DNA from: Actinomycetota bacterium
GTDB taxonomy: Bacteria; Actinomycetota; Geothermincolia; Geothermincolales; RBG-13-55-18
Assembly (NCBI GenBank): GCA_014360655.1
Contig: JACIXC010000014.1
Location: 1-64,000, forward strand
Direction of reading: 5' to 3'
Length of the DNA: 64,000 bases
Made by a program: the position numbers and the translations under genes
Notes under the pieces: generated by a model
What the model was told of the DNA's origin: nothing
Databases searched by the model: none
The model's input: only the letters and a program-made list of their open reading frames with translations
Shown: in pieces, positions 1-64,000 of the stretch
How the letters are laid out: each line of letters starts with the position of its first letter
Position numbering within the stretch: the stretch's first letter is position 1

Positions 1-536
1 TGGATGAGGCACCCCGGGAAGGCCTTCCTCATCCAGCCCTCCGAGCGCAGGCGAGCCTTCCTCCTTTTGGCCGCCCGGCTCTTCTTTCTGGAGACCCTCT
101 TATCGTAGAGGCCCTTCCTTTTGAGGACCCTTCCCACGCTGGAGGAAGAAAGGCGGATGCCGTAGTCCCTCTTGAGGATCACCGCTATCTTGTGCTTGGA
201 CCAGGCGGGGTGCTCTCTCCTTAAGTCGCAGATGAGCTGGATCGTCTGCCAGGGGATCTCCGAGACCCTTTTCCTTTTCGGGGTGCGGGGGAGGTCCTCC
301 AGTCCCCTGAGCCCCCGTTTCAGGTACCTCTTCAGCCACTTGTAGAAGGTGGTGGGGGAGATGGCGAAGTGGCGGCAGGTCATCCTGGCATTTCCGCAGC
401 TGCGAAAGTGCTCTATCCAGCGCAGCCTCCTTCTGGCCTCCCTGGAGAGGACCTCGCCCATCATTCTCTCCAACTCCCATTGATGGGGAAGCCTGGTGTG
501 GTAGATACTAGTAGTGGTTCCAACTGAACCCTTCAT
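1..536 (-). CDS. IS481-like transposase, N-terminal part (cut by window edge)
   Basis: The minus-strand frame opens at an ATG at 536 with a strong AAGGAGG ribosome site at 544-550 and stays open to the left edge, so about 178 residues are visible. A second ATG pair at 459-464 is possible but has a poorer site. Two helix-turn-helix units are seen: the first contains CRHFAISPTTFYKWLKRYL, followed by a basic linker (LPRTPKRKRV), and the second contains HPAWSKHKIAVILKRDYGI and ends SVGRVLKRKGLYDKR. This double HTH is typical of IS481/IS3-type transposases, which bind the insertion-sequence ends. The DDE catalytic domain lies outside the window, so whether the element is intact cannot be judged. 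Confidence 0.8.
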   Translation of the reverse strand, partial: MKGSVGTTTSIYHTRLPHQWELERMMGEVLSREARRRLRWIEHFRSCGNARMTCRHFAISPTTFYKWLKRYLKRGLRGLEDLPRTPKRKRVSEIPWQTIQLICDLRREHPAWSKHKIAVILKRDYGIRLSSSSVGRVLKRKGLYDKRVSRKKSRAAKRRKARLRSEGWMRKAFPGCLI

Positions 537-538
537 TT

Positions 539-593
539 GGACACCTCCTTGCTCTGCTTCGTTTATCACAAAGCAAGTATAGGGGGTGTCCAC
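539..593. repeat. Inverted repeat, possible insertion-sequence end
   Basis: GGACACCT (539-546) and GGGTGTCC (586-593) form an inverted pair just upstream of the transposase start. The outer copy could lie at or near the terminal repeat of the element. The other end is outside the window, so the true boundary is not established. Confidence 0.35.
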
Positions 594-1193
594 CATGTTT
601 CTGAACCTGGGCAGAATCACCATCTCCCCAGCTCGAATGCCAGCTTCACCGTTTCCCCTCGACCTCGTCGGGGTTTATCGCTTCCCCGACTGACCCGGGC
701 ATCGGAGAGGACAGGTTGAAGATTTTGAACAACATTTTGAACATTTGAGAGATAACCCCTTTCTCCATCCGGGTTTAGCTTGTCTTGCCAGGATGGCGGG
801 TGGACACCCCCAACCTTTTCCGATCCGGAAAGCCCCTCCCGGAACGATACGGCACCGAACTGCGCCCCAAGGCCCGCGCCGCGGGCTTCTTCCCGCCCCT
901 GCCGGCATAACGGGATGGAGGAGGGGTTTCCCTCGCGTGTGGATCTCGGACGTCCCAGTGCCATCCCCGACCGCGTTCAGGCGTTTCCCCTCCTGTCGCC
1001 GGGACCGTGGGGACCCACATGAGAGCCGGCCCCTTCCCCGCGCGAGGCGGCCCGTTCCGCCCCGCCGCCGGGAGGGGGGCGCCGGGTGTAGAATGGAGAC
1101 AGGCCTGGGTGTTTTCGCCGAGGCCTTGCAGTCATTTCCATAAAATGGAATATGAGGCGCACAAGGCAACGGATACGGTGAGGAAGGAAACGC
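594..1193. other. Gap between the IS element and mfd
   Basis: No convincing gene. Short frames on both strands lack good ribosome sites and family resemblance. A weak -10-like TAGAAT lies at 1089-1094 about 100 bases before mfd; I see no matching -35 box. Confidence 0.4.
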
Positions 1194-4100
1194 ATGATGG
1201 GTGACATGGCCGGGTCGCCGGCGCCCGAGGGGGAGCCCGAAGCCCTGCGGCGCATCGTGGAGCGCCTGGTGGCCGTCCTGGAGGAACGGCTGCCGGGATG
1301 GCGCGACATCCGCGGACGCCTGGTGATAGGCGCAGGTGAGGAAGTGCATCCCTTCCTGGCCGCCGTCGTCTTCGAGGCCTGCAGCGGGCCCCTCCTGGTG
1401 GTAGTGCCAGGCAGGGAAGCCGCCGCGGAGATGGAAGACCTGCTGGCACAGCTGCTCGGAGGGGAGGCGGTGAGGCCCTTCCCATTCCGCGAGCTGGTCA
1501 TAGCGGGGGAGAGGGGCGAGGACGCGGAGGCGGTATCGCTGCGCTCGCGCGCCCTCGCCGCCCTGTGCGGCGGGAAGCACGTGGCGGTGGTGTGCGAAGC
1601 GGAGGCCCTGGGCCGGCCCTTCCCGATCGGCCGGGAGGCCCTGGAGCCCCTGCGCATCCGGGTGGGCATGGAGGTGGAGAGAGACGAGGTCCTCCTGCGC
1701 CTGGCGGACATGGGATACCAGCGGGAATACCTGGTGGAAGGGGCAGGCCAGTTCGCCGTGCGCGGGGCCATCCTTGATGTGTACGACCCGGCGCTTCCCC
1801 TGCCGGTGAGGGCGGAGTTCTTCGGGGACCGCGTGGAGAGGGTGCGATACTTCAACCCCGTCGACCAGCGTTCCGGCGAGGCGCTGGAGGAGGCGGCGGT
1901 ATACCCCGTGCGTTCCCCGCACACGGAGGAGTGTTCGCTGCTCGCTTTGCCGGGGGAAGGGGGAGCCGTCGTCTTCTCCCAGCCGCTGCTCATAAGGGAG
2001 AGGTTGCGCTCGCAGGGCGCGGGGGAGCTCATCCTCCATGAATGCGTCGGGGAAAAGGGGTCACGGGATACGGAAGAACGCGACTTCCGGAAAGGGGAGG
2101 GTGCCTTCCCCCGCCTCGTGGAGCTGGACCCCGTGGCCGGTGCGGCGCACGCCTTCCTGCCGGTGACGGGGGTGGCGCAGTACCGGGGCCGCATGGACGC
2201 GCTCGCCTCCGACCTGCGCGAACTGCTCGCGCAGGGCTGGGAGGCGTGGATGTTCCTGGAGACGGAGGGCCGCCGCGCCAGGATAAGGGAGTTCCTGGAA
2301 GAGGAGGGGATACCAGTCTCCTCCGCGCGTGCGGCCGGGCGCGGGAGACTGGCCCTTTCACGCGACAGGTGCGGCAGGGGGTTCCGCCTTCCCGGAGCGA
2401 GGCTCATCGTCATCGGCGAGCGTGACGTCTTCGGGGGGCCGCGTGCACGCCCCGCGATGCGGGTGCCGCCTTCGGGGCGGCCGGTGGAGGGCTGGTGGGA
2501 CCTGGAGGAAGGCGATTACGTGGTCCACGTCAACCACGGCATCGCGGTTTACGGGGGCCTGGTGGAGAGGGAGGTCGAGGGGTCGGTGAGGGAATACCTC
2601 CTCCTGCGCTACGCGGGAGGCGACTCGCTATACGTGCCCAGCGACCGCATAGACCTCGTGCACCGCTACGTCGGCGCCGAGAAGCCCACCGTGCACCGCC
2701 TTTCCGGCCGCCACTGGCAGCGCGTGAAGCGCCGCGCGCGCGCCGCGGCTCGCGAGATGGCGGTGGACCTCCTGCGCCTCTACGCGGAGCGCATGGCCCG
2801 CCCCGGGCACGCCTTCTCGCCCGACGATCCCTGGCAGAGGGAGCTGGAGGAATCCTTCCCCTTCGTGGAGACGCCGGACCAGGCGAAGGCGGTGCGGGAG
2901 GTGAAGGAGGACATGGAGAGGCCCGTTCCCATGGACCGCCTGGTCTACGGGGACGTCGGCTACGGCAAGACCGAGGTGGCGGTGCGCGCGGCCTTCAAGG
3001 CGGTGATGGACGGCAGGCAGGTGGCGGTGCTGGTCCCCACCACCGTCCTGGCCCAGCAGCACCACCGCACCTTCAGCGAGCGCTTCTCCCCCTTCCCGGT
3101 GCGCGTGGAGGTCCTCTCGCGTTTCCGCAGCCCGCGGGAGCAGAGGGAATTGCTGGAAAAGATAGCCTCGGGCGAGGTGGACGTGGTCATCGGCACCCAC
3201 CGCCTCCTGCAGGAAGACGTGCACATGGCGAACCTCGGCCTGGTCATCGTGGACGAGGAGCACCGCTTCGGGGTGGCACAGAAGGAGAGGCTGAAGGCGC
3301 TGCGGCGGAGCGTGGACGTGCTCACCCTCACCGCCACCCCCATACCGCGCACCCTGCAGATGTCCCTCTCCGGCCTGCGGGACATGAGCGTCATCGACAC
3401 CCCCATCGAGGACCGCCAGGCGGTCATCACCTCCGTGGGCCCCTACGACGAACGCCTGGTGCGGGAGGCCATACGCAACGAACTGTCCCGCGAGGGCCAG
3501 GTCTTCTACGTGCATAACCGCGTACAGACCATAGAACGCGCGGCCAGGCACGTGCGCGAGCTGGTCCCGGAGGCGCGCGTCCTGGTGGGCCACGGCCAGA
3601 TGAGGGAGGAAAGGCTGCAGCGGGTGATGGAGGACTTCATCTCCCACCGCGCCGACGTCCTGGTGTGCACCACCATCGTGGAATCGGGCCTGGACATCCC
3701 CAACGCCAACACCCTCATCGTGGACGGGGCGGAGAACCTCGGCCTCGCGCAGCTCTACCACCTGCGCGGCAGGATAGGGAGGAGCGACCGCCAGGCCTAC
3801 GCGTATTTCCTCTTCCGCCCCGGTGGGCGCATGACGGAGGGGGCGGCGCAGCGCCTCAAGGTGGTGCGCGACTTCTCGGAGCTGGGGGCCGGCTTGCGGG
3901 TGGCCATGAAGGACCTGGAGATACGCGGCGCGGGAAACCTGCTGGGCCCGGAGCAGCACGGACACGTGGAGGCGGTGGGCTTCGAGCTCTACTGCCGCAT
4001 GCTGGCGGAAGCGGTGGAGGAGCTGCGGGGAAGAAGGCGGCCCCGCGCTTCGCAGGTGACCATCGACCTTCCCCTGCGGGCTTTCGTGCCCGAGGAGTAC

Positions 4101-4535
4101 GTCGCGCGCTCCTCCCGCCGCGTGGAGATATACAGGCGCCTGGCGGAGGCGCGGGAGGAGGCGGAGATCTCCTCGCTGTACGAGGAGGTGAGGGACCGTT
4201 ACGGGCCTCCGCCGCCGGAGTCGGACACCCTCTTCGCGGTGGCGCGCCTGCGACTCGCCTGCATGGCGGCGGGGGTGAGGGAAGTGGGCCGCGAGGGGGA
4301 CATGGTGGTGCTGCGGCTGGGCGCGGGCGGGGCACGCAGGGTGGAGGAGCTGCTGGCGGGCATGGAGAGGGCCGCGTCCCCGTGGTCTCTCCACGTCCAC
4401 AGGCGCGGCGTCCAGGAACTGGTGCTCCGTTGCGAGGAGGCCGGCTGGAAGGAGATGGGAATACACCACGTCGAGAGCCTGGCCAGGACGCTCATCGCGG
4501 CCGCGGCGGGAGAAGCGCCCGTGGGGGATGTGTAG
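1194..4535 (+). CDS. mfd: Transcription-repair coupling factor Mfd
   Basis: Mfd removes RNA polymerase stalled at DNA damage and recruits UvrA. The 1113-residue length is normal. Seen in order: UvrB-homology N-terminal region, the CarD-like RNA polymerase interaction domain near residues 440-500 (EEGDYVVHVNHGIAVYGG), then the RecG-like translocase with Walker A GDVGYGKTE (586-594) and DEEH box (687-690), motif TLTATPIPRTLQMSLSG, motif VI region with QLYHLRGRIGRS, and the C-terminal TRCF domain. The start follows GAGGAAGGAA; an ATG one codon later or at 1206 is possible. The next gene is convergent. Confidence 0.97.
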   Translation: MMGDMAGSPAPEGEPEALRRIVERLVAVLEERLPGWRDIRGRLVIGAGEEVHPFLAAVVFEACSGPLLVVVPGREAAAEMEDLLAQLLGGEAVRPFPFRELVIAGERGEDAEAVSLRSRALAALCGGKHVAVVCEAEALGRPFPIGREALEPLRIRVGMEVERDEVLLRLADMGYQREYLVEGAGQFAVRGAILDVYDPALPLPVRAEFFGDRVERVRYFNPVDQRSGEALEEAAVYPVRSPHTEECSLLALPGEGGAVVFSQPLLIRERLRSQGAGELILHECVGEKGSRDTEERDFRKGEGAFPRLVELDPVAGAAHAFLPVTGVAQYRGRMDALASDLRELLAQGWEAWMFLETEGRRARIREFLEEEGIPVSSARAAGRGRLALSRDRCGRGFRLPGARLIVIGERDVFGGPRARPAMRVPPSGRPVEGWWDLEEGDYVVHVNHGIAVYGGLVEREVEGSVREYLLLRYAGGDSLYVPSDRIDLVHRYVGAEKPTVHRLSGRHWQRVKRRARAAAREMAVDLLRLYAERMARPGHAFSPDDPWQRELEESFPFVETPDQAKAVREVKEDMERPVPMDRLVYGDVGYGKTEVAVRAAFKAVMDGRQVAVLVPTTVLAQQHHRTFSERFSPFPVRVEVLSRFRSPREQRELLEKIASGEVDVVIGTHRLLQEDVHMANLGLVIVDEEHRFGVAQKERLKALRRSVDVLTLTATPIPRTLQMSLSGLRDMSVIDTPIEDRQAVITSVGPYDERLVREAIRNELSREGQVFYVHNRVQTIERAARHVRELVPEARVLVGHGQMREERLQRVMEDFISHRADVLVCTTIVESGLDIPNANTLIVDGAENLGLAQLYHLRGRIGRSDRQAYAYFLFRPGGRMTEGAAQRLKVVRDFSELGAGLRVAMKDLEIRGAGNLLGPEQHGHVEAVGFELYCRMLAEAVEELRGRRRPRASQVTIDLPLRAFVPEEYVARSSRRVEIYRRLAEAREEAEISSLYEEVRDRYGPPPPESDTLFAVARLRLACMAAGVREVGREGDMVVLRLGAGGARRVEELLAGMERAASPWSLHVHRRGVQELVLRCEEAGWKEMGIHHVESLARTLIAAAAGEAPVGDV

Positions 4536-4541
4536 GGGATT

Positions 4542-4588
4542 GACCGCGCGGGAGGGCGGGAAGTCCCCGCGGGGCGCCGCGCGCGGTC
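4542..4588. terminator. Hairpin between convergent genes
   Basis: GACCGCGCG (4542-4550) pairs perfectly with CGCGCGGTC (4580-4588). It lies between the stop codons of mfd and the convergent membrane-protein gene, so it could end both transcripts. There is no clear T-tract on either side. Confidence 0.45.
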
Positions 4589-4589
4589 C

Positions 4590-6641
4590 TCATTCCGGCA
4601 GGCCGTAGCGGCAGATATCGGGCCTGCGCGAAAAATCCCAGAAAACCACGAAGTTACCGACCACCGTCTTGCGAAACCCGATCTCCTCGGCCGCCAGGCC
4701 CTGCTCCATCAGCTCTATGGAGCGGAACCTGTAATCCTCGAAGACCACCGCTATCCTTTCCGACCCGTCTACCCTCTCCGTGTACGGGGGGTAGCGGTCC
4801 ATCTTGACCGGCCCCGCCGCCGGGGAGGCGCAGACCTTCTCTGCGCTCTCGAAGGCGGCCTTGTAGGCGGTCCAGTAACCGGTGTAGAAGTTCTCGAGGC
4901 CGTTTTCCTCCAGGAAGTCGATGAGCTCCCGCGAGGACCTGCGGTTGTAGGCGAAACAGGTGTCGCACTTCGCCAGGTCGGCCATGCCCGTCCCGTACAG
5001 CGCCGCGAGGCCCGCGAAGAGCAGCAGCACGCAGGCGGTGGCGAGCCTGCGCGCCCCCGCCCCCCCGAACCTCTCGCCGCATGCGTCCGCCATGCGGAAG
5101 AGGAAATAGCCGAGGCCGAGGTAGAGGGGCACGTAAAGGGCGATGAGCTGGCGCGGGTATTCCGGGTTTATCACGACGTACGAGGAGAGCGAGTAGAACG
5201 CCAGTCCCAGCACGATGAAGGCGAGGCACAGGAAAGCCCCGTCCATCTCCGCCGCGGTGCCGGGATCCGCGGGATGCCCCGCACTCTTCCCGAAGAGCCT
5301 GAACAGGCGCACGAGAAGGTACGGCAGCGAGCAGCAGACGAGGAGAAAGAGCGGGACGGCCAGCCAGGCCGGCGCCAGGAGCCTGGTGTCGCACGAGCTC
5401 CTCATGCCCAGCACCAGGGGGAACGAGGTCATGGCCACCGTTTTCAGGTTCGTCTTTAACTGCCAGATGTTTAGGGGAGTGGTGCGGGCCCGCAGGTCGG
5501 TCAGTGTCGCCAGGGGATGGACGAGGTTGTACAGGACGAGGGGAGCACATCCCACGAGCGCTCCGGCGAGCAGCGGCACCAGGGGACGGCGGCCGTGCCT
5601 GACCACCGCGAACAGCAGGATGGCCGCGATGGTGGGGATGTTGAGGGGCTGCACGTAGAACATGAGGCCGCACAGCGCCCCCACCAGGAACCAGGGCAGG
5701 AAGGGCCGCCTTTCCATGTAGCCCCGGTCACCCGTCTTCAGGAGCAGGAGCAGGGTGAGCGCGGTCAGGAAGAGCGACCAGGAAAAACCTCCCAGTTGCT
5801 GCGTGGAGATCACCACCAGGTTGGCCGGTGCGACGGAGAGGAAGAACGCCGCCGCCAGGCCGGTGCGGTAGTCGTGGAAGGTTCGGCCCACGAGGTAGGC
5901 GAGGGGTATGGCAAGGAGCAGGGGAAGCATCGCGGACAGCTTCAAGGCGAAGCTCACCGGGCCGAGGAAGAAGAAGAGCAGGGCCGACACGTAAGCGTCG
6001 ATGGCGCTGTTGTACGCGGAACCGTAAAAGAGGATGGGCCTGGAGCCCTCGTACAGGATGTGCCGCGCCATGAGGCCGATGGTGGCTTCGTCGGAATCCA
6101 CGTAGCGCTGGACGGTGAAGAAGCAGCAGACCCGCAGGGCGAAGGCCAGCGCCACCAGGGCGAGAAGGAGCACGAATATGGTGAAATGCGCCCGGCGCCC
6201 CCGACGCCGGGCCGCGCGGAACATGAGAAGGAGCGTGCAGAGAAGGGCAAATGCGGCGACGAGGGCGGCATAGAGGGTTTTCGGTAGGTCGTCCCCGGGG
6301 AAGGCGGAGAAGGAGACGGGGAGCAGGAGCAACAGCACCAGGGAAGCGAGAGCCCTCTCGCGGAAGGAGTCCCGGAAGGACATGGCGCAGACGCGGGCCG
6401 CGATCCAGGAGAAGGCGGCGATAAAAAGAAGGCCCAGGAGCCCCGCGAAAAGGAGGTAGAGGAGGTGGTAATGCGACAGGCGTTGCAGGTTCTCCGAGAG
6501 ATATCCCTGGCCGGCGCGCAGGTTGTAGAGGAACTGCCCGCAGGAGACGGAGGCGAGCAGGGCGAGCGATATCCAGATCCTGACGGGTGCCAGCTTTCCG
6601 GCCACCCGCCTGAAAGGTCCTGCGAGGTCCCTGGCAACCAT
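4590..6641 (-). CDS. GT-C family membrane glycosyltransferase
   Basis: A 683-residue protein with about a dozen hydrophobic segments. The first (about residues 20-40) and the region from residue 60 onward form membrane helices. Early in the first large loop is YVDSDEATIGLMARHIL, the acidic DxDE-type motif expected of GT-C enzymes (PMT/ArnT superfamily) that use polyprenyl-phosphate sugars outside the membrane. The hydrophobic part ends near residue 545 and is followed by a soluble domain of about 130 residues (FLEENGLENFYTGYWTAYKA onward). The acceptor and sugar cannot be told from sequence. The start has an ATG at 6641. It is transcribed towards mfd and divergently from mazG. Confidence 0.8.
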   Translation of the reverse strand: MVARDLAGPFRRVAGKLAPVRIWISLALLASVSCGQFLYNLRAGQGYLSENLQRLSHYHLLYLLFAGLLGLLFIAAFSWIAARVCAMSFRDSFRERALASLVLLLLLPVSFSAFPGDDLPKTLYAALVAAFALLCTLLLMFRAARRRGRRAHFTIFVLLLALVALAFALRVCCFFTVQRYVDSDEATIGLMARHILYEGSRPILFYGSAYNSAIDAYVSALLFFFLGPVSFALKLSAMLPLLLAIPLAYLVGRTFHDYRTGLAAAFFLSVAPANLVVISTQQLGGFSWSLFLTALTLLLLLKTGDRGYMERRPFLPWFLVGALCGLMFYVQPLNIPTIAAILLFAVVRHGRRPLVPLLAGALVGCAPLVLYNLVHPLATLTDLRARTTPLNIWQLKTNLKTVAMTSFPLVLGMRSSCDTRLLAPAWLAVPLFLLVCCSLPYLLVRLFRLFGKSAGHPADPGTAAEMDGAFLCLAFIVLGLAFYSLSSYVVINPEYPRQLIALYVPLYLGLGYFLFRMADACGERFGGAGARRLATACVLLLFAGLAALYGTGMADLAKCDTCFAYNRRSSRELIDFLEENGLENFYTGYWTAYKAAFESAEKVCASPAAGPVKMDRYPPYTERVDGSERIAVVFEDYRFRSIELMEQGLAAEEIGFRKTVVGNFVVFWDFSRRPDICRYGLPE

Positions 6642-6925
6642 GAGTACTACACCCCGATCCCACTCCGAGCCGCTTCCCCCCTGACCGTGACGCGACCCTA
6701 CGTCGCCGACACGCAGGAACGGAGAAACATCGGCCGCGTATACCCTGCCACCCGGCGTTCCTGGAAGCGGTCCGCGGGACGCTGCCCGCCGGCTCCTCGC
6801 TTAATGATATGGGCAAACCATTTTCGCGTAAAGGAAAAGGCCCGGTCCGCCGCGAGGCGGACAGACCATGCCTATCCCCGCGATCCCGGGTCCACGTGTC
6901 CAGGAACTCCGTGATGCCGTGTCCC

Positions 6926-6943
6926 GTTCACCGCATGGTGAAC
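6926..6943. promoter_or_regulatory. Palindrome copy 1 (operator-like)
   Basis: GTTCACCGCATGGTGAAC is a near-perfect inverted repeat with six-base arms. It is one of three copies within 275 bases, spaced unevenly, as expected of operators for a dimeric repressor. No regulator gene is visible beside it. Confidence 0.5.
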
Positions 6944-6998
6944 GCATCGACCCGGGGGCGCATCCCGGAGAGGGCCGACTTCTCCAGGTCGTATCCCG

Positions 6999-7016
6999 GT
7001 TCACCGTGTGGTGAAC
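6999..7016. promoter_or_regulatory. Palindrome copy 2 (operator-like)
   Basis: GTTCACCGTGTGGTGAAC has the same arms as copy 1 and differs only in two centre bases, arguing that the arms are what is conserved. Confidence 0.5.
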
Positions 7017-7166
7017 GCAGCGACACTGCCCCCGCGCTTCGGGGGTGCGCGTGCGAGGACCCCGCGGGAACCCGGGTCGGACGCGGCACGAGTTCGCGGC
7101 CCGGGTACGGGCCGTTCGTCCGGATGGCGGCGGCGAGGGGGCGCCGCCGGGAAAACCGCGCGGGCA

Positions 7167-7200
7167 CTGTGCTGGTTCACTACATAGTGAACCAGCACAG
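7167..7200. promoter_or_regulatory. Palindrome copy 3, extended 34-bp perfect inverted repeat
   Basis: The core GTTCACTACATAGTGAAC (7175-7192) lies within a longer perfect inverted repeat with 16-base arms around a two-base centre (CA). It is nearest to mazG, ending 177 bases before that gene. It could be a strong operator or a transcript hairpin. Confidence 0.5.
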
Positions 7201-7377
7201 GGGCTTCATCTTCGCACCGTGGTCGCGCATACTGGTGCCGTAGGTCGTAGGCACGGGTGGGAGAGGGAGGCGGCGCGTCCCCTGCGGAAAACCTTGCAGG
7301 AAACACCCGCGGAAGGGGAGAAATGGAACAGGGCCGCAGGATGCGGGGCGTAAGGCGGTCCCCGGGAAAGAGGAGGA

Positions 7378-8883
7378 ATGAAAGGCAGCGGAAAGGTAAG
7401 GGAGGAGAAGGCGGGCAGGCCGGTGGTGCATGTCCTGGGCCTGGGGCCGGGACCTGCCGGCCTACTCACTATGCAGGCCATGGAGCTCATGCTCGCCGCG
7501 GACGAGGTGCTGGTGCGCACCTCCCGCCATCCCTGCCTGGAGGAGCTGGCCTCACGCGGCGTGCGCCTGCGTTCCCTGGACCACTGTTACGAGGAGGCGG
7601 TGGACATGGAGGACGCGTACCGGCGCATGGCGCACGAGGTCCTGCGGGCGGCGAGGGAGAAGGGGGCCGCCTGCTATGCCGTCCCCGGCCATCCGCTGGC
7701 GGCGGAGAGGTCGGTGCAGCTCCTCCTGGCCGGGGAGGCGGAGGTACGCCTGTACGCGGCGGTGAGCTTCCTGGACGCCGTGCTCATCCCCCTGCGGCGG
7801 GAGCTCCTCGAGGGGGTGCTGCTCCTGGACGGGGAACGCCTGGCGGCGGGTGAATACGGCGAGCTCGACCCGCGCCTTGGGGTGGTGGTCGCCCAGGTGG
7901 ACTCCCGCCTCAAGGCCTCCGACGTGAAGCTCGCCCTGCTGGAGACCTATCCCCCGGAGCACGGGATAGCGGTGGTGGCGGCTGCGGGCACGGAGGATGA
8001 GAGGGTGGAGACGATCCCCCTGGAGGGACTGGACCGCGGCGAACGTTTCGACCACCTGACCAGCCTCTACGTGCCCCCGCTTCCGGAGGCGGAGATACGC
8101 GATTTCCGCCGCCTGCTGGAGGTGGTGGCCCGTTTGCGCGGGCCCGGGGGTTGCCCCTGGGACCGCAGGCAGACCCACGAGACGTTGGCGCGGCACATGG
8201 TGGAGGAGGCCCACGAGGCCGTTGACGCCATCCGGAGGGGCGACCGGGAGCACCTCTGCGAGGAGCTGGGGGACCTCCTGCTGCAGGTGGCCCTGCACGC
8301 CCAACTGGGGCGGGAGGAGGGGACCTTCGACATGCGCGACGTGTTGCGCTTCATCATCGACAAGCTGGTGCGCCGCCACCCGCATGTCTTCGGGGAGGCG
8401 GACCTGCGCACGCCCGAGGAGGTGGTGGCGCGCTGGGAACAGATAAAGGCCGAGGAGAGGGAGGGCGTGGCGGAGGAAGGAGACACGGCGTCGCTGCTGG
8501 ACGGGGTGTCGGAGGGACTTCCCGCCCTGGTCCACGCCTTCAAGCTGCAGTCGCGCGCGGCGCGCGTGGGGTTCGACTGGGAGGCGGGTAGCGACGTGCT
8601 GCCGAAGCTGGGGGAGGAGTTGCGGGAGCTGGAGGAGGCGCTGCGGGGCGGCGAGGGCGACCTGGAGGGAGAGCTGGGGGACATGCTCTTCACGCTGGTG
8701 AACGTGTGCCGGCATTACCGCGTGGACCCGGAGATCGCGTTGCGGCGCGCCTCGCGCAAGTTCGCCTCCCGTTTCCAGGAAATGGAGAGACGCTGCAGGG
8801 AGGAAGGACGGGACATGTCCGGCATGACCCTGGAGGAACTGGACCGCCTCTGGGAAGAGTCAAAAGGGAGGGGCGAGGCCTAG
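7378..8883 (+). CDS. mazG: Tetrapyrrole methylase-MazG fusion, nucleoside triphosphate pyrophosphohydrolase
   Basis: A 501-residue fusion like YabN of Bacillus. Residues 12-230 form a SAM-dependent tetrapyrrole-methylase-type domain (VLGLGPGPAGLLT at the N-terminus). MazG repeats follow: LRGPGGCPWDRRQTHETLARHMVEEAHEAVDAI carries the EExxE-type metal ligands and is followed by ELGDLLLQVALHA; a second, diverged repeat near residue 380 contains ELGDMLFTLVNVCRHY. MazG hydrolyses NTPs to NMP and pyrophosphate and is thought to clean damaged nucleotides. The ATG follows GAGGAGG. It stands alone in the same direction as the SpoIID-like gene. Confidence 0.93.
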   Translation: MKGSGKVREEKAGRPVVHVLGLGPGPAGLLTMQAMELMLAADEVLVRTSRHPCLEELASRGVRLRSLDHCYEEAVDMEDAYRRMAHEVLRAAREKGAACYAVPGHPLAAERSVQLLLAGEAEVRLYAAVSFLDAVLIPLRRELLEGVLLLDGERLAAGEYGELDPRLGVVVAQVDSRLKASDVKLALLETYPPEHGIAVVAAAGTEDERVETIPLEGLDRGERFDHLTSLYVPPLPEAEIRDFRRLLEVVARLRGPGGCPWDRRQTHETLARHMVEEAHEAVDAIRRGDREHLCEELGDLLLQVALHAQLGREEGTFDMRDVLRFIIDKLVRRHPHVFGEADLRTPEEVVARWEQIKAEEREGVAEEGDTASLLDGVSEGLPALVHAFKLQSRAARVGFDWEAGSDVLPKLGEELRELEEALRGGEGDLEGELGDMLFTLVNVCRHYRVDPEIALRRASRKFASRFQEMERRCREEGRDMSGMTLEELDRLWEESKGRGEA

Positions 8884-9227
8884 GGGGCGGCCAGGGCGCG
8901 GGGGCGCATGCCGTCCGGGCCAGGGAAGGGCCGGCGAGGCGGCCTGAAGGGGGAAGAAGGAGGAAAGAGTAAGGAGGCGAAGGAAACAAGCGTAAAGCCG
9001 GCACCGTGCGTCGGCTCCGTCCGGGCCCACTCGCGGTGAGGCGCAGCCGTTGCGGACCGGATCCCGGGATCAGCAGCGAGATATCATGGGGGCGTGAATA
9101 TGACGAGAACGTGCGGCCGGGAGGGGGAGGGAAGCGGGGGAGGCGCGTTTCCGACGGGGAGAGCAAGGGCGGAGCAGGGGGAGTGGGTAGCGTGGCGCGA
9201 ACGGCTGGGGGAGAGCGGAAGGACGGC
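8884..9227. other. Gap before the SpoIID-like gene
   Basis: Purine-rich on the plus strand. The frame of the next gene is open back to an ATG at 9006, so part of this stretch could be coding if that earlier start is used. No other feature seen. Confidence 0.3.
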
Positions 9228-11804
9228 GTGAAGGGAAGGAAGAAGAGGCCCGGGATGAGGTCAGTTACCTTGGGAAGCAAGAAGGTGGCGACGGAAAACA
9301 GCGGAGGTCTTCCGAACGGCGGCAAGCGCGCCGGCGTCCTCTGCGTCACGGTAGTGGTGGCGTTCTCCCTGGCTGCCGCGCTCGCCTTGCCGCTGGGGCC
9401 GGGCAAGGCGCTGGCCCTGCGGCAGAGCTACGTTTTCGACGGTTCCGGCTGGGGGCACGGTGTGGGCATGTGCCAGTACGGCGCGCGCGGTATGGCGGCG
9501 GCGGGCCGCGATTACCGGTCCATCCTTACCTATTATTACCGGGGGACGCAGGTGAGCGCCTGGTCCTGTCCGGCCACCATACGGGTAGGCCTGCTGGAAG
9601 GGATGTCCTCGCTGCAGTTGGCGGCGGAGAGCGGGTCCTTCGCGCTCTATACCCCGGACGGAGATATACCCGGCGGCGTCCTCTACCCCGGCGGCACCTG
9701 GACCGTCAGGCCCAGCTCCGCCGGAGGCTTCTGGATCTACAGGCCCGACGGGTCGCTGCTCAACGGCGCGTCCTACGGCAGCACTGCGAAACCCCTCTAC
9801 GTGCGCGGTTCCGCGGAGGGAGACGTGCTCCGCCTCCCCCAGAACGGGAACCGCGGCGTCCGCCGCCTCACGCGGGGGACGCCCCTGGAGCTCAACGTTT
9901 ACGGTTCCCCCCTGGTGCTGCGGGCCATACTGGTGAGTGGGTTCGAGGCGTACCTCTGGGGGCTTGACGAGGTGCCGGGAAGCTGGCCGCAGGAGGCGGT
10001 GAAGGCGCAGGCGGTGGCGGCCCGTTCCTATGCCGTGCGCGCCATGGGGAAGCACGCCTCCTCCAATTACGACATATGTGACGAGGTGCACTGCCAGTAT
10101 TACCGCGGTTACGACAAGGAGAAGGATTCCGGCTGGTTGCAGGCGGTGAACGCCACCGCGGGCCAGGTCCTCACCTACGGGGGCCAGGTCGCCCAGTGCT
10201 TCTACTCCTCCTCCTGCGGCGGGCACACGGACAATAACGAGGACGTTTGGGGGGGCACGCCCGTGCCCTACCTGCGCGGGGTCCCCGACCCTTACTGCAT
10301 GGATTCCGCCAATCCCCACGCCCACTGGACTGTGACCATGTCGCGGGAGGACATCGAGTCCCGCCTGAATGCCAACCCCGGTACCCACATAGGCACTCTT
10401 TACTCCATCGACCTCTCCGACCGCACGCCCAGCGGCAGGGTGAGACGGGCCGCCTTCAACGGCAGCGCGGGCCGGGTGACGGTCAGCGGCGAGCAGCTCC
10501 GCGGCCTGCTGGGCCTGCGCAGCGCCATGGTCACCCTGCGCTCGGAGAACTTCGACGAGTACATCGTCCTGGCCAACCCGGGTGCGGAGGCCACCAGCGC
10601 CGTGGTGAGGATGGTGAGCGGCCGGGGGTACGCGAGCGAGGTCTCCGTGGACATGCCCCCCCTCACCCGCAGGACGGTGCACGTCAACGATTTCCTGGGT
10701 GGAGAGGAGGTCTCGGTGCGGGTGCAGGCAGGTCGCCCGATAGTGGCCGAGAGGGCCATGTATTTCAACTACCGTGGAGATTTCGACGGCGGTTCCTGCA
10801 GCCCGGGCGTGTCCGCTCTTTCCGGTGACTGGTACCTGGCGGAGGGGTACACCGCCCAGTCCTTCGACACCTGGATCGTCCTTTACAATCCCGATACGCA
10901 GGGAGCCACGGCCTACGTGGACCTGCTGCGCCGGGACGGCTACAACCGGACCGTGCAACTGGCGCTGCCTCCCTCGGCGCGGCTGAGCCTGGGGGTGGAT
11001 GCCCTGCCGGATTTTTCCTCCTGCGAGTTTTCCGCGCGCGTCAGGTGCGACCGCCCCATCGCCGTGGAGAGGGCCATGTACTTCGACACCGCGGGGCGCA
11101 GGGGAGGGCACACCGCGGAAGGCGCCGCCGTACTTTCCAATAACTGGTATTTCGCCGAGGGTTACACCGGGGAGAGCTTCGACACCTGGATCACGGTGGG
11201 CAACCCCGATGCGCGGGCCGCGAACGTGGAGTTCCGCCTCTGCCGCCCGGGCGGGAGGGAGAACAGGACGGTGCGGGCGACGGTGGCGCCGCGTTCGCGC
11301 TACACCCTGCACGTGGACGCCCACCTGCCGGCATCGGAGGTGGCCGTTTTCGTGGGCAGCGACGTGCCGGTGGTGGCGGAGCGCTCCGTGTACTTCGATT
11401 ACCGGGGCAAGGCGGGAGGGAGCTGCGCCATGGGCTCCCCCGCCGCGGCCTCCCGCTGGTACCTGGCGGAGGGCTACACGGGCGGCGATTTCGACGAGTA
11501 CGTGGTGGTGGGCAACCCGGGCGCGGAGACGGCGACGGTGAAGATATCGCTCCTCACGCCGGCGGGGCTGCAGGGCGTGATATTCCAGGATATACCACCC
11601 GGGGCGCGCTACACCCTTCTGGTGGACGCCGTCCTTCCCACGCACGACGTCTCGGCGGTGGTGGAGGAGACGGGGGGCAGGGGCGTGGTGGCGGAGCGCG
11701 CCATGTATTTCAACTACTACGGGCGCAGGGGAGGGCACGCGTCGCAGGGGATAACGCAACCCTCCGCCATCTGGTATTTCGCCGAGGGCTACACGGGCTC
11801 ATAA
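9228..11804 (+). CDS. Secreted SpoIID/LytB-domain protein with C-terminal surface repeats
   Basis: The start is placed at a GTG with GGAAGGA before it; ATG 9255 or ATG 9006 are alternatives. A signal peptide follows (AGVLCVTVVVAFSLAAALA) with a likely cut after GKALA. The SpoIID/LytB domain, known in lytic transglycosylases and amidase enhancers, contains GWGHGVGMCQYGARGMA, EVPGSWPQEAVKAQAVAARS and CFYSSSCGGHTDN. After it come four modules of about 110-125 residues built on FDxxIVxxNPG, VAERxMYFxYxG and GGH or GGS, with successive modules joined by WYxAEGYT. The protein stops 11 residues into a fifth module (IWYFAEGYTGS). The same modules end the protein at 22505-25291. A cell-wall role is inferred. 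Confidence 0.85.
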   Translation: MKGRKKRPGMRSVTLGSKKVATENSGGLPNGGKRAGVLCVTVVVAFSLAAALALPLGPGKALALRQSYVFDGSGWGHGVGMCQYGARGMAAAGRDYRSILTYYYRGTQVSAWSCPATIRVGLLEGMSSLQLAAESGSFALYTPDGDIPGGVLYPGGTWTVRPSSAGGFWIYRPDGSLLNGASYGSTAKPLYVRGSAEGDVLRLPQNGNRGVRRLTRGTPLELNVYGSPLVLRAILVSGFEAYLWGLDEVPGSWPQEAVKAQAVAARSYAVRAMGKHASSNYDICDEVHCQYYRGYDKEKDSGWLQAVNATAGQVLTYGGQVAQCFYSSSCGGHTDNNEDVWGGTPVPYLRGVPDPYCMDSANPHAHWTVTMSREDIESRLNANPGTHIGTLYSIDLSDRTPSGRVRRAAFNGSAGRVTVSGEQLRGLLGLRSAMVTLRSENFDEYIVLANPGAEATSAVVRMVSGRGYASEVSVDMPPLTRRTVHVNDFLGGEEVSVRVQAGRPIVAERAMYFNYRGDFDGGSCSPGVSALSGDWYLAEGYTAQSFDTWIVLYNPDTQGATAYVDLLRRDGYNRTVQLALPPSARLSLGVDALPDFSSCEFSARVRCDRPIAVERAMYFDTAGRRGGHTAEGAAVLSNNWYFAEGYTGESFDTWITVGNPDARAANVEFRLCRPGGRENRTVRATVAPRSRYTLHVDAHLPASEVAVFVGSDVPVVAERSVYFDYRGKAGGSCAMGSPAAASRWYLAEGYTGGDFDEYVVVGNPGAETATVKISLLTPAGLQGVIFQDIPPGARYTLLVDAVLPTHDVSAVVEETGGRGVVAERAMYFNYYGRRGGHASQGITQPSAIWYFAEGYTGS

Positions 11805-11876
11805 GCCCGGGCGTCCCCGTGTTCCGGGAGTCGGACGCGGAAGGCCACGTCGCCGGGCGGCAAGCGGAGGAAGTGG

Positions 11877-14381
11877 ATGCGGGAAGGTAAGGAACATGCC
11901 GTCGCGAAGGGCGGCCTTCACGTCGTCCTCGAGGACGTCGCCGTCGCGCCGGGCGGGCGCCTGAGCGTGCGCGGCTGGGCCTGGCACGAGAGCGGTAGGA
12001 TCCTGGGTTGCGCGCTCGCGCGCAGCGACGGGGATACCGCCTCGTATCCCGCCCTCTTCGGCCTGGAAAGGGTCCACGTCCACGACCGTTCGGGCGCGGT
12101 GCGCTTCCTGAAGAGCAGCTTTTACGCATGCGGGGAGATGGGCGCCGCGGATACCGCGTACTCCCTCGAGTTCTCCCTCGAGGACGGCTCCCGCGTCTCG
12201 CTTCCCGTGGAGGCGCCTCTCCCGGCAGGGAAGGGCTTCCTGCGGAGGGCTCTCCGCCCGCTGCGCCTGCTGAGGCTCAACCCGCTGAAGAAGGCGGCCG
12301 TCTACCTGCTGCGCCGCGACCCGCGCTCCCTCCTGCGTTACGTGAGGCTCTCGCGCGAGTCCATGCGCCTCGCGGGACGAGCGGAGCTGCTCTACCTCGC
12401 GGAAGCCGCCGCCCTCTTCCACGCCGCGGAGCCCAAGTTCCCGCCCCTCGCGGAGAGGATCGACATCGTCATCCCCGTGTACAACAACCTGGAGGACGCC
12501 AGGGCGCTCATCGATTCCATCCGGAGGAACACCGATTCCCCCTACCGCCTCATCCTCGTGGACGACTGCAGCAGCGAGGCCGGGGTATGGGAATACCTGG
12601 AAGGAGTGGCGGCGGACACGCCGGGCACCGTGCTCCTGCGCAATGAACGGAACCGGGGCTTCGTGCACTCCGTGAACCGCGCCGCGCGCGAGGTGGAGAA
12701 CCATTTCGTCATCATGAACTCCGACGTGGAGGTGCCGCCCCACTGGCTGCAGCGCCTCATGGCCCCCATCCTTGAGGACGGCGGCGTGGCCAGCACCACC
12801 CCCTTCACCAACGCCGGCACCATCTGCAGCTTCCCCATCATCAACGAGGACAACCGCCCCTTCGCCGGCCTGGCCGTGGAGGAAGTGGACCGCTGTTTCC
12901 GCCTGGCGAAGGCCGACCGCCTGGTGGACCTGCCGAGCGGCGTGGGCTTCTGCATGGGGGTGAACCTGGCCGCCTGGAAGGAGCTGGGGGGTTTCGACGA
13001 GGAGACCTTCAGCCCCGGGTACGGGGAGGAGAACGACTGGTGCCTGCGGGCGTACGGGCGCGGTTACCGCAACGTGGCCGTGCCCAACCTCTTCGTCTAC
13101 CACAAGCACGGCGGCACCTTCGCGCCGCGGAGCAGGAACGCGCTGCTGGAGCGGCACGTGGCGGAGGTGTTCCGCAGGTATCCCCATTACAACGTGATGC
13201 TGGACATCTTCGCCAAGGCGGATCCCCTGCGCCCCTACCGCGAGTTCCTGGTCGCCCTGCTCTCGTGCAAGCACGGGGAGGGGGGAGCGGCCCTCATCGT
13301 GGACCACCGCCTGGGCGGCGGGGCCCGGCATTACCGCGACCGCCTGGTGGAGGAGCGCCTGCGCGCGGCGCAGCCGGTGCTCGTCCTCACCTACGACCGG
13401 GGGTGGGGACTCTACCGCCTGGAATGCCTTTTCGGGGAATACCGCGCCTCCTTCTGCCTGCGGGATCTCCCGGAGCTGCAGGCGCTGTTAGGCCGGGTGG
13501 GGCTCGCGGAGGTCTTCTACAATGACATGGTCTCCTTCCCGGCCCCCCTGGAAACGGTGCGTTTCCTGGCGGAGGTCGCGGAGGGGACGGGGGCGGAGTT
13601 GACCGTGGCCCTGCACGATTATCTCCCCGTGTGCCCCAGCTTCAACCTAATAGGCGCCGACGGCGCGCACTGCGGCAGGCCGGACGTTGAGACCTGCCGT
13701 CGCTGCCTGCCGCGCAACGATTACGCGGCGTACGTGCGATACGACGTGGAGGACTGGCGCGGGGCCTGGGGCGCGTTGCTGGAAAAGGCCGGGGAGGTGC
13801 GCTGCTTTTCCCGCAGCAGCCTGGAGATCCTGGAGCATTTCTACCCCCGGGTCTCCGGGAAGGCGAGGCTGCAGCCCCACGAGCTGGGCGAGGTGCGCTT
13901 GAGGAAGCCGCGGCTGCGCTACGAGGGGCCCCTCGCGGTGGGGGCGGTGGGGCGCCTGAGCTACGCCAAGGGCAGCCGCCTGGTGGTGGAGATGGCCGTG
14001 CTCATGCGGGAGAGGATGCCCGGGGCGAGGGTGGTGGTCATCGGCGAGCTGGACGACAGGCCGCCCCTGGAGAACCTGGAGGTCACCGGCTTCTACCGCC
14101 GCGAGGAGCTCCCCGAACTCCTGGAAGCGCACGGGGTCAACGTGTGCATGCTCCCCTCCATCTGGCCGGAGACCTTCTCCTTCGTGGCGGAGGAGCTCAT
14201 GTCCATGCGGGTGCCCCTGTGCTGCTTCGACCTGGGGGCGCCGGCGGAACGGGTGAGGGAATACGGGCTGGGCCGTGTTATCCGGGAGGCGAACGCGGAG
14301 GCCGCCCTGGACGCCGCAGCGGCATTGCTGCGGGATATGCGGGAACGGCCGCGCCGGGAGGCCGCGGCGCGGGAAGGTTGA
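11877..14381 (+). CDS. Two-domain glycosyltransferase (GT2 plus GT4-like)
   Basis: An 834-residue protein. Residues about 195-440 are a GT-A fold GT2 domain: IDIVIPVYNNLEDARALIDSI, LVDDCSS, NRGFVHSVN, the DxD-type MNSDVEV and a later GYGEENDWC. The C-terminal third is GT-B/GT4-like, with AVGRLSYAKGSRLVVEMA and PSIWPETFSFVAEELMS. In between is a Cys cluster (C-x9-C-x4-C-x2-C around ADGAHCGRPDVETCRRCLP) common in this GT family. It probably adds two sugars, or one domain may bind only. The ATG follows GCGGAGGAAG. The methyltransferase gene lies 18 bases downstream, suggesting one transcript. Confidence 0.85.
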   Translation: MREGKEHAVAKGGLHVVLEDVAVAPGGRLSVRGWAWHESGRILGCALARSDGDTASYPALFGLERVHVHDRSGAVRFLKSSFYACGEMGAADTAYSLEFSLEDGSRVSLPVEAPLPAGKGFLRRALRPLRLLRLNPLKKAAVYLLRRDPRSLLRYVRLSRESMRLAGRAELLYLAEAAALFHAAEPKFPPLAERIDIVIPVYNNLEDARALIDSIRRNTDSPYRLILVDDCSSEAGVWEYLEGVAADTPGTVLLRNERNRGFVHSVNRAAREVENHFVIMNSDVEVPPHWLQRLMAPILEDGGVASTTPFTNAGTICSFPIINEDNRPFAGLAVEEVDRCFRLAKADRLVDLPSGVGFCMGVNLAAWKELGGFDEETFSPGYGEENDWCLRAYGRGYRNVAVPNLFVYHKHGGTFAPRSRNALLERHVAEVFRRYPHYNVMLDIFAKADPLRPYREFLVALLSCKHGEGGAALIVDHRLGGGARHYRDRLVEERLRAAQPVLVLTYDRGWGLYRLECLFGEYRASFCLRDLPELQALLGRVGLAEVFYNDMVSFPAPLETVRFLAEVAEGTGAELTVALHDYLPVCPSFNLIGADGAHCGRPDVETCRRCLPRNDYAAYVRYDVEDWRGAWGALLEKAGEVRCFSRSSLEILEHFYPRVSGKARLQPHELGEVRLRKPRLRYEGPLAVGAVGRLSYAKGSRLVVEMAVLMRERMPGARVVVIGELDDRPPLENLEVTGFYRREELPELLEAHGVNVCMLPSIWPETFSFVAEELMSMRVPLCCFDLGAPAERVREYGLGRVIREANAEAALDAAAALLRDMRERPRREAAAREG

Positions 14382-14399
14382 GGCAGGCGGGAGGCGGTC

Positions 14400-15338
14400 A
14401 TGGACGGCAAGGGGGAAAGGGAGGAAAAGGGCGCGGGTGCCGGCGCCGGGGAGTTCTGGGACGGGGCGGACCTGGACCTGGTGAGGCGGGTCAGCTGGTT
14501 GAGCACCCCCTATTTCACGCGGCACGCCGTAAGGAAATTCCTGGGAGATGATGCGCGGGGCGAGCTCGTGCCCTCCCTGCACCTCATGCTTAAGGAGAGC
14601 ATAGGGGAGGAAAGGTCGGGGAAGCCGCTGCGGGGGCTGGCCCTGGCCTGCGGCGACATGTGCGGCGAGAGGGAGCTCTTCTCTCCCGGCGTGCTGACCT
14701 TCGGCACCGTGGAGGGCGTCGACCTCTCCGAGGAGCAGTTGCGCAGGGCCAGGGAGAACTGCGAGGGATGGGGCTTCGAGTTCGTCCCCATCAGGGGTGA
14801 CCTCAACACCATGCGGCTGCGCGAGGAGCGCTACGACCTCGTCGTCGCCAATCACGCGGTGCATCACATCGCGGAGCTGGAGCACCTCTTTTCCCAGGTG
14901 AACCGCGCCCTTAGGCCGGGCGGTTACTTCTTCTGCAACGAGTACGTGGGCCCCGAGAGGCTGCAGGTGCCGCTGCGCAACCGCCTGTGGGCCTCGCTGC
15001 TCGTCAACATCCTGGTGTGGCCGCCGTCGCGCAGGAGGACGCACGAGAACAAGAAAAAGTTGTGGATCAGGAACATCGACCCCGCCACCCTGGACCCCTC
15101 GGAAGCCGTGCGTTCGAGCGAGATACTGGAAGCCTCCCGCAGGCACCTGCGCATCGAGAAGATCTACCTGTACGGGGGCCTCGACTACCCGGCTTTCGAG
15201 GGCCTGGGCCTGCATTTCGAGGAATGCGCGGAGGACGAAAGGCTCATGAAGAAGTTCATAGCCCTCGAGGAGCTGCTGACGCGGGCGCGCCTCGTCAAAC
15301 CCCTGTTCTGCTACCTCCTCGCCGGGAAGACGAGCTGA
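14400..15338 (+). CDS. Class I SAM-dependent methyltransferase
   Basis: A 312-residue protein. SAM-fold elements are ALACGDMCGERELF (a variant of the glycine-rich motif I), the acidic end of strand 2 (GVDLSEEQL), RYDLVVANHAVHHI and LRPGGYFFCNEYVGP. Substrate is unknown. The position just after a bifunctional glycosyltransferase suggests methylation of a glycan or of a lipid-linked sugar. The downstream region is convergent with a decayed gene and has an imperfect GC stem (15339-15348 with 15356-15365) around a T-run. Confidence 0.85.
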   Translation: MDGKGEREEKGAGAGAGEFWDGADLDLVRRVSWLSTPYFTRHAVRKFLGDDARGELVPSLHLMLKESIGEERSGKPLRGLALACGDMCGERELFSPGVLTFGTVEGVDLSEEQLRRARENCEGWGFEFVPIRGDLNTMRLREERYDLVVANHAVHHIAELEHLFSQVNRALRPGGYFFCNEYVGPERLQVPLRNRLWASLLVNILVWPPSRRRTHENKKKLWIRNIDPATLDPSEAVRSSEILEASRRHLRIEKIYLYGGLDYPAFEGLGLHFEECAEDERLMKKFIALEELLTRARLVKPLFCYLLAGKTS

Positions 15339-15388
15339 GGGGCAGGCGGCTTTTTCGCCCTCCCCGCTCTGCGCATACGGCCGGAACG

Positions 15389-17340
15389 TCAGTTGGCCTG
15401 CGACGGTGACGCGGTACGCCGTTCCGCCCTTATCCAGATATCGATGCCATCTATCTTCACGAAAGGAGCGTAGTTATCCTCGATGTACTCGTATACCCTG
15501 GGCATGCGCTCCGCGTTGGGTATTCCGTCGAGGTCACAGAAGGGAGAGTTTTCGCTGTTCATTATCAAAAGCTTCACGTTCTTTCCCTCCATGTCCCTTA
15601 TCATCTCGTCCTGGGAACTCTCCAGCATGGAGTAGAAGGCGAAAGGGTGCCTGGTGGGGTTGGGCATGTCCATGAAATAGTACCAGAGGGGCTCGTTGGT
15701 CAAGGTCATGAAGCGCTCATGGGGCCCCAGATTGTTCTCGAGGAACGCGAGCGCGTTCGACCATCCCGTTGTCCGCTAGTATGCCTCGTCCGGGGTACCG
15801 AAAGGAAACGCCGCGGCCAGGGTGTCCCTTTCGGCTATCCTGTAGGTGCAATAGATGGAAGAAGCGCAAACAAGCAAGACAAGCAAGGGCGCCAGGAACC
15901 TCCGGGACCTGGCGTAGAGAGCGTCCCAGGAGGCGCATGCTTCCGGGATGTGCTTGAAAAGCAACAGGAAAAACAGCACGAAGGAAAGCAGGGAACTGTA
16001 CCGGATGTGCGGCACGTCCGCGCGGCCCAGGGCGTTTCTGAAGCACAGTATCGCCAGCGACCAGAGGGCGAATTCCACGAGGTAACGCTCGAAGAACGCC
16101 CTCAACCCCGGCCCAGGTGCCTTCCCTGCTCCTGGAGCGATCGGAGGAACCTGTAGAGCAGCCAGAAGGTGTTGAAGGCGATCAGTATCACCAACAGGTA
16201 CCCTTGGGGTTGCCTGATCGGGTAGACCAAGCCATCGGCGAGCTCCTTGTATTTGGGCACGAAAACTTACGTGAAATAAAGGAAGTCCCCGTAGCCCCAG
16301 CGCAGCAGGTACCCCAGGAAGAGGACCCCCGTGACGATACCCAGGGAGGAGGAGGCCACCGCCCCCCTCGCCAGCCCCGATCTCCTCACGAAGAAAAGGT
16401 ATACCGCGAGGGCGAGCAGCACGTAGGTTGCAAGCAGATACGTGCCCCTGTCGATCGAGTAGGCAAGGCTGGCGAAGGGTAGGAAAGACAACAGGAAACA
16501 CAGCGCGCTCATCTTCCGCCTGCGCCGCCCGCCCACCTCCAGCCCCGCGTCGTCTTTCAGCAGTTCATGCAGGTAGGTGAGGAGGATGAGGAACAGTATT
16601 GGAATCATCTCCCGGTGCTCGGCGACGATAAAGTGGAGACCGTCGCCGAGCATGCCCATGAGCACGAAAAGGAGGAGCATGGTGGCGAACACGCGCAGGA
16701 GATCGCCTTTGAAAAGCCTGTATAACAGGAAGGCAAGTAAAAGGATCATCACCAGTTGGCTCATGGTCTGAAGGGCCTTCATGGAAGCGATGGACTTCCC
16801 GAACAGCTTGAAAGCCAGCACCGAGCGCAGGGGGTCCTGGTACAGGCCATGTGCGAACCAGAAATCCCTGTAAGGAACCTGCCCGTCCATGTACGAGATC
16901 GCCGGGCACAGCGTTTCCCCGTCGTGGAAAGAGTCGACCCAGGTACCGTAGTTGGATATTCCCAGCAGGTTGACGACCGTGAAGACCGCAAGCGCGAAAA
17001 GGAGGAAGCACCTCGCCTTCCTGCTCGCCGTGGGTCGCATTTCCGGTGAGGCCGTCGGCGTTTTTTCCGCATGAAACACGGGTCGCAACTTGAGCCTTTC
17101 GGCAAAGGCGTAAGCGATCACAAGCAAGAGGCAGGGAGCGAAAACGACGATCAGGAACCTGGCGATGTTGTTGTAAGGGCTGAAGCGCATCCTGGGGAGG
17201 AGACCGGTGATGCCGCCGGGATTCCTGAAAGGCAACCTGACCTTGTTCCAGCAAAAGCCGCTGACGGCGATGCCGATGCCGAAGAGCACGGCGAGAAAGA
17301 CCGTGCGTGCCAGGCGACCCCTCCAACTCGCAGCAACCAT
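15389..17340 (-). pseudogene. Decayed membrane protein gene (GT-C-like), two stops and a frameshift
   Basis: Reading the minus strand from an ATG at 17340 gives a multi-span membrane protein starting MVAASWRGRLARTVFLAVLF. It meets an in-frame TAA at 16267-16269, after which the same frame continues sensibly (VFVPKYKELADGLVYPIRQ) with another hydrophobic helix. Near 16103-16115 the protein sense moves to another frame (FFERYLVEFALWSLAILCF), which meets a TAG at 15776-15778 and again continues in frame to a stop at 15389 (LTNEPLWYYFMDMPNP). Three lesions in one coherent reading argue for a pseudogene of about 650 codons. Sequencing error could explain one lesion but hardly all three. The fold resembles GT-C transferases. 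Confidence 0.8.
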
Positions 17341-17448
17341 GCAAGCACCTCGCGTTGCAGGCCGGGCTGGTCTTTGCGGCGAGCCGGAGGTTTCCAGCAA
17401 GAACGATCAGCCGACCATGCAAGCCCCTAGCGTCGCAGGCCAAGCTGG
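17336..17448. repeat. 35-bp imperfect direct repeat at the pseudogene start
   Basis: Bases 17336-17370 and 17414-17448 match at 30 of 35 positions. The first copy overlaps the pseudogene's start codon (17338-17340); the second carries an equivalent ATG that meets a stop two codons later. It looks like an old duplication of the translation start region. Confidence 0.6.
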
Positions 17449-17878
17449 ATACCTACCGGCGTTTTAACTGGATATTAATTTTCCCCGGGGCATGGGTCAA
17501 GAATTATGGGAAGGCCCTTTTCATGCCAACCCTTCGGGGCAAGAACGCGGGCGCACCCTCTCACCTTTGTGCGCGGTCCAGGTCCCGGACAGGAACGACC
17601 CGGCGCTGACCGCCGGACGGCAACGTGCCGATCCGTCCCGGGCCTGCACGATTGGTTCAAACACGGAAGGGGAAGGGATCGACATGCGGGCCTTGACCGG
17701 CGCGTACCCGTGGGCCAGCGTTCATGGCATGGACGGCGCCCTTTCAGGGCAGTGCGCGGGGCAGGCGGCCGCTCGGCTCGACCGGGGCTTCTCGCCGGGG
17801 ACGGCGTGACCGTTGAAAGCGGGATAGCGGTCGCATAATATTGAGAAAGTCACGTCCGGGAAGGGGAGAAAGAGAGGA
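17371..17878. other. Gap between divergent membrane protein genes
   Basis: Holds the upstream copy of the 35-bp repeat (to 17448) and an AT-rich patch near 17463-17482. No supported gene or clear promoter pair. Confidence 0.35.
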
Positions 17879-20563
17879 ATGGCGCAGCGGATGGACGACG
17901 GTGTTGCGCATGGTCTTGGCGAAACCACGCTTGGGGAAAAGCGAAAGGCGCGCGGGATATCACTCCCTTTCCGGCCCCGGGGAAGAACGACGCGGGGCGC
18001 TTGCCTCCCCGGCCGCGGGAAGGAGTACGCGGCGGTGTTGGCCTTCTTCCTCCTCCTCGCGGTCTTCTTCACCTGGCCGCTCATCCTGCACGTGCACGAG
18101 GGCGTGGTAGGCAACCGCAACGATACGCTCCTCAACACCTGGATCGTGACCTGGGACGCCAAGACCGTATTCACCCGCCCCTGGGGTCTTTTCCAGGGCA
18201 ACATAATCTACCCATCCCGCGACGTCCTCGCCTACTCGGAACACCTCTTCGCCCTGGGGGTGCTGGCGGCTCCCGTCTATCACGTGAGCGGTAACCCCGT
18301 ACTGGCGTACAACTTCCTCCTCTTCCTGGCCATGGTGCTCTCCGGCTTCGGTTGCTACCTGCTGGTGAGGGAATGGAAGGGCAGCCGCGCCGGGGGCCTG
18401 ATAGCCGGCGCCTACTTCTCCTTCGTCACCTACCGCATAACGAAGATGGGACACCTGCACGTCTATTTCTCGGCCTTCCTCCCCTTCATGCTCCTCTACG
18501 AGAACCGTTACCTGGAAAAAGGCGGCAGGAAGAACCTGCTGCTCTTCGGGCTCTTCCTGCTGGTGCAGTCGCTTTGCAGCTGGCATTACCTGGTGTTCTG
18601 CTTCTTCGCCGCCGGCCTCATGTGGGCCTGGAAGGCCCTTTTCGCCCGCCGCGGCGTGGAGTGGAGGAGGCTGGCATGGGCGGTCGCCGCCTTCGCGCTG
18701 GTGCTCGCCTGCGTGCTTCCCTTCGCCCTGCCGTACCTGCGGGCGCACGCGCGCCTGCCCGGTTTCGAGCGCAGCACCCGCGAGGCGGAGACCATGTATT
18801 CCCTCAACCTGGGGGATCTCCTGGTGGTCACCCACCACAGCGTGCTCTACGGCGGCGCGCCCGGCCCCCTGACCATCGCGGGAACGGAAAGGGTGTGCTT
18901 TCCGGGCCTGGCGGTGCCCCTGTTGGCCCTGGCGGCCCTCATCCTCCTTTTTCTGCGCAGGGAGAAGGGAGGGGAGAAGGAGGAGGGCAGTGGCGAACGC
19001 GCCTCCCGCAGGAAGGCTGCCATCTATTTCCTCGTCCTGGCGGCCGCCGCCTTCCTGGTGGCCATGGGACCGGAGGTCAGGGGAATCACCAATCCACTCT
19101 ACCACCTCCTCTACAAGGTGGGGATAATGAGGTTCATCCGCGTGCCGGCGCGCTTCTATACGCTCGTCATACTGGGACTGGCCGTTCTCGCGGGTTTCGG
19201 CGCGGGGGAGATCTCCTCCCGCGTGGGCGCCTCCCGCGTGGTCGCCTCCAGCACTGCGGCGCGGCAGTCCGGCTCGCGGGCGGGAAAAGCGCTCTCCTTA
19301 CTCGTTCTGGCCGTGGTCCTGGTCGATTTGGCCTCCACCAACCTCTACGTGTTCAGGGTCCCCGTCAAGGGAGAGGTGCCCGGGGTCTATTCCTGGCTCG
19401 GGGAGCAGGGAGAGGTGGCGGCCATCGAGCTTCCCACCTCCCCGCTGGGAGGCCTCAACCGTTACGACCGCGACAACGACCTGGCCTTCACGGACGTGGA
19501 GGAATACCACGACCGGGAGGCGCAGGCGATGTACTTCAGCACCCGTCACTGGAAGAAAATAGTAAACGGCTACAGCGGTTACTTCCCCTACTTCTACCGG
19601 CGCACCATGATCGAGATGCAGGGGTTCCCCTCCCGCCGCGGCGTGGAGCTGCTGCGCGGCCTGGGCGTGGACTTCGTCCTCTGGAACTGGGATTGGACAC
19701 CGCCGGAGAAAAGGGAGGAATACGCGGCACGGCTGCGGGAACAGCCGGGGCTCACGGAGGTGAGGGATTTCGGGACGCATACCGTCTTCCGCGTGGAGCC
19801 CGGCCCGGCGGCTTCTTGGCAGGACCTGGAAATAGATGCCGTCTGCCCCGGGCAGGTGCGCGCCGGGGATGGCTTCAACCTGGGGATCCTGGCACGCAAC
19901 CGCGCGGAAGCGCCCCTGGTGATGGCGGAGGAAGACCCCCAGGAAGCGGTGCTGACCTTCCGCGACGAGGGGGGAGGGGAGGCCCTGCGGGAGGAGGTGA
20001 CCTACCGCGCTCCCTTCTTCCTGCAGGCCGGTGAGGCCGTGTGCCTCCCCGTTTACGTGAAAAAGGCCCCGCCCCCGGGTTCGTACCGCCTGGACCTCTC
20101 CCTGCGGGGGGGCGTGCTGGGCGCGAGGGAATATTCCTTTGACCTGGAGGTGGCGGAGATCCCGCAGTCCGTGGAGCCCTCGCGGCTCGAGGGGGAGCTC
20201 ACCCTCGTGGGAGGGGAGGAGATGGTGCTTCCCTCCCCGGACGGCCTGCTCCCCCTGGATCTCGAGGCGGTCAACCTGGGGGACACCCTTTGGCGCGCCG
20301 CCTGGGAGACGAAGGAGGACGAGTTCCTGCACCCCGAGGGCCTGGTGCACATCGCCGTGCGCTGGGAGCAGGACGGGGAAAAGGTATGGGAGGAGCAACG
20401 CTGCACCCTTCCCTGCGACGTGTCGCCGGGACAGTCCGTGGCGGTGCCCACCCTGGTGAGGATTCCGGCGGCGCCGGGCGGTTACCGAGTCTTCATCGGC
20501 CTGACCTGCGAGGGTTTCGGCTGGTTCGGGGGAGTGCGGGAGCTGGAGTTGACGGTGAGGTGA
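17879..20563 (+). CDS. Large multi-pass membrane protein, GT-C/YfhO-like, with C-terminal beta domains
   Basis: An 894-residue protein. The first 50 residues are hydrophilic, then about ten membrane helices follow from EYAAVLAFFLLLAVFFTWPL to about residue 480. The loop after helix 1 has GNRNDTLLNTWIVTWD, reminiscent of the acidic first-loop motif in GT-C proteins. Residues 480-650 form an extracytoplasmic domain. The last 250 residues look like two beta-sandwich modules (PGQVRAGDGFNLGILARN; VTYRAPFFLQAGEAVCLPVYV). Function in glycan or lipid-linked sugar transfer is likely but unproven. The ATG follows GAGAGG. Confidence 0.7.
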   Translation: MAQRMDDGVAHGLGETTLGEKRKARGISLPFRPRGRTTRGACLPGRGKEYAAVLAFFLLLAVFFTWPLILHVHEGVVGNRNDTLLNTWIVTWDAKTVFTRPWGLFQGNIIYPSRDVLAYSEHLFALGVLAAPVYHVSGNPVLAYNFLLFLAMVLSGFGCYLLVREWKGSRAGGLIAGAYFSFVTYRITKMGHLHVYFSAFLPFMLLYENRYLEKGGRKNLLLFGLFLLVQSLCSWHYLVFCFFAAGLMWAWKALFARRGVEWRRLAWAVAAFALVLACVLPFALPYLRAHARLPGFERSTREAETMYSLNLGDLLVVTHHSVLYGGAPGPLTIAGTERVCFPGLAVPLLALAALILLFLRREKGGEKEEGSGERASRRKAAIYFLVLAAAAFLVAMGPEVRGITNPLYHLLYKVGIMRFIRVPARFYTLVILGLAVLAGFGAGEISSRVGASRVVASSTAARQSGSRAGKALSLLVLAVVLVDLASTNLYVFRVPVKGEVPGVYSWLGEQGEVAAIELPTSPLGGLNRYDRDNDLAFTDVEEYHDREAQAMYFSTRHWKKIVNGYSGYFPYFYRRTMIEMQGFPSRRGVELLRGLGVDFVLWNWDWTPPEKREEYAARLREQPGLTEVRDFGTHTVFRVEPGPAASWQDLEIDAVCPGQVRAGDGFNLGILARNRAEAPLVMAEEDPQEAVLTFRDEGGGEALREEVTYRAPFFLQAGEAVCLPVYVKKAPPPGSYRLDLSLRGGVLGAREYSFDLEVAEIPQSVEPSRLEGELTLVGGEEMVLPSPDGLLPLDLEAVNLGDTLWRAAWETKEDEFLHPEGLVHIAVRWEQDGEKVWEEQRCTLPCDVSPGQSVAVPTLVRIPAAPGGYRVFIGLTCEGFGWFGGVRELELTVR

Positions 20564-20892
20564 TCGCGCCGACCTGCCGCCTCCGGCAGTGGGCGCAGGC
20601 CCTTAGCGGCGGGCGAAGGTGGAGCGCTCATGTTACGGAGGGCTTGCCGGCGGTAGGCGGAGAGGAGCTGTCGGCGTGGGGAGCGTCCCGGTGATGCGCA
20701 GTACCGGTTTACGCGGCGTCCGGCGGCACGGTGAAAAACGTATTCCCGGGGGTGGAGAGGCACGGGGGGCGTGTAGAATAGGGGCATCGGGGCAGGGTGC
20801 ATCGGGGCAGGGGCATGAGGGAATGTATCCTGAGGGGCGGGTGGGGCGTACGGCGTGATCGGAGAAAGGATCGAGGAACAGGAGCCGAAGCG
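20564..20892. other. Gap before the CoA-ligase-like gene
   Basis: Contains a short tandem repeat, GCATCGGGGCAGG at 20784-20796 and again at 20799-20811. The downstream frame is open to an ATG at 20797, but 20893 has the better ribosome site. Confidence 0.35.
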
Positions 20893-22335
20893 ATGTACGG
20901 GAACGGCAACGACCGTAGCGACCTGGACGTGTTCTTCGCCCCGCGCAGCGTGGCCGTGGTGGGCGCCACCGCCAACAAGGCCAAGGGCGGCTACAACATC
21001 CTGGCCAACATGCTGGAATCCTTCGCGGGCCCCGTTTACCCGGTGAACCCGGGGAGGGACGAGATACTCGGCGCACGGTGCTATCCCTCGCTGCGCGATC
21101 TGGCGGGCAAGGTGGACCTGGCCGTCGTCTTCGTGCCGGCGGCGGCGGTGCCGGGGGTGCTCGAGGACTGCGTGGCGGCGGGGGTGCGGGCGGCGGTGAT
21201 CGAGTCCGGCGGCTTCGCCGAGGTGGGAGAGGAGGGGCGGGAGCTGACCCGCCGCTGCCAGGAGATAGCCTCGCGGGGGAACCTGCGCCTGTGGGGACCC
21301 AACTGCACCGGCCTGGTGTGCACGGACCCCTTCATCTTCACGCCTTTCATGCGCGCGACCAACGCCCACAAGCGGCTGGCCCCGGGCAACCTGGGCATCA
21401 TAGCCCAGAGCGGCATGCTGGCGGCGGGGTTCATGTTCCAGTACGTGCTGTCGGGTTTCTTCAAGGTGAGCAAGGCATGCGCCATCGGCAACAAGATAGA
21501 CGTGGACGAGGTGGATGTATTGGAATATTTTTCCAAGGACGAGGCCACCAGGGCCGTGGTGGCCTACCTGGAGTCCATAAACCGCGGGAGCGAGTTCCTC
21601 GAGGCGGCGCGGGCCATGCGGGGACGCAAGCCTCTGGCCGTGCTCAAGGGCGGGAGGTACGAGGAAGCGGCACGGGCCGCCCTCTCCCACACCGCGAGCC
21701 TTGCGGGCTCGGACGAGGTGGTGGACGGGGCGCTGCGCCAGGCGGGGGTGGTGCGCGTGTACGATTTCCACGACCTCATGAACCTGGGAAAGGCCTTTTC
21801 GCTGCACCCCGAGCCTTTCCGCCTGACCTCGCCCCAGGGGGACGGCGTGGCCGTGGTGACCATCACGGGCGGCGGCGGGGTGGTGACGACGGACCTCCTG
21901 CGCGACGCGGGGCTGCGCCTGCCCGCCCTGGAGGAGCGCACGCTCAGGGGCCTGGCGGAGATATTCCCGCCCTGGATGCCACCCTCAAACCCCGTGGACA
22001 TCTGGCCGGCCATCGAGCAGAGGGGCCCGGCGGTCTTCTCGGAGACGCTGCGGGAGGTCCTGGCGGATGACCGCGTGGACGGGGTGATCCTCCTCCCCTT
22101 CTCCTCGCGTCTCCTGGATATTTATCCCTTCGAGGAGATAGGTAGGGTCACGCGCGAGAGCGGCAAGGCCGTGGTCTCCTGGGTCTTCGGTGACCTGCGC
22201 TACTTCGTGGAATACGAGACCCGCATGCGGGAATACGGCATCCCCGTCTTCATAGACCTGCGTTCCTGCGTGCTGGCCATGCGGGCTTACCTCCATTTCT
22301 CCCGCCTGGCCAGGGAGGAGGGGGCCGCGGGTTGA
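20893..22335 (+). CDS. ADP-forming acyl-CoA synthetase alpha-like subunit
   Basis: 480 residues from the ATG at 20893, chosen because ACAGGAG precedes it and the family homology starts directly (LDVFFAPRSVAVVGATANKAKGG). The order is an N-terminal CoA-binding Rossmann domain, then succinyl-CoA-ligase-like flavodoxin domains (RLWGPNCTGLVCTDP, LGIIAQSGMLAAG, CAIGNKIDVDE, LKGGRYEEAARAALSHTASLAGSD). The conserved His in SHTASLAG is the phospho-His region of ADP-forming acetyl-CoA synthetases. No ATP-grasp beta subunit is adjacent, so the partner may be elsewhere. These enzymes make ATP from acyl-CoA in anaerobes. It is convergent with the next gene. Confidence 0.82.
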   Translation: MYGNGNDRSDLDVFFAPRSVAVVGATANKAKGGYNILANMLESFAGPVYPVNPGRDEILGARCYPSLRDLAGKVDLAVVFVPAAAVPGVLEDCVAAGVRAAVIESGGFAEVGEEGRELTRRCQEIASRGNLRLWGPNCTGLVCTDPFIFTPFMRATNAHKRLAPGNLGIIAQSGMLAAGFMFQYVLSGFFKVSKACAIGNKIDVDEVDVLEYFSKDEATRAVVAYLESINRGSEFLEAARAMRGRKPLAVLKGGRYEEAARAALSHTASLAGSDEVVDGALRQAGVVRVYDFHDLMNLGKAFSLHPEPFRLTSPQGDGVAVVTITGGGGVVTTDLLRDAGLRLPALEERTLRGLAEIFPPWMPPSNPVDIWPAIEQRGPAVFSETLREVLADDRVDGVILLPFSSRLLDIYPFEEIGRVTRESGKAVVSWVFGDLRYFVEYETRMREYGIPVFIDLRSCVLAMRAYLHFSRLAREEGAAG

Positions 22336-22457
22336 GGGGCCGCCGCCTCGCTTTCGAGAGCCGCGCCCAAGTGGGGAAGGGAGGGAGAGGGGAAATGAGC
22401 CCCCGCGCCTCGGGCCACTCCGCATCGTTAGCCGCAGCTACATGGCGAGATGGAAAA

Positions 22458-22491
22458 CCCCGGGCCCCGACATGCGGAGATGGGCCCGGGG
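22458..22491 (-). terminator. Rho-independent terminator of the VCBS-repeat gene
   Basis: CCCCGGGCCC (22458-22467) pairs perfectly with GGGCCCGGGG (22482-22491). On the minus strand the stem is followed by TTTTCC, so it fits the gene ending at 22505. It may also stop transcription from the convergent CoA-ligase-like gene. Confidence 0.7.
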
Positions 22492-22504
22492 CCTTTCCGG
22501 TATC

Positions 22505-25291
22505 TTACTTGGGGTCATATCCGAAACCGCAGGTGCTGTGCCCTCCCGGCGTGTCTCCGCCGAAGTACATGGGCCTCTCGGCCACGATGGGAAGGTCGGA
22601 GCGCACCTTGATGGAGACGTCCCCGTGCTGGTTGTCGTGCACCCCGATGCCCACGTCCCAGCCGTGCACGGGTATGGAGGACCGGGAGTACGCCTCCACG
22701 AAGACCTCGCGGCGCACGTTGTTCCCGTCCCCGCAGAGGTAGTCGATGTAGACGCGGGTGGGTCGCGGGTTGGGGTTCTGCAGGCACAGCCAGGTCTGGA
22801 AGCCGGGGCGCGTGCAGCCCTCGGCGAAGACCCAGTTGCGGTGGGCGGAGGTGGAACCGATGATGTCGGAGCCGCCGGCCCAGGCGCCGTTGTAGTTGAA
22901 ATAGACGGGCCTCTCGGCCACGATCTCCAGGTCGGAGGTCACCTTGATGGAGACGTCCCCGTGCTGGTTGTCGTGCACCCCGATGCCCACGTCCCAGCCG
23001 TGCACGGGTATGGAGGACCGGGAGTACGCCTCCACGAAGACCTCGCGGCGCACGTTGTTCCCGTCCCCGCAGAGGTAGTCGATGTGGACGCGGGTGGCTC
23101 GCGGGTTCGGGTTCTGCAGGCACAGCCAGGTCTGGAAGCCGGGGCGCGTGCAGCCCTCGGCGAAGTACCATTCCTTCCGCGGGGCGTCCGCGCCCATGAC
23201 GTCGTGGCCGCCGTTCCACGCCCCGTTGTAGTTGAAATAGACGGGCCTCTCGGCCACGATGGGAAGGTCGGAACGCACCTTGATGGAGACGTCGCCGTGC
23301 TGGTTGTCGTGCACCCCGATGCCCACGTCCCAGCCGTGCACGGGGATGGAGGAACGGGAGCGCGGGCCCATCACCACCTCGCGGTACACGTTGTTGCCGT
23401 CCCCGCAGAGGTAGTCGATGTAGACGCGGGTGGGGGCCTGGTTGGGGTTCTGCAGGCACAGCCAGGTCTGGAAGCCGGGGCGCGTGCAGCCCTCGGCGAA
23501 GTACCATTCCTTCCGCGGGGCGTCCGCGCCCATGGCGTCGTGCCCTCCCCTCCACTGCCCGTTGTAGGTGAAGTAAAGGGCCCTTTCGCTGATGAGACCC
23601 TCGTGGTTGGAGATGACGTATGCGCTCACGTCCTGTCCCGCTATCATGGAGTTGACGACCACGGTGACGCGCGAACTGGGCGGCAGGTGGACGACCTGGA
23701 TGGCGGAGAGCCCGCTTCTCAGTATGTAGCGCAGCTGGGCCGTGATGCCGAAGGGATTGTCGTTCATGAGCGGGATGTATTCCCTGAAGCCGGGCCCCGT
23801 GTATCCCTCCGCGAAGTAAGCGCTGCTCCTCACCTCCTGGGGGCTCCAGATGTCCGGCACCTCCTGGTGGGGGAAGCATGCCCTGTGGTGGCGGTCCTTG
23901 CGGAACATGGGCCAGGGAGCGAGGCCCGCGTTCCAGTTGCCGGCCTTGTAACAGATGATGCGGCCGTTGTCTCCCTCCACACCGTTGGTCACCACCACCT
24001 CGGTCCTCCCGTCCCCGTCGATGTCTCCCACGGCGGCGGAGTTGAATATGATGGCGCCCGTGTGCACCACCAGCACGGTGTTTCCCCAGGCGTCGAAGCC
24101 CACCATGGACATCCCCTCGCCGATGAGGCAGTCCAGGTCGCCGTCGCCGTCGATGTCCGCTATGACGGGAGACCCCAGCTTGTCCGTGCCGTAGTACTTG
24201 CGCTGCCACTTGAGGGCGCCGTTATGCTCCCAGCAGTAGAGCCAGTCATCGTTGCTGCCGCATACCACCTCGAAGAAGCCGTCGCCGTCCAGGTCGGCCA
24301 CGGCGGGGGACGAGAAGTTGTTGTCGCCGGTGTTCACCGGCCAGCCGGGCAGGCTCTCCCCGCGGTAGTTGAAGGCATAGACGTGCTTACCGTCGGCATA
24401 CGAGAGGTAGGTGGGCTGGCCGGGGTCGGTGTTCTGCCAGTAGTGCCCCGTTCCCACGACGATGTCGGGGAAGCCGTCCAGGTCCAGGTCGGCTACCGCC
24501 GGCGATGACCATACCACCTGGGGTATACACTTGGGGAAGCCGCTCTTGATGGAGCCGTTCTCCTCGAAGACGTAGAGCAGGCCGCCGCGGGGCCAGGGCC
24601 AGTTGGGCCCGCTCCAGCAGTCCGCCCCGATGATCACCTCGTCCTTGCCGTCCAGGTCTATGTCCGCGCAGGCGGGCGAGGACCACACGCTGTCGGCGTT
24701 GTAGTACTGGAAAGCCAGGGGACCCTGGTAGTGCCAGGCGGTGACGTAATGGCCCCAGGTGCCCACCACGATCTCCAGGTCCCCGTCCCCGTCGATGTCG
24801 CCGCTGGCCGGAGAGGGGAAGACCTGCTTGTAACCGTAGGCGGAACCGGCGAACTTGGGCCATCCCCAGCCGGAGAGGTCCTGTCCGAGGTGGTTCAGCC
24901 CGTAGACGTAACCGTTGTCGCAGCCGATGTAGATCTCCATGAGTCCATTGCCGTCGCAGTCCACGACGCAGGGCGTGGACTGGATGGCGGCGCCGGTGTA
25001 ACGGGCCCAGCGGACGTTGCCGAAGGCGTCCAGGCAATAGATATGACCGTTGAGGTTGCCGGTGATGATCTCCTGGCGTCCGTCGCCGTCCAGGTCGGCC
25101 AGGGTGGGCGAGGCGTGCTTGAAGCCGCTGCCCGTGGATACCTCCCACATCTTGTACCACTGGGGCGGCGTGACATCGGCCCCCGCCTCGCGTGGGGGAG
25201 GAGCGAGCGCGAGCAGCGTGGTCAAGATGAGAACGGCCACGGCGACCAGCACGGTCAGCGACCTGGATGTTGTCTTCCCCGCGATAATCAT
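22505..25291 (-). CDS. Secreted VCBS/FG-GAP-repeat protein with surface modules
   Basis: A 928-residue protein with a signal peptide (LTVLVAVAVLILTTLLALA) and cleavage near REAGA. Residues about 55-480 hold eight FG-GAP/VCBS repeats with the calcium-site pattern DxDGDGxxE (for example DLDGDGRQEIITG, DIDGDGDLEIVVG), which fold as a beta-propeller. From about residue 500 come four modules with WYFAEG, NP, VHGWDVGIGVHDNQHGDVS and IVAERPVYFNYNG. The last three are nearly identical and reflect recent duplication. The module family is the same as in the SpoIID-like protein at 9228-11804. Probably a cell-surface or extracellular adhesion protein; the ligand is unknown. Confidence 0.85.
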   Translation of the reverse strand: MIIAGKTTSRSLTVLVAVAVLILTTLLALAPPPREAGADVTPPQWYKMWEVSTGSGFKHASPTLADLDGDGRQEIITGNLNGHIYCLDAFGNVRWARYTGAAIQSTPCVVDCDGNGLMEIYIGCDNGYVYGLNHLGQDLSGWGWPKFAGSAYGYKQVFPSPASGDIDGDGDLEIVVGTWGHYVTAWHYQGPLAFQYYNADSVWSSPACADIDLDGKDEVIIGADCWSGPNWPWPRGGLLYVFEENGSIKSGFPKCIPQVVWSSPAVADLDLDGFPDIVVGTGHYWQNTDPGQPTYLSYADGKHVYAFNYRGESLPGWPVNTGDNNFSSPAVADLDGDGFFEVVCGSNDDWLYCWEHNGALKWQRKYYGTDKLGSPVIADIDGDGDLDCLIGEGMSMVGFDAWGNTVLVVHTGAIIFNSAAVGDIDGDGRTEVVVTNGVEGDNGRIICYKAGNWNAGLAPWPMFRKDRHHRACFPHQEVPDIWSPQEVRSSAYFAEGYTGPGFREYIPLMNDNPFGITAQLRYILRSGLSAIQVVHLPPSSRVTVVVNSMIAGQDVSAYVISNHEGLISERALYFTYNGQWRGGHDAMGADAPRKEWYFAEGCTRPGFQTWLCLQNPNQAPTRVYIDYLCGDGNNVYREVVMGPRSRSSIPVHGWDVGIGVHDNQHGDVSIKVRSDLPIVAERPVYFNYNGAWNGGHDVMGADAPRKEWYFAEGCTRPGFQTWLCLQNPNPRATRVHIDYLCGDGNNVRREVFVEAYSRSSIPVHGWDVGIGVHDNQHGDVSIKVTSDLEIVAERPVYFNYNGAWAGGSDIIGSTSAHRNWVFAEGCTRPGFQTWLCLQNPNPRPTRVYIDYLCGDGNNVRREVFVEAYSRSSIPVHGWDVGIGVHDNQHGDVSIKVRSDLPIVAERPMYFGGDTPGGHSTCGFGYDPK
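22560..23570 (-). repeat. Three 336-bp direct repeats inside the VCBS-repeat gene
   Basis: The block containing CTTGATGGAGACGTC recurs at 22607, 22943 and 23279, a period of exactly 336 bases (112 codons). Long stretches are identical between copies, including at third codon positions, so duplication or gene conversion is recent. Confidence 0.85.
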
Positions 25292-25810
25292 CCCTTTTCC
25301 TCCCGCGTTCTCCTTCCGATGCAGTGTGTCAAGCTTCGCCAGGACGAGGCACGCCGGGCCTTCGTCATCCCCTACCGAGGAAGCCCGCCCGGACGTTCCC
25401 GCCGCCCGGCCGTCACCCGGGGTGAAGCGGTCTGCGGGTGAAACGGTCGACGGCAGTCCCCTTCCCGCGCCTTCGGCCGATAGTTAAGCAAGGAGCCGGC
25501 TGCATCGTTGTTTTCTCGCTTTTTAGCTTCAACCGGCTTCCTTTCTGTTATCGGCAGCGGTGGGCGAGGGGTTGACCTCCCCGGGTTGACATCCTGCGGA
25601 GGGCGCGATGCGCGGCGCGCCGGTGGCCCCGAGGGGACGTTGGAGGCGGGGTGCCCGGGTCCGAGGGTGTGCGGGATCGAGGGCAGGGGCAGGGACGGGT
25701 CCGGGGTCGAGGTCCGCGCGGAGGTGGGTCGAGGGCGGGACGGGTCCGGGTTTCACGGTACGCGGAGGCAGGGTTGAGGGCGCGGGGAGGCGGCGCCTAT
25801 GATAAGGGGC
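25292..25810. other. Gap between the VCBS-repeat and GT4 genes
   Basis: The part nearest 25600-25798 is G-rich on the plus strand with a repeated GGGACGGGTCCGGG (25692-25705 and 25737-25750). No gene with a ribosome site is seen. Confidence 0.4.
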
Positions 25811-26920
25811 ATGAGGATAGCCGTATTCGCCGACCAGCTCTATTACCGTCAGCCGGGCGGGATCGGGACTTACCTGCGCCAACTGGTGCCGGGGATCGCC
25901 GCCGCCCTGCCCGGGGATGAGCTTGTCCTGCTCCATCACGGGCCCGAGGGAGCGCAACCCTTTCCGGGGCTGCCCAACGTCCGCGCCCGGCGTCTCCCCG
26001 GCCGCCGCGACGTGACCGGCGCCATGTGGCACAGCCTGGAAAGGCCGCACCTGGAAAGCTACCTGGGGAGGCTGGACCTGGTGCACGCCCCTTCCCTGGT
26101 CTGCCCGCCCTCGCGCGCTCCCCTGGTGGCCACCGTGCACGACCTGGGCGTGGTGAGATTCCCCGGGGCCTTCCCCACGCAGTGGCGGCTCTTTCACCGC
26201 CGCGGCCTTACCCTCATCCTGAAGAAGGCGGGGCTGATACTCGCCGTTTCGGGGAACACGGCGAGGGAGCTGCGCGCGCTCACCGGAAGGGGCGATCCCC
26301 GCGTGAGGGTGGTTCCCCAGGGCGTGGAGGCACCGCCTTCGCTCGCGGACGGGGAAGTGGAGCGGGTGCTGGCGGGGCACGGCCTGGAGCCCGGATACCT
26401 CCTCTTCGTGGGCACCATCGAGCCGCGCAAGAACCTGCCCCGACTGGTCCAGGCCTATGCTTCCCTGGACGAGGAGGACCGCAGGGCGGTCGGTCAGCTG
26501 ATCCTGGTGGGGCCGCAGGGATGGCTGGGGCGCTGGGAACTCAACCGCATCCTGTCGCAGCAGGGGGTGAGGTGGCTGGGTTTCCTGCCGCGCGAGGAGC
26601 TGGAGGCGATCTTCCGCGGGGCCGGCATCTTCGTCTACCCCTCCCTCTACGAGGGCTTCGGCCTGCCCGTGCTGGAAGCCATGGCCCGCGGCGTGCCCGT
26701 CATCACCTCCCGTACCTCGGCGCTCCTCGAGGTGGCCGAGGGGGCCGCCCTGCTGGTGGATCCCGGGGACGTCATGGACATGCGCAAGGCCCTGCGCCGC
26801 CTGGCGCGGGACGGCGACCTGCGCGCCCAGCTCGCGGAGCTGGGGAGGGAACGCGCCGCGTGCTATCCCTGGTCACGCACCGTGGAGCTCACGCTGGAAG
26901 CCTACCGGGAAGCCCTCTAA
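25811..26920 (+). CDS. GT4 family glycosyltransferase
   Basis: A 369-residue GT-B enzyme. The ATG at 25811 starts the family homology directly (MRIAVFADQLYYRQPGGIGTYLRQ); an ATG four codons earlier is possible. The C-terminal nucleotide-sugar domain shows LFVGTIEPRKNLPRLVQAY and the EGFGLPVLEAMARGVPVITS signature with the E-x7-E pair. Typical of mannosyl- or rhamnosyl-type transferases in polysaccharide synthesis. It is the last GC-rich gene before the CRISPR island, which begins just after its stop. Confidence 0.9.
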   Translation: MRIAVFADQLYYRQPGGIGTYLRQLVPGIAAALPGDELVLLHHGPEGAQPFPGLPNVRARRLPGRRDVTGAMWHSLERPHLESYLGRLDLVHAPSLVCPPSRAPLVATVHDLGVVRFPGAFPTQWRLFHRRGLTLILKKAGLILAVSGNTARELRALTGRGDPRVRVVPQGVEAPPSLADGEVERVLAGHGLEPGYLLFVGTIEPRKNLPRLVQAYASLDEEDRRAVGQLILVGPQGWLGRWELNRILSQQGVRWLGFLPREELEAIFRGAGIFVYPSLYEGFGLPVLEAMARGVPVITSRTSALLEVAEGAALLVDPGDVMDMRKALRRLARDGDLRAQLAELGRERAACYPWSRTVELTLEAYREAL

Positions 26921-27239
26921 TCGCCGATTTTAACCACGAAGCCGTTGCGACTTTGAGATGGCCAACCCAGGCGCATGGATTACCCCGTTGGGTTATGTTC
27001 TATAGACGCGGAGTGTTTCATTGATATTCTGTGATGTAGCCACTATTCACAATCGTGGAAAAACTCTTGTTATGCTTCCCTGAGTGCCGGTGAAAAAGGG
27101 CGCCGCTTCAATCCTGCTGCAATTAAACGTAGGAGTATGCGCGGCTTTGTCACTGCCATGTGATATACGAAAACTTGGGGTTGTTTTCTTGTGTGGAAAG
27201 GAAACGGTCCCTTCAGGATGGGTACGTGATTCGGAGTAA
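26921..27239. other. Left margin of the CRISPR-Cas island
   Basis: Base composition changes to AT-rich immediately after the glycosyltransferase. No supported gene. It holds the repeat-like element at 27105-27124. Confidence 0.5.
27105..27124 (-). promoter_or_regulatory. CRISPR-repeat-like element upstream of the cas operon
   Basis: The minus strand reads AATTGCAGCAGGATTGAAGC. It carries TTGCAG, the bases after the first G of the array repeat, and ATTGAAGC, the last eight bases (the crRNA 5' handle), joined by only six bases instead of 23. It lies about 230 bases upstream of cas3 in antisense orientation. Shortened repeats of this type near cas genes are known as parts of CreA/CreR guide RNAs. 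I found no convincing second half-repeat, so the role is a hypothesis. Confidence 0.35.
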
Positions 27240-27359
27240 GTGTCACTGCTGGATAATAAACTTCTAATGATAGTTGCGAGGTTGGGAGAGGCGATATTTG
27301 AAAAAGGCGGTATATATGATAAAAATGTGATGGTGAAGCATGTGGGGGTTGCCTGTTGA
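27240..27359 (+). CDS. Small ORF overlapping the cas3 start (39 residues)
   Basis: A GTG at 27240 is preceded by CGGAG. The frame reads MSLLDNKLLMIVARLGEAIF and ends at TGA 27357-27359, which overlaps the TTG start of cas3 at 27356-27358. A stop-start overlap of this kind usually means translational coupling. The product is not recognised. It could be a leader peptide setting cas3 expression, a small protein, or a remnant of a longer gene, as the frame is closed upstream by a TAA directly before GTG. Confidence 0.4.
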   Translation: MSLLDNKLLMIVARLGEAIFEKGGIYDKNVMVKHVGVAC

Positions 27360-28927
27360 GGGTTCAAGGTAGAGCAGCGGAAGTTGTCGATTCGCCGTTC
27401 GGCAGACTCCACCCGTTCCAGATTGACTTAATCGAGGCCTTGCGTGATCCAGAAGTTGGCATGATAAAGGTGGAGGCGCCGGTTGGCGTGGGCAAGACCA
27501 CCGCCATCCGAAAAGCGTTGCAGTACTGCAACGCACCGGTGATCGCCACCTTCCCGACGACCATACTCGTGAATGCCCAGTCAGCGAGCATTTCAAGGGG
27601 CGAAAGTGTTTATCACTGGCCGTACGACACGAAACCCCACGACCGCAAATACGACCTTTTCGTTGCTGAATACACGTCGCGGTCTTTGTTCGATCTTGCA
27701 ATGAGAAATTATGGCGAAGTATCGAAACTGGCGCGTGGGGAAATACTCTCAAGGATTTTCTGCCTCGCACCATTCATAGGCGGTAAGAATATCGTCCTCA
27801 CCACGCCCGACGTGTTGTGGTTGATATATTCCAAAAAATACAAGAACTTCGCCAGGCTCCAGGAGGCGTTGGCCGGTTCAATAGTATTTTTTGACGAGTT
27901 CCACTGCTACGCGGATCTTTCTAATTTCTACAGGCTGCTCAACAAGCTCGGTGAGGGAAGGGTGTCGAAGGTGGTGCTCATGTCGGCCACTCCCTATATG
28001 CGGGAAGATATTATGTTGGATTTTAAAGGAAGTATTGTGGATATCTCTTTTCAAGAAACGGATATGCAGGAGGTAGAGGGAAGGGTCTTTAATCATCCCT
28101 TGAGGGTGGAAATCGCCGAGTTTGAATACCGAAATGCGTACAAGCTGCTGGAACGGTTGAGAACCGCGCTTCCTGACATGGCGCGCCCGACGGCGGTGAT
28201 TTTCGATTCCATATTTCGACTCATGCAGGTCGAGTCCGTTCTGAGAAACGAGTTCCAACACTTAAGGTTTCTGCGGTATGACGGGATGGTGAAGGATGCA
28301 ATAGATCTCGATGAAAACAGCGTTGTACTCGGAACTTCCTCCATCGAGGTTGGGATAAGCATGGATTTTTCCTCCCTCGTCTTCGAGGGCAGCAGCTGGA
28401 CAGCGGCCATCCAAAGGTTGGGCCGTGTGGGTAGGTTGCGTCCCGGTCAAGCCTTGCTTTTAAGCGACCGGAGCTTCAAACCTTACCGGCCTGAGAGAGA
28501 CGAGATACCAAGGGTTGAATTCGAAAGGATTCTGCGAGAATACTTGCCTGATCCCTGTCAGGACTGGACAAGCGGCGAACTGTTCAGGGGGGACACGCCG
28601 AGCTTCCTGCTTGTGGATCCGCGTGGTGATTGCTATATATACGGGCCGGGCATCTTTTCCATGTACGAAGTCGAGGATAAAGATGATATTCCACGCGATG
28701 CGGACGACCTGGTCAGGTTGCTGCACGAATTCGGTGTGAGGGATGAGGATATCCCGGCGGTCATGATGAGGGTCGCTTTGTTTCCCGTGGCGGGAATCGT
28801 TAGGGCGCATAGGTTCCGTGACCGCTACGTGCCCGTCGTTTCCGTTAAGTCGGCAGAAGACGAGTGGGTGGTAAAGCTGGCAGACAAGGAATATTTCTAC
28901 TTTAAAAGGGAGGTACTTGATGATTGA
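27356..28927 (+). CDS. cas3: Type I-D CRISPR helicase Cas3' (no HD domain)
   Basis: A 523-residue superfamily 2 helicase that would unwind target DNA for the type I-D effector. Walker A is APVGVGKTT (residues 41-49, Lys47), the DExH box is DEFH (180-183), motif III is MSATPY and motif VI is QRLGRVGR from residue 353. There is no HD nuclease domain, as expected in type I-D, where the nuclease sits on Cas10d. The start is TTG with GGGGG seven bases before it; no ATG is available between the previous in-frame stop and this point. The stop overlaps the next start. Confidence 0.9.
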   Translation: MRVQGRAAEVVDSPFGRLHPFQIDLIEALRDPEVGMIKVEAPVGVGKTTAIRKALQYCNAPVIATFPTTILVNAQSASISRGESVYHWPYDTKPHDRKYDLFVAEYTSRSLFDLAMRNYGEVSKLARGEILSRIFCLAPFIGGKNIVLTTPDVLWLIYSKKYKNFARLQEALAGSIVFFDEFHCYADLSNFYRLLNKLGEGRVSKVVLMSATPYMREDIMLDFKGSIVDISFQETDMQEVEGRVFNHPLRVEIAEFEYRNAYKLLERLRTALPDMARPTAVIFDSIFRLMQVESVLRNEFQHLRFLRYDGMVKDAIDLDENSVVLGTSSIEVGISMDFSSLVFEGSSWTAAIQRLGRVGRLRPGQALLLSDRSFKPYRPERDEIPRVEFERILREYLPDPCQDWTSGELFRGDTPSFLLVDPRGDCYIYGPGIFSMYEVEDKDDIPRDADDLVRLLHEFGVRDEDIPAVMMRVALFPVAGIVRAHRFRDRYVPVVSVKSAEDEWVVKLADKEYFYFKREVLDD

Positions 28928-31517
28928 GGACGTGCGATTGTTTCTCGAGCCACAGCTGGGTTTCCTGGCCAAGTCCAGCGGGGAACCTCTCTGGATGCAC
29001 CACTTCACCGTGTATAAGGTATGCATGAGGCTGCTCGAGATGCTCCCTACCTTTCCGCAGGAGCTCGTGGTTCCTCTTCAGCTGGCATGTCTCATCCACG
29101 ATATGGGCAAGATGCGCGAGGATGCACAGGCGGTGCTGTCAGGTGAAAAAGAAGGCACTCGTGTAAAGCACAAGCTGAAGTATGAAGAGGTATACGATTA
29201 CATTATAAATGCCCATGGGCTCGCGGTTTTGCCGAGCGATAAGCAAGTGAAAGCCGCTTACGATATTGCCGTAACACACCACAGCGTCAGTGATGAGGAT
29301 GTCATAAAGAACAGCACAACATATTCTTCTTCGGGAGTCCTTCTTCTGCGCGTCAGCGACTGGCTCGCTTCCATGGATGGCGTAGACGTGGGCACCATTG
29401 AACGCATCAACGCCATGTTTACCGTGCCGGGTTCTTCTGAGCCCTTGCTGCATCTCACCTATTTCGAGATAGGGAGGGAACCCGGACCCTCCACGTCGAT
29501 AATCGCCACAAAGACCTTGGAGGCCTTTGAGGAACTGGGTTATTTTAGGTTGGTTCTCTTCTCCAACGCCGCCGTGGTGGCGAAAACCGGCAAGGCGACT
29601 TACCCGGACCCGAAGGGTATTGCAAAAAAAGTTTATAGGTATGTGGTCGAAAACACTATGAAAAACATCAGCCCTGATTATGGAACGGACATGCTGCTAA
29701 TCGGTTTTAGCGCCGAATTTCCGGATGATTACCTTGTAATTCATAAAGCCAGAGTAACCGAAGATTTGGCCAATGTCGAGATGAGGGCCCGTGCTTTTTT
29801 CAAGCTTCTGAGCGAGTTGATGAAGCTGCACGGTTGCGGACCGAGTTCCCATAGGAACAACTGGCAGATGAACGTTGTGCACGGTGTCGTCATAGGAAGA
29901 AGCGCCATCTCCAAGGCGGCTAAGGAGTGGGCTTTGAGGATGAATTATGACTTGCCAAAACGTTCGGATGGAAAGGTCGAACGTCGGGAAGCCCTCTCAT
30001 TTCTGATGGACAAACTGACTCTCAAGGATTTATTGAACGAAGACGTCCGCAAGGCCCTCGAAGATATAGGGCAAGCGCCTGAAGAAAATGCTATGGGGAA
30101 GGAGTTAAGTGGCTTCAAGGCGGAAGAGCTATATGATTTTCTCCTTGCTCTTGCGTGCGCCGCACGTAGGGAAGGTGATGCGGTAGAAGAGCGGCTGAAA
30201 GAGATCATCGCCATGATATCGTTCCCCGTGGAAACGGATTTCCAGGAGATTGCTACACAAAGGTTACAGGCTTATAAAAGGTACAAGAAGAACCCCGATT
30301 ATCGCAAGGGATGTTGCGAAATGTGCGGATCAGCTTTTACCCAGAAGCTTGGGCAGGAAGCCCCTGACGGCTTCATTCAATGCTTTTCTTACGTTAAATC
30401 GCAACCCACGTCGCCACGGGCGGTGTGTTATCTTTGCGCATTCGATTTGAGCCTTGTGCGAAGCGGCAAGCAGGGTGGTGTGGTTTCTACGACACTGTGG
30501 ATTACTTCAAAAGTAGAGGTAGGGTTGGAGGAGAAGCTTTTCGACCTGGTTAAACGCATCGAAGACGGTTTCCTTACGCCCAGGCGGTTAAAGCTGATAG
30601 TAAGCCCTAAGGACGACATGGGTTTACCTCTGCCGGCTGGATTGAAGCTGCCTTTGCCCAAGGGTGCATTAGGGCAGGAAAATGACATTGACAAGCGGGA
30701 GGCTTTTCTTTACAGTCCTTTCGGTATTTTTGCAAGCCTTGAGTCTGCTCGGGGGACTTTTTCGTTAAAGAATCAGCGAGCCGTATACGCGCCGCTTTAT
30801 GACCTTATGAGCCTTCTCGGCTTTGGTGTTTGCATAACCAACGATCTTGAGTTCAGATATGGCCTTTTCGGGGAGAAAAGGGTTGCGACGCTGCGGACTT
30901 TTTACGATGCCGTTTCGGTGCTCCTGCTTGCCAAGACTTTGGCATCAATAAAAAGAAATCCGCACTGTTTTGCGGCTGGCATTATCGCCAATCAACCAAG
31001 CCTGGCCATTGGAAGGTCTATGGAAAGCGACGAGAAGGGAAAACCGCTGCTTGAAAAAGAGCAGCTGTCTTATTACTTGCAGGCGTTATTGAGGGCAGAC
31101 CGCCCTATCTTGAAAGGGGGAATGATAACCATGGGCGATTTATTGAAAGACGCAGCATTTTTCGCGCGCAATATTCCTAAATATTGCGTGGAACCGGAAG
31201 CGCGTTATGACTTTCGAAAAAACCTGACCAAGCACAAGGCCACCAAGGCGGTTCAAGCGCCTCTGAACGAGATGATGCTCGGCCGCGATTTCGACACTGC
31301 CATGGCAAAACTGCTGGCACAGCTATCGGTAAAAATAGGGAAGGAGGAAAGGAAGGGCATGGACGAATTCGTGAGGAGAAGCAAGGAAATTCTCATGAGA
31401 TATTTCAAGCTGCGACAGGAGAGCTTCTCCGACTTTCTTAAAGCGAAAAATGCGCTTATGAACGGCATCTACGCCTTTACTCGCTATGAGGATTTGGACA
31501 TGATTTTTAAAGACTAG
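28920..31517 (+). CDS. cas10d: Type I-D large subunit Cas10d (Csc3) with HD nuclease domain
   Basis: 865 residues from the ATG at 28920, which overlaps the cas3 stop by eight bases and follows GGGAGG. The N-terminal HD domain shows LIHDMG (His60, Asp61) and VTHHS (His120-His121), plus an early His pair (MHHF). A four-cysteine zinc site lies at about Cys466/Cys469 (CCEMC) and Cys503/Cys506 (CYLC). The helical C-terminus matches the small-subunit-like end of Cas10 proteins. Cas10d organises the effector, recognises the PAM and cuts DNA with its HD site. A nested start for Cas11d is listed separately. Confidence 0.9.
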   Translation: MIEDVRLFLEPQLGFLAKSSGEPLWMHHFTVYKVCMRLLEMLPTFPQELVVPLQLACLIHDMGKMREDAQAVLSGEKEGTRVKHKLKYEEVYDYIINAHGLAVLPSDKQVKAAYDIAVTHHSVSDEDVIKNSTTYSSSGVLLLRVSDWLASMDGVDVGTIERINAMFTVPGSSEPLLHLTYFEIGREPGPSTSIIATKTLEAFEELGYFRLVLFSNAAVVAKTGKATYPDPKGIAKKVYRYVVENTMKNISPDYGTDMLLIGFSAEFPDDYLVIHKARVTEDLANVEMRARAFFKLLSELMKLHGCGPSSHRNNWQMNVVHGVVIGRSAISKAAKEWALRMNYDLPKRSDGKVERREALSFLMDKLTLKDLLNEDVRKALEDIGQAPEENAMGKELSGFKAEELYDFLLALACAARREGDAVEERLKEIIAMISFPVETDFQEIATQRLQAYKRYKKNPDYRKGCCEMCGSAFTQKLGQEAPDGFIQCFSYVKSQPTSPRAVCYLCAFDLSLVRSGKQGGVVSTTLWITSKVEVGLEEKLFDLVKRIEDGFLTPRRLKLIVSPKDDMGLPLPAGLKLPLPKGALGQENDIDKREAFLYSPFGIFASLESARGTFSLKNQRAVYAPLYDLMSLLGFGVCITNDLEFRYGLFGEKRVATLRTFYDAVSVLLLAKTLASIKRNPHCFAAGIIANQPSLAIGRSMESDEKGKPLLEKEQLSYYLQALLRADRPILKGGMITMGDLLKDAAFFARNIPKYCVEPEARYDFRKNLTKHKATKAVQAPLNEMMLGRDFDTAMAKLLAQLSVKIGKEERKGMDEFVRRSKEILMRYFKLRQESFSDFLKAKNALMNGIYAFTRYEDLDMIFKD
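31131..31517 (+). CDS. Candidate nested small subunit Cas11d, internal start in cas10d
   Basis: Within cas10d a strong purine-rich site, AAAGGGGG at 31114-31120, precedes in-frame ATG codons at 31122 and 31131. Starting at 31131 gives 128 mainly helical residues ending with the cas10d stop. Internal translation of a small Cas11 subunit from the large-subunit gene is documented for type I-D and other type I systems. The spacing favours 31131. No separate small-subunit gene exists in this operon, which fits. Confidence 0.55.
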   Translation: MGDLLKDAAFFARNIPKYCVEPEARYDFRKNLTKHKATKAVQAPLNEMMLGRDFDTAMAKLLAQLSVKIGKEERKGMDEFVRRSKEILMRYFKLRQESFSDFLKAKNALMNGIYAFTRYEDLDMIFKD

Positions 31518-31575
31518 AACTTAAGGGCTAGGAGGCAGAGATTTATGGTCGGTGATTCTTGAAAAGGAGGTTAAG

Positions 31576-32355
31576 ATGAGATTCTATTCAGACGTAAGCA
31601 ACCTGCCCAGGGCACGCTATCTGCAGGTGGTAACTGCTTTGAGGCTTCTTGATCCCGCCATCATTCGCTCCAACGAGCCTGAAGAGGTGCTCACCTTCCG
31701 TTACCGGGAACCTTTAGGGGAGCGTTTCATCATCCCCTGGCGAAAGGTAAAGGCGAAGCTGCGGCGCCTGGTGGCCGAGAGGGGACGCGACCTGGGTTTT
31801 GGGAAAAACTGTTTTTTGAAGGAATCCTTGTGCCTGGCATGCCCGACTTGTCTTCTCTTCGGGGGTACGGGCGAAACCGGCACCGCGAAAGTGGATTACA
31901 ATCTCCTCTCCAGGGTCCTGGGAGAGACCTTTATTTCTAAGGGAGAGACCATCGATCCATTGAACTACACGGCTAATGCGGTAGGGGAGATGAAGCATAC
32001 CACGGGACAGGCGTTGATGACCCTGGTGACCGTGCCCGCGGATACCGAGTTTATCGGGGTGATAACATTGAAGGATCCGACACCCGAAATGGCGGCCCTC
32101 CTAGTCGATGGCTTGGAAAGGTTTACCCGCATAGGCGCTCGCAGCGTGGAGTGGGGTCGTTGCAGGATGGAGATTTTGGGAGGCGGGATTTTCGATCGTG
32201 AAGTATATTCCGCCTATGAGTTATTGCGGGAAGACGGGTTAGACGAGGTTTCCAAACTGAAGCTGGAGCTTCCTCCCGTTAAGGAAGCGTTCATGCGTCT
32301 GCAAAAAGAAACAGACGCATTGGTAAAGGAAATCAAGGAAGCGTCGAATGACTAA
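31576..32355 (+). CDS. csc2: Type I-D backbone protein Csc2 (Cas7 family)
   Basis: 259 residues from the ATG at 31576, chosen because AAGGAGG lies at 31564-31570; a GTG at 31552 is open but lies before that site. Cas7-type proteins polymerise along the crRNA. Visible family features are RYREPLGERFIIPWRKVKAKLR, the cysteine-rich ESLCLACPTCLLFGGTG and TRIGARSVEWGR. It is shorter than the roughly 330 residues I expect for cyanobacterial Csc2, so some loops are missing. The stop overlaps the csc1 start by eight bases. Confidence 0.88.
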   Translation: MRFYSDVSNLPRARYLQVVTALRLLDPAIIRSNEPEEVLTFRYREPLGERFIIPWRKVKAKLRRLVAERGRDLGFGKNCFLKESLCLACPTCLLFGGTGETGTAKVDYNLLSRVLGETFISKGETIDPLNYTANAVGEMKHTTGQALMTLVTVPADTEFIGVITLKDPTPEMAALLVDGLERFTRIGARSVEWGRCRMEILGGGIFDREVYSAYELLREDGLDEVSKLKLELPPVKEAFMRLQKETDALVKEIKEASND

Positions 32356-33022
32356 AATGATAATATTCCGTTACAACCTGGAGCTCGAGGACTTCCTCTT
32401 CTATGCTCGCGAAGCGATAGCCGGTACGGTGACCCCCAGGTGCCTGCATGCCACGGCTGTGAATTACGCTCTGGCCTATGCCATGAACCTGTTTCCGGAG
32501 AAGCAGCCGTATTTTATGGCGACTTCGGAAGGCAGAAACGTCCCGGAGTATTCCAGCTCCCTTATACCCGGAGCGGGTTTTTACGCCACGCCGGCGAGTT
32601 TGGAAAGTTCGTATGGAATGGAGCTTGTGACCTTCCTCATTAAAGGCGATAGGGAGGGGTACGGCAGCATCACGGGCAAAGGCGGAGAAGTGCTGCGTGT
32701 AAGCAGGGTTTCCATGCTCCCGCCCGGCACGGTTTTTACCGGCTTTATTATCTGTAAGGAAGCAGTTGAATTCCCGGAACGCATACGCCTTGGCCGTTTT
32801 CGCTCCCCGGTTAAGGTGAGTTTGCAGGAAGCGAATAAGGTGTTACCTGGGGAAGGAGGAGTGGCGAGTCACCCCGTGGATCCACTGGTGACCCACGCGA
32901 AGAAAGGGGTTCTGATTTCCATGCTTCCTTATCCGCTGGTAAACCGCGCATGTGCAGACCGCTGCTTGGCTGTTGATATCGGCGGAAAGCAATGTTATGT
33001 GGCTCTCCCGGATGCGTGGTGA
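32348..33022 (+). CDS. csc1: Type I-D Cas5-family protein Csc1
   Basis: A 224-residue protein starting ATG ACT inside the end of csc2. The N-terminus IIFRYNLELEDFLFYAREAI and CLHATAVNYALAYAMNL fit Csc1, the Cas5-like subunit that holds the crRNA 5' handle. Its position between csc2 and cas6 is the usual one in type I-D. The stop shares one base with the following ATG, indicating coupling. Confidence 0.85.
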   Translation: MTKMIIFRYNLELEDFLFYAREAIAGTVTPRCLHATAVNYALAYAMNLFPEKQPYFMATSEGRNVPEYSSSLIPGAGFYATPASLESSYGMELVTFLIKGDREGYGSITGKGGEVLRVSRVSMLPPGTVFTGFIICKEAVEFPERIRLGRFRSPVKVSLQEANKVLPGEGGVASHPVDPLVTHAKKGVLISMLPYPLVNRACADRCLAVDIGGKQCYVALPDAW

Positions 33023-33708
33023 TGTATATGGATGCTTTACCCTGGGCTTGCATCGTGTTTGAGCAGTTGAGGAAGGTATGCCCAAACCCCGGCACACTTC
33101 GCAGGTGGGTGAACGCCGCTTTCCCGGGCAGGCCCCTCCTTCACCAACACGACCCGGTTTCGGGGAAATCCATTTTTCAGTACCCGATGGTGCAATATAA
33201 GAGTTACCGGGGCGTGCCCTTGCTTTACGGCATAGGCGATGGAGTGGAAGAGATAAGGGCGATTTACGGCAACATCCATGAAGCCGAGGTAAGGCTTGGC
33301 CCTCACGTGATCAGGGAAATCGTCCTGCGTGAGGGTAGCGCGAAGATTTCGGCAAGTGAACCGAAACAATACAGGTTTCTCACGCCATGGTTGGCTTTCA
33401 ACCGCGAAAATTACATCGCTTTCCGTGAGACTGCCGACTGGGCGGAAAGGAAGTCGCTGCTCAACGGCATTCTTGTTGGCAATATACTGTCCATTGCCAA
33501 GCCCTTGGGTATCGTGATCGATTTTCCGTTGAAGGTGAGGTCGCTGGTAGACATGACGTCCTTGCAACTTTCTCGCCACGACCTGGTCGAGCACGGTTTT
33601 CTCGGTGAGTTCGAGGCCAATATCGAATTGCCGCCACTCCTCGGGCTCGGCAGGCATGTCTCCATCGGTTATGGAACGGTATTGGGGGAGGGGTGGGATT
33701 GGATTTAG
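33022..33708 (+). CDS. cas6: CRISPR repeat endoribonuclease Cas6
   Basis: 228 residues from ATG 33022, which overlaps the csc1 stop by one base; ATG 33028 is also possible. A RAMP-type protein that cuts the precursor within each repeat. The C-terminal glycine-rich loop is clear (LPPLLGLGRHVSIGYGTVLG). A likely catalytic histidine cannot be assigned with confidence; candidates are His50-His52 in LLHQHDP and His97 in GPHVIREIV. With a repeat ending ATTGAAGC, cutting would leave that eight-base handle on each crRNA. Confidence 0.85.
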   Translation: MYMDALPWACIVFEQLRKVCPNPGTLRRWVNAAFPGRPLLHQHDPVSGKSIFQYPMVQYKSYRGVPLLYGIGDGVEEIRAIYGNIHEAEVRLGPHVIREIVLREGSAKISASEPKQYRFLTPWLAFNRENYIAFRETADWAERKSLLNGILVGNILSIAKPLGIVIDFPLKVRSLVDMTSLQLSRHDLVEHGFLGEFEANIELPPLLGLGRHVSIGYGTVLGEGWDWI

Positions 33709-34709
33709 TGATTGACTCCTTTGGGGCTTCTCTCCGAAGGAAAAGCAACTGCTTCCTTGTCAGAAGGGGCGATGATGAGGAAGAAATATGCGCCGATGAC
33801 GTTACGCAAATCATCCTGAGCCTGGGGACGCATATCTCTACGGACGCCATCGCTCTTGCGGCGGATAAGAACGTTGATATCGTGTGTCTATCCCGGGGCG
33901 GCAAGCCAGTCTCGAGGATTTGGCCCTGCAAGTTTGGGGGGACTGCGTTGACACGACGTAAGCAGATGGAAGCACTCTATACCAGTAAGGGCGTTAAGGT
34001 CGCGGAAGCGATGATTAAGGCAAAGGGTTTAAACCAGGCCTATTTCCTTAAGGCCCTCAACAAAGAGCGCGAAATAGCTTCCGTTGAGGAAGCTGCGGAG
34101 GTGATACTGAAGCGTGTTAAGTCGGCTTCGTGGGACGCGGAAAATATTGAGCTTGTCAGGAACGACATGTTTGCCCTGGAAGGCGGCTGTTCGCGACTCT
34201 ATATCCAGGCGCTTACTTCCATTATCCCAGAAGAATACGGCTTTTTCGGTCGTGAAAAAAGACCCCCAAAGGATCCCGTGAACGCGGCGCTTTCCTATGG
34301 CTACGCGGTGCTTTACGGAAAAGTCGAAAGGGCATGCATACTTGCCGGGCTCGATCCCTTTCTGGGTTATTTGCATACGGATAGGTTCGGCAAGCCTTCC
34401 ATGTCACTCGACCTCATGGAACCCTTTCGACAGCCTCTAGTAGATCGCGTTGTCGTGACGCTCTTTGTGAAAAGGTCTTTTAAACATTCTGATTTCATGC
34501 CGTACGCGGAATCGGAGGGATTGTATCTTAATGAAACGGGCAGAAAAAAGCTGCTCGAAAAGTTGTATGAAAGGTTTGACAAGGAAATACAGCATAAAGG
34601 ACGAAAGAGGAAATTCCAAGACATTATCCTGGTCTGCATAAGAGACGTTGCGGCTTTCCTGCTTGATGATGCGAAGAAAGTGGACGGATTTATATATAAA
34701 TGGAATTAA
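33693..34709 (+). CDS. cas1: CRISPR integrase Cas1
   Basis: A 338-residue integrase for new spacers. Metal ligands are Glu163 (ALEGGCSRLY), His228 (GYLHTDRFG) and Glu243 (LDLMEPFR), in the usual order. The C-terminal extension KRSFKHSDFMPYAESEGLYL is typical. The GTG start at 33693 overlaps the cas6 end by 16 bases and follows GGGGGAGG; a GTG at 33708 is an alternative. It is directly followed by cas2 and cas4, forming a complete adaptation module. Confidence 0.95.
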   Translation: MGLDLVIDSFGASLRRKSNCFLVRRGDDEEEICADDVTQIILSLGTHISTDAIALAADKNVDIVCLSRGGKPVSRIWPCKFGGTALTRRKQMEALYTSKGVKVAEAMIKAKGLNQAYFLKALNKEREIASVEEAAEVILKRVKSASWDAENIELVRNDMFALEGGCSRLYIQALTSIIPEEYGFFGREKRPPKDPVNAALSYGYAVLYGKVERACILAGLDPFLGYLHTDRFGKPSMSLDLMEPFRQPLVDRVVVTLFVKRSFKHSDFMPYAESEGLYLNETGRKKLLEKLYERFDKEIQHKGRKRKFQDIILVCIRDVAAFLLDDAKKVDGFIYKWN

Positions 34710-34710
34710 T

Positions 34711-35019
34711 ATGAAACTTCTTGCTATTTATGATATCACAGACGACAGGTTGCGCAATCGCGTGGCGCGAAAGTGCAAGGATTTTGGATTGGCAAGAATT
34801 CAGAAGAGCTGTTTTGCTGGGGAATTGACTCAAAACAGAATGGAGATGCTGAGGATTGAGTTAGAAAATCTTCTCAAGGAAGAAGATCAGCAATATATGA
34901 ACGAATATGATGCCATCTATATATTGCCTTTGTGTGAGACTTGTTTCATCAAGAAGATTCTTTTAGGTCATAAAAGATCCTTTCCCGATAAGAACAAAGA
35001 CAGGCTTAAGGTATTCTGA
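34711..35019 (+). CDS. cas2: CRISPR adaptation protein Cas2
   Basis: 102 residues starting one base after the cas1 stop. The ferredoxin-like fold begins MKLLAIYDITDDRLRNRVAR, with the conserved Asp at the end of strand 1, and has a second strand DAIYILPLCETC. It forms the Cas1-Cas2 integration complex. The frame is open further upstream inside cas1, but the family's N-terminus starts here. Confidence 0.95.
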   Translation: MKLLAIYDITDDRLRNRVARKCKDFGLARIQKSCFAGELTQNRMEMLRIELENLLKEEDQQYMNEYDAIYILPLCETCFIKKILLGHKRSFPDKNKDRLKVF

Positions 35020-35023
35020 TGCC

Positions 35024-35626
35024 ATGAACAAAGAAGGTTTCTGGTCTGTTTCGGATATCCTCAACCATGCCTATTGCCCTTGGATTACTTATCATTGGCA
35101 TGTGCTGAAAATTCCACAAAGCAAAACGACCAAAACAGAAGAAGGTATTAACAAGCAGCGTGAGTATGCCAGGAAGGTTAGAAAACACCCTGAAAGAGGT
35201 GTGGGGGGCATAAGGGGTGCGAAGTTCATTCCGGACCGGTCAATTCGATCTGTGAGGTTAATGCTTGCCGGCAAATGTGATTATGTCCTGTACCCAGGAA
35301 GCGTACCTGCGCCATTGGAGATTAAGAATGGCAAGATTCCTCCGCGATCGCCGCATGGGAACACAATACTTCAACTGGCATGTTACGCGATAATGCTCGA
35401 GGAAGAGTTGAAAGCCGAAGTTCATGTCGGATACATTTATTATTTAAGGGATGGCCTTACGCAGAAGATTGAGATATTCGATAAGGATAAGAGAAAGGTA
35501 GAATCTTTGATTGCCGAGATGAACTCGCTCCTTGAAAACGAAATAGTGACAGGAAAGCCGATGTCCTGGCGATGCTGCTGGGATTGCTGCTATCGCAAGA
35601 TATGTGCCCTTGGTGGTGGGTCTTAA
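35024..35626 (+). CDS. cas4: CRISPR-associated exonuclease Cas4
   Basis: 200 residues, four bases after cas2. RecB-type nuclease with an iron-sulphur cluster: first Cys in NHAYCPWITYHW, the rest in RCCWDCCYRKIC at the C-terminus. Nuclease motifs are GKCDYV and the APLEIKNGK segment with its Glu-x-Lys, followed by QLACYAIML. Cas4 trims pre-spacers and fixes PAM choice and orientation. It is the last gene before the leader and array. Confidence 0.95.
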   Translation: MNKEGFWSVSDILNHAYCPWITYHWHVLKIPQSKTTKTEEGINKQREYARKVRKHPERGVGGIRGAKFIPDRSIRSVRLMLAGKCDYVLYPGSVPAPLEIKNGKIPPRSPHGNTILQLACYAIMLEEELKAEVHVGYIYYLRDGLTQKIEIFDKDKRKVESLIAEMNSLLENEIVTGKPMSWRCCWDCCYRKICALGGGS

Positions 35627-35711
35627 GGAATTTTCTCCAAAAATATACCCACAGGGTTTTCTTGAGTTTGCGATATTAAAAATCCCAGCATATATTATAT
35701 TTCTAAAAGCT
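35627..35711 (+). promoter_or_regulatory. CRISPR leader with precursor promoter
   Basis: An AT-rich 85-base leader between cas4 and the first repeat. TTGCGA (35668-35673), 17 bases, then TATATT (35691-35696) form a plausible promoter whose start near 35703 would lie just before the first repeat. The plus-strand direction agrees with the ATTGAAGC handle at the 3' end of each repeat. New spacers should therefore enter at 35712. Confidence 0.7.
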
Positions 35712-38116
35712 GTTGCAGTAATAGAGCCAGGAAAACAAGCATTGAAGCAGTGAATGCTCAAACCTCTCCTCCGTTTTAAGGAAGTTGCAGTAATAGAGCC
35801 AGGAAAACAAGCATTGAAGCTTGACCTGCGGGCCAGGCAGCAATGCGGTAAAATGTCAGTTGCAGTAATAGAGCCAGGAAAACAAGCATTGAAGCACCTC
35901 CCTTTCAAATTAATCCAGCAAAAGCGTATATCGTTGCAGTAATAGAGCCAGGAAAACAAGCATTGAAGCAAAACCTGTTTGCGAATAGGCTGCGGTTACC
36001 GCCCGCGTTGCAGTAATAGAGCCAGGAAAACAAGCATTGAAGCTATATATTTTAGCCCTCGCTCGTGACACAATTTCTGGTTGCAGTAATAGAGCCAGGA
36101 AAACAAGCATTGAAGCCATTTGACTGCCGATCAACTGAATCCATCGCTCCACAGTTGCAGTAATAGAGCCAGGAAAACAAGCATTGAAGCTTGACCTGCG
36201 GGCCAGGCAGCAATGCGGTAAAATGTCAGTTGCAGTAATAGAGCCAGGAAAACAAGCATTGAAGCACCTCCCTTTCAAATTAATCCAGCAAAAGCGTATA
36301 TCGTTGCAGTAATAGAGCCAGGAAAACAAGCATTGAAGCAAAACCTGTTTGCGAATAGGCTGCGGTTACCGCCCGCGTTGCAGTAATAGAGCCAGGAAAA
36401 CAAGCATTGAAGCTATATATTTTAGCCCTCGCTCGTGACACAATTTCTGGTTGCAGTAATAGAGCCAGGAAAACAAGCATTGAAGCCATTTGACTGCCGA
36501 TCAACTGAATCCATCGCTCCACAGTTGCAGTAATAGAGCCAGGAAAACAAGCATTGAAGCAGGTCTGCTCCTACGGTGACGAAAATCGAGCCGATACTAG
36601 TTGCAGTAATAGAGCCAGGAAAACAAGCATTGAAGCTGGTACAGCCCGACATTTAATGGTTGGCCCGCCGAAGGTTGCAGTAATAGAGCCAGGAAAACAA
36701 GCATTGAAGCTGCTGGCGCTGATCGACACGGCCACGCAATTCACGGAAAAGTTGCAGTAATAGAGCCAGGAAAACAAGCATTGAAGCTCTGGAATGGGTA
36801 CGAAGTGGGGGAAATCCGCGTCATAGTTGCAGTAATAGAGCCAGGAAAACAAGCATTGAAGCACTCGCCGCCCGAGATACAAGTTTCATACTCGAAAGGT
36901 TGCAGTAATAGAGCCAGGAAAACAAGCATTGAAGCTTCAGTATCGCGAATTTCTCTCCGAGGCTTTTTGTTGTTGCAGTAATAGAGCCAGGAAAACAAGC
37001 ATTGAAGCTTCATCATCCTTCCTCCCCCCCTTCTCTCCGCCCTGGGTTGCAGTAATAGAGCCAGGAAAACAAGCATTGAAGCAATCGCCATCCGATTATA
37101 AGGGATGTAAGACTGACAAGTTGCAGTAATAGAGCCAGGAAAACAAGCATTGAAGCTGCCACGGTTTCGGCGCGCTTTCTGGAGCCGTACACGGTTGCAG
37201 TAATAGAGCCAGGAAAACAAGCATTGAAGCCACATTGCGCTGTAGCAGGTTCGACCATTGCTCCTTTAGTTGCAGTAATAGAGCCAGGAAAACAAGCATT
37301 GAAGCACATAATAGGTATTATCGGCGGTTAGATTAAGGTAGTTGCAGTAATAGAGCCAGGAAAACAAGCATTGAAGCAGGTTTTCAAGCTCTTGTGAGCT
37401 CGCCCCGCAGACCAGTTGCAGTAATAGAGCCAGGAAAACAAGCATTGAAGCATCGAATGCATCTGGGCCCTGGTTCAGCAAAGCCAGGTTGCAGTAATAG
37501 AGCCAGGAAAACAAGCATTGAAGCAGCATAATATCGGTCTTCCCATCGCATTAACTTCGCCCGGTTGCAGTAATAGAGCCAGGAAAACAAGCATTGAAGC
37601 TCTGGGCGCTGGGTCATCTCCCATGACTACAAGCATCACGTTGCAGTAATAGAGCCAGGAAAACAAGCATTGAAGCATAAGCAACCTAAAGCTCACCGAG
37701 GGGAAGTGGGCGGGGTTGCAGTAATAGAGCCAGGAAAACAAGCATTGAAGCAGATATCGCAGCATGGCATTGGCATACTCCTCTACCGTTGCAGTAATAG
37801 AGCCAGGAAAACAAGCATTGAAGCTCGTAGACGACGCACACCCGATTTTGGACCTGTTGAGTTGCAGTAATAGAGCCAGGAAAACAAGCATTGAAGCTTG
37901 GCCCTCTCCACGCCGTCGCTCGAGAACACGCTGGTTGCAGTAATAGAGCCAGGAAAACAAGCATTGAAGCTGATACAGTCCGACATTTAACGGCTGACCC
38001 GCCGAAGTTGCAGTAATAGAGCCAGGAAAACAAGCATTGAAGCGAGGGAACCACTAAAGGCGTAGGTTCTGGTATATGAGTTGCAGTAATAGAGCCAGGA
38101 AAACAAGCATTGAAGC
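35712..38116 (+). CRISPR. Type I-D CRISPR array: 33 repeats, 32 spacers
   Basis: The 37-base repeat begins GTTGCAGTAATAG, continues through AGCCAGGAAAACAAGC and ends ATTGAAGC. Starts run from 35712, 35784, 35859, 35933 to 38007 and 38080. Spacers are 35-40 bases. All 33 repeats that I read are identical, including the last, so there is no decayed terminal repeat and the array may have been cut at its distal end. Only 27 spacer sequences are distinct because spacers 7-11 repeat 2-6. Spacers 13 and 31 are variants of one target. Antisense frames through the array (poly-LFSWLYYCN) are artefacts of a repeat without stops. Confidence 0.98.
35821..36560 (+). repeat. Perfect 370-bp tandem duplication within the array
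   Basis: Bases 35821-36190 (spacers 2-6 with their repeats) recur at 36191-36560 (spacers 7-11) with no difference seen. The block covers five repeat-spacer units. Recombination between repeats is the natural cause; assembly error is possible. Confidence 0.9.
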
Positions 38117-38448
38117 ACGGTGGATAAAAAATGTTGTTACGAAACAAGGTCTTTGGATACCTGGAGATACGGTCAGGACCGTGACGTATCGACTGTCCAT
38201 CTTGCCGATATATGTTGATCCCTGTCATGGGTGGCCTTCTGTATGATCACGATGCCGAGACCGACGTTCCGCCCCGGGCGGAGCCATCGGCGGAGAGCTC
38301 CCCGCCGCCACCGGGCCCTCGCGGGAGACCGACCATGTCGATCCTGGAGATGATGAAGGCGTGCAAGCATTTGAAGCGTTGTTGGAAGATGTATTATCAT
38401 TCCTGTGAAAAAGACATGGTTTCCAGCCGGAAACAGGAGGTGAGGCGC
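38117..38448. other. Right margin of the CRISPR-Cas island
   Basis: No gene seen. At 38364-38377 CAAGCATTTGAAGC resembles the 3' end of the array repeat with one extra T, and is followed by GTTG. It may be a remnant of an old repeat, but the spacing to the array is not a whole number of units. Confidence 0.35.
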
Positions 38449-39114
38449 ATGAAAGGGAAAAGGGTGTTTCTCTTGCTGGTTCTTGCGTGCATGGCCATGA
38501 CGCTCCTCCTGGCTCCCGGTTGCGGCGGGAAATCCGACCGGGAGGGAGAGCCGCCCGCCACTTCCGAAAGTACCCCTGGCGGGTCTGCGCAGGCGGTAGA
38601 AGCGAAGAGATTCTCCCTTAACCAGTGGGTGGATGTCTCCTTTCCCACTCGTACCTATGTATCGGAGGGAGGAGTGTACAAGCAGGGCCCTGCCGGCACG
38701 GCGGTGTGCCATTACCTGGTGGAAGGAACGCAGGTGGAGGAGGAGCTGGGGACGCTCGAGCCGCAGGTGGAGGGGAAGACCTACCTGGTGGTCCTGATGA
38801 AGGTAAGGGGAGACGCTTCCAACCCCGGCGGCAACACCCACCCGCTCAGACACTTCGAGACGGGGACCGACCCGGCACCCCGCTTCGTTCTCGTGGACGG
38901 CCAGGGCACGGTCTACGAGACCGGCGTTTCCCTCCACATGTCGGCGACGAGGAAGTTGGGGAGGAAGGATATCTCGGACGTCGCCTTCACGGATGCCGCC
39001 GAGTATTCCACGGCCGTCGCCTTCCTCGTCCTGGAAGGGGCGAGCGGCCTGCGGATGCAGGTCCAGGTCTACCAGGGTAAGGATTGGAAGACGGTCGGGG
39101 AGTGGACGCTCTGA
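38449..39114 (+). CDS. Secreted lipoprotein, DUF4352-like immunoglobulin-type domain
   Basis: 221 residues from an ATG that follows CAGGAGG at 38434-38440. The lipoprotein signal is clear: KGKRVFLLLVLACMAMTLLLAPGCGG, with the lipobox LAPGC. After a short Gly/Ser/Pro linker comes a beta-sandwich domain with TYLVVLMKVRG and a C-terminal TAVAFLVLEGASGLRMQVQV, similar to the Telomeric-repeat-type/DUF4352 extracellular domains. The ligand is unknown. It converges with the UDP-glucose dehydrogenase gene. Confidence 0.75.
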   Translation: MKGKRVFLLLVLACMAMTLLLAPGCGGKSDREGEPPATSESTPGGSAQAVEAKRFSLNQWVDVSFPTRTYVSEGGVYKQGPAGTAVCHYLVEGTQVEEELGTLEPQVEGKTYLVVLMKVRGDASNPGGNTHPLRHFETGTDPAPRFVLVDGQGTVYETGVSLHMSATRKLGRKDISDVAFTDAAEYSTAVAFLVLEGASGLRMQVQVYQGKDWKTVGEWTL

Positions 39115-39186
39115 GGTCCGGCTGGACCCGGAGAGGAACCATGTCGGTCCGGAGGGCGGCACGTTACCGCGGGAGGGGCGGGCTGC

Positions 39187-40470
39187 TCAGCGGCCGACGC
39201 CTTCGTAGGTGAAGCCGAGTCGGCGGACGGAAAGGGGCTCTAGGCAGTTGCGGGTGTCCAGGATCTCCCTGCGGCGCATGAGCTCCCCCACGGCGCGGAA
39301 GTCCTGCAGCTTGAACTCCTCCCAGTCGGTGAGGATGAGCAGTAGGTCCGCGTCCCGCACGGCGTCCAGGGCGCTCTCCGCGCACTCCAGGCCGGGGAAA
39401 GCGAGGCGGGCGTTCTCCATGGCGTGGGGGTCGTAGGCGCGCACTCGCGCCCCGCGCTCCGCGAGCATGCGCACGATCTCCATGGCTGGAGATTCGCGCA
39501 CGTCGTCGGTGCCGGCCTTGAAAGCCAGGCCCCAGGCGGCGATGGTTTTCCCTTCCAGCTCTCCCAGGCGGCCCTCCACCTTCCTCACCATGAGCTCCAT
39601 CTGCTCCCGGTTGACCTGCATGACCCCCTCCAGGAGGTAGAAGTTATACCCGTGCTCGCGCGCGATCTCGATGAGGGCCCGGCAGTCCTTGGGGAAGCAG
39701 GAGCCCCCGAACCCCGGGCCGGAGCGCAGGAACTCGAAGCCTATGCGGCGGTCGTACCCCATACCCAGGGCCACCTCCTTCACGTCGGCGTCCACCGCCT
39801 CGCAGATGTTGGCGATGGCGTTGATGAAGGAGACCTTGGTGGCCAGGAAGGCGTTGGAGGCGTACTTTATCATCTCCGCGCTGGCGGGGTCGGTGATGAG
39901 GAGGGGGGCGTTCAGGGGGCGGTAGAGCTCGGCCATGATCCCCGCCGCCCGCTGGCTGTCGGTGCCGACTACGATGCGGTCGGGGTGCATGAAGTCCCGC
40001 ACCGCCGTACCCTCGCGCAGGAACTCGGGGTTGCTGACCACGTCGAACTCCTCGCCCCCGGACAGCTCGCGGACGATCCTCTCCACCAGGCGGGTGGAGC
40101 CCACGGGCATGGTGCTCTTGTTGACGATGACCTTGTAGCCGTCGATGCCCGCGGCGATCTCCTCCGCCGCCTCCCGCACGTGGGTCAGGTCCGCGCTCCC
40201 GTCCTCGCCCTGGGGGGTGCCCACGGTGATGAAGACTATCTCCGACCGGCGCACCGCCTCGCGGGTGTCGGTGGTGAAGGCCAGGTTGCCGCCCAGGTGG
40301 CGGGAGAGGAGCTCCGGCAGCCCGACCTCGAAGATGCCCGCCTCGCCCTTCTCCAGGCGCGCCACCTTTGCGGGGTCCTTGTCGACGCCCATGACCTCGT
40401 GACCGAGGTCGGCGAAACAGGCGCCGGTGACCAGGCCCACGTATCCCGTGCCGATGACCGTTATTCGCAT
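39187..40470 (-). CDS. ugd: UDP-glucose 6-dehydrogenase
   Basis: 427 residues from an ATG at 40470, where the Rossmann motif begins (MRITVIGTGYVGLVTGACFADLGH). The upstream frame is open but has no family match. It oxidises UDP-glucose to UDP-glucuronate using two NAD+. The catalytic cysteine lies in GPGFGGSCFPKDCRALI; other family marks are FITVGTPQ, NKSTMPVGST, SNPEFLREGTAVRDF, KYASNAFLATKVSFIN and the C-terminal WGLAFKAGTDDVRESPA. A GDP-mannose dehydrogenase would look similar, but the motif set fits UDP-glucose. It would supply glucuronate for the polysaccharide genes on either side. Confidence 0.92.
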   Translation of the reverse strand: MRITVIGTGYVGLVTGACFADLGHEVMGVDKDPAKVARLEKGEAGIFEVGLPELLSRHLGGNLAFTTDTREAVRRSEIVFITVGTPQGEDGSADLTHVREAAEEIAAGIDGYKVIVNKSTMPVGSTRLVERIVRELSGGEEFDVVSNPEFLREGTAVRDFMHPDRIVVGTDSQRAAGIMAELYRPLNAPLLITDPASAEMIKYASNAFLATKVSFINAIANICEAVDADVKEVALGMGYDRRIGFEFLRSGPGFGGSCFPKDCRALIEIAREHGYNFYLLEGVMQVNREQMELMVRKVEGRLGELEGKTIAAWGLAFKAGTDDVRESPAMEIVRMLAERGARVRAYDPHAMENARLAFPGLECAESALDAVRDADLLLILTDWEEFKLQDFRAVGELMRRREILDTRNCLEPLSVRRLGFTYEGVGR

Positions 40471-40674
40471 CTCTCCGTCCGCCTCGTTCCGTTCCCCTTG
40501 CGGTATCCGCCTCCGCGAGAGGAAGCTCGCGCCGTTCATCCCCTCGCTCGCTTCCTGCCAGCAAGCATAAACCCTTCCCCGCCGCCATTTCAAACCGTTC
40601 CGGAGCCCGGGCGCACTCTCCTTTGCGATCTTTTCGCATGGGAAGAAGGGGCGTCACGCCGCCCGGCCGCGAGC

Positions 40675-40702
40675 TTGCCACGCGCTCGCCGCAATATATA
40701 AG
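40675..40702 (+). promoter_or_regulatory. Sigma-A-type promoter of the 40863 lipoprotein gene
   Basis: TTGCCA (40675-40680), a 16-base spacer and TATAAG (40697-40702) each match the consensus boxes at five of six bases. Transcription would start near 40709, leaving a 5' leader of about 150 bases that contains two copies of a hairpin. Confidence 0.6.
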
Positions 40703-40717
40703 CTGACTGGTGTGGGA

Positions 40718-40823
40718 GCCGACCGGCGCGGAAACGCCGTGGACGCAGCTGGGACAAAGAGCATGATGCGCGTTTCCTTGTCTCCCGGCTGGAGCTGACC
40801 GGCGCGGAAACGCCGTGGACGCA
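40718..40823 (+). ncRNA. Tandem hairpin pair in a 5' leader, candidate cis-regulatory RNA
   Basis: A 30-base element occurs twice (40718-40747 and 40794-40823), 76 bases apart, with one base change. Each copy forms CGGCG-CGGAAA-CGCCG and is followed by TGGACGCA. The pair sits between the promoter and the lipoprotein start. The hairpin plus GGACGCA recalls part of the cyclic-di-GMP-I riboswitch core, but the rest of that motif is absent, so no known class is assigned. Confidence 0.4.
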
Positions 40824-40862
40824 ACGGAAACAGAGCGGTAGGGGAACGGCGGAAGGGTAACG

Positions 40863-41741
40863 GTGCGGAGAGAGAGCCGGCGGTATCGAGACGGCGCGAG
40901 GTATTGCGGCGTCGCCCGCGGAAGGCCGCTGCGCCTTTCCGTTTTCGCTGCCGCGCTCGCGCTGTCGGCGGCGCCGGTGATAGGCGGCTGCGGCGGCGGG
41001 AAAAGCCCCGCGGAGTGGCTGAGCGCGTGCGGGAAGGCGGTCAGCGAATACGCGGCGGCTGGCGGCTACCTCCATTTTGTGCAGGAATCGACGAACGTCG
41101 TGCGCACCGCCCAGGGCATCCTCGAGGAGTGGTTCAAGGCCGAGGGCGACATCATCCTTCCCGGGCGCGAGAGATACGAGTACCGCCAGGAGTTGAGGAG
41201 TTCGCTGCAGCCGGGGGAGGAGGCCGTGAACGCCTTCTCGTACATCACCGTGGACGGAGGTAAGACCGCTTACGTGATGGGGGAGAGGCTGTCCGCCGAG
41301 CTGGGGGTGATGGGCTGGGTGCATTACACGCCGCCGCAGGGCCAGTCGCGTTTCCTGGACTACCCGAAGCTCATGGAAAGGGTGACCGGGATTAGAGGAA
41401 GCGTGGAGTGGCTGGGTTACGAGGAGGTGCAGGGCGTTCGCTGCGCCTACCTGTCGCTGCGCGCGAGTGGGCGGGAGCTCGTCGACATGAGGCTGCAGGA
41501 AGACCCCGCGCTGCTGGAGAAGTACCCGGAGCTCGGGGAAGGGGAGTACGCGGGGGAGATGGCCGTGAGGTTGTGGATCTCCGTGGAGAGCGGCCTGCCC
41601 GTGCGCATGATCATGGAGACCGACTCCGGCGAGGAAGGCGAAGTGTCCGTCTCCGGCAGGATGGAGCTGGTCTTCTCCGGGTATCACGGGAGCCCGCCTT
41701 CCTCCATAGAGGCGCCGGCGACGTTCACCGAGGCGGGGTGA
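40863..41741 (+). CDS. Lipoprotein, LppX/LolA-like
   Basis: 292 residues from a GTG start. The N-terminal region is basic, then comes LRLSVFAAALALSAAPVIGGCGG with a lipobox ending in Cys. The mature part resembles LppX/LprG/LolA-type half-barrels that carry lipids or lipidated glycans: GRERYEYRQEL, ITVDGGKTAYVMG, VRLWISVESGLPVRMIMETD. The function in lipid transfer is inferred from fold-like pattern only. The gene has its own promoter and a structured leader. Confidence 0.7.
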   Translation: MRRESRRYRDGARYCGVARGRPLRLSVFAAALALSAAPVIGGCGGGKSPAEWLSACGKAVSEYAAAGGYLHFVQESTNVVRTAQGILEEWFKAEGDIILPGRERYEYRQELRSSLQPGEEAVNAFSYITVDGGKTAYVMGERLSAELGVMGWVHYTPPQGQSRFLDYPKLMERVTGIRGSVEWLGYEEVQGVRCAYLSLRASGRELVDMRLQEDPALLEKYPELGEGEYAGEMAVRLWISVESGLPVRMIMETDSGEEGEVSVSGRMELVFSGYHGSPPSSIEAPATFTEAG

Positions 41742-41789
41742 GCGCCCGGGACGCTTCCCCGGAGGCGGGACGGGCGCGGCGTCCCCGGC

Positions 41790-41798
41790 TGGTATAAT
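41790..41798 (+). promoter_or_regulatory. Extended -10 promoter element
   Basis: TGGTATAAT is a full extended -10 (TGn-TATAAT). No good -35 is seen, which extended -10 promoters tolerate. It would drive the small membrane protein gene at 41957 and the glycosyltransferases after it. Confidence 0.5.
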
Positions 41799-41956
41799 GT
41801 GCTCGGACGTGTCGGTGCCGCGGTGCCCGGCGCGGCGTTTGCGAAGGTACCAGGGGCGGCCGGGAAAAGCCGGTTTGCGCGGCCGGCCGGGGAGAGGGAG
41901 GAGACGGGTCGCATGCGGGCATGGCAGGTGCCGTTCCGTGAGGTCAAGGAGGGACG

Positions 41957-42376
41957 ATGGAAGCAGCCGTAAAACCGATGTCCTACGTTCTCATACTGGT
42001 GAGCGTGGGGCTGGCCATCAGCGGGCAGATATGCCTGCGGCGCGGTATGGGTGAGGTTAAGGAACGCACGGGCATGGGGGCGGGAGAACTGCTCAAGAAG
42101 CCCGCCACCTTCGTCAGGGAGATCGTCACCACCTGGCTGGTGGTACTGGGGCTGGTCATCTTCGTGACCTCTGCGATGTTCTGGCTCATCGTCCTCACCG
42201 ACGTGCCCCTGGGGGTGGCCTACCCCTTCGTCAGCCTCACCTACATCGTGGTCATGCTCTACGACAGGTTCTTCGAATCCCGCGAAATCATCGCGCTGAA
42301 CTGGCTGGGGGTGGCGGCAATAGTGGCAGGCATCATCCTCATCAACTGGGGACAGTGGACCCAGGCGGCCCCCTGA
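41957..42376 (+). CDS. Small EamA/SMR-type four-helix membrane protein
   Basis: 139 residues with four hydrophobic segments: YVLILVSVGLAISGQICL, WLVVLGLVIFVTSAMFWLIV, LGVAYPFVSLTYIVVML and WLGVAAIVAGIILINWG. The pattern matches small flippases of the ArnE/ArnF type (EamA superfamily) with the conserved AYPF in helix 3. Such proteins move undecaprenyl-phosphate-linked sugars across the membrane. The position directly before three glycosyltransferase genes supports this. The ATG follows AGGAGG. Confidence 0.75.
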   Translation: MEAAVKPMSYVLILVSVGLAISGQICLRRGMGEVKERTGMGAGELLKKPATFVREIVTTWLVVLGLVIFVTSAMFWLIVLTDVPLGVAYPFVSLTYIVVMLYDRFFESREIIALNWLGVAAIVAGIILINWGQWTQAAP

Positions 42377-42433
42377 GCGGCGAGCCCGTCGCCGGGTGAA
42401 GGAAGAAGAAGGGCGAGGGATGAAGGGCGCAAG

Positions 42434-43597
42434 ATGAAGGTATTCTTCGACGGGACGCCCTTTCTGCTGGAGAAGACGGGCATAGGCCATTACACGCAGC
42501 AGCTCATCTCCCACCTCCTGCTGGAGGACGCGGACCTGGAGGTCGGCCTCTTCGCCCTGTCACTGCGCAGGGGCCGGCGGCTGCGCAGGGAGGCGCCGGA
42601 TTTTCCGGGCATGGAGGTGAAAGGGTATAACCTGCCGGCCAACTTCCTCTATTATACCTGGTGGAGCCGCACCGGGATGCTGCCCGCCGAATCCCTCCTC
42701 GGCGACTTCGACATCTTCCATGCCACGAATTACCAAGCGCCCGCGCTGCGCAGCGCCCGCCTCGTCTCCACCGTGCACGACATCAACTTCGTGCGTTTCC
42801 CGGAGATGCAGAGCAAGGGCATAAGGCGCTTCCTGCGTTCACTGCCGCAGTTACTGGAGAGGTCGCGCGTGGTGCTGGCGGACTCCCGCTTCACTGCCGA
42901 GGAGCTGCAGGACGTCTACCGCCTGGCGGAGGAAAAGGTGCACGTGGTCTACCCGGGCCTGAACCCCGTGTTCCTCAAGGCACCTTCCCCCGAGGAGATG
43001 GAGACGGCCCTGCGCGCCTACTGCCTGCAACCGCCCTACATCGCTTACATCGGCAACCTGCATCCGCGCAAGAACCTGGCCACCCTGGTGGAGGCGTTCA
43101 ACCTGCTGCGGAGGCGGGGGTTGCGCCACAGGCTGGCGGTGATCGGGGGAGGGGGTTTGGGGAGGCTGAACAACATCGAGTACAACAAGCTCAGCCGGCG
43201 GGTGGCGGACCTGGGGTTGCGGGAGGAGGTGATCTTCACCGGGTACGTTCCGGACGAGAGGTTGAAGTCGCTCCTCGTCCAGGCGGACATGCTGGTGTTC
43301 CCCTCCATATACGAGGGCTTCGGCCTGCCGCCCCTGGAGGCCATGGCCTGCGGGGTGCCTGTCATCACCTCCCGCCGCGCCTCCCTTCCCGAGGTGGTGG
43401 GAGACGCCGCCCTGCTGCTCGACGACCCGCTGGACGCGGAGGAGATCGCGGACAAGGTGGAGGGGCTTTTGGGGGACAGGGCCCTCCGCTCACGCCTGGT
43501 GGAGAAGGGGAGGGAACGGGCGCGCAGGTTCACCTGGAAGAAGGCGGCGCGCGAGGTGCGGGAGATATACTCCCGGGTGATGGAGAATCCCGGGTGA
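42434..43597 (+). CDS. GT4 family glycosyltransferase
   Basis: A 387-residue GT-B enzyme opening with MKVFFDGTPFLLEKTGIGHY. The donor-binding half has YIGNLHPRKNLATLVEAFNLL and EGFGLPPLEAMACGVPVITS with the E-x7-E pair. It resembles mannosyl/rhamnosyl transferases of O-antigen and exopolysaccharide clusters and is related to the enzyme at 25811-26920. The next gene starts 11 bases after its stop. Confidence 0.9.
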   Translation: MKVFFDGTPFLLEKTGIGHYTQQLISHLLLEDADLEVGLFALSLRRGRRLRREAPDFPGMEVKGYNLPANFLYYTWWSRTGMLPAESLLGDFDIFHATNYQAPALRSARLVSTVHDINFVRFPEMQSKGIRRFLRSLPQLLERSRVVLADSRFTAEELQDVYRLAEEKVHVVYPGLNPVFLKAPSPEEMETALRAYCLQPPYIAYIGNLHPRKNLATLVEAFNLLRRRGLRHRLAVIGGGGLGRLNNIEYNKLSRRVADLGLREEVIFTGYVPDERLKSLLVQADMLVFPSIYEGFGLPPLEAMACGVPVITSRRASLPEVVGDAALLLDDPLDAEEIADKVEGLLGDRALRSRLVEKGRERARRFTWKKAAREVREIYSRVMENPG

Positions 43598-43607
43598 TGG
43601 AGGGGGC

Positions 43608-44615
43608 GTGAGCTTGCCGGCGCGGGATCACTCCAAGCGGGAGGGCGAGGGCGGCGCTTGCCGGGTGAGCCTGGTGGCCACGGTGCGCGACGAGGAAGCG
43701 ACCCTGTCCGAATGGTGGGACAGCATCCTGGCCCAGTCGCGTCTTCCGGACGAGGTGGTGGTGGTCGACGGCGGTTCCCGCGACGGCACATTGGAGGCGT
43801 TGAGGTCGCTCGCGCGGGAGGCCCCTTTTCCCGTGCGGCTGGAGGTGCTGCCGGGGAGCAACATCGCCCGGGGGCGCAACCGCGCCGTCTCCCTGGCGGG
43901 CGGCGACGTCATCGCCGTGAGCGACGCGGGATGCGTGCTCCACCCTCGCTGGCTGGAGAACCTCCTGGCGCCCATGGAAGCGGATCCCGGCGTGGAGCTG
44001 GTTGCCGGTTTTTACCAGCCGCTGGCGCGCGGTTGGTTCGAGCACCTGGCCGCCTGCGCCACCCTCCCGCTTCCCTGGGAGGTGAGGGAAGCTCGCTTCA
44101 TGCCCTCCTCCCGCTCCCTCGCTTTCCGGCGCGAGGTGTGGGAGAAGGTGGGCGGGTACCCGGAATGGCTGCCCATAGGGGAGGACATGTACTTCAACCA
44201 TTGCTGGAAAAGGCTGGGAATAAGGCACAGGCTCAACAAGGAGGCCCTGGTGTGGTGGAGGATGCGGCCCGACCTCCTCTCCCTGCTGCGCCAGTATTTC
44301 CTCTATGCGCGGGGGGACGGCGAGGCGGGCATGTACCCGCAGCGGCACGCCGTGCGCTTCCTGGCCTACGGCTGGCTGGCCTGCGTGGCGGCGACGGAGC
44401 GGGGACGTCGCCTGCGCGTGCCCACGGCCGCGGCGGCGGCGCTCTACGTGGGCCGGCGCTGGCTGCGCGTCCCCTTCCACATGAGGGGAAGGGGGGCGCT
44501 CGAGGGCGCCGCGGCCTTTTTCGCCCTGCCGGCGCTCCTCTTCCTCATCGACGCGGCGAAGATGGCGGGTTACCTCGCGGGCCTGCGGAGCAGGGCGGGG
44601 AGGGTCCGGCAATGA
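43608..44615 (+). CDS. GT2 family glycosyltransferase with C-terminal membrane segments
   Basis: 335 residues from a GTG preceded by GATGGAGGGGG. GT-A fold: VSLVATVRDEEATLSEWWDSI, VVVDGGSRDGT, NIARGRNRAV, the metal-binding AVSDAGC and GEDMYFNHCW. The last 100 residues include hydrophobic stretches (AAAFFALPALLFLIDAAKM) that would anchor it to the membrane. The stop overlaps the next ATG by four bases (ATGA), so the two are translationally coupled. Confidence 0.88.
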   Translation: MSLPARDHSKREGEGGACRVSLVATVRDEEATLSEWWDSILAQSRLPDEVVVVDGGSRDGTLEALRSLAREAPFPVRLEVLPGSNIARGRNRAVSLAGGDVIAVSDAGCVLHPRWLENLLAPMEADPGVELVAGFYQPLARGWFEHLAACATLPLPWEVREARFMPSSRSLAFRREVWEKVGGYPEWLPIGEDMYFNHCWKRLGIRHRLNKEALVWWRMRPDLLSLLRQYFLYARGDGEAGMYPQRHAVRFLAYGWLACVAATERGRRLRVPTAAAAALYVGRRWLRVPFHMRGRGALEGAAAFFALPALLFLIDAAKMAGYLAGLRSRAGRVRQ

Positions 44616-45475
44616 AGGTGGCCCCGGTGATCGTCAATTACAACACACGCGACGACCTGCGCCGCTGCCTTCTCTCCCTGGAGGAAAAGCTGGGCAGGCT
44701 GCCCGCGGTGGTGGTGGACAACGGCTCCACGGACGGGAGCCGGGAGATGGTGAGGGAAGAGTTCCCCTGGGTGAGACTGGCGGAGAACCCCGGCAATCCC
44801 GGCTACGCCTCCGCCTGCAACCTGGGCGTCAGGACGGCGCGGGAACCCTACGTCTTCATCCTCAACAGCGACGTGGAGTTCATACAGGGGGGGCTTGAGG
44901 AGGTCGTCTCCTACCTGGACGAGCATCCCGGGGTGGCGGCGCTGGGGCCGCTCGTGCTCAACGGCGACGGCAGCTTCCAGATGTCATGCCGCCGCTTCCC
45001 CTCCATGCTGGAGAACGTGGTGCACGGTTTCCTGGGGGAGCTGTGGCCGGACAACCCGTTTACCAGGTCCTACCAGATGAAGGACCTGGCCCGGGAGGAA
45101 CCCTGCGAGGTGGACTGGGTCTCCGGCGCGGCCATGCTCCTGCGCCGGGAGGCGGCGCTCGACGTGGGGGGGTTCGACGAGGCTTATTTCATGTACGTGG
45201 AGGACGTGGACCTCTGCTGGCGCTTGCGCCGGGCCGGCTATAGCGTGGTCTTCCACCCCGCCTTCCGCCTGGTGCACCATATCGGCCGCACCAGCTCCCA
45301 GCAGTCCACGCGCATGCTTTTCGAGCACCATCGCAGCATGTTCATCTTCTTCCGCCGCCGCTACCCGGGGTGGAGGGGACGCTTGCTCGCCCCGGTGGTG
45401 CTCACCGGGCTCGCGGCGAGGTTCCTGCTCACCCTGGCCGTGGGACGCGCACGCCGGAGGAGCGGGCGCGGGTGA
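44612..45475 (+). CDS. GT2 family glycosyltransferase, rhamnosyltransferase-like
   Basis: 287 residues from the ATG overlapping the previous stop. Motifs: PVIVNYNTRDDLRRCLLSL, VVVDNGSTDGS, NPGYASACNLG, the DxD-type LNSDVEF, VDWVSGAAMLLRREA and YVEDVDLCWRLRRAGY. This set is that of WbbL-type dTDP-rhamnosyl and related transferases; the sugar is not certain. It is the last of three coupled glycosyltransferase genes. Confidence 0.88.
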   Translation: MKVAPVIVNYNTRDDLRRCLLSLEEKLGRLPAVVVDNGSTDGSREMVREEFPWVRLAENPGNPGYASACNLGVRTAREPYVFILNSDVEFIQGGLEEVVSYLDEHPGVAALGPLVLNGDGSFQMSCRRFPSMLENVVHGFLGELWPDNPFTRSYQMKDLAREEPCEVDWVSGAAMLLRREAALDVGGFDEAYFMYVEDVDLCWRLRRAGYSVVFHPAFRLVHHIGRTSSQQSTRMLFEHHRSMFIFFRRRYPGWRGRLLAPVVLTGLAARFLLTLAVGRARRRSGRG

Positions 45476-45679
45476 GCGCCGGAAAAGGGCGGCCGGGAAG
45501 GGCAGGGCGAAGGGAAGAAGAAGGGATTGGGGGCGACCGGGAAAGGGGGGCCGGAAAAGGAGGGGGAGCGCGCGGGGCGCGGGGAAAGGTCGAGGGAAAG
45601 GTCAGGGGAAGGTAGAGGGGAAGGGCGAGGACGGGGGTAAGGAATAGGGCAAGGAAGAGGAAAGAAAAAGGGAGGCCAC
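45476..45679 (+). repeat. Polypurine tract
   Basis: For about 200 bases before the next gene the plus strand is almost entirely G and A, in short GGGAAAGG-like units. No gene is seen. The ribosome site of the following gene (AGGGAGG) is its last part. Confidence 0.6.
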
Positions 45680-46639
45680 ATGGCCGAACGGGCTCTGATC
45701 ACCGGGGCTGACGGCTTCGTCGGCCGGCACCTGGCAGCCCACCTGCGCGAGCAGGGGGTGGAGGTGCTGGGGCTCGGACTGCATCCGCCCCAAGACCCCT
45801 CGGCATGGGAGCGCTGCCGCTACGAGGTCTGTGACGTCCTCGACCGCGATACGCTCCTCCGCCGCGTGGGCGAGTTCATGCCGCATTACGTCTTTCACCT
45901 GGCGGCGCAGAGTTCGGTGCGCCGCTCCTGGGAGGAGCCGCGGCTCACCTACGAGATCGCGCTGCAGGGACAGGACAACGTCTTCGGCGCCTTGCGTGAA
46001 TGCGGCCTGGACGCCGTGGTGCACGTCGCCTGCTCGGCGGAGGAATACGGGCACGTGGAGGAGGACGAGCTGCCCCTCACGGAGGAGCACCCGCTGCGGC
46101 CGGCCAGCCCCTATGCCCTGAGCAAGGTGATGCAGGAGTTCCACGCCTCCTTCTGCCACCGCGTTTACGGCACGCGAGTGGTCGTCACGCGCGCCTTCAA
46201 CATCATAGGCCCCGGCCAGTCGCCGGAGTTCGTGGCCTCGGACTTCGCGCGGCAGATCGCGGAGGCGGAAGTCGGCAGGAGGGAGCCTGTCATAAGGGTG
46301 GGGAACCTGGAGGCCAGGAGGGATTTCTCGGACGTGCGGGATCTCGCGGGCGTCTTCTGGTTGCTGGTGAGGAAGGGCGCGCCCGGCGGGGTGTACAACG
46401 TGTGCAGCGGCAGCGACCGCGCCATCCACGAGATACTCGACATCCTCCTCTCCCTGGGAAAGATCCCCATAAAGGTGGAAGTCGACCCGGGAAAGCTGCG
46501 GCCGGCCGACATCCCCGTGCTGAGGGGGGACAACCGCAGGCTCAGGGAGGCGACGGGCTGGTCGCCGTCCATTCCCCTCGAGCGCACCCTCGAGGACCTC
46601 CTGCGATGGTGGCGGGACGAGGTCGCGAGGGGAGCATGA
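45680..46639 (+). CDS. NAD-dependent epimerase/dehydratase, GDP-deoxyhexose reductase-like
   Basis: A 319-residue extended short-chain dehydrogenase. The cofactor motif is ITGADGFVGRHL; the active-site tyrosine and lysine are in YALSK; the substrate region has CSAEEYGHV, AFNIIGPGQSPEFVASDFARQI and ARRDFSDVRD. These are shared by GDP-mannose 4,6-dehydratases and GDP-6-deoxy-4-keto-mannose reductases (RMD). With a GMD-like paralogue at 48548, a reductase giving GDP-D-rhamnose is a reasonable guess, not a proof. Confidence 0.82.
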   Translation: MAERALITGADGFVGRHLAAHLREQGVEVLGLGLHPPQDPSAWERCRYEVCDVLDRDTLLRRVGEFMPHYVFHLAAQSSVRRSWEEPRLTYEIALQGQDNVFGALRECGLDAVVHVACSAEEYGHVEEDELPLTEEHPLRPASPYALSKVMQEFHASFCHRVYGTRVVVTRAFNIIGPGQSPEFVASDFARQIAEAEVGRREPVIRVGNLEARRDFSDVRDLAGVFWLLVRKGAPGGVYNVCSGSDRAIHEILDILLSLGKIPIKVEVDPGKLRPADIPVLRGDNRRLREATGWSPSIPLERTLEDLLRWWRDEVARGA

Positions 46640-47336
46640 AGCGTGGCCGTCGCGGCGGCGAGGTCCTCATCGCATGGAGGAGGTGGAGCGCGAGCCCGAT
46701 GAGGGCGCAGCGGCGCGGGGGAGAAGGTCACCGGGGGCTGCAGGGCAACAACGGCCTCCACGGCGGCGAGGAGGCCGGCATGAAGGCGCCGTTTCGCGCG
46801 GGGGTTTTTAGGGATGTTGTATCGCCCTGTAGGCGCCTTCCGGCTTGAAAAGGGTTGGGAGGCCACCCTATCATCCCGGCATGGCAAGCAAATTCGACAC
46901 AAGGAGAAGAGTGATCTCCCGCACGTTCGGTCCAGGAACCATGGTACGACGCCTGACCGTGGCACGACGCCTGGTCGAGGAAGCGAAAGGGTGGAGTTTG
47001 ATTAACCGCCCGTTCTTTCTATATATTGCTCTATGTCGCCACGTTGCCCGCGCCCTTCCTGCCGGGCCGACGCGGCAGCGGGGGTGAAAAGGGCGGCGCG
47101 CGGAGCGGAGGCCGGAGGGGATTGCGCGCGGAGCGGAGGCCGGAAGCGCGTCGCACGGCGGAGCGCGCCGGAGCGGTTTCCGGCCCTCGGGCGGCGATAC
47201 GGCGGCGGGAGGCGGCATCACGGGAAGAACGCCCCGGGCGTGTTGTGGAGTTGCCGAAGGGGCCGCGACGAGGAGGCGTCTTCGGAACCGGGAGAACATC
47301 CCCTTGGGCGGCTCCCGTGGGAAGCGGAGGTGGAAG
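46640..47336. other. Long gap upstream of the first manC-like gene
   Basis: No supported gene. A promoter candidate lies at 46998-47027, after which about 300 bases of GC-rich leader contain a duplicated GCGCGCGGAGCGGAGGCC segment (around 47095 and 47125). Confidence 0.4.
46998..47027 (+). promoter_or_regulatory. Promoter candidate for the manC-gmd genes
   Basis: TTGATT (46998-47003), 18 bases, TATATT (47022-47027) in an AT-rich patch within GC-rich surroundings. It would give a 5' leader of about 300 bases. Confidence 0.5.
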
Positions 47337-48455
47337 ATGCAGGCGGTGATCCTGGTGGGAGGACAGGGGACGCGGTTGCGCCCCCTCACACTGACCACGC
47401 CCAAGCCCATGATGCCCCTGGTCAACAGGCCTTTCCTCGAGTTCCAGGTGGAACTGTGCCTGCGTCACGGCGTGCGTGAGATCATCCTCTCCACCTCCTA
47501 CCTCCCGGAGGTTTTCCGTTCCTATTTCGGGGACGGGAGTCACCTGGGGGCCAGGATGATCTACGTCACCGAGGAGGAGCCGCTGGACACCTGCGGGGCG
47601 GTGAAGAACGTGGAAGATCACATCCAGGGCACCTTCCTGGTCTTCAACGGGGACGTGCTCTGCGACGTCGATCTCACCACCCTCGTGGCCTACCATCGCG
47701 AGAAGGGCGGGAAGGCCACCCTCTACCTCACGCGCGTGGAGGACCCCACCGCTTACGGGCTGGTCCCCCTGGACCGGCAGGGCAGGATCCTCGAGTTCCT
47801 GGAGAAGCCGAGCTGGGACCAGGTGACCACCGACCTGGTCAACGCCGGCGCCTACGTGCTCGAGCCGGAGCTCTTGCAGCTGGTGCCCGCCGGTGAGCCC
47901 TATTCCTTCGAGCGGCAGTTCTTTCCGCGGTTGCTGGCGGACGGGGTCCCCATGTACGGTTTTCCCAGCGACGCCTACTGGATGGACATCGGGACGCCCG
48001 CCAAGTACCTGCAGGCGCACTACGACATCATGCGGCGTCGCCTGCCGTTCGCCTTCGAGGGCGAAGAGATAAAGCCCTCGGTGTGGGTGGGTGAGGGGGT
48101 GGAGATCGACCCCCGGGCCTCCGTGTTCGGCCCCTGCGTCATCGGCCCCGGCTGCCGCGTCGCGCCGCACGCCCTCGTCTCCAGCGATTGCGTTCTCGGC
48201 CCGGGTTGCGTGGTAGGCGAGGGCGCCCACCTGGAGGGGGCGGTATTGCACGAGGGCTGCGTGGTGGGCGCGGAGAGCGTGCTGCGCGGCTGCGTCCTCT
48301 CCCGGGGGGTACGCGTCGGGGAGAGGGTGCACGTCAGCGACGGCGCGGTCATAGGCGGGGAGGTCGTGGTCGGGGACGATAACGAGCTCAGGTGTGGTAT
48401 AAGGGTATGGCCGGGAGCGGTGCTCCCCCCGCACACCCTCAGGTTCCAGTCGTGA
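47337..48455 (+). CDS. manC: Sugar-1-phosphate nucleotidylyltransferase, mannose-1-phosphate guanylyltransferase-like
   Basis: 372 residues from an ATG after GCGGAGG. The N-terminal nucleotidyl transferase has QAVILVGGQGTRLRPLTLTTPKPM, FNGDVLCDVD and LEFLEKP. From about residue 250 there is a left-handed beta-helix of hexapeptide repeats (ASVFGPCVIGPGCRVAPHAL). Archaeal-type and eukaryotic GDP-mannose pyrophosphorylases share this layout, and the downstream GMD-like gene supports GDP-mannose as product. A glucose- or N-acetylglucosamine-specific enzyme cannot be excluded. A paralogue lies at 52172-53305. Confidence 0.82.
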   Translation: MQAVILVGGQGTRLRPLTLTTPKPMMPLVNRPFLEFQVELCLRHGVREIILSTSYLPEVFRSYFGDGSHLGARMIYVTEEEPLDTCGAVKNVEDHIQGTFLVFNGDVLCDVDLTTLVAYHREKGGKATLYLTRVEDPTAYGLVPLDRQGRILEFLEKPSWDQVTTDLVNAGAYVLEPELLQLVPAGEPYSFERQFFPRLLADGVPMYGFPSDAYWMDIGTPAKYLQAHYDIMRRRLPFAFEGEEIKPSVWVGEGVEIDPRASVFGPCVIGPGCRVAPHALVSSDCVLGPGCVVGEGAHLEGAVLHEGCVVGAESVLRGCVLSRGVRVGERVHVSDGAVIGGEVVVGDDNELRCGIRVWPGAVLPPHTLRFQS

Positions 48456-48547
48456 GCGGGATGCGGCTCCGTCACATGTTCGGGAAGGCACAGGGGAGGC
48501 GCAGGGGAGGCACGTAAGAGAGGCACGTGGAAGAAGGAGGAAGAGAC

Positions 48548-49501
48548 TTGCGTATCCTTATCACGGGAATAACGGGTTTCGTGGGGAGCCACCTCACGGA
48601 GTACGCCCTCTCGCGCGGGGACGTGGAGGTGTTCGGCACGGTGCGCTGGCGGTCGCGCATGGAGAACATCGAGCACCTCGCGGACCGCGTGCGCCTCGTC
48701 GAGTGTGACCTGCGCGACGCCGCGGCGGTGCGCAGCGCCCTCGCCGAGGTGAGGCCGGATTACATATTCCACCTCGCGGCGCAGAGCTACGTGCCGACCT
48801 CGTGGAAAGCCCCGGCGGAAACCCTCACCACCAACATCATCTCGCAGCTGAACGTCATGGAGGCCATGCGGGACCTCGGGCTGCAGGCCCGCCTGCACGT
48901 GGCGGGCTCCAGCGAGGAATACGGGCTGGTCTTCGAGCACGAGACCCCCATAACGGAGGAGAACCCCCTGCGGCCCCTGTCGCCTTACGCGGTGAGCAAG
49001 GTGGCCCAGGACATGCTGGCCTTCCAGTACCACCGCAGCTACGGGTTGGACGTGGTGCGCACGCGCGCCTTCAACCACGAGGGCCCGCGCCGCGGCCACG
49101 TCTTCGTGACCAGCAACTTCGCCAGGCAGATCGCCGAGATCGAGAAAGGCGTCAAGCCGCCCGTGATCGAGGTGGGCAACCTCAACGCCCGCCGCGATTT
49201 CACCGACGTGCGGGACATGGTCAGGGCCTACTGGCTCTCGCTGGAGAAGGGGCAGGCGGGAGAGGTCTACAACATAGGGTCGGGGAAGGTCTATTCCATC
49301 CGGGAGGTGCTGGACCTGCTCCTCTCCTACACGGAGCGGGAGATCGAGGTGCGGCCGGTACCGGAGCGCATGCGCCCCTCGGACGTGGAGCTCCTCGTCT
49401 GCGACTGCAGTAAGTTCCGCGCCGCGACGGGGTGGAAACCCGAGATCCCTTTCGAGAAGACCCTGCGGGACACCCTCGATTACTGGAGGGAGCGCGTGTG
49501 A
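48548..49501 (+). CDS. gmd: GDP-mannose 4,6-dehydratase-like protein
   Basis: 317 residues from TTG 48548, preceded by AAGGAGG; a GTG at 48527 lies before that site. Motifs: RILITGITGFVGSHLTEYAL for NAD(P), FHLAAQSYVPTSW, GSSEEYG with the catalytic Thr/Ser-Glu region, YAVSK, TRAFNHEGPRRGHVF and NARRDFTDVRDMV. It would convert GDP-mannose from ManC to GDP-4-keto-6-deoxymannose. Its paralogue at 45680 would act next. Confidence 0.85.
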   Translation: MRILITGITGFVGSHLTEYALSRGDVEVFGTVRWRSRMENIEHLADRVRLVECDLRDAAAVRSALAEVRPDYIFHLAAQSYVPTSWKAPAETLTTNIISQLNVMEAMRDLGLQARLHVAGSSEEYGLVFEHETPITEENPLRPLSPYAVSKVAQDMLAFQYHRSYGLDVVRTRAFNHEGPRRGHVFVTSNFARQIAEIEKGVKPPVIEVGNLNARRDFTDVRDMVRAYWLSLEKGQAGEVYNIGSGKVYSIREVLDLLLSYTEREIEVRPVPERMRPSDVELLVCDCSKFRAATGWKPEIPFEKTLRDTLDYWRERV

Positions 49502-49581
49502 GGCGTGGAACGAAGAAGGCATTTGGAAAATAATGCCATAGAAGGAAAGTGATGGGCCAAGAAGTCACGGGAGGAGATGAC

Positions 49582-50838
49582 ATGGAGCACCACATCGCCG
49601 ACCCCGGCCTGGCCGAGGAAGGACGGCTGAGGATAGAGTGGGCGGAGCGGGACATGCCCGTCCTGCGCCTCATCCGGGAGCGTTTCCGGCGCGAGAAGCC
49701 CCTGGAGGGGATGCGCGTGGGGGCCTGCCTGCACGTGACCACGGAGACGGCCAACCTGATGATAACCCTCAAGGCGGGTGGGGCGGAGGTGGCCCTCTGC
49801 GCCTCCAACCCGCTTTCCACCCAGGACGACGTGGCCGCCTCCCTGGTTACGCACCACGGCATCCCCGTCTTCGCCGTGCGGGGCGAGGACAAGGACACCT
49901 ATTACTCCCACATCAACGCGGTGCTGGACACGCGCCCCCAGGTGACCATGGACGACGGCGCCGACCTCATCTCCACCCTGCACGCGGAGAGGAAGGAACA
50001 GGCGCGCGAGGTGTGGGCGGGGGCCGAGGAGACCACAACAGGCGTCATCCGCCTGCGCGCCATGGCGGAGGCGGGGGTGCTCCTCTACCCGGTCATCGCG
50101 GTGAACAACGCCATGACCAAGCACCTCTTCGACAACCGCTTCGGGACCGGGCAGTCCACCCTGGACGGCATCCTGCGGGCCACCAACGTGCTGCTGGCGG
50201 GGAGAAGGGTGGCCGTTTTCGGCTACGGGATGTGCGGCAGGGGAGTGGCCTCCCGCGCCCGCGGCATGGGCGCCCACGTCACGGTGGTGGAAACCGATCC
50301 CCTGCGCGCGCTGGAGGCGGTGATGGAGGGGTTCCACGTGGGCACCTCCATGGAGGCCGCCTCCGCCTGCGACCTCTTCGTCACCGTCACCGGGGACATC
50401 CACGTGCTGCGCCGGGAGCATTTCGAGGCGCTGCGCGACGGCGCCATCCTGGCCAACTCCGGCCACTTCAACGTGGAGATCGACATCCCCGCCCTGGAGG
50501 AGATGGCGGTGTCGCGGCGCCGCGTGCGGGAGAACGTGGAGGAGTTCGTGCTGCAGGACGGCAGGCGCGTCTACCTGCTGGCGGAGGGGAGGCTGGTGAA
50601 CCTGGCGGCCGCGGAGGGGCACCCCGCCTCCGTCATGGACATGTCCTTCGCCAACCAGGCCCTTTGCGTGGAATACGTGAAGGGGGCCCACGCCGACCTG
50701 GACAGGGTGGTGTACGACGTGCCCGAGGAGCTGGACCGGGAGATAGCCCGCCTCAAGCTGGCCTCCATGGGCATCGAGATAGATACCCTCACCCCGGAGC
50801 AGGAGGAGTACCTGACCTCCTGGGAGATGGGGACGTGA
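49582..50838 (+). CDS. ahcY: S-adenosylhomocysteinase
   Basis: 418 residues from ATG 49582, chosen for GGAGGA at 49570-49575; ATG 49552 is also possible. It splits S-adenosylhomocysteine into adenosine and homocysteine with bound NAD+. Seen: [56 protein letters not shown], NDxxTK-like [11 protein letters not shown], and the NAD site [22 protein letters not shown]. The length fits the short bacterial/archaeal form. It neighbours mtnA, so two by-products of SAM use are handled here. Confidence 0.95.
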
Positions 50839-51031
50839 TGTAGCCTGATTGGTAGAACATGGTAACGGTCATGGCGGCGGCCATGCTGATGGCCCCCGCG
50901 GGGCTCCCGCCGCTCCCGGGTTCGGCGGCATGGCTCATCCGCGCGGGAGACGAGGCGTTGAACGCGCGGTAGCGGGGAGGGCCGGGAAGGCCGCCGCGGC
51001 CGGAAAAGAGTTACGACGGGGGCGCGGGGAG

Positions 51032-52042
51032 ATGGCGGAGTTACGCGCGGTGGACTGGCGGGACGGCAGGGTGGTCATCCTGGACCAGACGTTGCTTCCC
51101 GGCGAGGAAAGCTACCTCGAGATCGCGGACTGGCGGGAGGTCGCGGAGGCCATCCGGAGCATGAGGGTGCGCGGGGCTCCCGCCATCGGCATCGCGGCGG
51201 CGTTCGGGCTCGCCCTCGCCGCCGCCGCGGGCGGTCGACGTATGATGGAGGAGGCCGCGCGGGAGCTGGCGGCGACGCGCCCCACCGCCGTCAACCTCAC
51301 CTGGGCCCTGGAGAGGGTGCGCGGCGCGGCCCTCGCCGCGGGGGAGGGCGGCGTGTACGAGCGCGCCCTCGCGGAGGCGGAGGCCATCGCCCGGGAGCAG
51401 GACGAGGCGGACCGCGCCATAGGGGAACTGGGGGCGGAGCTCCTGCCCGACGGATGTCGCGTCCTCACCCACTGCAACGCGGGGGGGCTCGCCACCTACT
51501 CATACGGCACCGCCCTGGGGGTCATCAAGACGGGGCACAGGCGGGGCAAGGTCCGTTTCGTGTGGGTGGACGAGACGAGGCCCCTGCTGCAGGGGGCGCG
51601 CCTCACGGCGTGGGAGCTGCGGCGGGAGGGCATAGACATGGCCGTGATATGCGACAACATGGCGGGACACCTCATGGCGCGCGGCGAGGTGGACGTGGTG
51701 GTCACGGGGGCCGACCGCGTGGCCGCCAACGGGGACACGGCGAACAAGATAGGGACCTACACCCTGGCCGTGCTCGCACGCCGCCACGGGCTGCCCTTCT
51801 ATATCGCAGCTCCCTTGTCGACCCTGGACCTGGGCGTGCCCGACGGCTCCGCCATCCCCATCGAGGAGAGAGACCCCCGCGAGGTGACCGAGCTTTGCGG
51901 CGTGCGGGTCGCGCCGGAGGGGGTGGCGGCGCGCAACTTCGCCTTTGACGTCACCCCCGCCGAGCTGATAGCGGCGGTGATCACCGAGAAAAAGGTAGCC
52001 CGTCCGCCCTACGGGAAGAGCCTCCGGGAGCTCTTCTCGTAG
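51032..52042 (+). CDS. mtnA: S-methyl-5-thioribose-1-phosphate isomerase
   Basis: 336 residues from ATG 51032, which follows GGGGAG; the frame is open upstream but shows no family match. Converts methylthioribose-1-phosphate to the ribulose form in methionine salvage. Signatures: MRVRGAPAIGIAAAFG, RPTAVNLTWAL, LTHCNAGGLATYSYGTALG with the catalytic Cys, VWVDETRPLLQGARLTAWEL, ICDNMAG with the catalytic Asp, and TGADRVAANGDTANKIGTY. Some archaeal ribose-1,5-bisphosphate isomerases are related, but the motifs fit MtnA. Confidence 0.95.
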   Translation: MAELRAVDWRDGRVVILDQTLLPGEESYLEIADWREVAEAIRSMRVRGAPAIGIAAAFGLALAAAAGGRRMMEEAARELAATRPTAVNLTWALERVRGAALAAGEGGVYERALAEAEAIAREQDEADRAIGELGAELLPDGCRVLTHCNAGGLATYSYGTALGVIKTGHRRGKVRFVWVDETRPLLQGARLTAWELRREGIDMAVICDNMAGHLMARGEVDVVVTGADRVAANGDTANKIGTYTLAVLARRHGLPFYIAAPLSTLDLGVPDGSAIPIEERDPREVTELCGVRVAPEGVAARNFAFDVTPAELIAAVITEKKVARPPYGKSLRELFS

Positions 52043-52171
52043 GGCTCCGGTTGAGGATATTGCACGGGATCCGGGCAGGGGAGGTCGGCGTGTTATGAAA
52101 GAGGGAGAACCCGCCAGCGAAAGAGCGAAGGGCTTGAAGGGCGGGAACCGGGCAGGGGAGGTCTACGCATC

Positions 52172-53305
52172 ATGAAAGCGATGATACTTGCGGCCGGGCT
52201 GGGGACGCGCCTGCGCCCCCTGACGGAGGAGATCTCCAAGCCCATGGTGCCCATCGTCAACCGCCCGGTCATGGAACATATCGTGGAACTCCTGGAGCGC
52301 CACGGTTTTCGCGAGATCTACGTGAACATCCACTATTACAGGGAGGTCATCAAGGAGTATTTCGGGGACGGGAGCAGGTGGGGGGTTTCCATAACCTACT
52401 CCGAGGAGGAGGAGCTCCTGGGCACAGCCGGCGGGGTCAAGAAGCTGGAGAATGAGCTGGGGGGCGATACCTTCCTGGTCATCAGCGGCGACGCGCTGAC
52501 CGACCTGGACCTGACCGCCCTGTGGGAGTTCCACCGCGGGCACGGGGGGTTGGCCACCCTGGTGCTCACCCCCGTGGAAGATCCTTCCAAGTACGGCGTG
52601 GTCCTCACCGACGGGGAAGCGCGCGTCGTCGGCTTCCAGGAGAAGCCGCCGCGCGCCGAGGCGCGCAGCAACGTGGCCAACAGCGGCATCTACGTCTTCG
52701 AGCCCGGGGTGCTGGACATGATACCGGCGGGCGAGTTCTACGACTTCGGCTCGCAGCTCTTCCCGCGTTTTCTCGCCGAGGGCGTGCCCTTCTACGGGTA
52801 TACGCACGGGGATTACTGGAACGACGTGGGGAGCATCGAGGAATACAAGCGAGGGAATTTCGACGCCCTCACCGGCAAAGTCAAGGTGCACATCCCCGGC
52901 GTGCACATCGGCGAGGACGTGTGGATAGGGGACGAGACGGTCATCGAGGAGGGCGTGGTCATGGTGGGCCCCGTGTGCATCGGCTCGCACTGCCGGGTGA
53001 AGAAGGGCGCGCGCCTCTTCGGGCCCCTGATCGTCGGCGACCGCACGACGATAGACGAGGGCGCGATGCTCTACCGCGGCATCAAGTGGGGGGACGGGTA
53101 TATCGGCAAGGACGCCCACCTCATGGACTCCATAGTGGGGTGGGAGGCGGAGATAGGCGACCGGGCGACCCTCCTGGCGGACACGGTGATCGGGCACCGC
53201 AGCGTCATCGGGGAGGGGACCGTCGTCCACCCCGGCGTGAGCATCGTGCCGGGCACCGTCCTGGAAAAGGAGCTCCACTTCAGGGGGGAAGAAAACACGG
53301 AATAA
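52172..53305 (+). CDS. Second sugar-1-phosphate nucleotidylyltransferase with beta-helix domain
   Basis: A 377-residue paralogue of the 47337 protein with the same layout: MKAMILAAGLGTRLRPLTEE, SKPMVPIVNRPVMEHIVELL, ISGDALTDLD, GFQEKP and YWNDVGSIEEY, then a left-handed beta-helix (IGEDVWIGDETVIEEGVVMVG). Such proteins make GDP-mannose, dTDP-glucose or UDP-sugars. The different spacer residues from the first copy suggest a different sugar or regulatory role. The start ATG is 13 bases after GGGGAGG. It stands between mtnA and comF. Confidence 0.82.
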   Translation: MKAMILAAGLGTRLRPLTEEISKPMVPIVNRPVMEHIVELLERHGFREIYVNIHYYREVIKEYFGDGSRWGVSITYSEEEELLGTAGGVKKLENELGGDTFLVISGDALTDLDLTALWEFHRGHGGLATLVLTPVEDPSKYGVVLTDGEARVVGFQEKPPRAEARSNVANSGIYVFEPGVLDMIPAGEFYDFGSQLFPRFLAEGVPFYGYTHGDYWNDVGSIEEYKRGNFDALTGKVKVHIPGVHIGEDVWIGDETVIEEGVVMVGPVCIGSHCRVKKGARLFGPLIVGDRTTIDEGAMLYRGIKWGDGYIGKDAHLMDSIVGWEAEIGDRATLLADTVIGHRSVIGEGTVVHPGVSIVPGTVLEKELHFRGEENTE

Positions 53306-53657
53306 CCACGCCCGCCTCCCGGATCCCGGCACGCCCGGTGGCCACCCGCCCCCGCATCCTCGGGCCCAACCAGCGTGCGCGGTCAACGGGCCACGGGCAC
53401 CGCGCCCGCGGTAGGCCGCATGGCGGTCACCCCCGCACGAGCCGCGTGCATACCCTCGGACCTGGTCCCGATGATGCGGTGTTGCCATGGCATCCGGTCA
53501 CGCCACGCGCAGGCCTCATGCGTGCCCTCGGGCCACGCTCTCGCTCCCGTGAAAGCGGGATCATCATCGTTTCCGTGGGGAACCTCTCCTCCGGCGGCGT
53601 TCTCGCGACGGCCGCAAGGGTATTGACATATTATCTAACTTATATAATATATATAAT
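53306..53657. other. Gap before comF, with an AT-rich promoter
   Basis: GC-rich and featureless until 53620, where a short AT-only stretch holds TTGACA (53623-53628) and two TATAAT copies (53643-53648 and 53652-53657), the second touching the comF ATG. No gene seen. Confidence 0.45.
53623..53657 (+). promoter_or_regulatory. comF promoter, probably giving a leaderless mRNA
   Basis: A perfect TTGACA is followed by overlapping -10 candidates. With TATAAT at 53643-53648 or TATATA at 53648-53653, transcription starts within a few bases of the comF ATG at 53658. No ribosome site exists in this AT-only stretch, so a leaderless message is likely. Confidence 0.55.
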
Positions 53658-54362
53658 ATGTTAGGACGGGGATCGCTTACGGAGCTGCTCTTCCCCACCC
53701 GCTGCGCGGGGTGTGGGAGGTACGAGGGCAGGCAGCTCTGCGCCTCCTGTCTCTCCTCCCTCCCCCTCATCCGGGGCCCGGTGTGCCTCCGTTGCGGCAA
53801 GCCCACCCTCCACGAGGTGGAGTGGTGCCTGCTCTGCCGCGGAAGGGTAAGGCACCTCGACTCGACATGCGCGCTTGCGAAATATGAGGAACCCCTGCGC
53901 TCCATCATCCACAAGCTCAAGTACGGCAACGGATGGAGGCTGGCCAGGCCGCTGGGTTTCATGGCGGCCGCCAGGCTGGCCCCGCTGCTTTCGGACGGAG
54001 AACCCATGGTGACCTTCGTCCCCATGCACGCGCGCAAGCGCCGCGCCAAGGGGTACGACCACGCGGAGGTGCTGGGCAGGGCGGTTGCGGCGGCTCTGGG
54101 CCTGCCCTTCGCCGCTCTCCTGGAGAGGAGCCGGGCCACCTCGCCCCAGGCGTCGCTGGATCACCGCAGGAGGAAGGGAAACGTGAGGGGCGCTTTCCGG
54201 GTCTCGCGGGGGCTGGAGGGCGGCGGTGAGGTGGTGATCGTGGACGACGTGATGACCACGGGATGCACCCTCGCCGAGTGCGCCAGGATGCTCAAGAGGG
54301 CGGGGGCCGGGAGGGTGATCGCGTGCGTGCTCGCGCGCGACCTCGTACACTCCCTTTCGTAA
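53658..54362 (+). CDS. comF: ComF family phosphoribosyltransferase-like protein
   Basis: 234 residues. An N-terminal four-cysteine zinc site (CAGCGRYEGRQLCASC, CLRCG, CLLCRG) and a type I phosphoribosyltransferase domain with VVIVDDVMTTGCTL. ComF is needed for DNA uptake in competent bacteria and acts with the ComFA helicase. Family marks include KYEEPLRSIIHKLKYG and KRRAKGYDHAEVLGRAV. The start ATG is within three bases of the predicted transcription start. The adjacent FlgM-like gene repeats the comF-flgM neighbourhood of Firmicutes. Confidence 0.9.
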   Translation: MLGRGSLTELLFPTRCAGCGRYEGRQLCASCLSSLPLIRGPVCLRCGKPTLHEVEWCLLCRGRVRHLDSTCALAKYEEPLRSIIHKLKYGNGWRLARPLGFMAAARLAPLLSDGEPMVTFVPMHARKRRAKGYDHAEVLGRAVAAALGLPFAALLERSRATSPQASLDHRRRKGNVRGAFRVSRGLEGGGEVVIVDDVMTTGCTLAECARMLKRAGAGRVIACVLARDLVHSLS

Positions 54363-54419
54363 AAACAGCGGGCGAAGTTGCCGATAAGTATATGTGAGAA
54401 CGCGAAGGAGGGGAGCGAG

Positions 54420-54674
54420 ATGCGCATATCGGACGGGGAGATAGAGAAGTCGCTCCGCCTCCTCTCCCAGCCTCCCCTCGCGCGCGGAAGGGGGGCCGCC
54501 GTGGACCGGCGGCTGCAAAGCCTCGTCCTCGACCGCATGCGGCTCGTTCCCGAGGTGAGGGCGGAGCTGGTGCGCCCCCTGAGGGAAGCCGTGGAGGAGA
54601 ACCGCTACCTGGTCAGCGGCGAGAAGGTGGCCCACATGATGCTGGGCCGCCTGGTGGCTGATTCCCTGCGCTGA
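54420..54674 (+). CDS. flgM: FlgM-like anti-sigma factor
   Basis: 84 residues from ATG 54420, preceded by AAGGAGGGGAG. The C-terminal part fits FlgM: RLQSLVLDRMRLVPEVRAELVRPLREAVEENRYLVSGEKVAHMML. FlgM holds the flagellar sigma factor (SigD/FliA) inactive until the hook is complete. No flagellar gene is in the window, but the order comF-flgM is as in Bacillus. The small size leaves some doubt. Confidence 0.75.
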   Translation: MRISDGEIEKSLRLLSQPPLARGRGAAVDRRLQSLVLDRMRLVPEVRAELVRPLREAVEENRYLVSGEKVAHMMLGRLVADSLR

Positions 54675-54762
54675 TGCCATCTTGGCACCCGCTGTCTGTC
54701 GTCGGGGATACGCATTATAATGTATACATGGAAGGCTTCGACCCGGGTCTGTGGTTGAAAGT

Positions 54763-55038
54763 CGATGCCAGCCGCAGGCGAAACGACCCACGTAAGCCAA
54801 CTATTGGTTGGTGAGCATGGTGCGGCTTAGGGGTAAGACCTGCCCGGTGGCGGAACCGGAGAAGCGTAGTAGTGGCGGACGCGGAGAGGTCCTACGCGGT
54901 ATCCCGTTCGCTGCGAGCCGCTCAGCAGGCGAGTGTGGGGGCAAAGACCAGGTCAGCCGGGCCTCGAGGCCTTCCTCTTTAGGCGGGGGATGAGCGGTGG
55001 GGGTGCAAGGCGGCCGCGCGCCGCGCCGGTTGGCATCG
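54763..55038 (+). ncRNA. Structured RNA upstream of hpf, raiA-motif candidate
   Basis: An 11-bp helix closes the whole region: CGATGCCAGCC (54763-54773) with GGTTGGCATCG (55028-55038), one G-U pair. Nested inside are GCAGG/CCTGC (54774-54778 with 54839-54843), TAAGCC/GGCTTA (54793-54798 with 54824-54829), a CCAAC/GTTGG hairpin, and GCGTAG/CTACGC (54864-54869 with 54892-54897). TATAAT at 54716-54721 would start it. The gene after it encodes HPF/RaiA. The raiA-motif RNA, known from Firmicutes and Actinobacteria, has just this position and size; the family match is inferred, not aligned. Confidence 0.65.
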
Positions 55039-55130
55039 GAAAGGACATATGTTAGTCTTATGCGCATTGGCGGAGAGGCCGCGCGGGGCTCGCCCGGCGT
55101 CCCTCCGTCGCGTGACAGGAAGTAAAGCCA

Positions 55131-55165
55131 GCCCATACCGTCCGCATGAGGGGTATGGGCGTTTT
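55131..55165 (+). terminator. Hairpin with T-run between the RNA and hpf
   Basis: GCCCATACC (55131-55139) pairs with GGTATGGGC (55152-55160) and is followed by GTTTTC. It could end the structured RNA or attenuate hpf, whose start lies 30 bases on. Confidence 0.55.
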
Positions 55166-55190
55166 CGCGAGGGAGAAGGGAGCTGACGCG

Positions 55191-55736
55191 ATGCAGGTGA
55201 TCGTCAAGGGAAAGAACCTCGAGGTGACGGAAGCGTTGCGCGAGTACGCCCTGGAGAAGGTGGGACGGGTCGGCAAGTACCTCGACCGCATCATCAAGAC
55301 CGAGATAGAGATGAGCGTGGAAAAGAACCCCAAGATACAGGAGAGCCAGGTGGTGGAGGTGACCATCTTCTCCAGCGGGCCGGTCATCCGCGCCAAGGAG
55401 TCGGCGAGCGACATGTACCAGGCCATAGACCTGGTGTGCAACAAGCTGGAGCGCCAGGCGCGCAAGGTGAAGAAGAAGCTCATCGACCGCTCCCACCACG
55501 CCCGCAACCCCTTCAAGGAACCCTCCGGAGCCCCGGAGGAGGGTGAGGAGAGGGAGCCCGTCATCGTCAAGACGAAGAGCTTCCCGTTGAAGCCGATGAC
55601 GCCCGAGGAGGCCTGCCTGCAGATGGAGCTGGTGGGACACGACTTCTTCGTTTTCATAAACAGCGACACGGAGGAGACCAACGTCGTTTATAGAAGAAAA
55701 GATGGGAACTACGGTTTGATCGAGCCCGGAGGGTGA
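55191..55736 (+). CDS. hpf: Ribosome hibernation promoting factor, long form
   Basis: 181 residues from ATG 55191, preceded by GGGAG. The N-terminal beta-alpha-beta domain (MQVIVKGKNLEVTEALREYALEKVGRV) binds the small ribosomal subunit and blocks mRNA and tRNA sites; the C-terminal domain (IVKTKSFPLKPMTPEEACLQMELVGHDFFVFIN) makes 100S ribosome dimers. Both present means long form. Position before secA and prfB matches Bacillus. The upstream RNA may control it. Confidence 0.95.
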   Translation: MQVIVKGKNLEVTEALREYALEKVGRVGKYLDRIIKTEIEMSVEKNPKIQESQVVEVTIFSSGPVIRAKESASDMYQAIDLVCNKLERQARKVKKKLIDRSHHARNPFKEPSGAPEEGEEREPVIVKTKSFPLKPMTPEEACLQMELVGHDFFVFINSDTEETNVVYRRKDGNYGLIEPGG

Positions 55737-55738
55737 GC

Positions 55739-55813
55739 GTGCGCAAGCTGGTGGAGCTCTTGCGCCAGGTCCTGGACTACGTTGTGCGGAGGGGAGCATC
55801 CATGCGCCTCTGA
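55739..55813 (+). CDS. Possible 24-residue small protein
   Basis: A GTG two bases after the hpf stop is preceded by GGAGGG inside the hpf end. It encodes MRKLVELLRQVLDYVVRRGA followed by SMRL, a basic amphipathic helix. Placement and ribosome site are good, but there is no family match and the size allows chance. Confidence 0.3.
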   Translation: MRKLVELLRQVLDYVVRRGASMRL

Positions 55814-55873
55814 GGGGAGGGCTCCGCGGCGGCGCAGGGTGCCGCGGGCATGCACGGGGCGAGGACTCACGAC

Positions 55874-57541
55874 ATGGAAAACAGTGGCACGAGGAGCGGT
55901 GAAGGCCGCACGAGGAGCGGGGAAGGCGGCGAGCGCGGGCTGCTGGCGGCGGCCATTGCGGGCTGCGCGGCATCCCTGGCCGTCATCCTCTATCTGACCC
56001 TGGCCAAGGACCAGCCGGTATTGTGGTTCTCCGTGGTCATTTTGGGGATACTGGCCGTCCTCTGCGAGAGCATGGGCGAGGAGATGTCCACGGCGGGACG
56101 TTCCACCTACGGCATCATAGCCCTCTTCGCGGCCATGGCCGCCCTCAACACGCCCTCGGCGATGATAGTGGCGCTTTGCGGTGCCGGCAACCTGCGCCTG
56201 TGGCGGGAGAGGGAAAGCGCCGGTAAGATGCTCTTCAACGCCGCCGTCTATTCCCTGGGGATATGGATGGCCTCCGCCCTCTACCACGCGCTGAATGGCA
56301 GCTCGCAGCTCTTCACGTTCTCCCAGGGCCTGCGTTCCGTGCTCCCGGCCCTCGCGGCGGCGGCCCTTTTCTGGGCGTTCAACACGTCCGCGATCGCGGC
56401 GGCGCTCGCGCTGCTGCGCGGCGTGAGCCCGCTGGGTTTCCTGCGCGTCGACGCCCTGCGGCTCTTTCCCAACCAGTTGATATACGGGCTGGTGGGACTG
56501 GGTGTGGGCATCATCTACGCCCAGAACGCCTTCCACCTGGTGCAGGGCGCGACGGGCGAGCCCGTTCTCGACGCTCTGGGCAGGCCCCTCGTGGAGGGTT
56601 CCGTCTCCGCGTACCTGCGCGGCCTCTTCGCCGTGCTCTCGCTGGTCGTCCTGCTGGGGATCTCGTGGTACTTCAGCGGCAGGAACATCGAGTTGCTGGA
56701 GTCGTACGACCGCAGCGTCGAGACCCTGGTCACCTACCTGGAGAGGCGCGAGCCTTACCTGGACGGTCACGCCTCGCGGGTGGCGCAGTACGCGACCCTC
56801 ATCGCCGAAAGGATGCGCCTCTCCCTCTTCGAGGTGAGGAGGTTGCGCCATGCCGCCCTCCTCCACGACCTGGGAAGGCCGGCCATACCCCTGGGGATCC
56901 TCCTGCAGGCCTCCCCGCTGAGCGAGGAGGAGTTCGACAGGATAAAGGCGCACCCCCTGGAAGGCAGCTCACGGCTGGAGGAGGTCGCCTACCTGGCGGA
57001 CATGGCCGAGGCGGTGAGGCACCACCACGAATATTACGACGGGGGAGGGTACGTCGACCATCTCGCGCGGGAGACCATCCCCCTGAGCGCCAGGATAATC
57101 GCCGTTGCTGACGCCTACGACGCCATGACCCACGAGCGGCCCCACCGCGGAGCGAAGGGGCACGAGAGGGCCGTAGCGGAATTACGCCAGAACAGCGGGC
57201 TGCAGTTCGACCCGGAGGTGGTGGAGCATTTCATCGCCGCCCTGGAGGGGCGCGGGGGGGAGCGGGGACCCGTTGCCGTGGAGGCGGAGGGCGCCGAGCC
57301 GGGCGTGGCGCCGGAGGCGTCGGAGGCGCCGCGGGAGAAGCAGCGCCGCGCGGTTGGGCGCAGGGCGAGGAAACGCGAGGAGATGCTGCGCGCGCGCAGG
57401 GAGGCGCGCGAGCGGCTGGAGAGGGAGGCCATGCGCGAGCTGGAGGAGACGGAAGAAGGAGGGGAGTCACGCGAGGGCATCGAGGGTAGCGGACCCCCGG
57501 CATCCGGAGCCGAGGCGGGAGAGGAGGTAGAGGGGACGTGA
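55874..57541 (+). CDS. Membrane protein with HD-GYP-like phosphohydrolase domain
   Basis: 555 residues from ATG 55874 (GAGGA before it; ATG 55850 is possible). Residues 20-270 hold several membrane helices. The HD domain begins near 295: DGHASRVAQYATLIAERM, then His331-Asp332 in LLHDLGRPAIP, HHHEYYDGGGYVD from residue 383 and ADAYDAMTHERPHRG. This is the HD-GYP arrangement, but the GYP tripeptide reads GYV. Cyclic-di-GMP hydrolysis is possible but uncertain. The last 130 residues are charged and probably coiled. The stop overlaps the next GTG by four bases. Confidence 0.8.
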   Translation: MENSGTRSGEGRTRSGEGGERGLLAAAIAGCAASLAVILYLTLAKDQPVLWFSVVILGILAVLCESMGEEMSTAGRSTYGIIALFAAMAALNTPSAMIVALCGAGNLRLWRERESAGKMLFNAAVYSLGIWMASALYHALNGSSQLFTFSQGLRSVLPALAAAALFWAFNTSAIAAALALLRGVSPLGFLRVDALRLFPNQLIYGLVGLGVGIIYAQNAFHLVQGATGEPVLDALGRPLVEGSVSAYLRGLFAVLSLVVLLGISWYFSGRNIELLESYDRSVETLVTYLERREPYLDGHASRVAQYATLIAERMRLSLFEVRRLRHAALLHDLGRPAIPLGILLQASPLSEEEFDRIKAHPLEGSSRLEEVAYLADMAEAVRHHHEYYDGGGYVDHLARETIPLSARIIAVADAYDAMTHERPHRGAKGHERAVAELRQNSGLQFDPEVVEHFIAALEGRGGERGPVAVEAEGAEPGVAPEASEAPREKQRRAVGRRARKREEMLRARREARERLEREAMRELEETEEGGESREGIEGSGPPASGAEAGEEVEGT

Positions 57542-58902
57542 GCGAGGCGCAGGGAAAGCTGCTGCGTTACCTGTCGCTGCTCGCCTTCCTGGTGGCGCTC
57601 GGCGCGAGCACCGCCTTCGTGAAGTGGTCCGACCTCGACCCGGTGCGCACGGCGGGGCTCATCGCCTTCCTGGCCCTCTTCGAGGCCTGGCGTGTGCAGT
57701 TCCCCTGGGGCAGACCCCTGCGGCTGGGCATGGCTGCGCTCCTATGCATCCTGGCCATCCGGCCCGTGCCGGAAGCGGTGTGGATATTCCTCGTCGGCAG
57801 CCTGCTCGGGCGCGTCTTCTACCGCGTGCAGCGGGCGGAGGAGGGGGACTTCGCGCACATCATACAGCGCACCTACATCGTGGCGGTGGCCGGGCTGGTC
57901 TACCGGCTCATCGCCTTCCTGGGCTGGGAATACTCGTGGAACCCCTATCCCCCCCACTTCGTGCTGGAAGCCACCCCCGAGAAGGTCTATTTCACCTACT
58001 ACAACCCCGTGGTCATGCATCGCGACCTGCTGTTCCCCGTGGCCTTCCTGGCCATGGCGCTGGTCTTCTACCTGGGCGAGATGGCTACCGCCGCCGTGGA
58101 GACGAGCATCTCCGACCGGGTGAGCTGGAAGGCGGTGCTTCCCCAGCACGTGCGGCAGACGCTGCCCGTATACCTTTCCATCACCGGGGCGGGAGCGTTG
58201 ATGGCCCTCTACTTCCCGAGGATACCATGGATAAGTTTCCTGGTCTTCTTCATACCCCTTCTGCTGGTACGAGCGGAGTCCAACCGGGACAAGGAGCTGG
58301 ATGACAGGTTCTTCCAGACCATGCGCATCATCGGCGATTCGTTCGACCTCTCGCGCGGCATCCCCGGGCATTCCGGGCGGGTGGCCAACCTGGCGGTGGA
58401 GGTGGCCAGGGAGATGGGGGTCTCCGCCAGGGACATACGCGATATCCGTTATGCCTGCGTGCTCCATGACATAGGGCGCATAGAGGGCAAGGACGCGGAG
58501 GAGGGGGAGCACGCGGCGAGGGGGGCCGAGGTGCTGGAGCAGGTTCCCCGCCTGCGTTCCCTCTCCCACCTCGTGCGTCACCACCACCCCGCGTCGGAGG
58601 AGGGGGCCACGCGCCTTCCCCTGGGCGCGAGGATAATAGGGGTGGTGAGCGATTACGACGTCATGACCAATCACCCCAAGCGCCGGCTTTCCTCGCAGGA
58701 AGCCCTGGAGGAGATGGGGCTGGAGCGCGGGCACAAGTACGATTCCATGGTGCTGCGCACGCTCTCCCAGGTGGTGGAGGCTCAGGGCAGGGCGCGCCGC
58801 AGGCCGGAGAGGGAGATAAGGCAGAGGGCGAAGGTCCTCGAGGAGGAGGAGCTCAAGGAGAGCCTGGAGGAGATCTTCGGGGAGGAAGAGCAACAGGGGT
58901 AA
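57538..58902 (+). CDS. Membrane protein with degenerate HD phosphohydrolase domain
   Basis: 454 residues from a GTG overlapping the previous stop (GTGA). About seven helices occupy residues 10-260, followed by an HD domain: GHSGRVANLAVEVAREMGV, CVLHDIGRIEGKD, HLVRHHHPASEEGATRLP, ARIIGVVSDYDVMTN. The GYP region is missing. It looks like a diverged duplicate of its neighbour and may form a complex with it. The substrate is unknown. Confidence 0.78.
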   Translation: MSEAQGKLLRYLSLLAFLVALGASTAFVKWSDLDPVRTAGLIAFLALFEAWRVQFPWGRPLRLGMAALLCILAIRPVPEAVWIFLVGSLLGRVFYRVQRAEEGDFAHIIQRTYIVAVAGLVYRLIAFLGWEYSWNPYPPHFVLEATPEKVYFTYYNPVVMHRDLLFPVAFLAMALVFYLGEMATAAVETSISDRVSWKAVLPQHVRQTLPVYLSITGAGALMALYFPRIPWISFLVFFIPLLLVRAESNRDKELDDRFFQTMRIIGDSFDLSRGIPGHSGRVANLAVEVAREMGVSARDIRDIRYACVLHDIGRIEGKDAEEGEHAARGAEVLEQVPRLRSLSHLVRHHHPASEEGATRLPLGARIIGVVSDYDVMTNHPKRRLSSQEALEEMGLERGHKYDSMVLRTLSQVVEAQGRARRRPEREIRQRAKVLEEEELKESLEEIFGEEEQQG

Positions 58903-59346
58903 GGTGGCGGGGGAAGGCGGCCGGCTTCGTGCCGGCGCCTCCCGGTTCCCGGTGCGGACAGGTCCGGACACGCGCGGCGTTTGCGCCCTTGTCGTAACGG
59001 CCGGGATCTGACGATGGCGAACGGGAAGGTCCGACGCCGCGGCGGCCGCGCGGTCACCAGGCATTTCTTACCAGTATATGGTAATCCATGGGGAGGGGAC
59101 GCGTCGGCGGGGAGTTGCTTCGTCCCGGCGGGCGGCGCGTTCCCTCTCCTTCCTGGTAAGATATGAACATGGGAGGCTCAGGCGGTCGGGAGCGCCCGCC
59201 CGGCGGAAGGCCGCACAAGCGCGGAGGGCCGGCGGGAAGGCGCCGCGCGGCGGCGCGTGGAGGTAGGGCGGAGCTTGCCGCCGGCGGGTGATCTGTGACG
59301 GAGGCGACGAAGAGGTAAGGGACAGCGGAACAAAAGGAGAGAAGGA
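58903..59346. other. Gap before secA
   Basis: No gene supported. A perfect palindrome, TTACCAGTATATGGTAA, lies at 59068-59084 in an AT-rich patch; it might be an operator. GC-rich otherwise. Confidence 0.4.
59068..59084. promoter_or_regulatory. Operator-like palindrome upstream of secA
   Basis: TTACCA and TGGTAA flank a five-base centre GTATA. It is isolated; no second copy was noticed in the window. Confidence 0.35.
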
Positions 59347-62010
<2,664 letters not shown>

Positions 62011-62277
62011 TCCTTCCGCGGAGGCGGGGGCAACGGCACCGGTAAGAGGCGCCGGTCGGTGCGAGGCGGGCCCCCGCGGAAGGCGTTCATGGAGGAAAGG
62101 CCGGGTTTACACGCTTTCCCCGCCACGTTATCATCGGTGGCCCGAGGATGCCGCGCGCGACGTCCCGGAGGGGCCGGGAGAGCCGGGAGAGCCGGGAGGC
62201 GGCGGACCCGGGAGGCGGCGGCCCCGGGAGTGCCCGGGCCGGCACGGGAGGAAACGCGGGATACGAAGGAGGAGGAG

Positions 62278-63367
62278 TTGCTGGAGGAGATCGGAGAGAG
62301 GCTCCTGAAGATAAAGGAGTATCTTTGACATCGAGGGTAAGCGGGAGCAGGTGGCCGGGCTGGAGAAGGAGGCCGCCCGCCCCGATCTCTGGGAGGACCA
62401 GGAGAAGGCACGCCGCATCCTGGCCGAACTGGCCTCCCTGCGGAACGTGGTGGAGAACTGGGAGCGGCTGGATGCGGAGAGAAGGGAGCTCGAGGAGCTA
62501 GCCCAGCTGGCGGAGGAGGAGGACGACCCCGGCCTGGAGGAGGAGATCGAGAGGGGGGCCCGGGAGCTCCGCCGCAAGGTGGACCGCCTGGAGGAGGAGA
62601 GCCTACTCGGCGGCGAGTTCGACTCCCATGATGCCATCGTGAGCATCCACCCGGGCGCGGGAGGGCTGGAATCGCAGGACTGGGCCGAGATGCTCCTGCG
62701 CATGTACCTGCGCTGGGCGGAGAGCAGGGGCTTCAAGGTAGACCTGAACGACGTCCAGCCCGGGGAGGGCGGGGGCATTAAAAGCGCCACCTTCACCGTG
62801 CACGGACGCAACGCCTATGGCCTGCTACTGGCGGAGAAGGGCGTGCACCGCCTCGTGCGCATATCGCCCTTCGATGCCTCGCGGCGCAGGCACACCTCCT
62901 TCGCCTCCCTGGATGTAATCCCCATGCTCGAGGAGGCGGGAAGCGTGGAGATAGACCCCAAGGAGCTGCGCGTGGAGACCTACCGCTCCAGCGGGGCGGG
63001 TGGCCAGCACGTGAACGTCACCGATTCCGCGGTCCGCATCACCCACCTTCCCACAGGCATCGTGGTCTCCTGCCAGAACGAGCGCTCCCAGATACAGAAC
63101 CGCCAGACGGCGATGCGCATACTCGAGGCGCGCCTCTTCGAGCTGGCCCGCAGGGAGAGGGAGAAGGAGATAGAAAAACTGCGTGGAGAGCGCAAGGATA
63201 TCGGCTTCGGCAGCCAGATCCGCTCCTACGTCCTGCACCCCTACCGCATGGCCAAGGACCACCGCACCGGCATGGAGGTGGGAAACGTGGACGCGGTGCT
63301 CGACGGCGACCTGGACGATTTCATCGACGCCTACCTGCGCTGGCAGGCCGGAGGTGCCGGGGCATGA
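62278..63367 (+). CDS. prfB: Peptide chain release factor 2, programmed +1 frameshift
   Basis: Two frames make one 362-residue protein. Frame 1 starts at TTG 62278 after AAGGAGG, encodes MLEEIGERLLKIKEYL and meets TGA at 62326-62328. The sequence AAGGAG-TAT-CTT-TGA-C is the known prfB frameshift signal; a +1 slip at CTT gives DIEGKREQVAGLEKE and continues to 63367. RF2 reads UGA and UAA: SPF at 196-198 is the codon-reading tripeptide, GGQ at 241-243 catalyses peptide release. The frameshift lets RF2 level regulate itself. Confidence 0.96.
62314..62329 (+). promoter_or_regulatory. prfB frameshift signal
   Basis: AAGGAG (62314-62319) acts as an internal Shine-Dalgarno just before TAT CTT TGA C. 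It matches the classical signal AGGGGG-TAT-CTT-TGA-C in all bases from TAT onward. Confidence 0.93.
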
Positions 63368-64000
63368 TGAACCCCGCGGTCGATCTGCACGTGCATACCG
63401 TCTCCAGCGGGCACGCCTATTCCACGGTGGAGGAATGCGCGCGCTGGGCGGCGGAGAAGGGGCTGCAGGCCATCGCCATTGCAGACCACGGACCGGCCGT
63501 CCCGGGATCAGGAAATCTTTACCATTTCTGGAACCTGAAGGTGCTCCCCCGCCGTATGCACGGGGTATGGATACTGCGCTCCGTCGAGGCCAACATACTG
63601 GACACGGAGGGAGGCCTCGACCTCCCGGACAGGGTCCTGGAGTCGCTGGACGTGGTGCACGCGGGCCTGCATCCCTACACGGGTTACAGGGGAGAATCAC
63701 CCGAGGAGAACACCGCCGCCCTCATCGCCGCCCTGCGCCATCCCCTGGTGGACATCATCGTCCACCCCGATAACCCCGCCTTCCCGGTGGACATGGAGGC
63801 GGTGGTAGAGGCGGCGGTGCGGGAGGGAAAGGCGCTGGAGGTGAACAACAGCTCCTTCGTGCACACCCGCAGCGGCAGCGAGGAGAACTGCCTGCTCATG
63901 GCGCGGCTGCTGGCCGCGAAGGGCGGGCTGGTGGCGGTGGGGAGCGACGCCCACGTGGCCGCCTTTGCAGGAGAATTCTCGCACGCGGTAGAAGTATTGC
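63364..64000 (+). CDS. PHP-domain phosphoesterase, N-terminal part (cut by window edge)
   Basis: ATG 63364 overlaps the prfB stop by four bases (ATGA). Open to the right edge, 212 codons. PHP metal motifs: VDLHVHTVSSGHAYST, IADHGPAVPGS, HAGLHPYTGY, IVHPDNPAF and AVGSDAHV. It resembles YcdX-type phosphatases, which use a trinuclear metal site. A histidinol-phosphatase-like or polymerase PHP is less likely, given the order of motifs. Confidence 0.85.
   Translation, partial: MMNPAVDLHVHTVSSGHAYSTVEECARWAAEKGLQAIAIADHGPAVPGSGNLYHFWNLKVLPRRMHGVWILRSVEANILDTEGGLDLPDRVLESLDVVHAGLHPYTGYRGESPEENTAALIAALRHPLVDIIVHPDNPAFPVDMEAVVEAAVREGKALEVNNSSFVHTRSGSEENCLLMARLLAAKGGLVAVGSDAHVAAFAGEFSHAVEVL

Follow-up and report, generated by a model that had tools for sequence, protein, structure and literature searches.

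Synonymous variants of one coding target in two spacers of an actinomycetotal CRISPR array suggest repeated sampling

A CRISPR array in the genome of an Actinomycetota bacterium (GCA_014360655.1, contig JACIXC010000014.1, positions 1 to 64,000; this 64,000-nucleotide stretch is referred to as the window) contains two spacers, 13 and 31, that resemble each other closely without being identical, which raises the question of how a single array came to hold two versions of what appears to be the same target. Alignment of the two spacers revealed 31 identities over 36 positions at offset 0, that is, from the first base of each, and the differences at spacer positions 3, 9, 21, 24 and 27 (G/A, C/T, T/C, T/C and G/A, respectively) are all transitions. 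An earlier note on this DNA had reported the coordinates, the five transitions and the shared start base, and the alignment bore these out; the exclusive occurrence of transitions adds little, being partly forced by the two-fold degeneracy of two of the five sites.

The array is built on the repeat GTTGCAGTAATAGAGCCAGGAAAACAAGCATTGAAGC with spacers of 35–40 nt, and apart from one duplicated block, spacers 13 and 31 are the sole alike pair within it. Directly upstream and on the same strand, positions 27356-35626 are occupied by cas3d, a large-subunit gene, csc2, csc1, cas6, cas1, cas2 and cas4 (Table 1), an operon that is assigned from its profile matches to type I-D, with a divergent Cas10d-like large subunit. 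The gene of this subunit stands at the position expected for Cas10d; its product (866 aa) was without a match in Pfam, NCBIfam and the PDB sequences and gave only weak matches in PADLOC; every PADLOC match of the csc1 product was to Cas5d.

Table 1. Positions of the cas genes, the array and the spacers of interest in the window
Feature	Position	Strand	Remarks
cas3d helicase	27356..28927	+	TIGR03158 E 2.1e-28, above cut-off; PADLOC best match Cas3d
Large subunit, divergent Cas10d/Csc3, N-terminal HD region	28917..31517	+	PADLOC HD 2.3e-7, Cas10d 2.4e-5
csc2 (cas7d)	31552..32355	+	TIGR03157 73.5 bits vs cut-off 38; PF18320
csc1 (cas5d)	32348..33022	+	TIGR03159 40.6 bits vs cut-off 41.4 (just below); PADLOC Cas5d 5.5e-15
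cas6 (Cas6b-like)	32992..33708	+	PF17262, PF17955
cas1	33693..34709	+	TIGR00287, PF01867
cas2	34648..35019	+	TIGR01573 match from residue 22; true start probably ~34711
cas4	35024..35626	+	TIGR00372
Probable leader	35627..35711	+	31% GC vs 64% GC in the window; between cas4 and repeat 1
CRISPR array	35712..38116	+	33 identical 37-nt repeats, 32 spacers (27 unique)
Exact tandem duplication	35783..36523	+	Five spacer-repeat units (spacers 2-6 = 7-11), 370 bp
Spacer 13	36637..36673	+	37 nt; probable coding sense of target on minus strand (SAGQPLNVGLY)
Spacer 31	37971..38006	+	36 nt; synonymous variant of spacer 13

Read on the minus strand, both spacers encode the peptide SAGQPLNVGLY and all five differences fall at third codon positions, just as the earlier note had described. 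In this frame, 5 of 9.0 synonymous sites were changed as against 0 of 24.0 non-synonymous sites, which corresponds to a synonymous divergence of about 1.0 per site after Jukes-Cantor correction. The chance that five differences would all lie in one codon phase is p = 0.0063, a statistic based on only five changes and on a frame picked post hoc; in simulations that allow for six frames, random changes left at least one of the six open and without any amino-acid change in 0.6% (uniform changes) to 1.1% (two thirds transitions) of the cases. These results support the derivation of spacers 13 and 31 from homologous coding DNA that is constrained at the protein level, as previously suggested. With synonymous divergence this close to 1, the source is more likely to have been separate lineages of a virus or plasmid than recent drift or a one-step escape mutant of a single one.

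The claim that all other frames fail, with residue changes or a stop, was correct under translation table 11 and needs one amendment. If TGA is read as tryptophan (table 4), plus-strand frame 0 yields WYSPTFNGWPAE in both spacers, and the five changes are again synonymous and at third positions, since in both frames the third codon positions fall on the same bases. The plus strand would then be the coding strand; such a reading requires a recoded stop, spacer 31 having two stops in frame 0 under table 11, and when 397 same-phylum genomes were scanned, with up to 3 mismatches allowed, for a third-position-degenerate pattern spanning both frames, there was no further match. We regard a coding plus strand as very improbable.

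A mutated copy that arose from one spacer by duplication and drift inside the array would account for the resemblance in the simplest way, and block duplication does occur here, spacers 2-6 recurring as 7-11. The copies of this 370-bp block are exact, however, and the 33 repeats show no substitution in 1221 bases, compared with 5 changes in 36 bases between the two spacers (Fisher p = 1.5e-8); this invariance of the repeats excludes drift inside the array. Such drift would not yield changes that are synonymous in one frame either, and the neighbours of spacer 13 and those of spacer 31 are unrelated. Hence next to no credence can be given to an origin within the array. The proposal that the same target site was sampled twice is supported by the shared first base.

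The order of the two acquisitions depends on the polarity of the array. Between spacers 13 and 31 there are 17 spacers (14-30) with no duplicate in that stretch, so that the count given in the earlier note was right; the strictly polar growth on which it was made conditional does not hold for the array as a whole, because the exact copying of spacers 2-6 as 7-11 means that its order does not reflect polar addition alone. The duplicated block sits near the leader end. In a genome of the same family, an array of 31 spacers (G005:C10:26554-28873, L031) carries the I-D repeat with 3 mismatches and has an extra degenerate repeat beyond its cas-distal end, and none of its spacers is common to the array analyzed here. 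Both this degenerate repeat and the stretch of low GC content beside cas4 support the addition of new spacers next to cas4, and spacer 31, being cas-distal, is therefore probably older than spacer 13. As a clock, array order is presumptive.

Polarity also bears on whether a single source could have supplied both spacers, either as one element with two diverged (paralogous) copies of the gene or through one mixed infection. Taken by themselves, spacers 13 and 31 cannot tell one element from two; the 17 unrelated spacers that separate them fit separate episodes if addition was polar, and we consider a single source unlikely. It is instead quite probable that the two spacers were acquired independently, both at the same PAM site but each from a different, diverged relative of one and the same foreign protein-coding gene. 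In this scheme, the I-D adaptation machinery (Cas1-Cas2-Cas4) would have captured one PAM-defined site twice, spacer 31 stemming from one lineage and the newer spacer 13 from another. The SAGQPLNVGLY segment would have been under purifying selection while about half of its synonymous sites changed, and this selection may explain why site and PAM could still be used. We infer in this way two separate events, a mobile-element source, a GTN-like PAM, the coding strand, the polarity and a loss of interference.

GTN or GTH PAMs have been reported for the I-D systems studied so far, in which the PAM end is removed by Cas4 before integration (PMC10212523). With such PAMs, 27 unique spacers and one element of 10–40 kb, 0.07-0.37 same-site pairs would be expected by chance, a figure that drops if the spacers stem from many elements. 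The shared start base could also reflect a preferred acquisition site, or priming in which a mismatched spacer-31 crRNA directed capture at its own target and refreshed the memory; in type I priming, independently acquired spacers can share one protospacer, as recorded for the Legionella type I-C system (PMC5071653). Since the array contains a single clear same-site pair and the chance expectation is of the order given above, neither a hot spot nor priming has to be invoked, and we hold this alternative to be decidedly unlikely. Still less likely, in our estimate, is the more specific proposal that the spacer-31 crRNA primed capture in a diverged relative, so that I-D immunity would refresh its memory at a protein-constrained site that varies mainly at synonymous positions.

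Two further expectations can be stated. If a GTN or GTH PAM applies here, the target protein is predicted to continue as SAGQPLNVGLY[H/Q]T. In addition, type I systems require full pairing in the seed (PMC10212523), and one of the differences between the two crRNAs lies within the seed, at position 3, and another at position 9. Reduced interference by the older crRNA (31) against the newer, spacer-13 variant is thus probable, and the second spacer may add protection where the old one falls short.

Searches for the target gene returned no SAGQPLNVGLY in any gene in peptide-degenerate scans of IMG/VR, no match to AGQPLN[VI]GLY in GTDB contigs and no protospacer for the DNA of either spacer in phage and plasmid records. 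Patterns with up to 3 mismatches matched only spacers 13 and 31 themselves across the class and 397 same-phylum genomes, and a search for self-targeting within the own genome likewise gave no other match. With no protospacer found in IMG/VR, phages, plasmids, GTDB or same-phylum genomes, the mobile-element source, the reading frame and the PAM are putative.

Several partial matches were rejected. Matches to the QPLNVGLY pattern in IMG/VR lay in frames of just 12-31 residues, those to AGQPLN[VI]G were followed by unrelated residues, and a blastn match at 89% between spacer 13 and another genome (G013) was short, fell in an unrelated gene and is attributed to chance. Two look-alikes were considered at greater length. 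The first, a 108-aa phage protein (L063/L064) with YAGQPVNVGLYKNF, has TTT at the PAM position, and neither Pfam nor PHROG gave a convincing match for it; a relative with 62% identity reads YGQPVDVGTF, and more distant relatives are without the segment. The second, a phage head maturation protease-capsid fusion (phrog_4523; L080/L082), contains NTGQPMNVGFYDHP and carries NTGQPMNVGFYDHPVV, of which most residues were selected by the search pattern itself, and has TGA at the PAM position. GTN is therefore absent at that position in both. Neither is claimed as the target, because the patterns fix most of the matching residues and also match unrelated cellular proteins, among them a peptidase and an oxidoreductase. 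In the course of these searches, a family of small phage proteins or domains with the common core YDGTSTGG (L064:8001-8327 and L065-L071) was noted, for which Pfam and PHROG again yielded nothing convincing.

The 2.97-Mb genome harbors three CRISPR loci, namely the I-D locus, a type I-C locus and a cas6-cas1-cas2 locus with a CARF gene. The I-C array (G000:C6:87459-99076; L049, L052) comprises 173 near-invariant repeats and 172 spacers, and 11.1 kb of it, searched at the 28-mer level, matched neither phages nor plasmids; the third locus, on contig C25, has 39 repeats. Among the 232 unique spacers of the three arrays, 13 and 31 form the strongest related pair, and two other pairs exceed shuffled controls as well. 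The first joins I-D spacer 3 (D3) to a spacer of the C25 array (B29), which share 21 identical bases and encode DIRFCWINLK and DIRFCWIDFE, respectively, pointing to the sampling of the same or a homologous target by two systems in one cell. B29 lies at G000:C25:19052-19088 (L041), the I-D spacer is present twice (spacers 3 and 8, window positions 35896-35932 and 36266-36302), and a scan of IMG/VR for DIRFCWI found no convincing gene. The second pair, B37/B38, is identical at 24 of 27 positions and reads LCQNPHGYW and LRQNPHGYW, two of the three changes being synonymous by inspection; the two stand at the cas-distal end of the C25 array (G000:C25:19651-19758) and are variants of one target. Two further pairs, C26/C166 and C93/C136, are suggestive only. 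As three pairs lie above the controls, repeated sampling of homologous targets is seen several times in this genome. In addition, another contig carries, at G000:C3:80150-80330 (L050:9151-9330), two repeats left over from the end of the C25 array together with its last spacer, B38, identical over 38 nt, and a diverged copy of the trailer flank, a duplicated or moved array end.

The finding is sound and largely ordinary, since re-sampling of the same site is already known and the single pair falls roughly within chance. What it offers is a way of reading the invader from the host: from a synonymous spacer pair one obtains the strand, the reading frame and 11 conserved residues of a foreign protein that has itself not been seen, with no need for the genome of the invader. 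Pairing at the peptide level across the arrays of one genome succeeded here with at least three pairs; applied to large spacer sets, it could infer coding frames and constrained segments in the proteins of uncultured viruses.

The system resembles the type I-D systems of Synechocystis and Microcystis (PMC10212523) in its homologues of Cas3d, Csc2 and Csc1 and in its candidate Cas10d-like HD subunit, and as in these systems Cas6, Cas1, Cas2 and Cas4 adjoin one array. Unlike known type I-D systems, it has a very divergent candidate Cas10d (PADLOC E 2.4e-5), a Csc1 just under the NCBIfam cut-off, and Cas6, Cas1 and Cas2 proteins that match type I-B models best. The co-occurrence of several CRISPR systems with compatible spacers in one cell has been described (PMC8482600), as is the case here; the parts of that study considered here concern PAM-compatible arrays and describe no I-D pairing such as D3/B29. 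The closest parallel to spacers 13 and 31 is the Legionella I-C system, where two independently acquired spacers likewise fall on one protospacer site (PMC5071653). There, however, both spacers match one plasmid sequence in a laboratory assay, whereas synonymous changes separate the copies in the present array and imply that there were two source lineages.

Follow-up and report, generated by a model that had tools for sequence, protein, structure and literature searches.

The structured RNA that lies upstream of the ribosome-hibernation gene hpf in this actinobacterial genome is a clear, well-conserved new copy of the raiA-motif (ModT) RNA, an already described family, and the evidence as a whole is best explained by a free transcript, about 250 nt in length, which very probably acts in trans rather than as a riboswitch for hpf. 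The window, i.e., the whole stretch of 64,000 nucleotides that was analysed (contig JACIXC010000014.1), contains a full-length covariance-model match to RF03072 of 168.3 bits, well above the gathering score of 101.3 bits, and this match, together with the covariation described below, upholds the family name that a first-pass annotation had proposed from the letters. RF03072 was the sole RNA family found by cmscan over the whole window, and the weak Rfam matches to gntR-DTE and SNORD23 (E about 0.9-1) were rejected as chance.

The host genome, 2.97 Mb in size and 99.96% complete, belongs to the class Ca. Geothermincolia of the phylum Actinomycetota, and its closest named relatives are the Ca. 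Solincola MAGs. It carries one copy of the raiA RNA, which is present in 29 of the 31 genomes of the class and in 40 of the 59 genomes of a wider sample, with no copy in 14 control genomes. The two class genomes that are devoid of the RNA also lack hpf, and their assemblies are therefore probably missing the entire locus.

The order of the genes, comFC - (FlgM) - RNA - hpf (Table 1), is the usual context of the raiA RNA, whose commonest neighbours are comFC upstream (74%) and the hpf/raiA gene downstream (66%) (PMC11706538). comFC is found upstream of the RNA in most of the relatives, and the match of the comFC-like gene of the window to the ComF family falls below the cut-off. The FlgM-like gene, which is located directly 5' of the RNA promoter, is kept in many members of the class. 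The single hpf gene, which gives the one match in the genome, is followed directly on its 3' side by a membrane-type HD (HD_5) domain protein (55850-57541), the relatives of which follow hpf in all 14 members of the host's family and in L002, L004, and L034; a link between this protein and cyclic-dinucleotide metabolism is possible. At loci of sister families (L003, L005, L009, L012, L016, L022-L025, and L028), a csp-like gene, called a cold-shock protein by eye from the letters, is located between the RNA and hpf, often with the hairpin GCAACCCCATT..GGTGGGGTTGT after it. Compared with the window, the L020 locus is about 260 nt longer between the raiA RNA and the hpf promoter, the additional DNA being rich in repeats (AAAGCAGGCATA units). 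In the L018 locus, about 209 nt separate the leader hairpin from hpf, through a miniature-transposon-like insertion that carries long inverted repeats (CCCAGGCATAGGGGTCGGCCCTGG...).

Table 1. Features of the raiA RNA locus, in positions of the window.
Feature	Positions	Strand	Evidence and remarks
comFC-like gene (double zinc ribbon + phosphoribosyltransferase)	53658..54362	+	Pfam DZR_2 + Pribosyltran; usual upstream neighbour of raiA RNA
FlgM-like anti-sigma-28 gene, between comFC and RNA	54420..54674	+	Pfam FlgM, 31.1 bits (cut-off 25)
-10 box TATAAT of the RNA's own promoter	54716..54721	+	14/14 family members; -35 unrecognisable
Predicted free raiA/ModT RNA	54730..54980	+	Putative start at conserved GGAAGGC, 9 nt after -10; putative end in U-rich stretch after P1
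Rfam RF03072 raiA match	54738..54965	+	Model positions 1-209 of 209; E 1.7e-42
P1a/b/c, 5' strand	54742..54755	+	Pairs with 54947-54961; 98.8-100% of cells paired; 7 pairs changed on both sides
P3a (54761-54764 x 54784-54787) and P3b (54767-54769 x 54777-54779)	54761..54787	+	99-100% paired; changes on both sides
pk1, P3 loop half	54770..54776	+	7 bp with 54821-54827; 99.3% of cells paired; 4 pairs changed on both sides
P4, 5' strand	54788..54791	+	Pairs with 54935-54938; invariant
P5 hairpin	54797..54811	+	About 92-97% paired; changes on both sides in every pair
P6/P7/P8 domain, larger of two known variants	54839..54929	+	P6 100%, P7 93%, P8 base 94%, P8 75% paired; changes on both sides
U-rich stretch TCTTT directly after P1, likely 3' end	54976..54980	+	Weak in the window itself
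hpf promoter-like element TTGGCA - 17 nt - TAGTCT	55030..55058	+	By pattern in 13/14 family members and L004; conserved block of the leader alignment
Terminator-like hairpin GCCCATACC/GGTATGGGC then GTTTT, hpf leader	55131..55165	+	12/14 family members
hpf (long HPF/RaiA protein)	55191..55736	+	Pfam S30AE + S30AE_C, TIGR00741

The fold was scored on an alignment of 40 loci (the window and 39 relatives), using a structure that was drawn for the window sequence, in which the helix names are those of the cryo-EM study (PMC11751092) and their assignment was made here. Across these loci, 93.3% of the cells are paired, and the covariation score reaches 0.324, whereas shuffles give 0.134 +/- 0.006 and sliding the partners gives no more than 0.094. 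Changes on both sides were found in 41 of the 61 pairs, i.e., the related genomes do contain compensatory changes, and the family name stands. Covariation supports P1, P3, and P5-P8, and the pseudoknot pk1, between the P3 loop and the pk-loop, is likewise present. P4 is invariant, and thus provides no covariation evidence either way, and P8 is the least certain helix, with a low level of pairing that is due, in part, to poor alignment. The P2 helix is absent in the class, where GAAA is found instead, whereas the aligned relatives that are more distant do have it; pk2 has only 2 canonical pairs (PMC11751092). A highly structured, conserved RNA is thus found where the first-pass annotation had placed one, but the interval it gave, 54763-55038, is shifted with regard to both the Rfam match and the predicted transcript of about 54730-54980.

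The comparison between relatives also supports the claim that the RNA has its own promoter, given that TATAAT is found just upstream in every member of the host's family. Among the 40 loci, TATAAT is found near the RNA start in 15 (0.2% of control windows), and the looser TANNNT in 32 (11% of control windows). The -35 region is poor and unconserved, and a consensus promoter scan reported no promoter, because there was no -35 match, which is why the comparison between relatives was used instead. Given the conserved TATAAT, transcription would start at about 54730. The P1 helix extends outward past the Rfam match, with GGAAGGC (54730-54736) facing GCCTTCC (54969-54975), and the outer flanks of P1, to which the pairing test adds five nt from each end of the Rfam match, have a mean of -19.1 kcal/mol in their own pairs, but only -9.0 when swapped between families. 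Changes that preserve this pairing are seen in L015 (GGGAGGC/GCCTCCC) and L011 (GGGAGAC/GTCTCCC). The RF03072 model itself ends within P1 as extended here. On the 3' side, a run of at least 4 T occurs right after P1 in 17 of the 40 loci, compared with 4.9% of control windows, which indicates that the RNA probably ends just after P1, although the weak U-stretch of the window makes read-through possible.

The hpf gene appears to be served by a different promoter. The promoter-like element follows the RNA, at a distance of 131 nt from the start codon of hpf, and would make hpf independent of the RNA's transcript; genus g3 has TTGCGG and TACCTT in its two members. Together with the conserved -10 box and the T-rich stretch after P1, this separate and conserved hpf promoter favours the view, already taken in the first-pass annotation, of a separate transcript. 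The terminator-like stem which that annotation had seen after the RNA does exist, as a hairpin at 55131-55160, but it is part of the hpf leader, 166 nt past the Rfam match. This hairpin ends about 30 nt before the ATG in 11 family members, and farther away in L018, by way of the insertion, whereas both g3 members lack it; at this position, L034 and L004 (families f2 and f3) carry a hairpin with another sequence. The hairpin of the window folds only slightly more stably than shuffles, and its stem hardly varies within the family, so covariation provides no test of it. There are no further copies of the hairpin in the genome, no conserved antiterminator was seen by eye in the alignment of the leader, and, in a literature search limited to titles and abstracts, no listed title concerned an hpf attenuator. 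A terminator-like hairpin between the promoter of hpf and its start codon nevertheless suggests that hpf may be controlled by attenuation. An unlikely further reading joins hpf and the RNA, in this lineage, into a dormancy module with two components, in which hpf, with its own promoter and gated by the conserved terminator, would perhaps respond to the raiA RNA or to a shared signal.

The control of hpf might also be exerted in cis, by a leader or riboswitch whose changes of fold would act within one continuous transcript, given that the RNA and hpf share a strand, with the former 225 nt upstream, that a terminator-like hairpin precedes hpf, and that Rfam types the family as cis-regulatory. 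This label ('Cis-reg; riboswitch') is at odds with the published complementation in trans. The sequence evidence speaks against an expression platform that would act on hpf from within a shared transcript. The conserved promoter-like element of hpf after the RNA, the csp-like gene that intervenes in the class families f4, f5, and f7, and the complementation of ModT in trans (PMC11706538) together argue against a cis leader, as do five relatives from the phylum with no hpf-like gene inside the fetched flank, which makes this reading very unlikely, and the free RNA is preferred.

Other readings concern the fold itself. The first-pass annotation had closed the structure with an 11-bp helix, 54763-54773 with 55028-55038, which was rejected as a closing stem, given that the 5' arm shares bases with P3a, P3b, and pk1 (99-100% paired, with two-sided changes), while its 3' arm, in the -35 region of the hpf promoter, carries TTGGCA. 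The letters of 54763-54774 and 55027-55038 are complementary over 12 bp, with one G-U, and the MFE folding of 54763-55038 also forms this helix. It might instead serve as an alternative fold with a function of its own, such as a switch in a read-through transcript that would undo P3 and pk1. In a survey of the relatives based on the 5' arm 54764-54774, the helix has 11 bp in L001 and L020, 10 bp in L034 (from another family), and 9 bp in four members (L006, L008, L018, and L019), and helices of at least 11 bp and 9-10 bp, respectively, are rarer than in shuffles for these loci. In the other 8 of the 14 family members, however, it has 8 bp or fewer, L020 departs by about 260 nt in the spacing of the arms, and the 3' arm already has a reason to be conserved as a -35 box. 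The 5' arm, which is the P3/pk1 sequence, is invariant within the family, so no compensatory change is visible for the helix, and an alternative fold of this kind is highly improbable. The minimum free energy of three intervals was not below that of shuffles (z about 0 to -0.6), as would be expected of a chance structure in GC-rich DNA, but a covariance match far over the cut-off and the strong covariation in 40 sequences have already refuted this explanation, the probability of which is negligible. Plain folding is uninformative in this GC-rich DNA, where the covariance model and the covariation carry the evidence, and the energies were set aside.

The free RNA, then, would be produced by the housekeeping sigma factor as a transcript of about 250 nt from 54730, with the long P1 clamping both of its ends and transcription stopping just past this helix. 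The stable, structured molecule would then act in trans, by binding a protein or a small ligand, and would set the transition from the exponential to the stationary phase, as ModT does in C. difficile. The linkage of the RNA to hpf would, in this case, reflect a shared physiological theme, the entry into dormancy, rather than a riboswitch for hpf.

In C. difficile, ModT has its own SigA promoter, is highly abundant, complements in trans, and affects, in trans, the stationary-phase transition, sporulation, and c-di-GMP (PMC11706538). No match to Spo0A_C or SpoIVA was found in the present genome, which has nine GGDEF matches. The sporulation phenotype of ModT can therefore not carry over, and the RNA is unlikely to take part here in the formation of endospores, while a role linked to c-di-GMP, or a more general one, is possible. 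The presence of the RNA throughout an uncultured actinobacterial class, in a genome with matches to GGDEF and to neither Spo0A nor SpoIVA, supports a role broader than sporulation. This lineage also provides clean comparative evidence for a free RNA on the question of whether the element is a leader or a free RNA.

The element resembles RF03072/ModT (PMC11706538) in its full-length model match, the possession of P1, P3-P8, and pk1, its predicted own promoter, and a probable 3' end after P1, and it lacks P2, as does ModT of C. difficile (PMC11706538). In contrast with the latter, its P1 extends outward to the predicted start, and it adjoins hpf, whereas the C. difficile RNA adjoins a PTS antiterminator gene. 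The hosts also differ, the present one being an actinobacterium related to Ca. Solincola and non-sporulating by two marker genes. A comparison of helix plans also reveals a likeness to the raiA RNA of C. acetobutylicum (cryo-EM 9CXF, PMC11751092), with which the present RNA shares the 7-bp pk1, P4, P5, and the larger variant of P6-P8.
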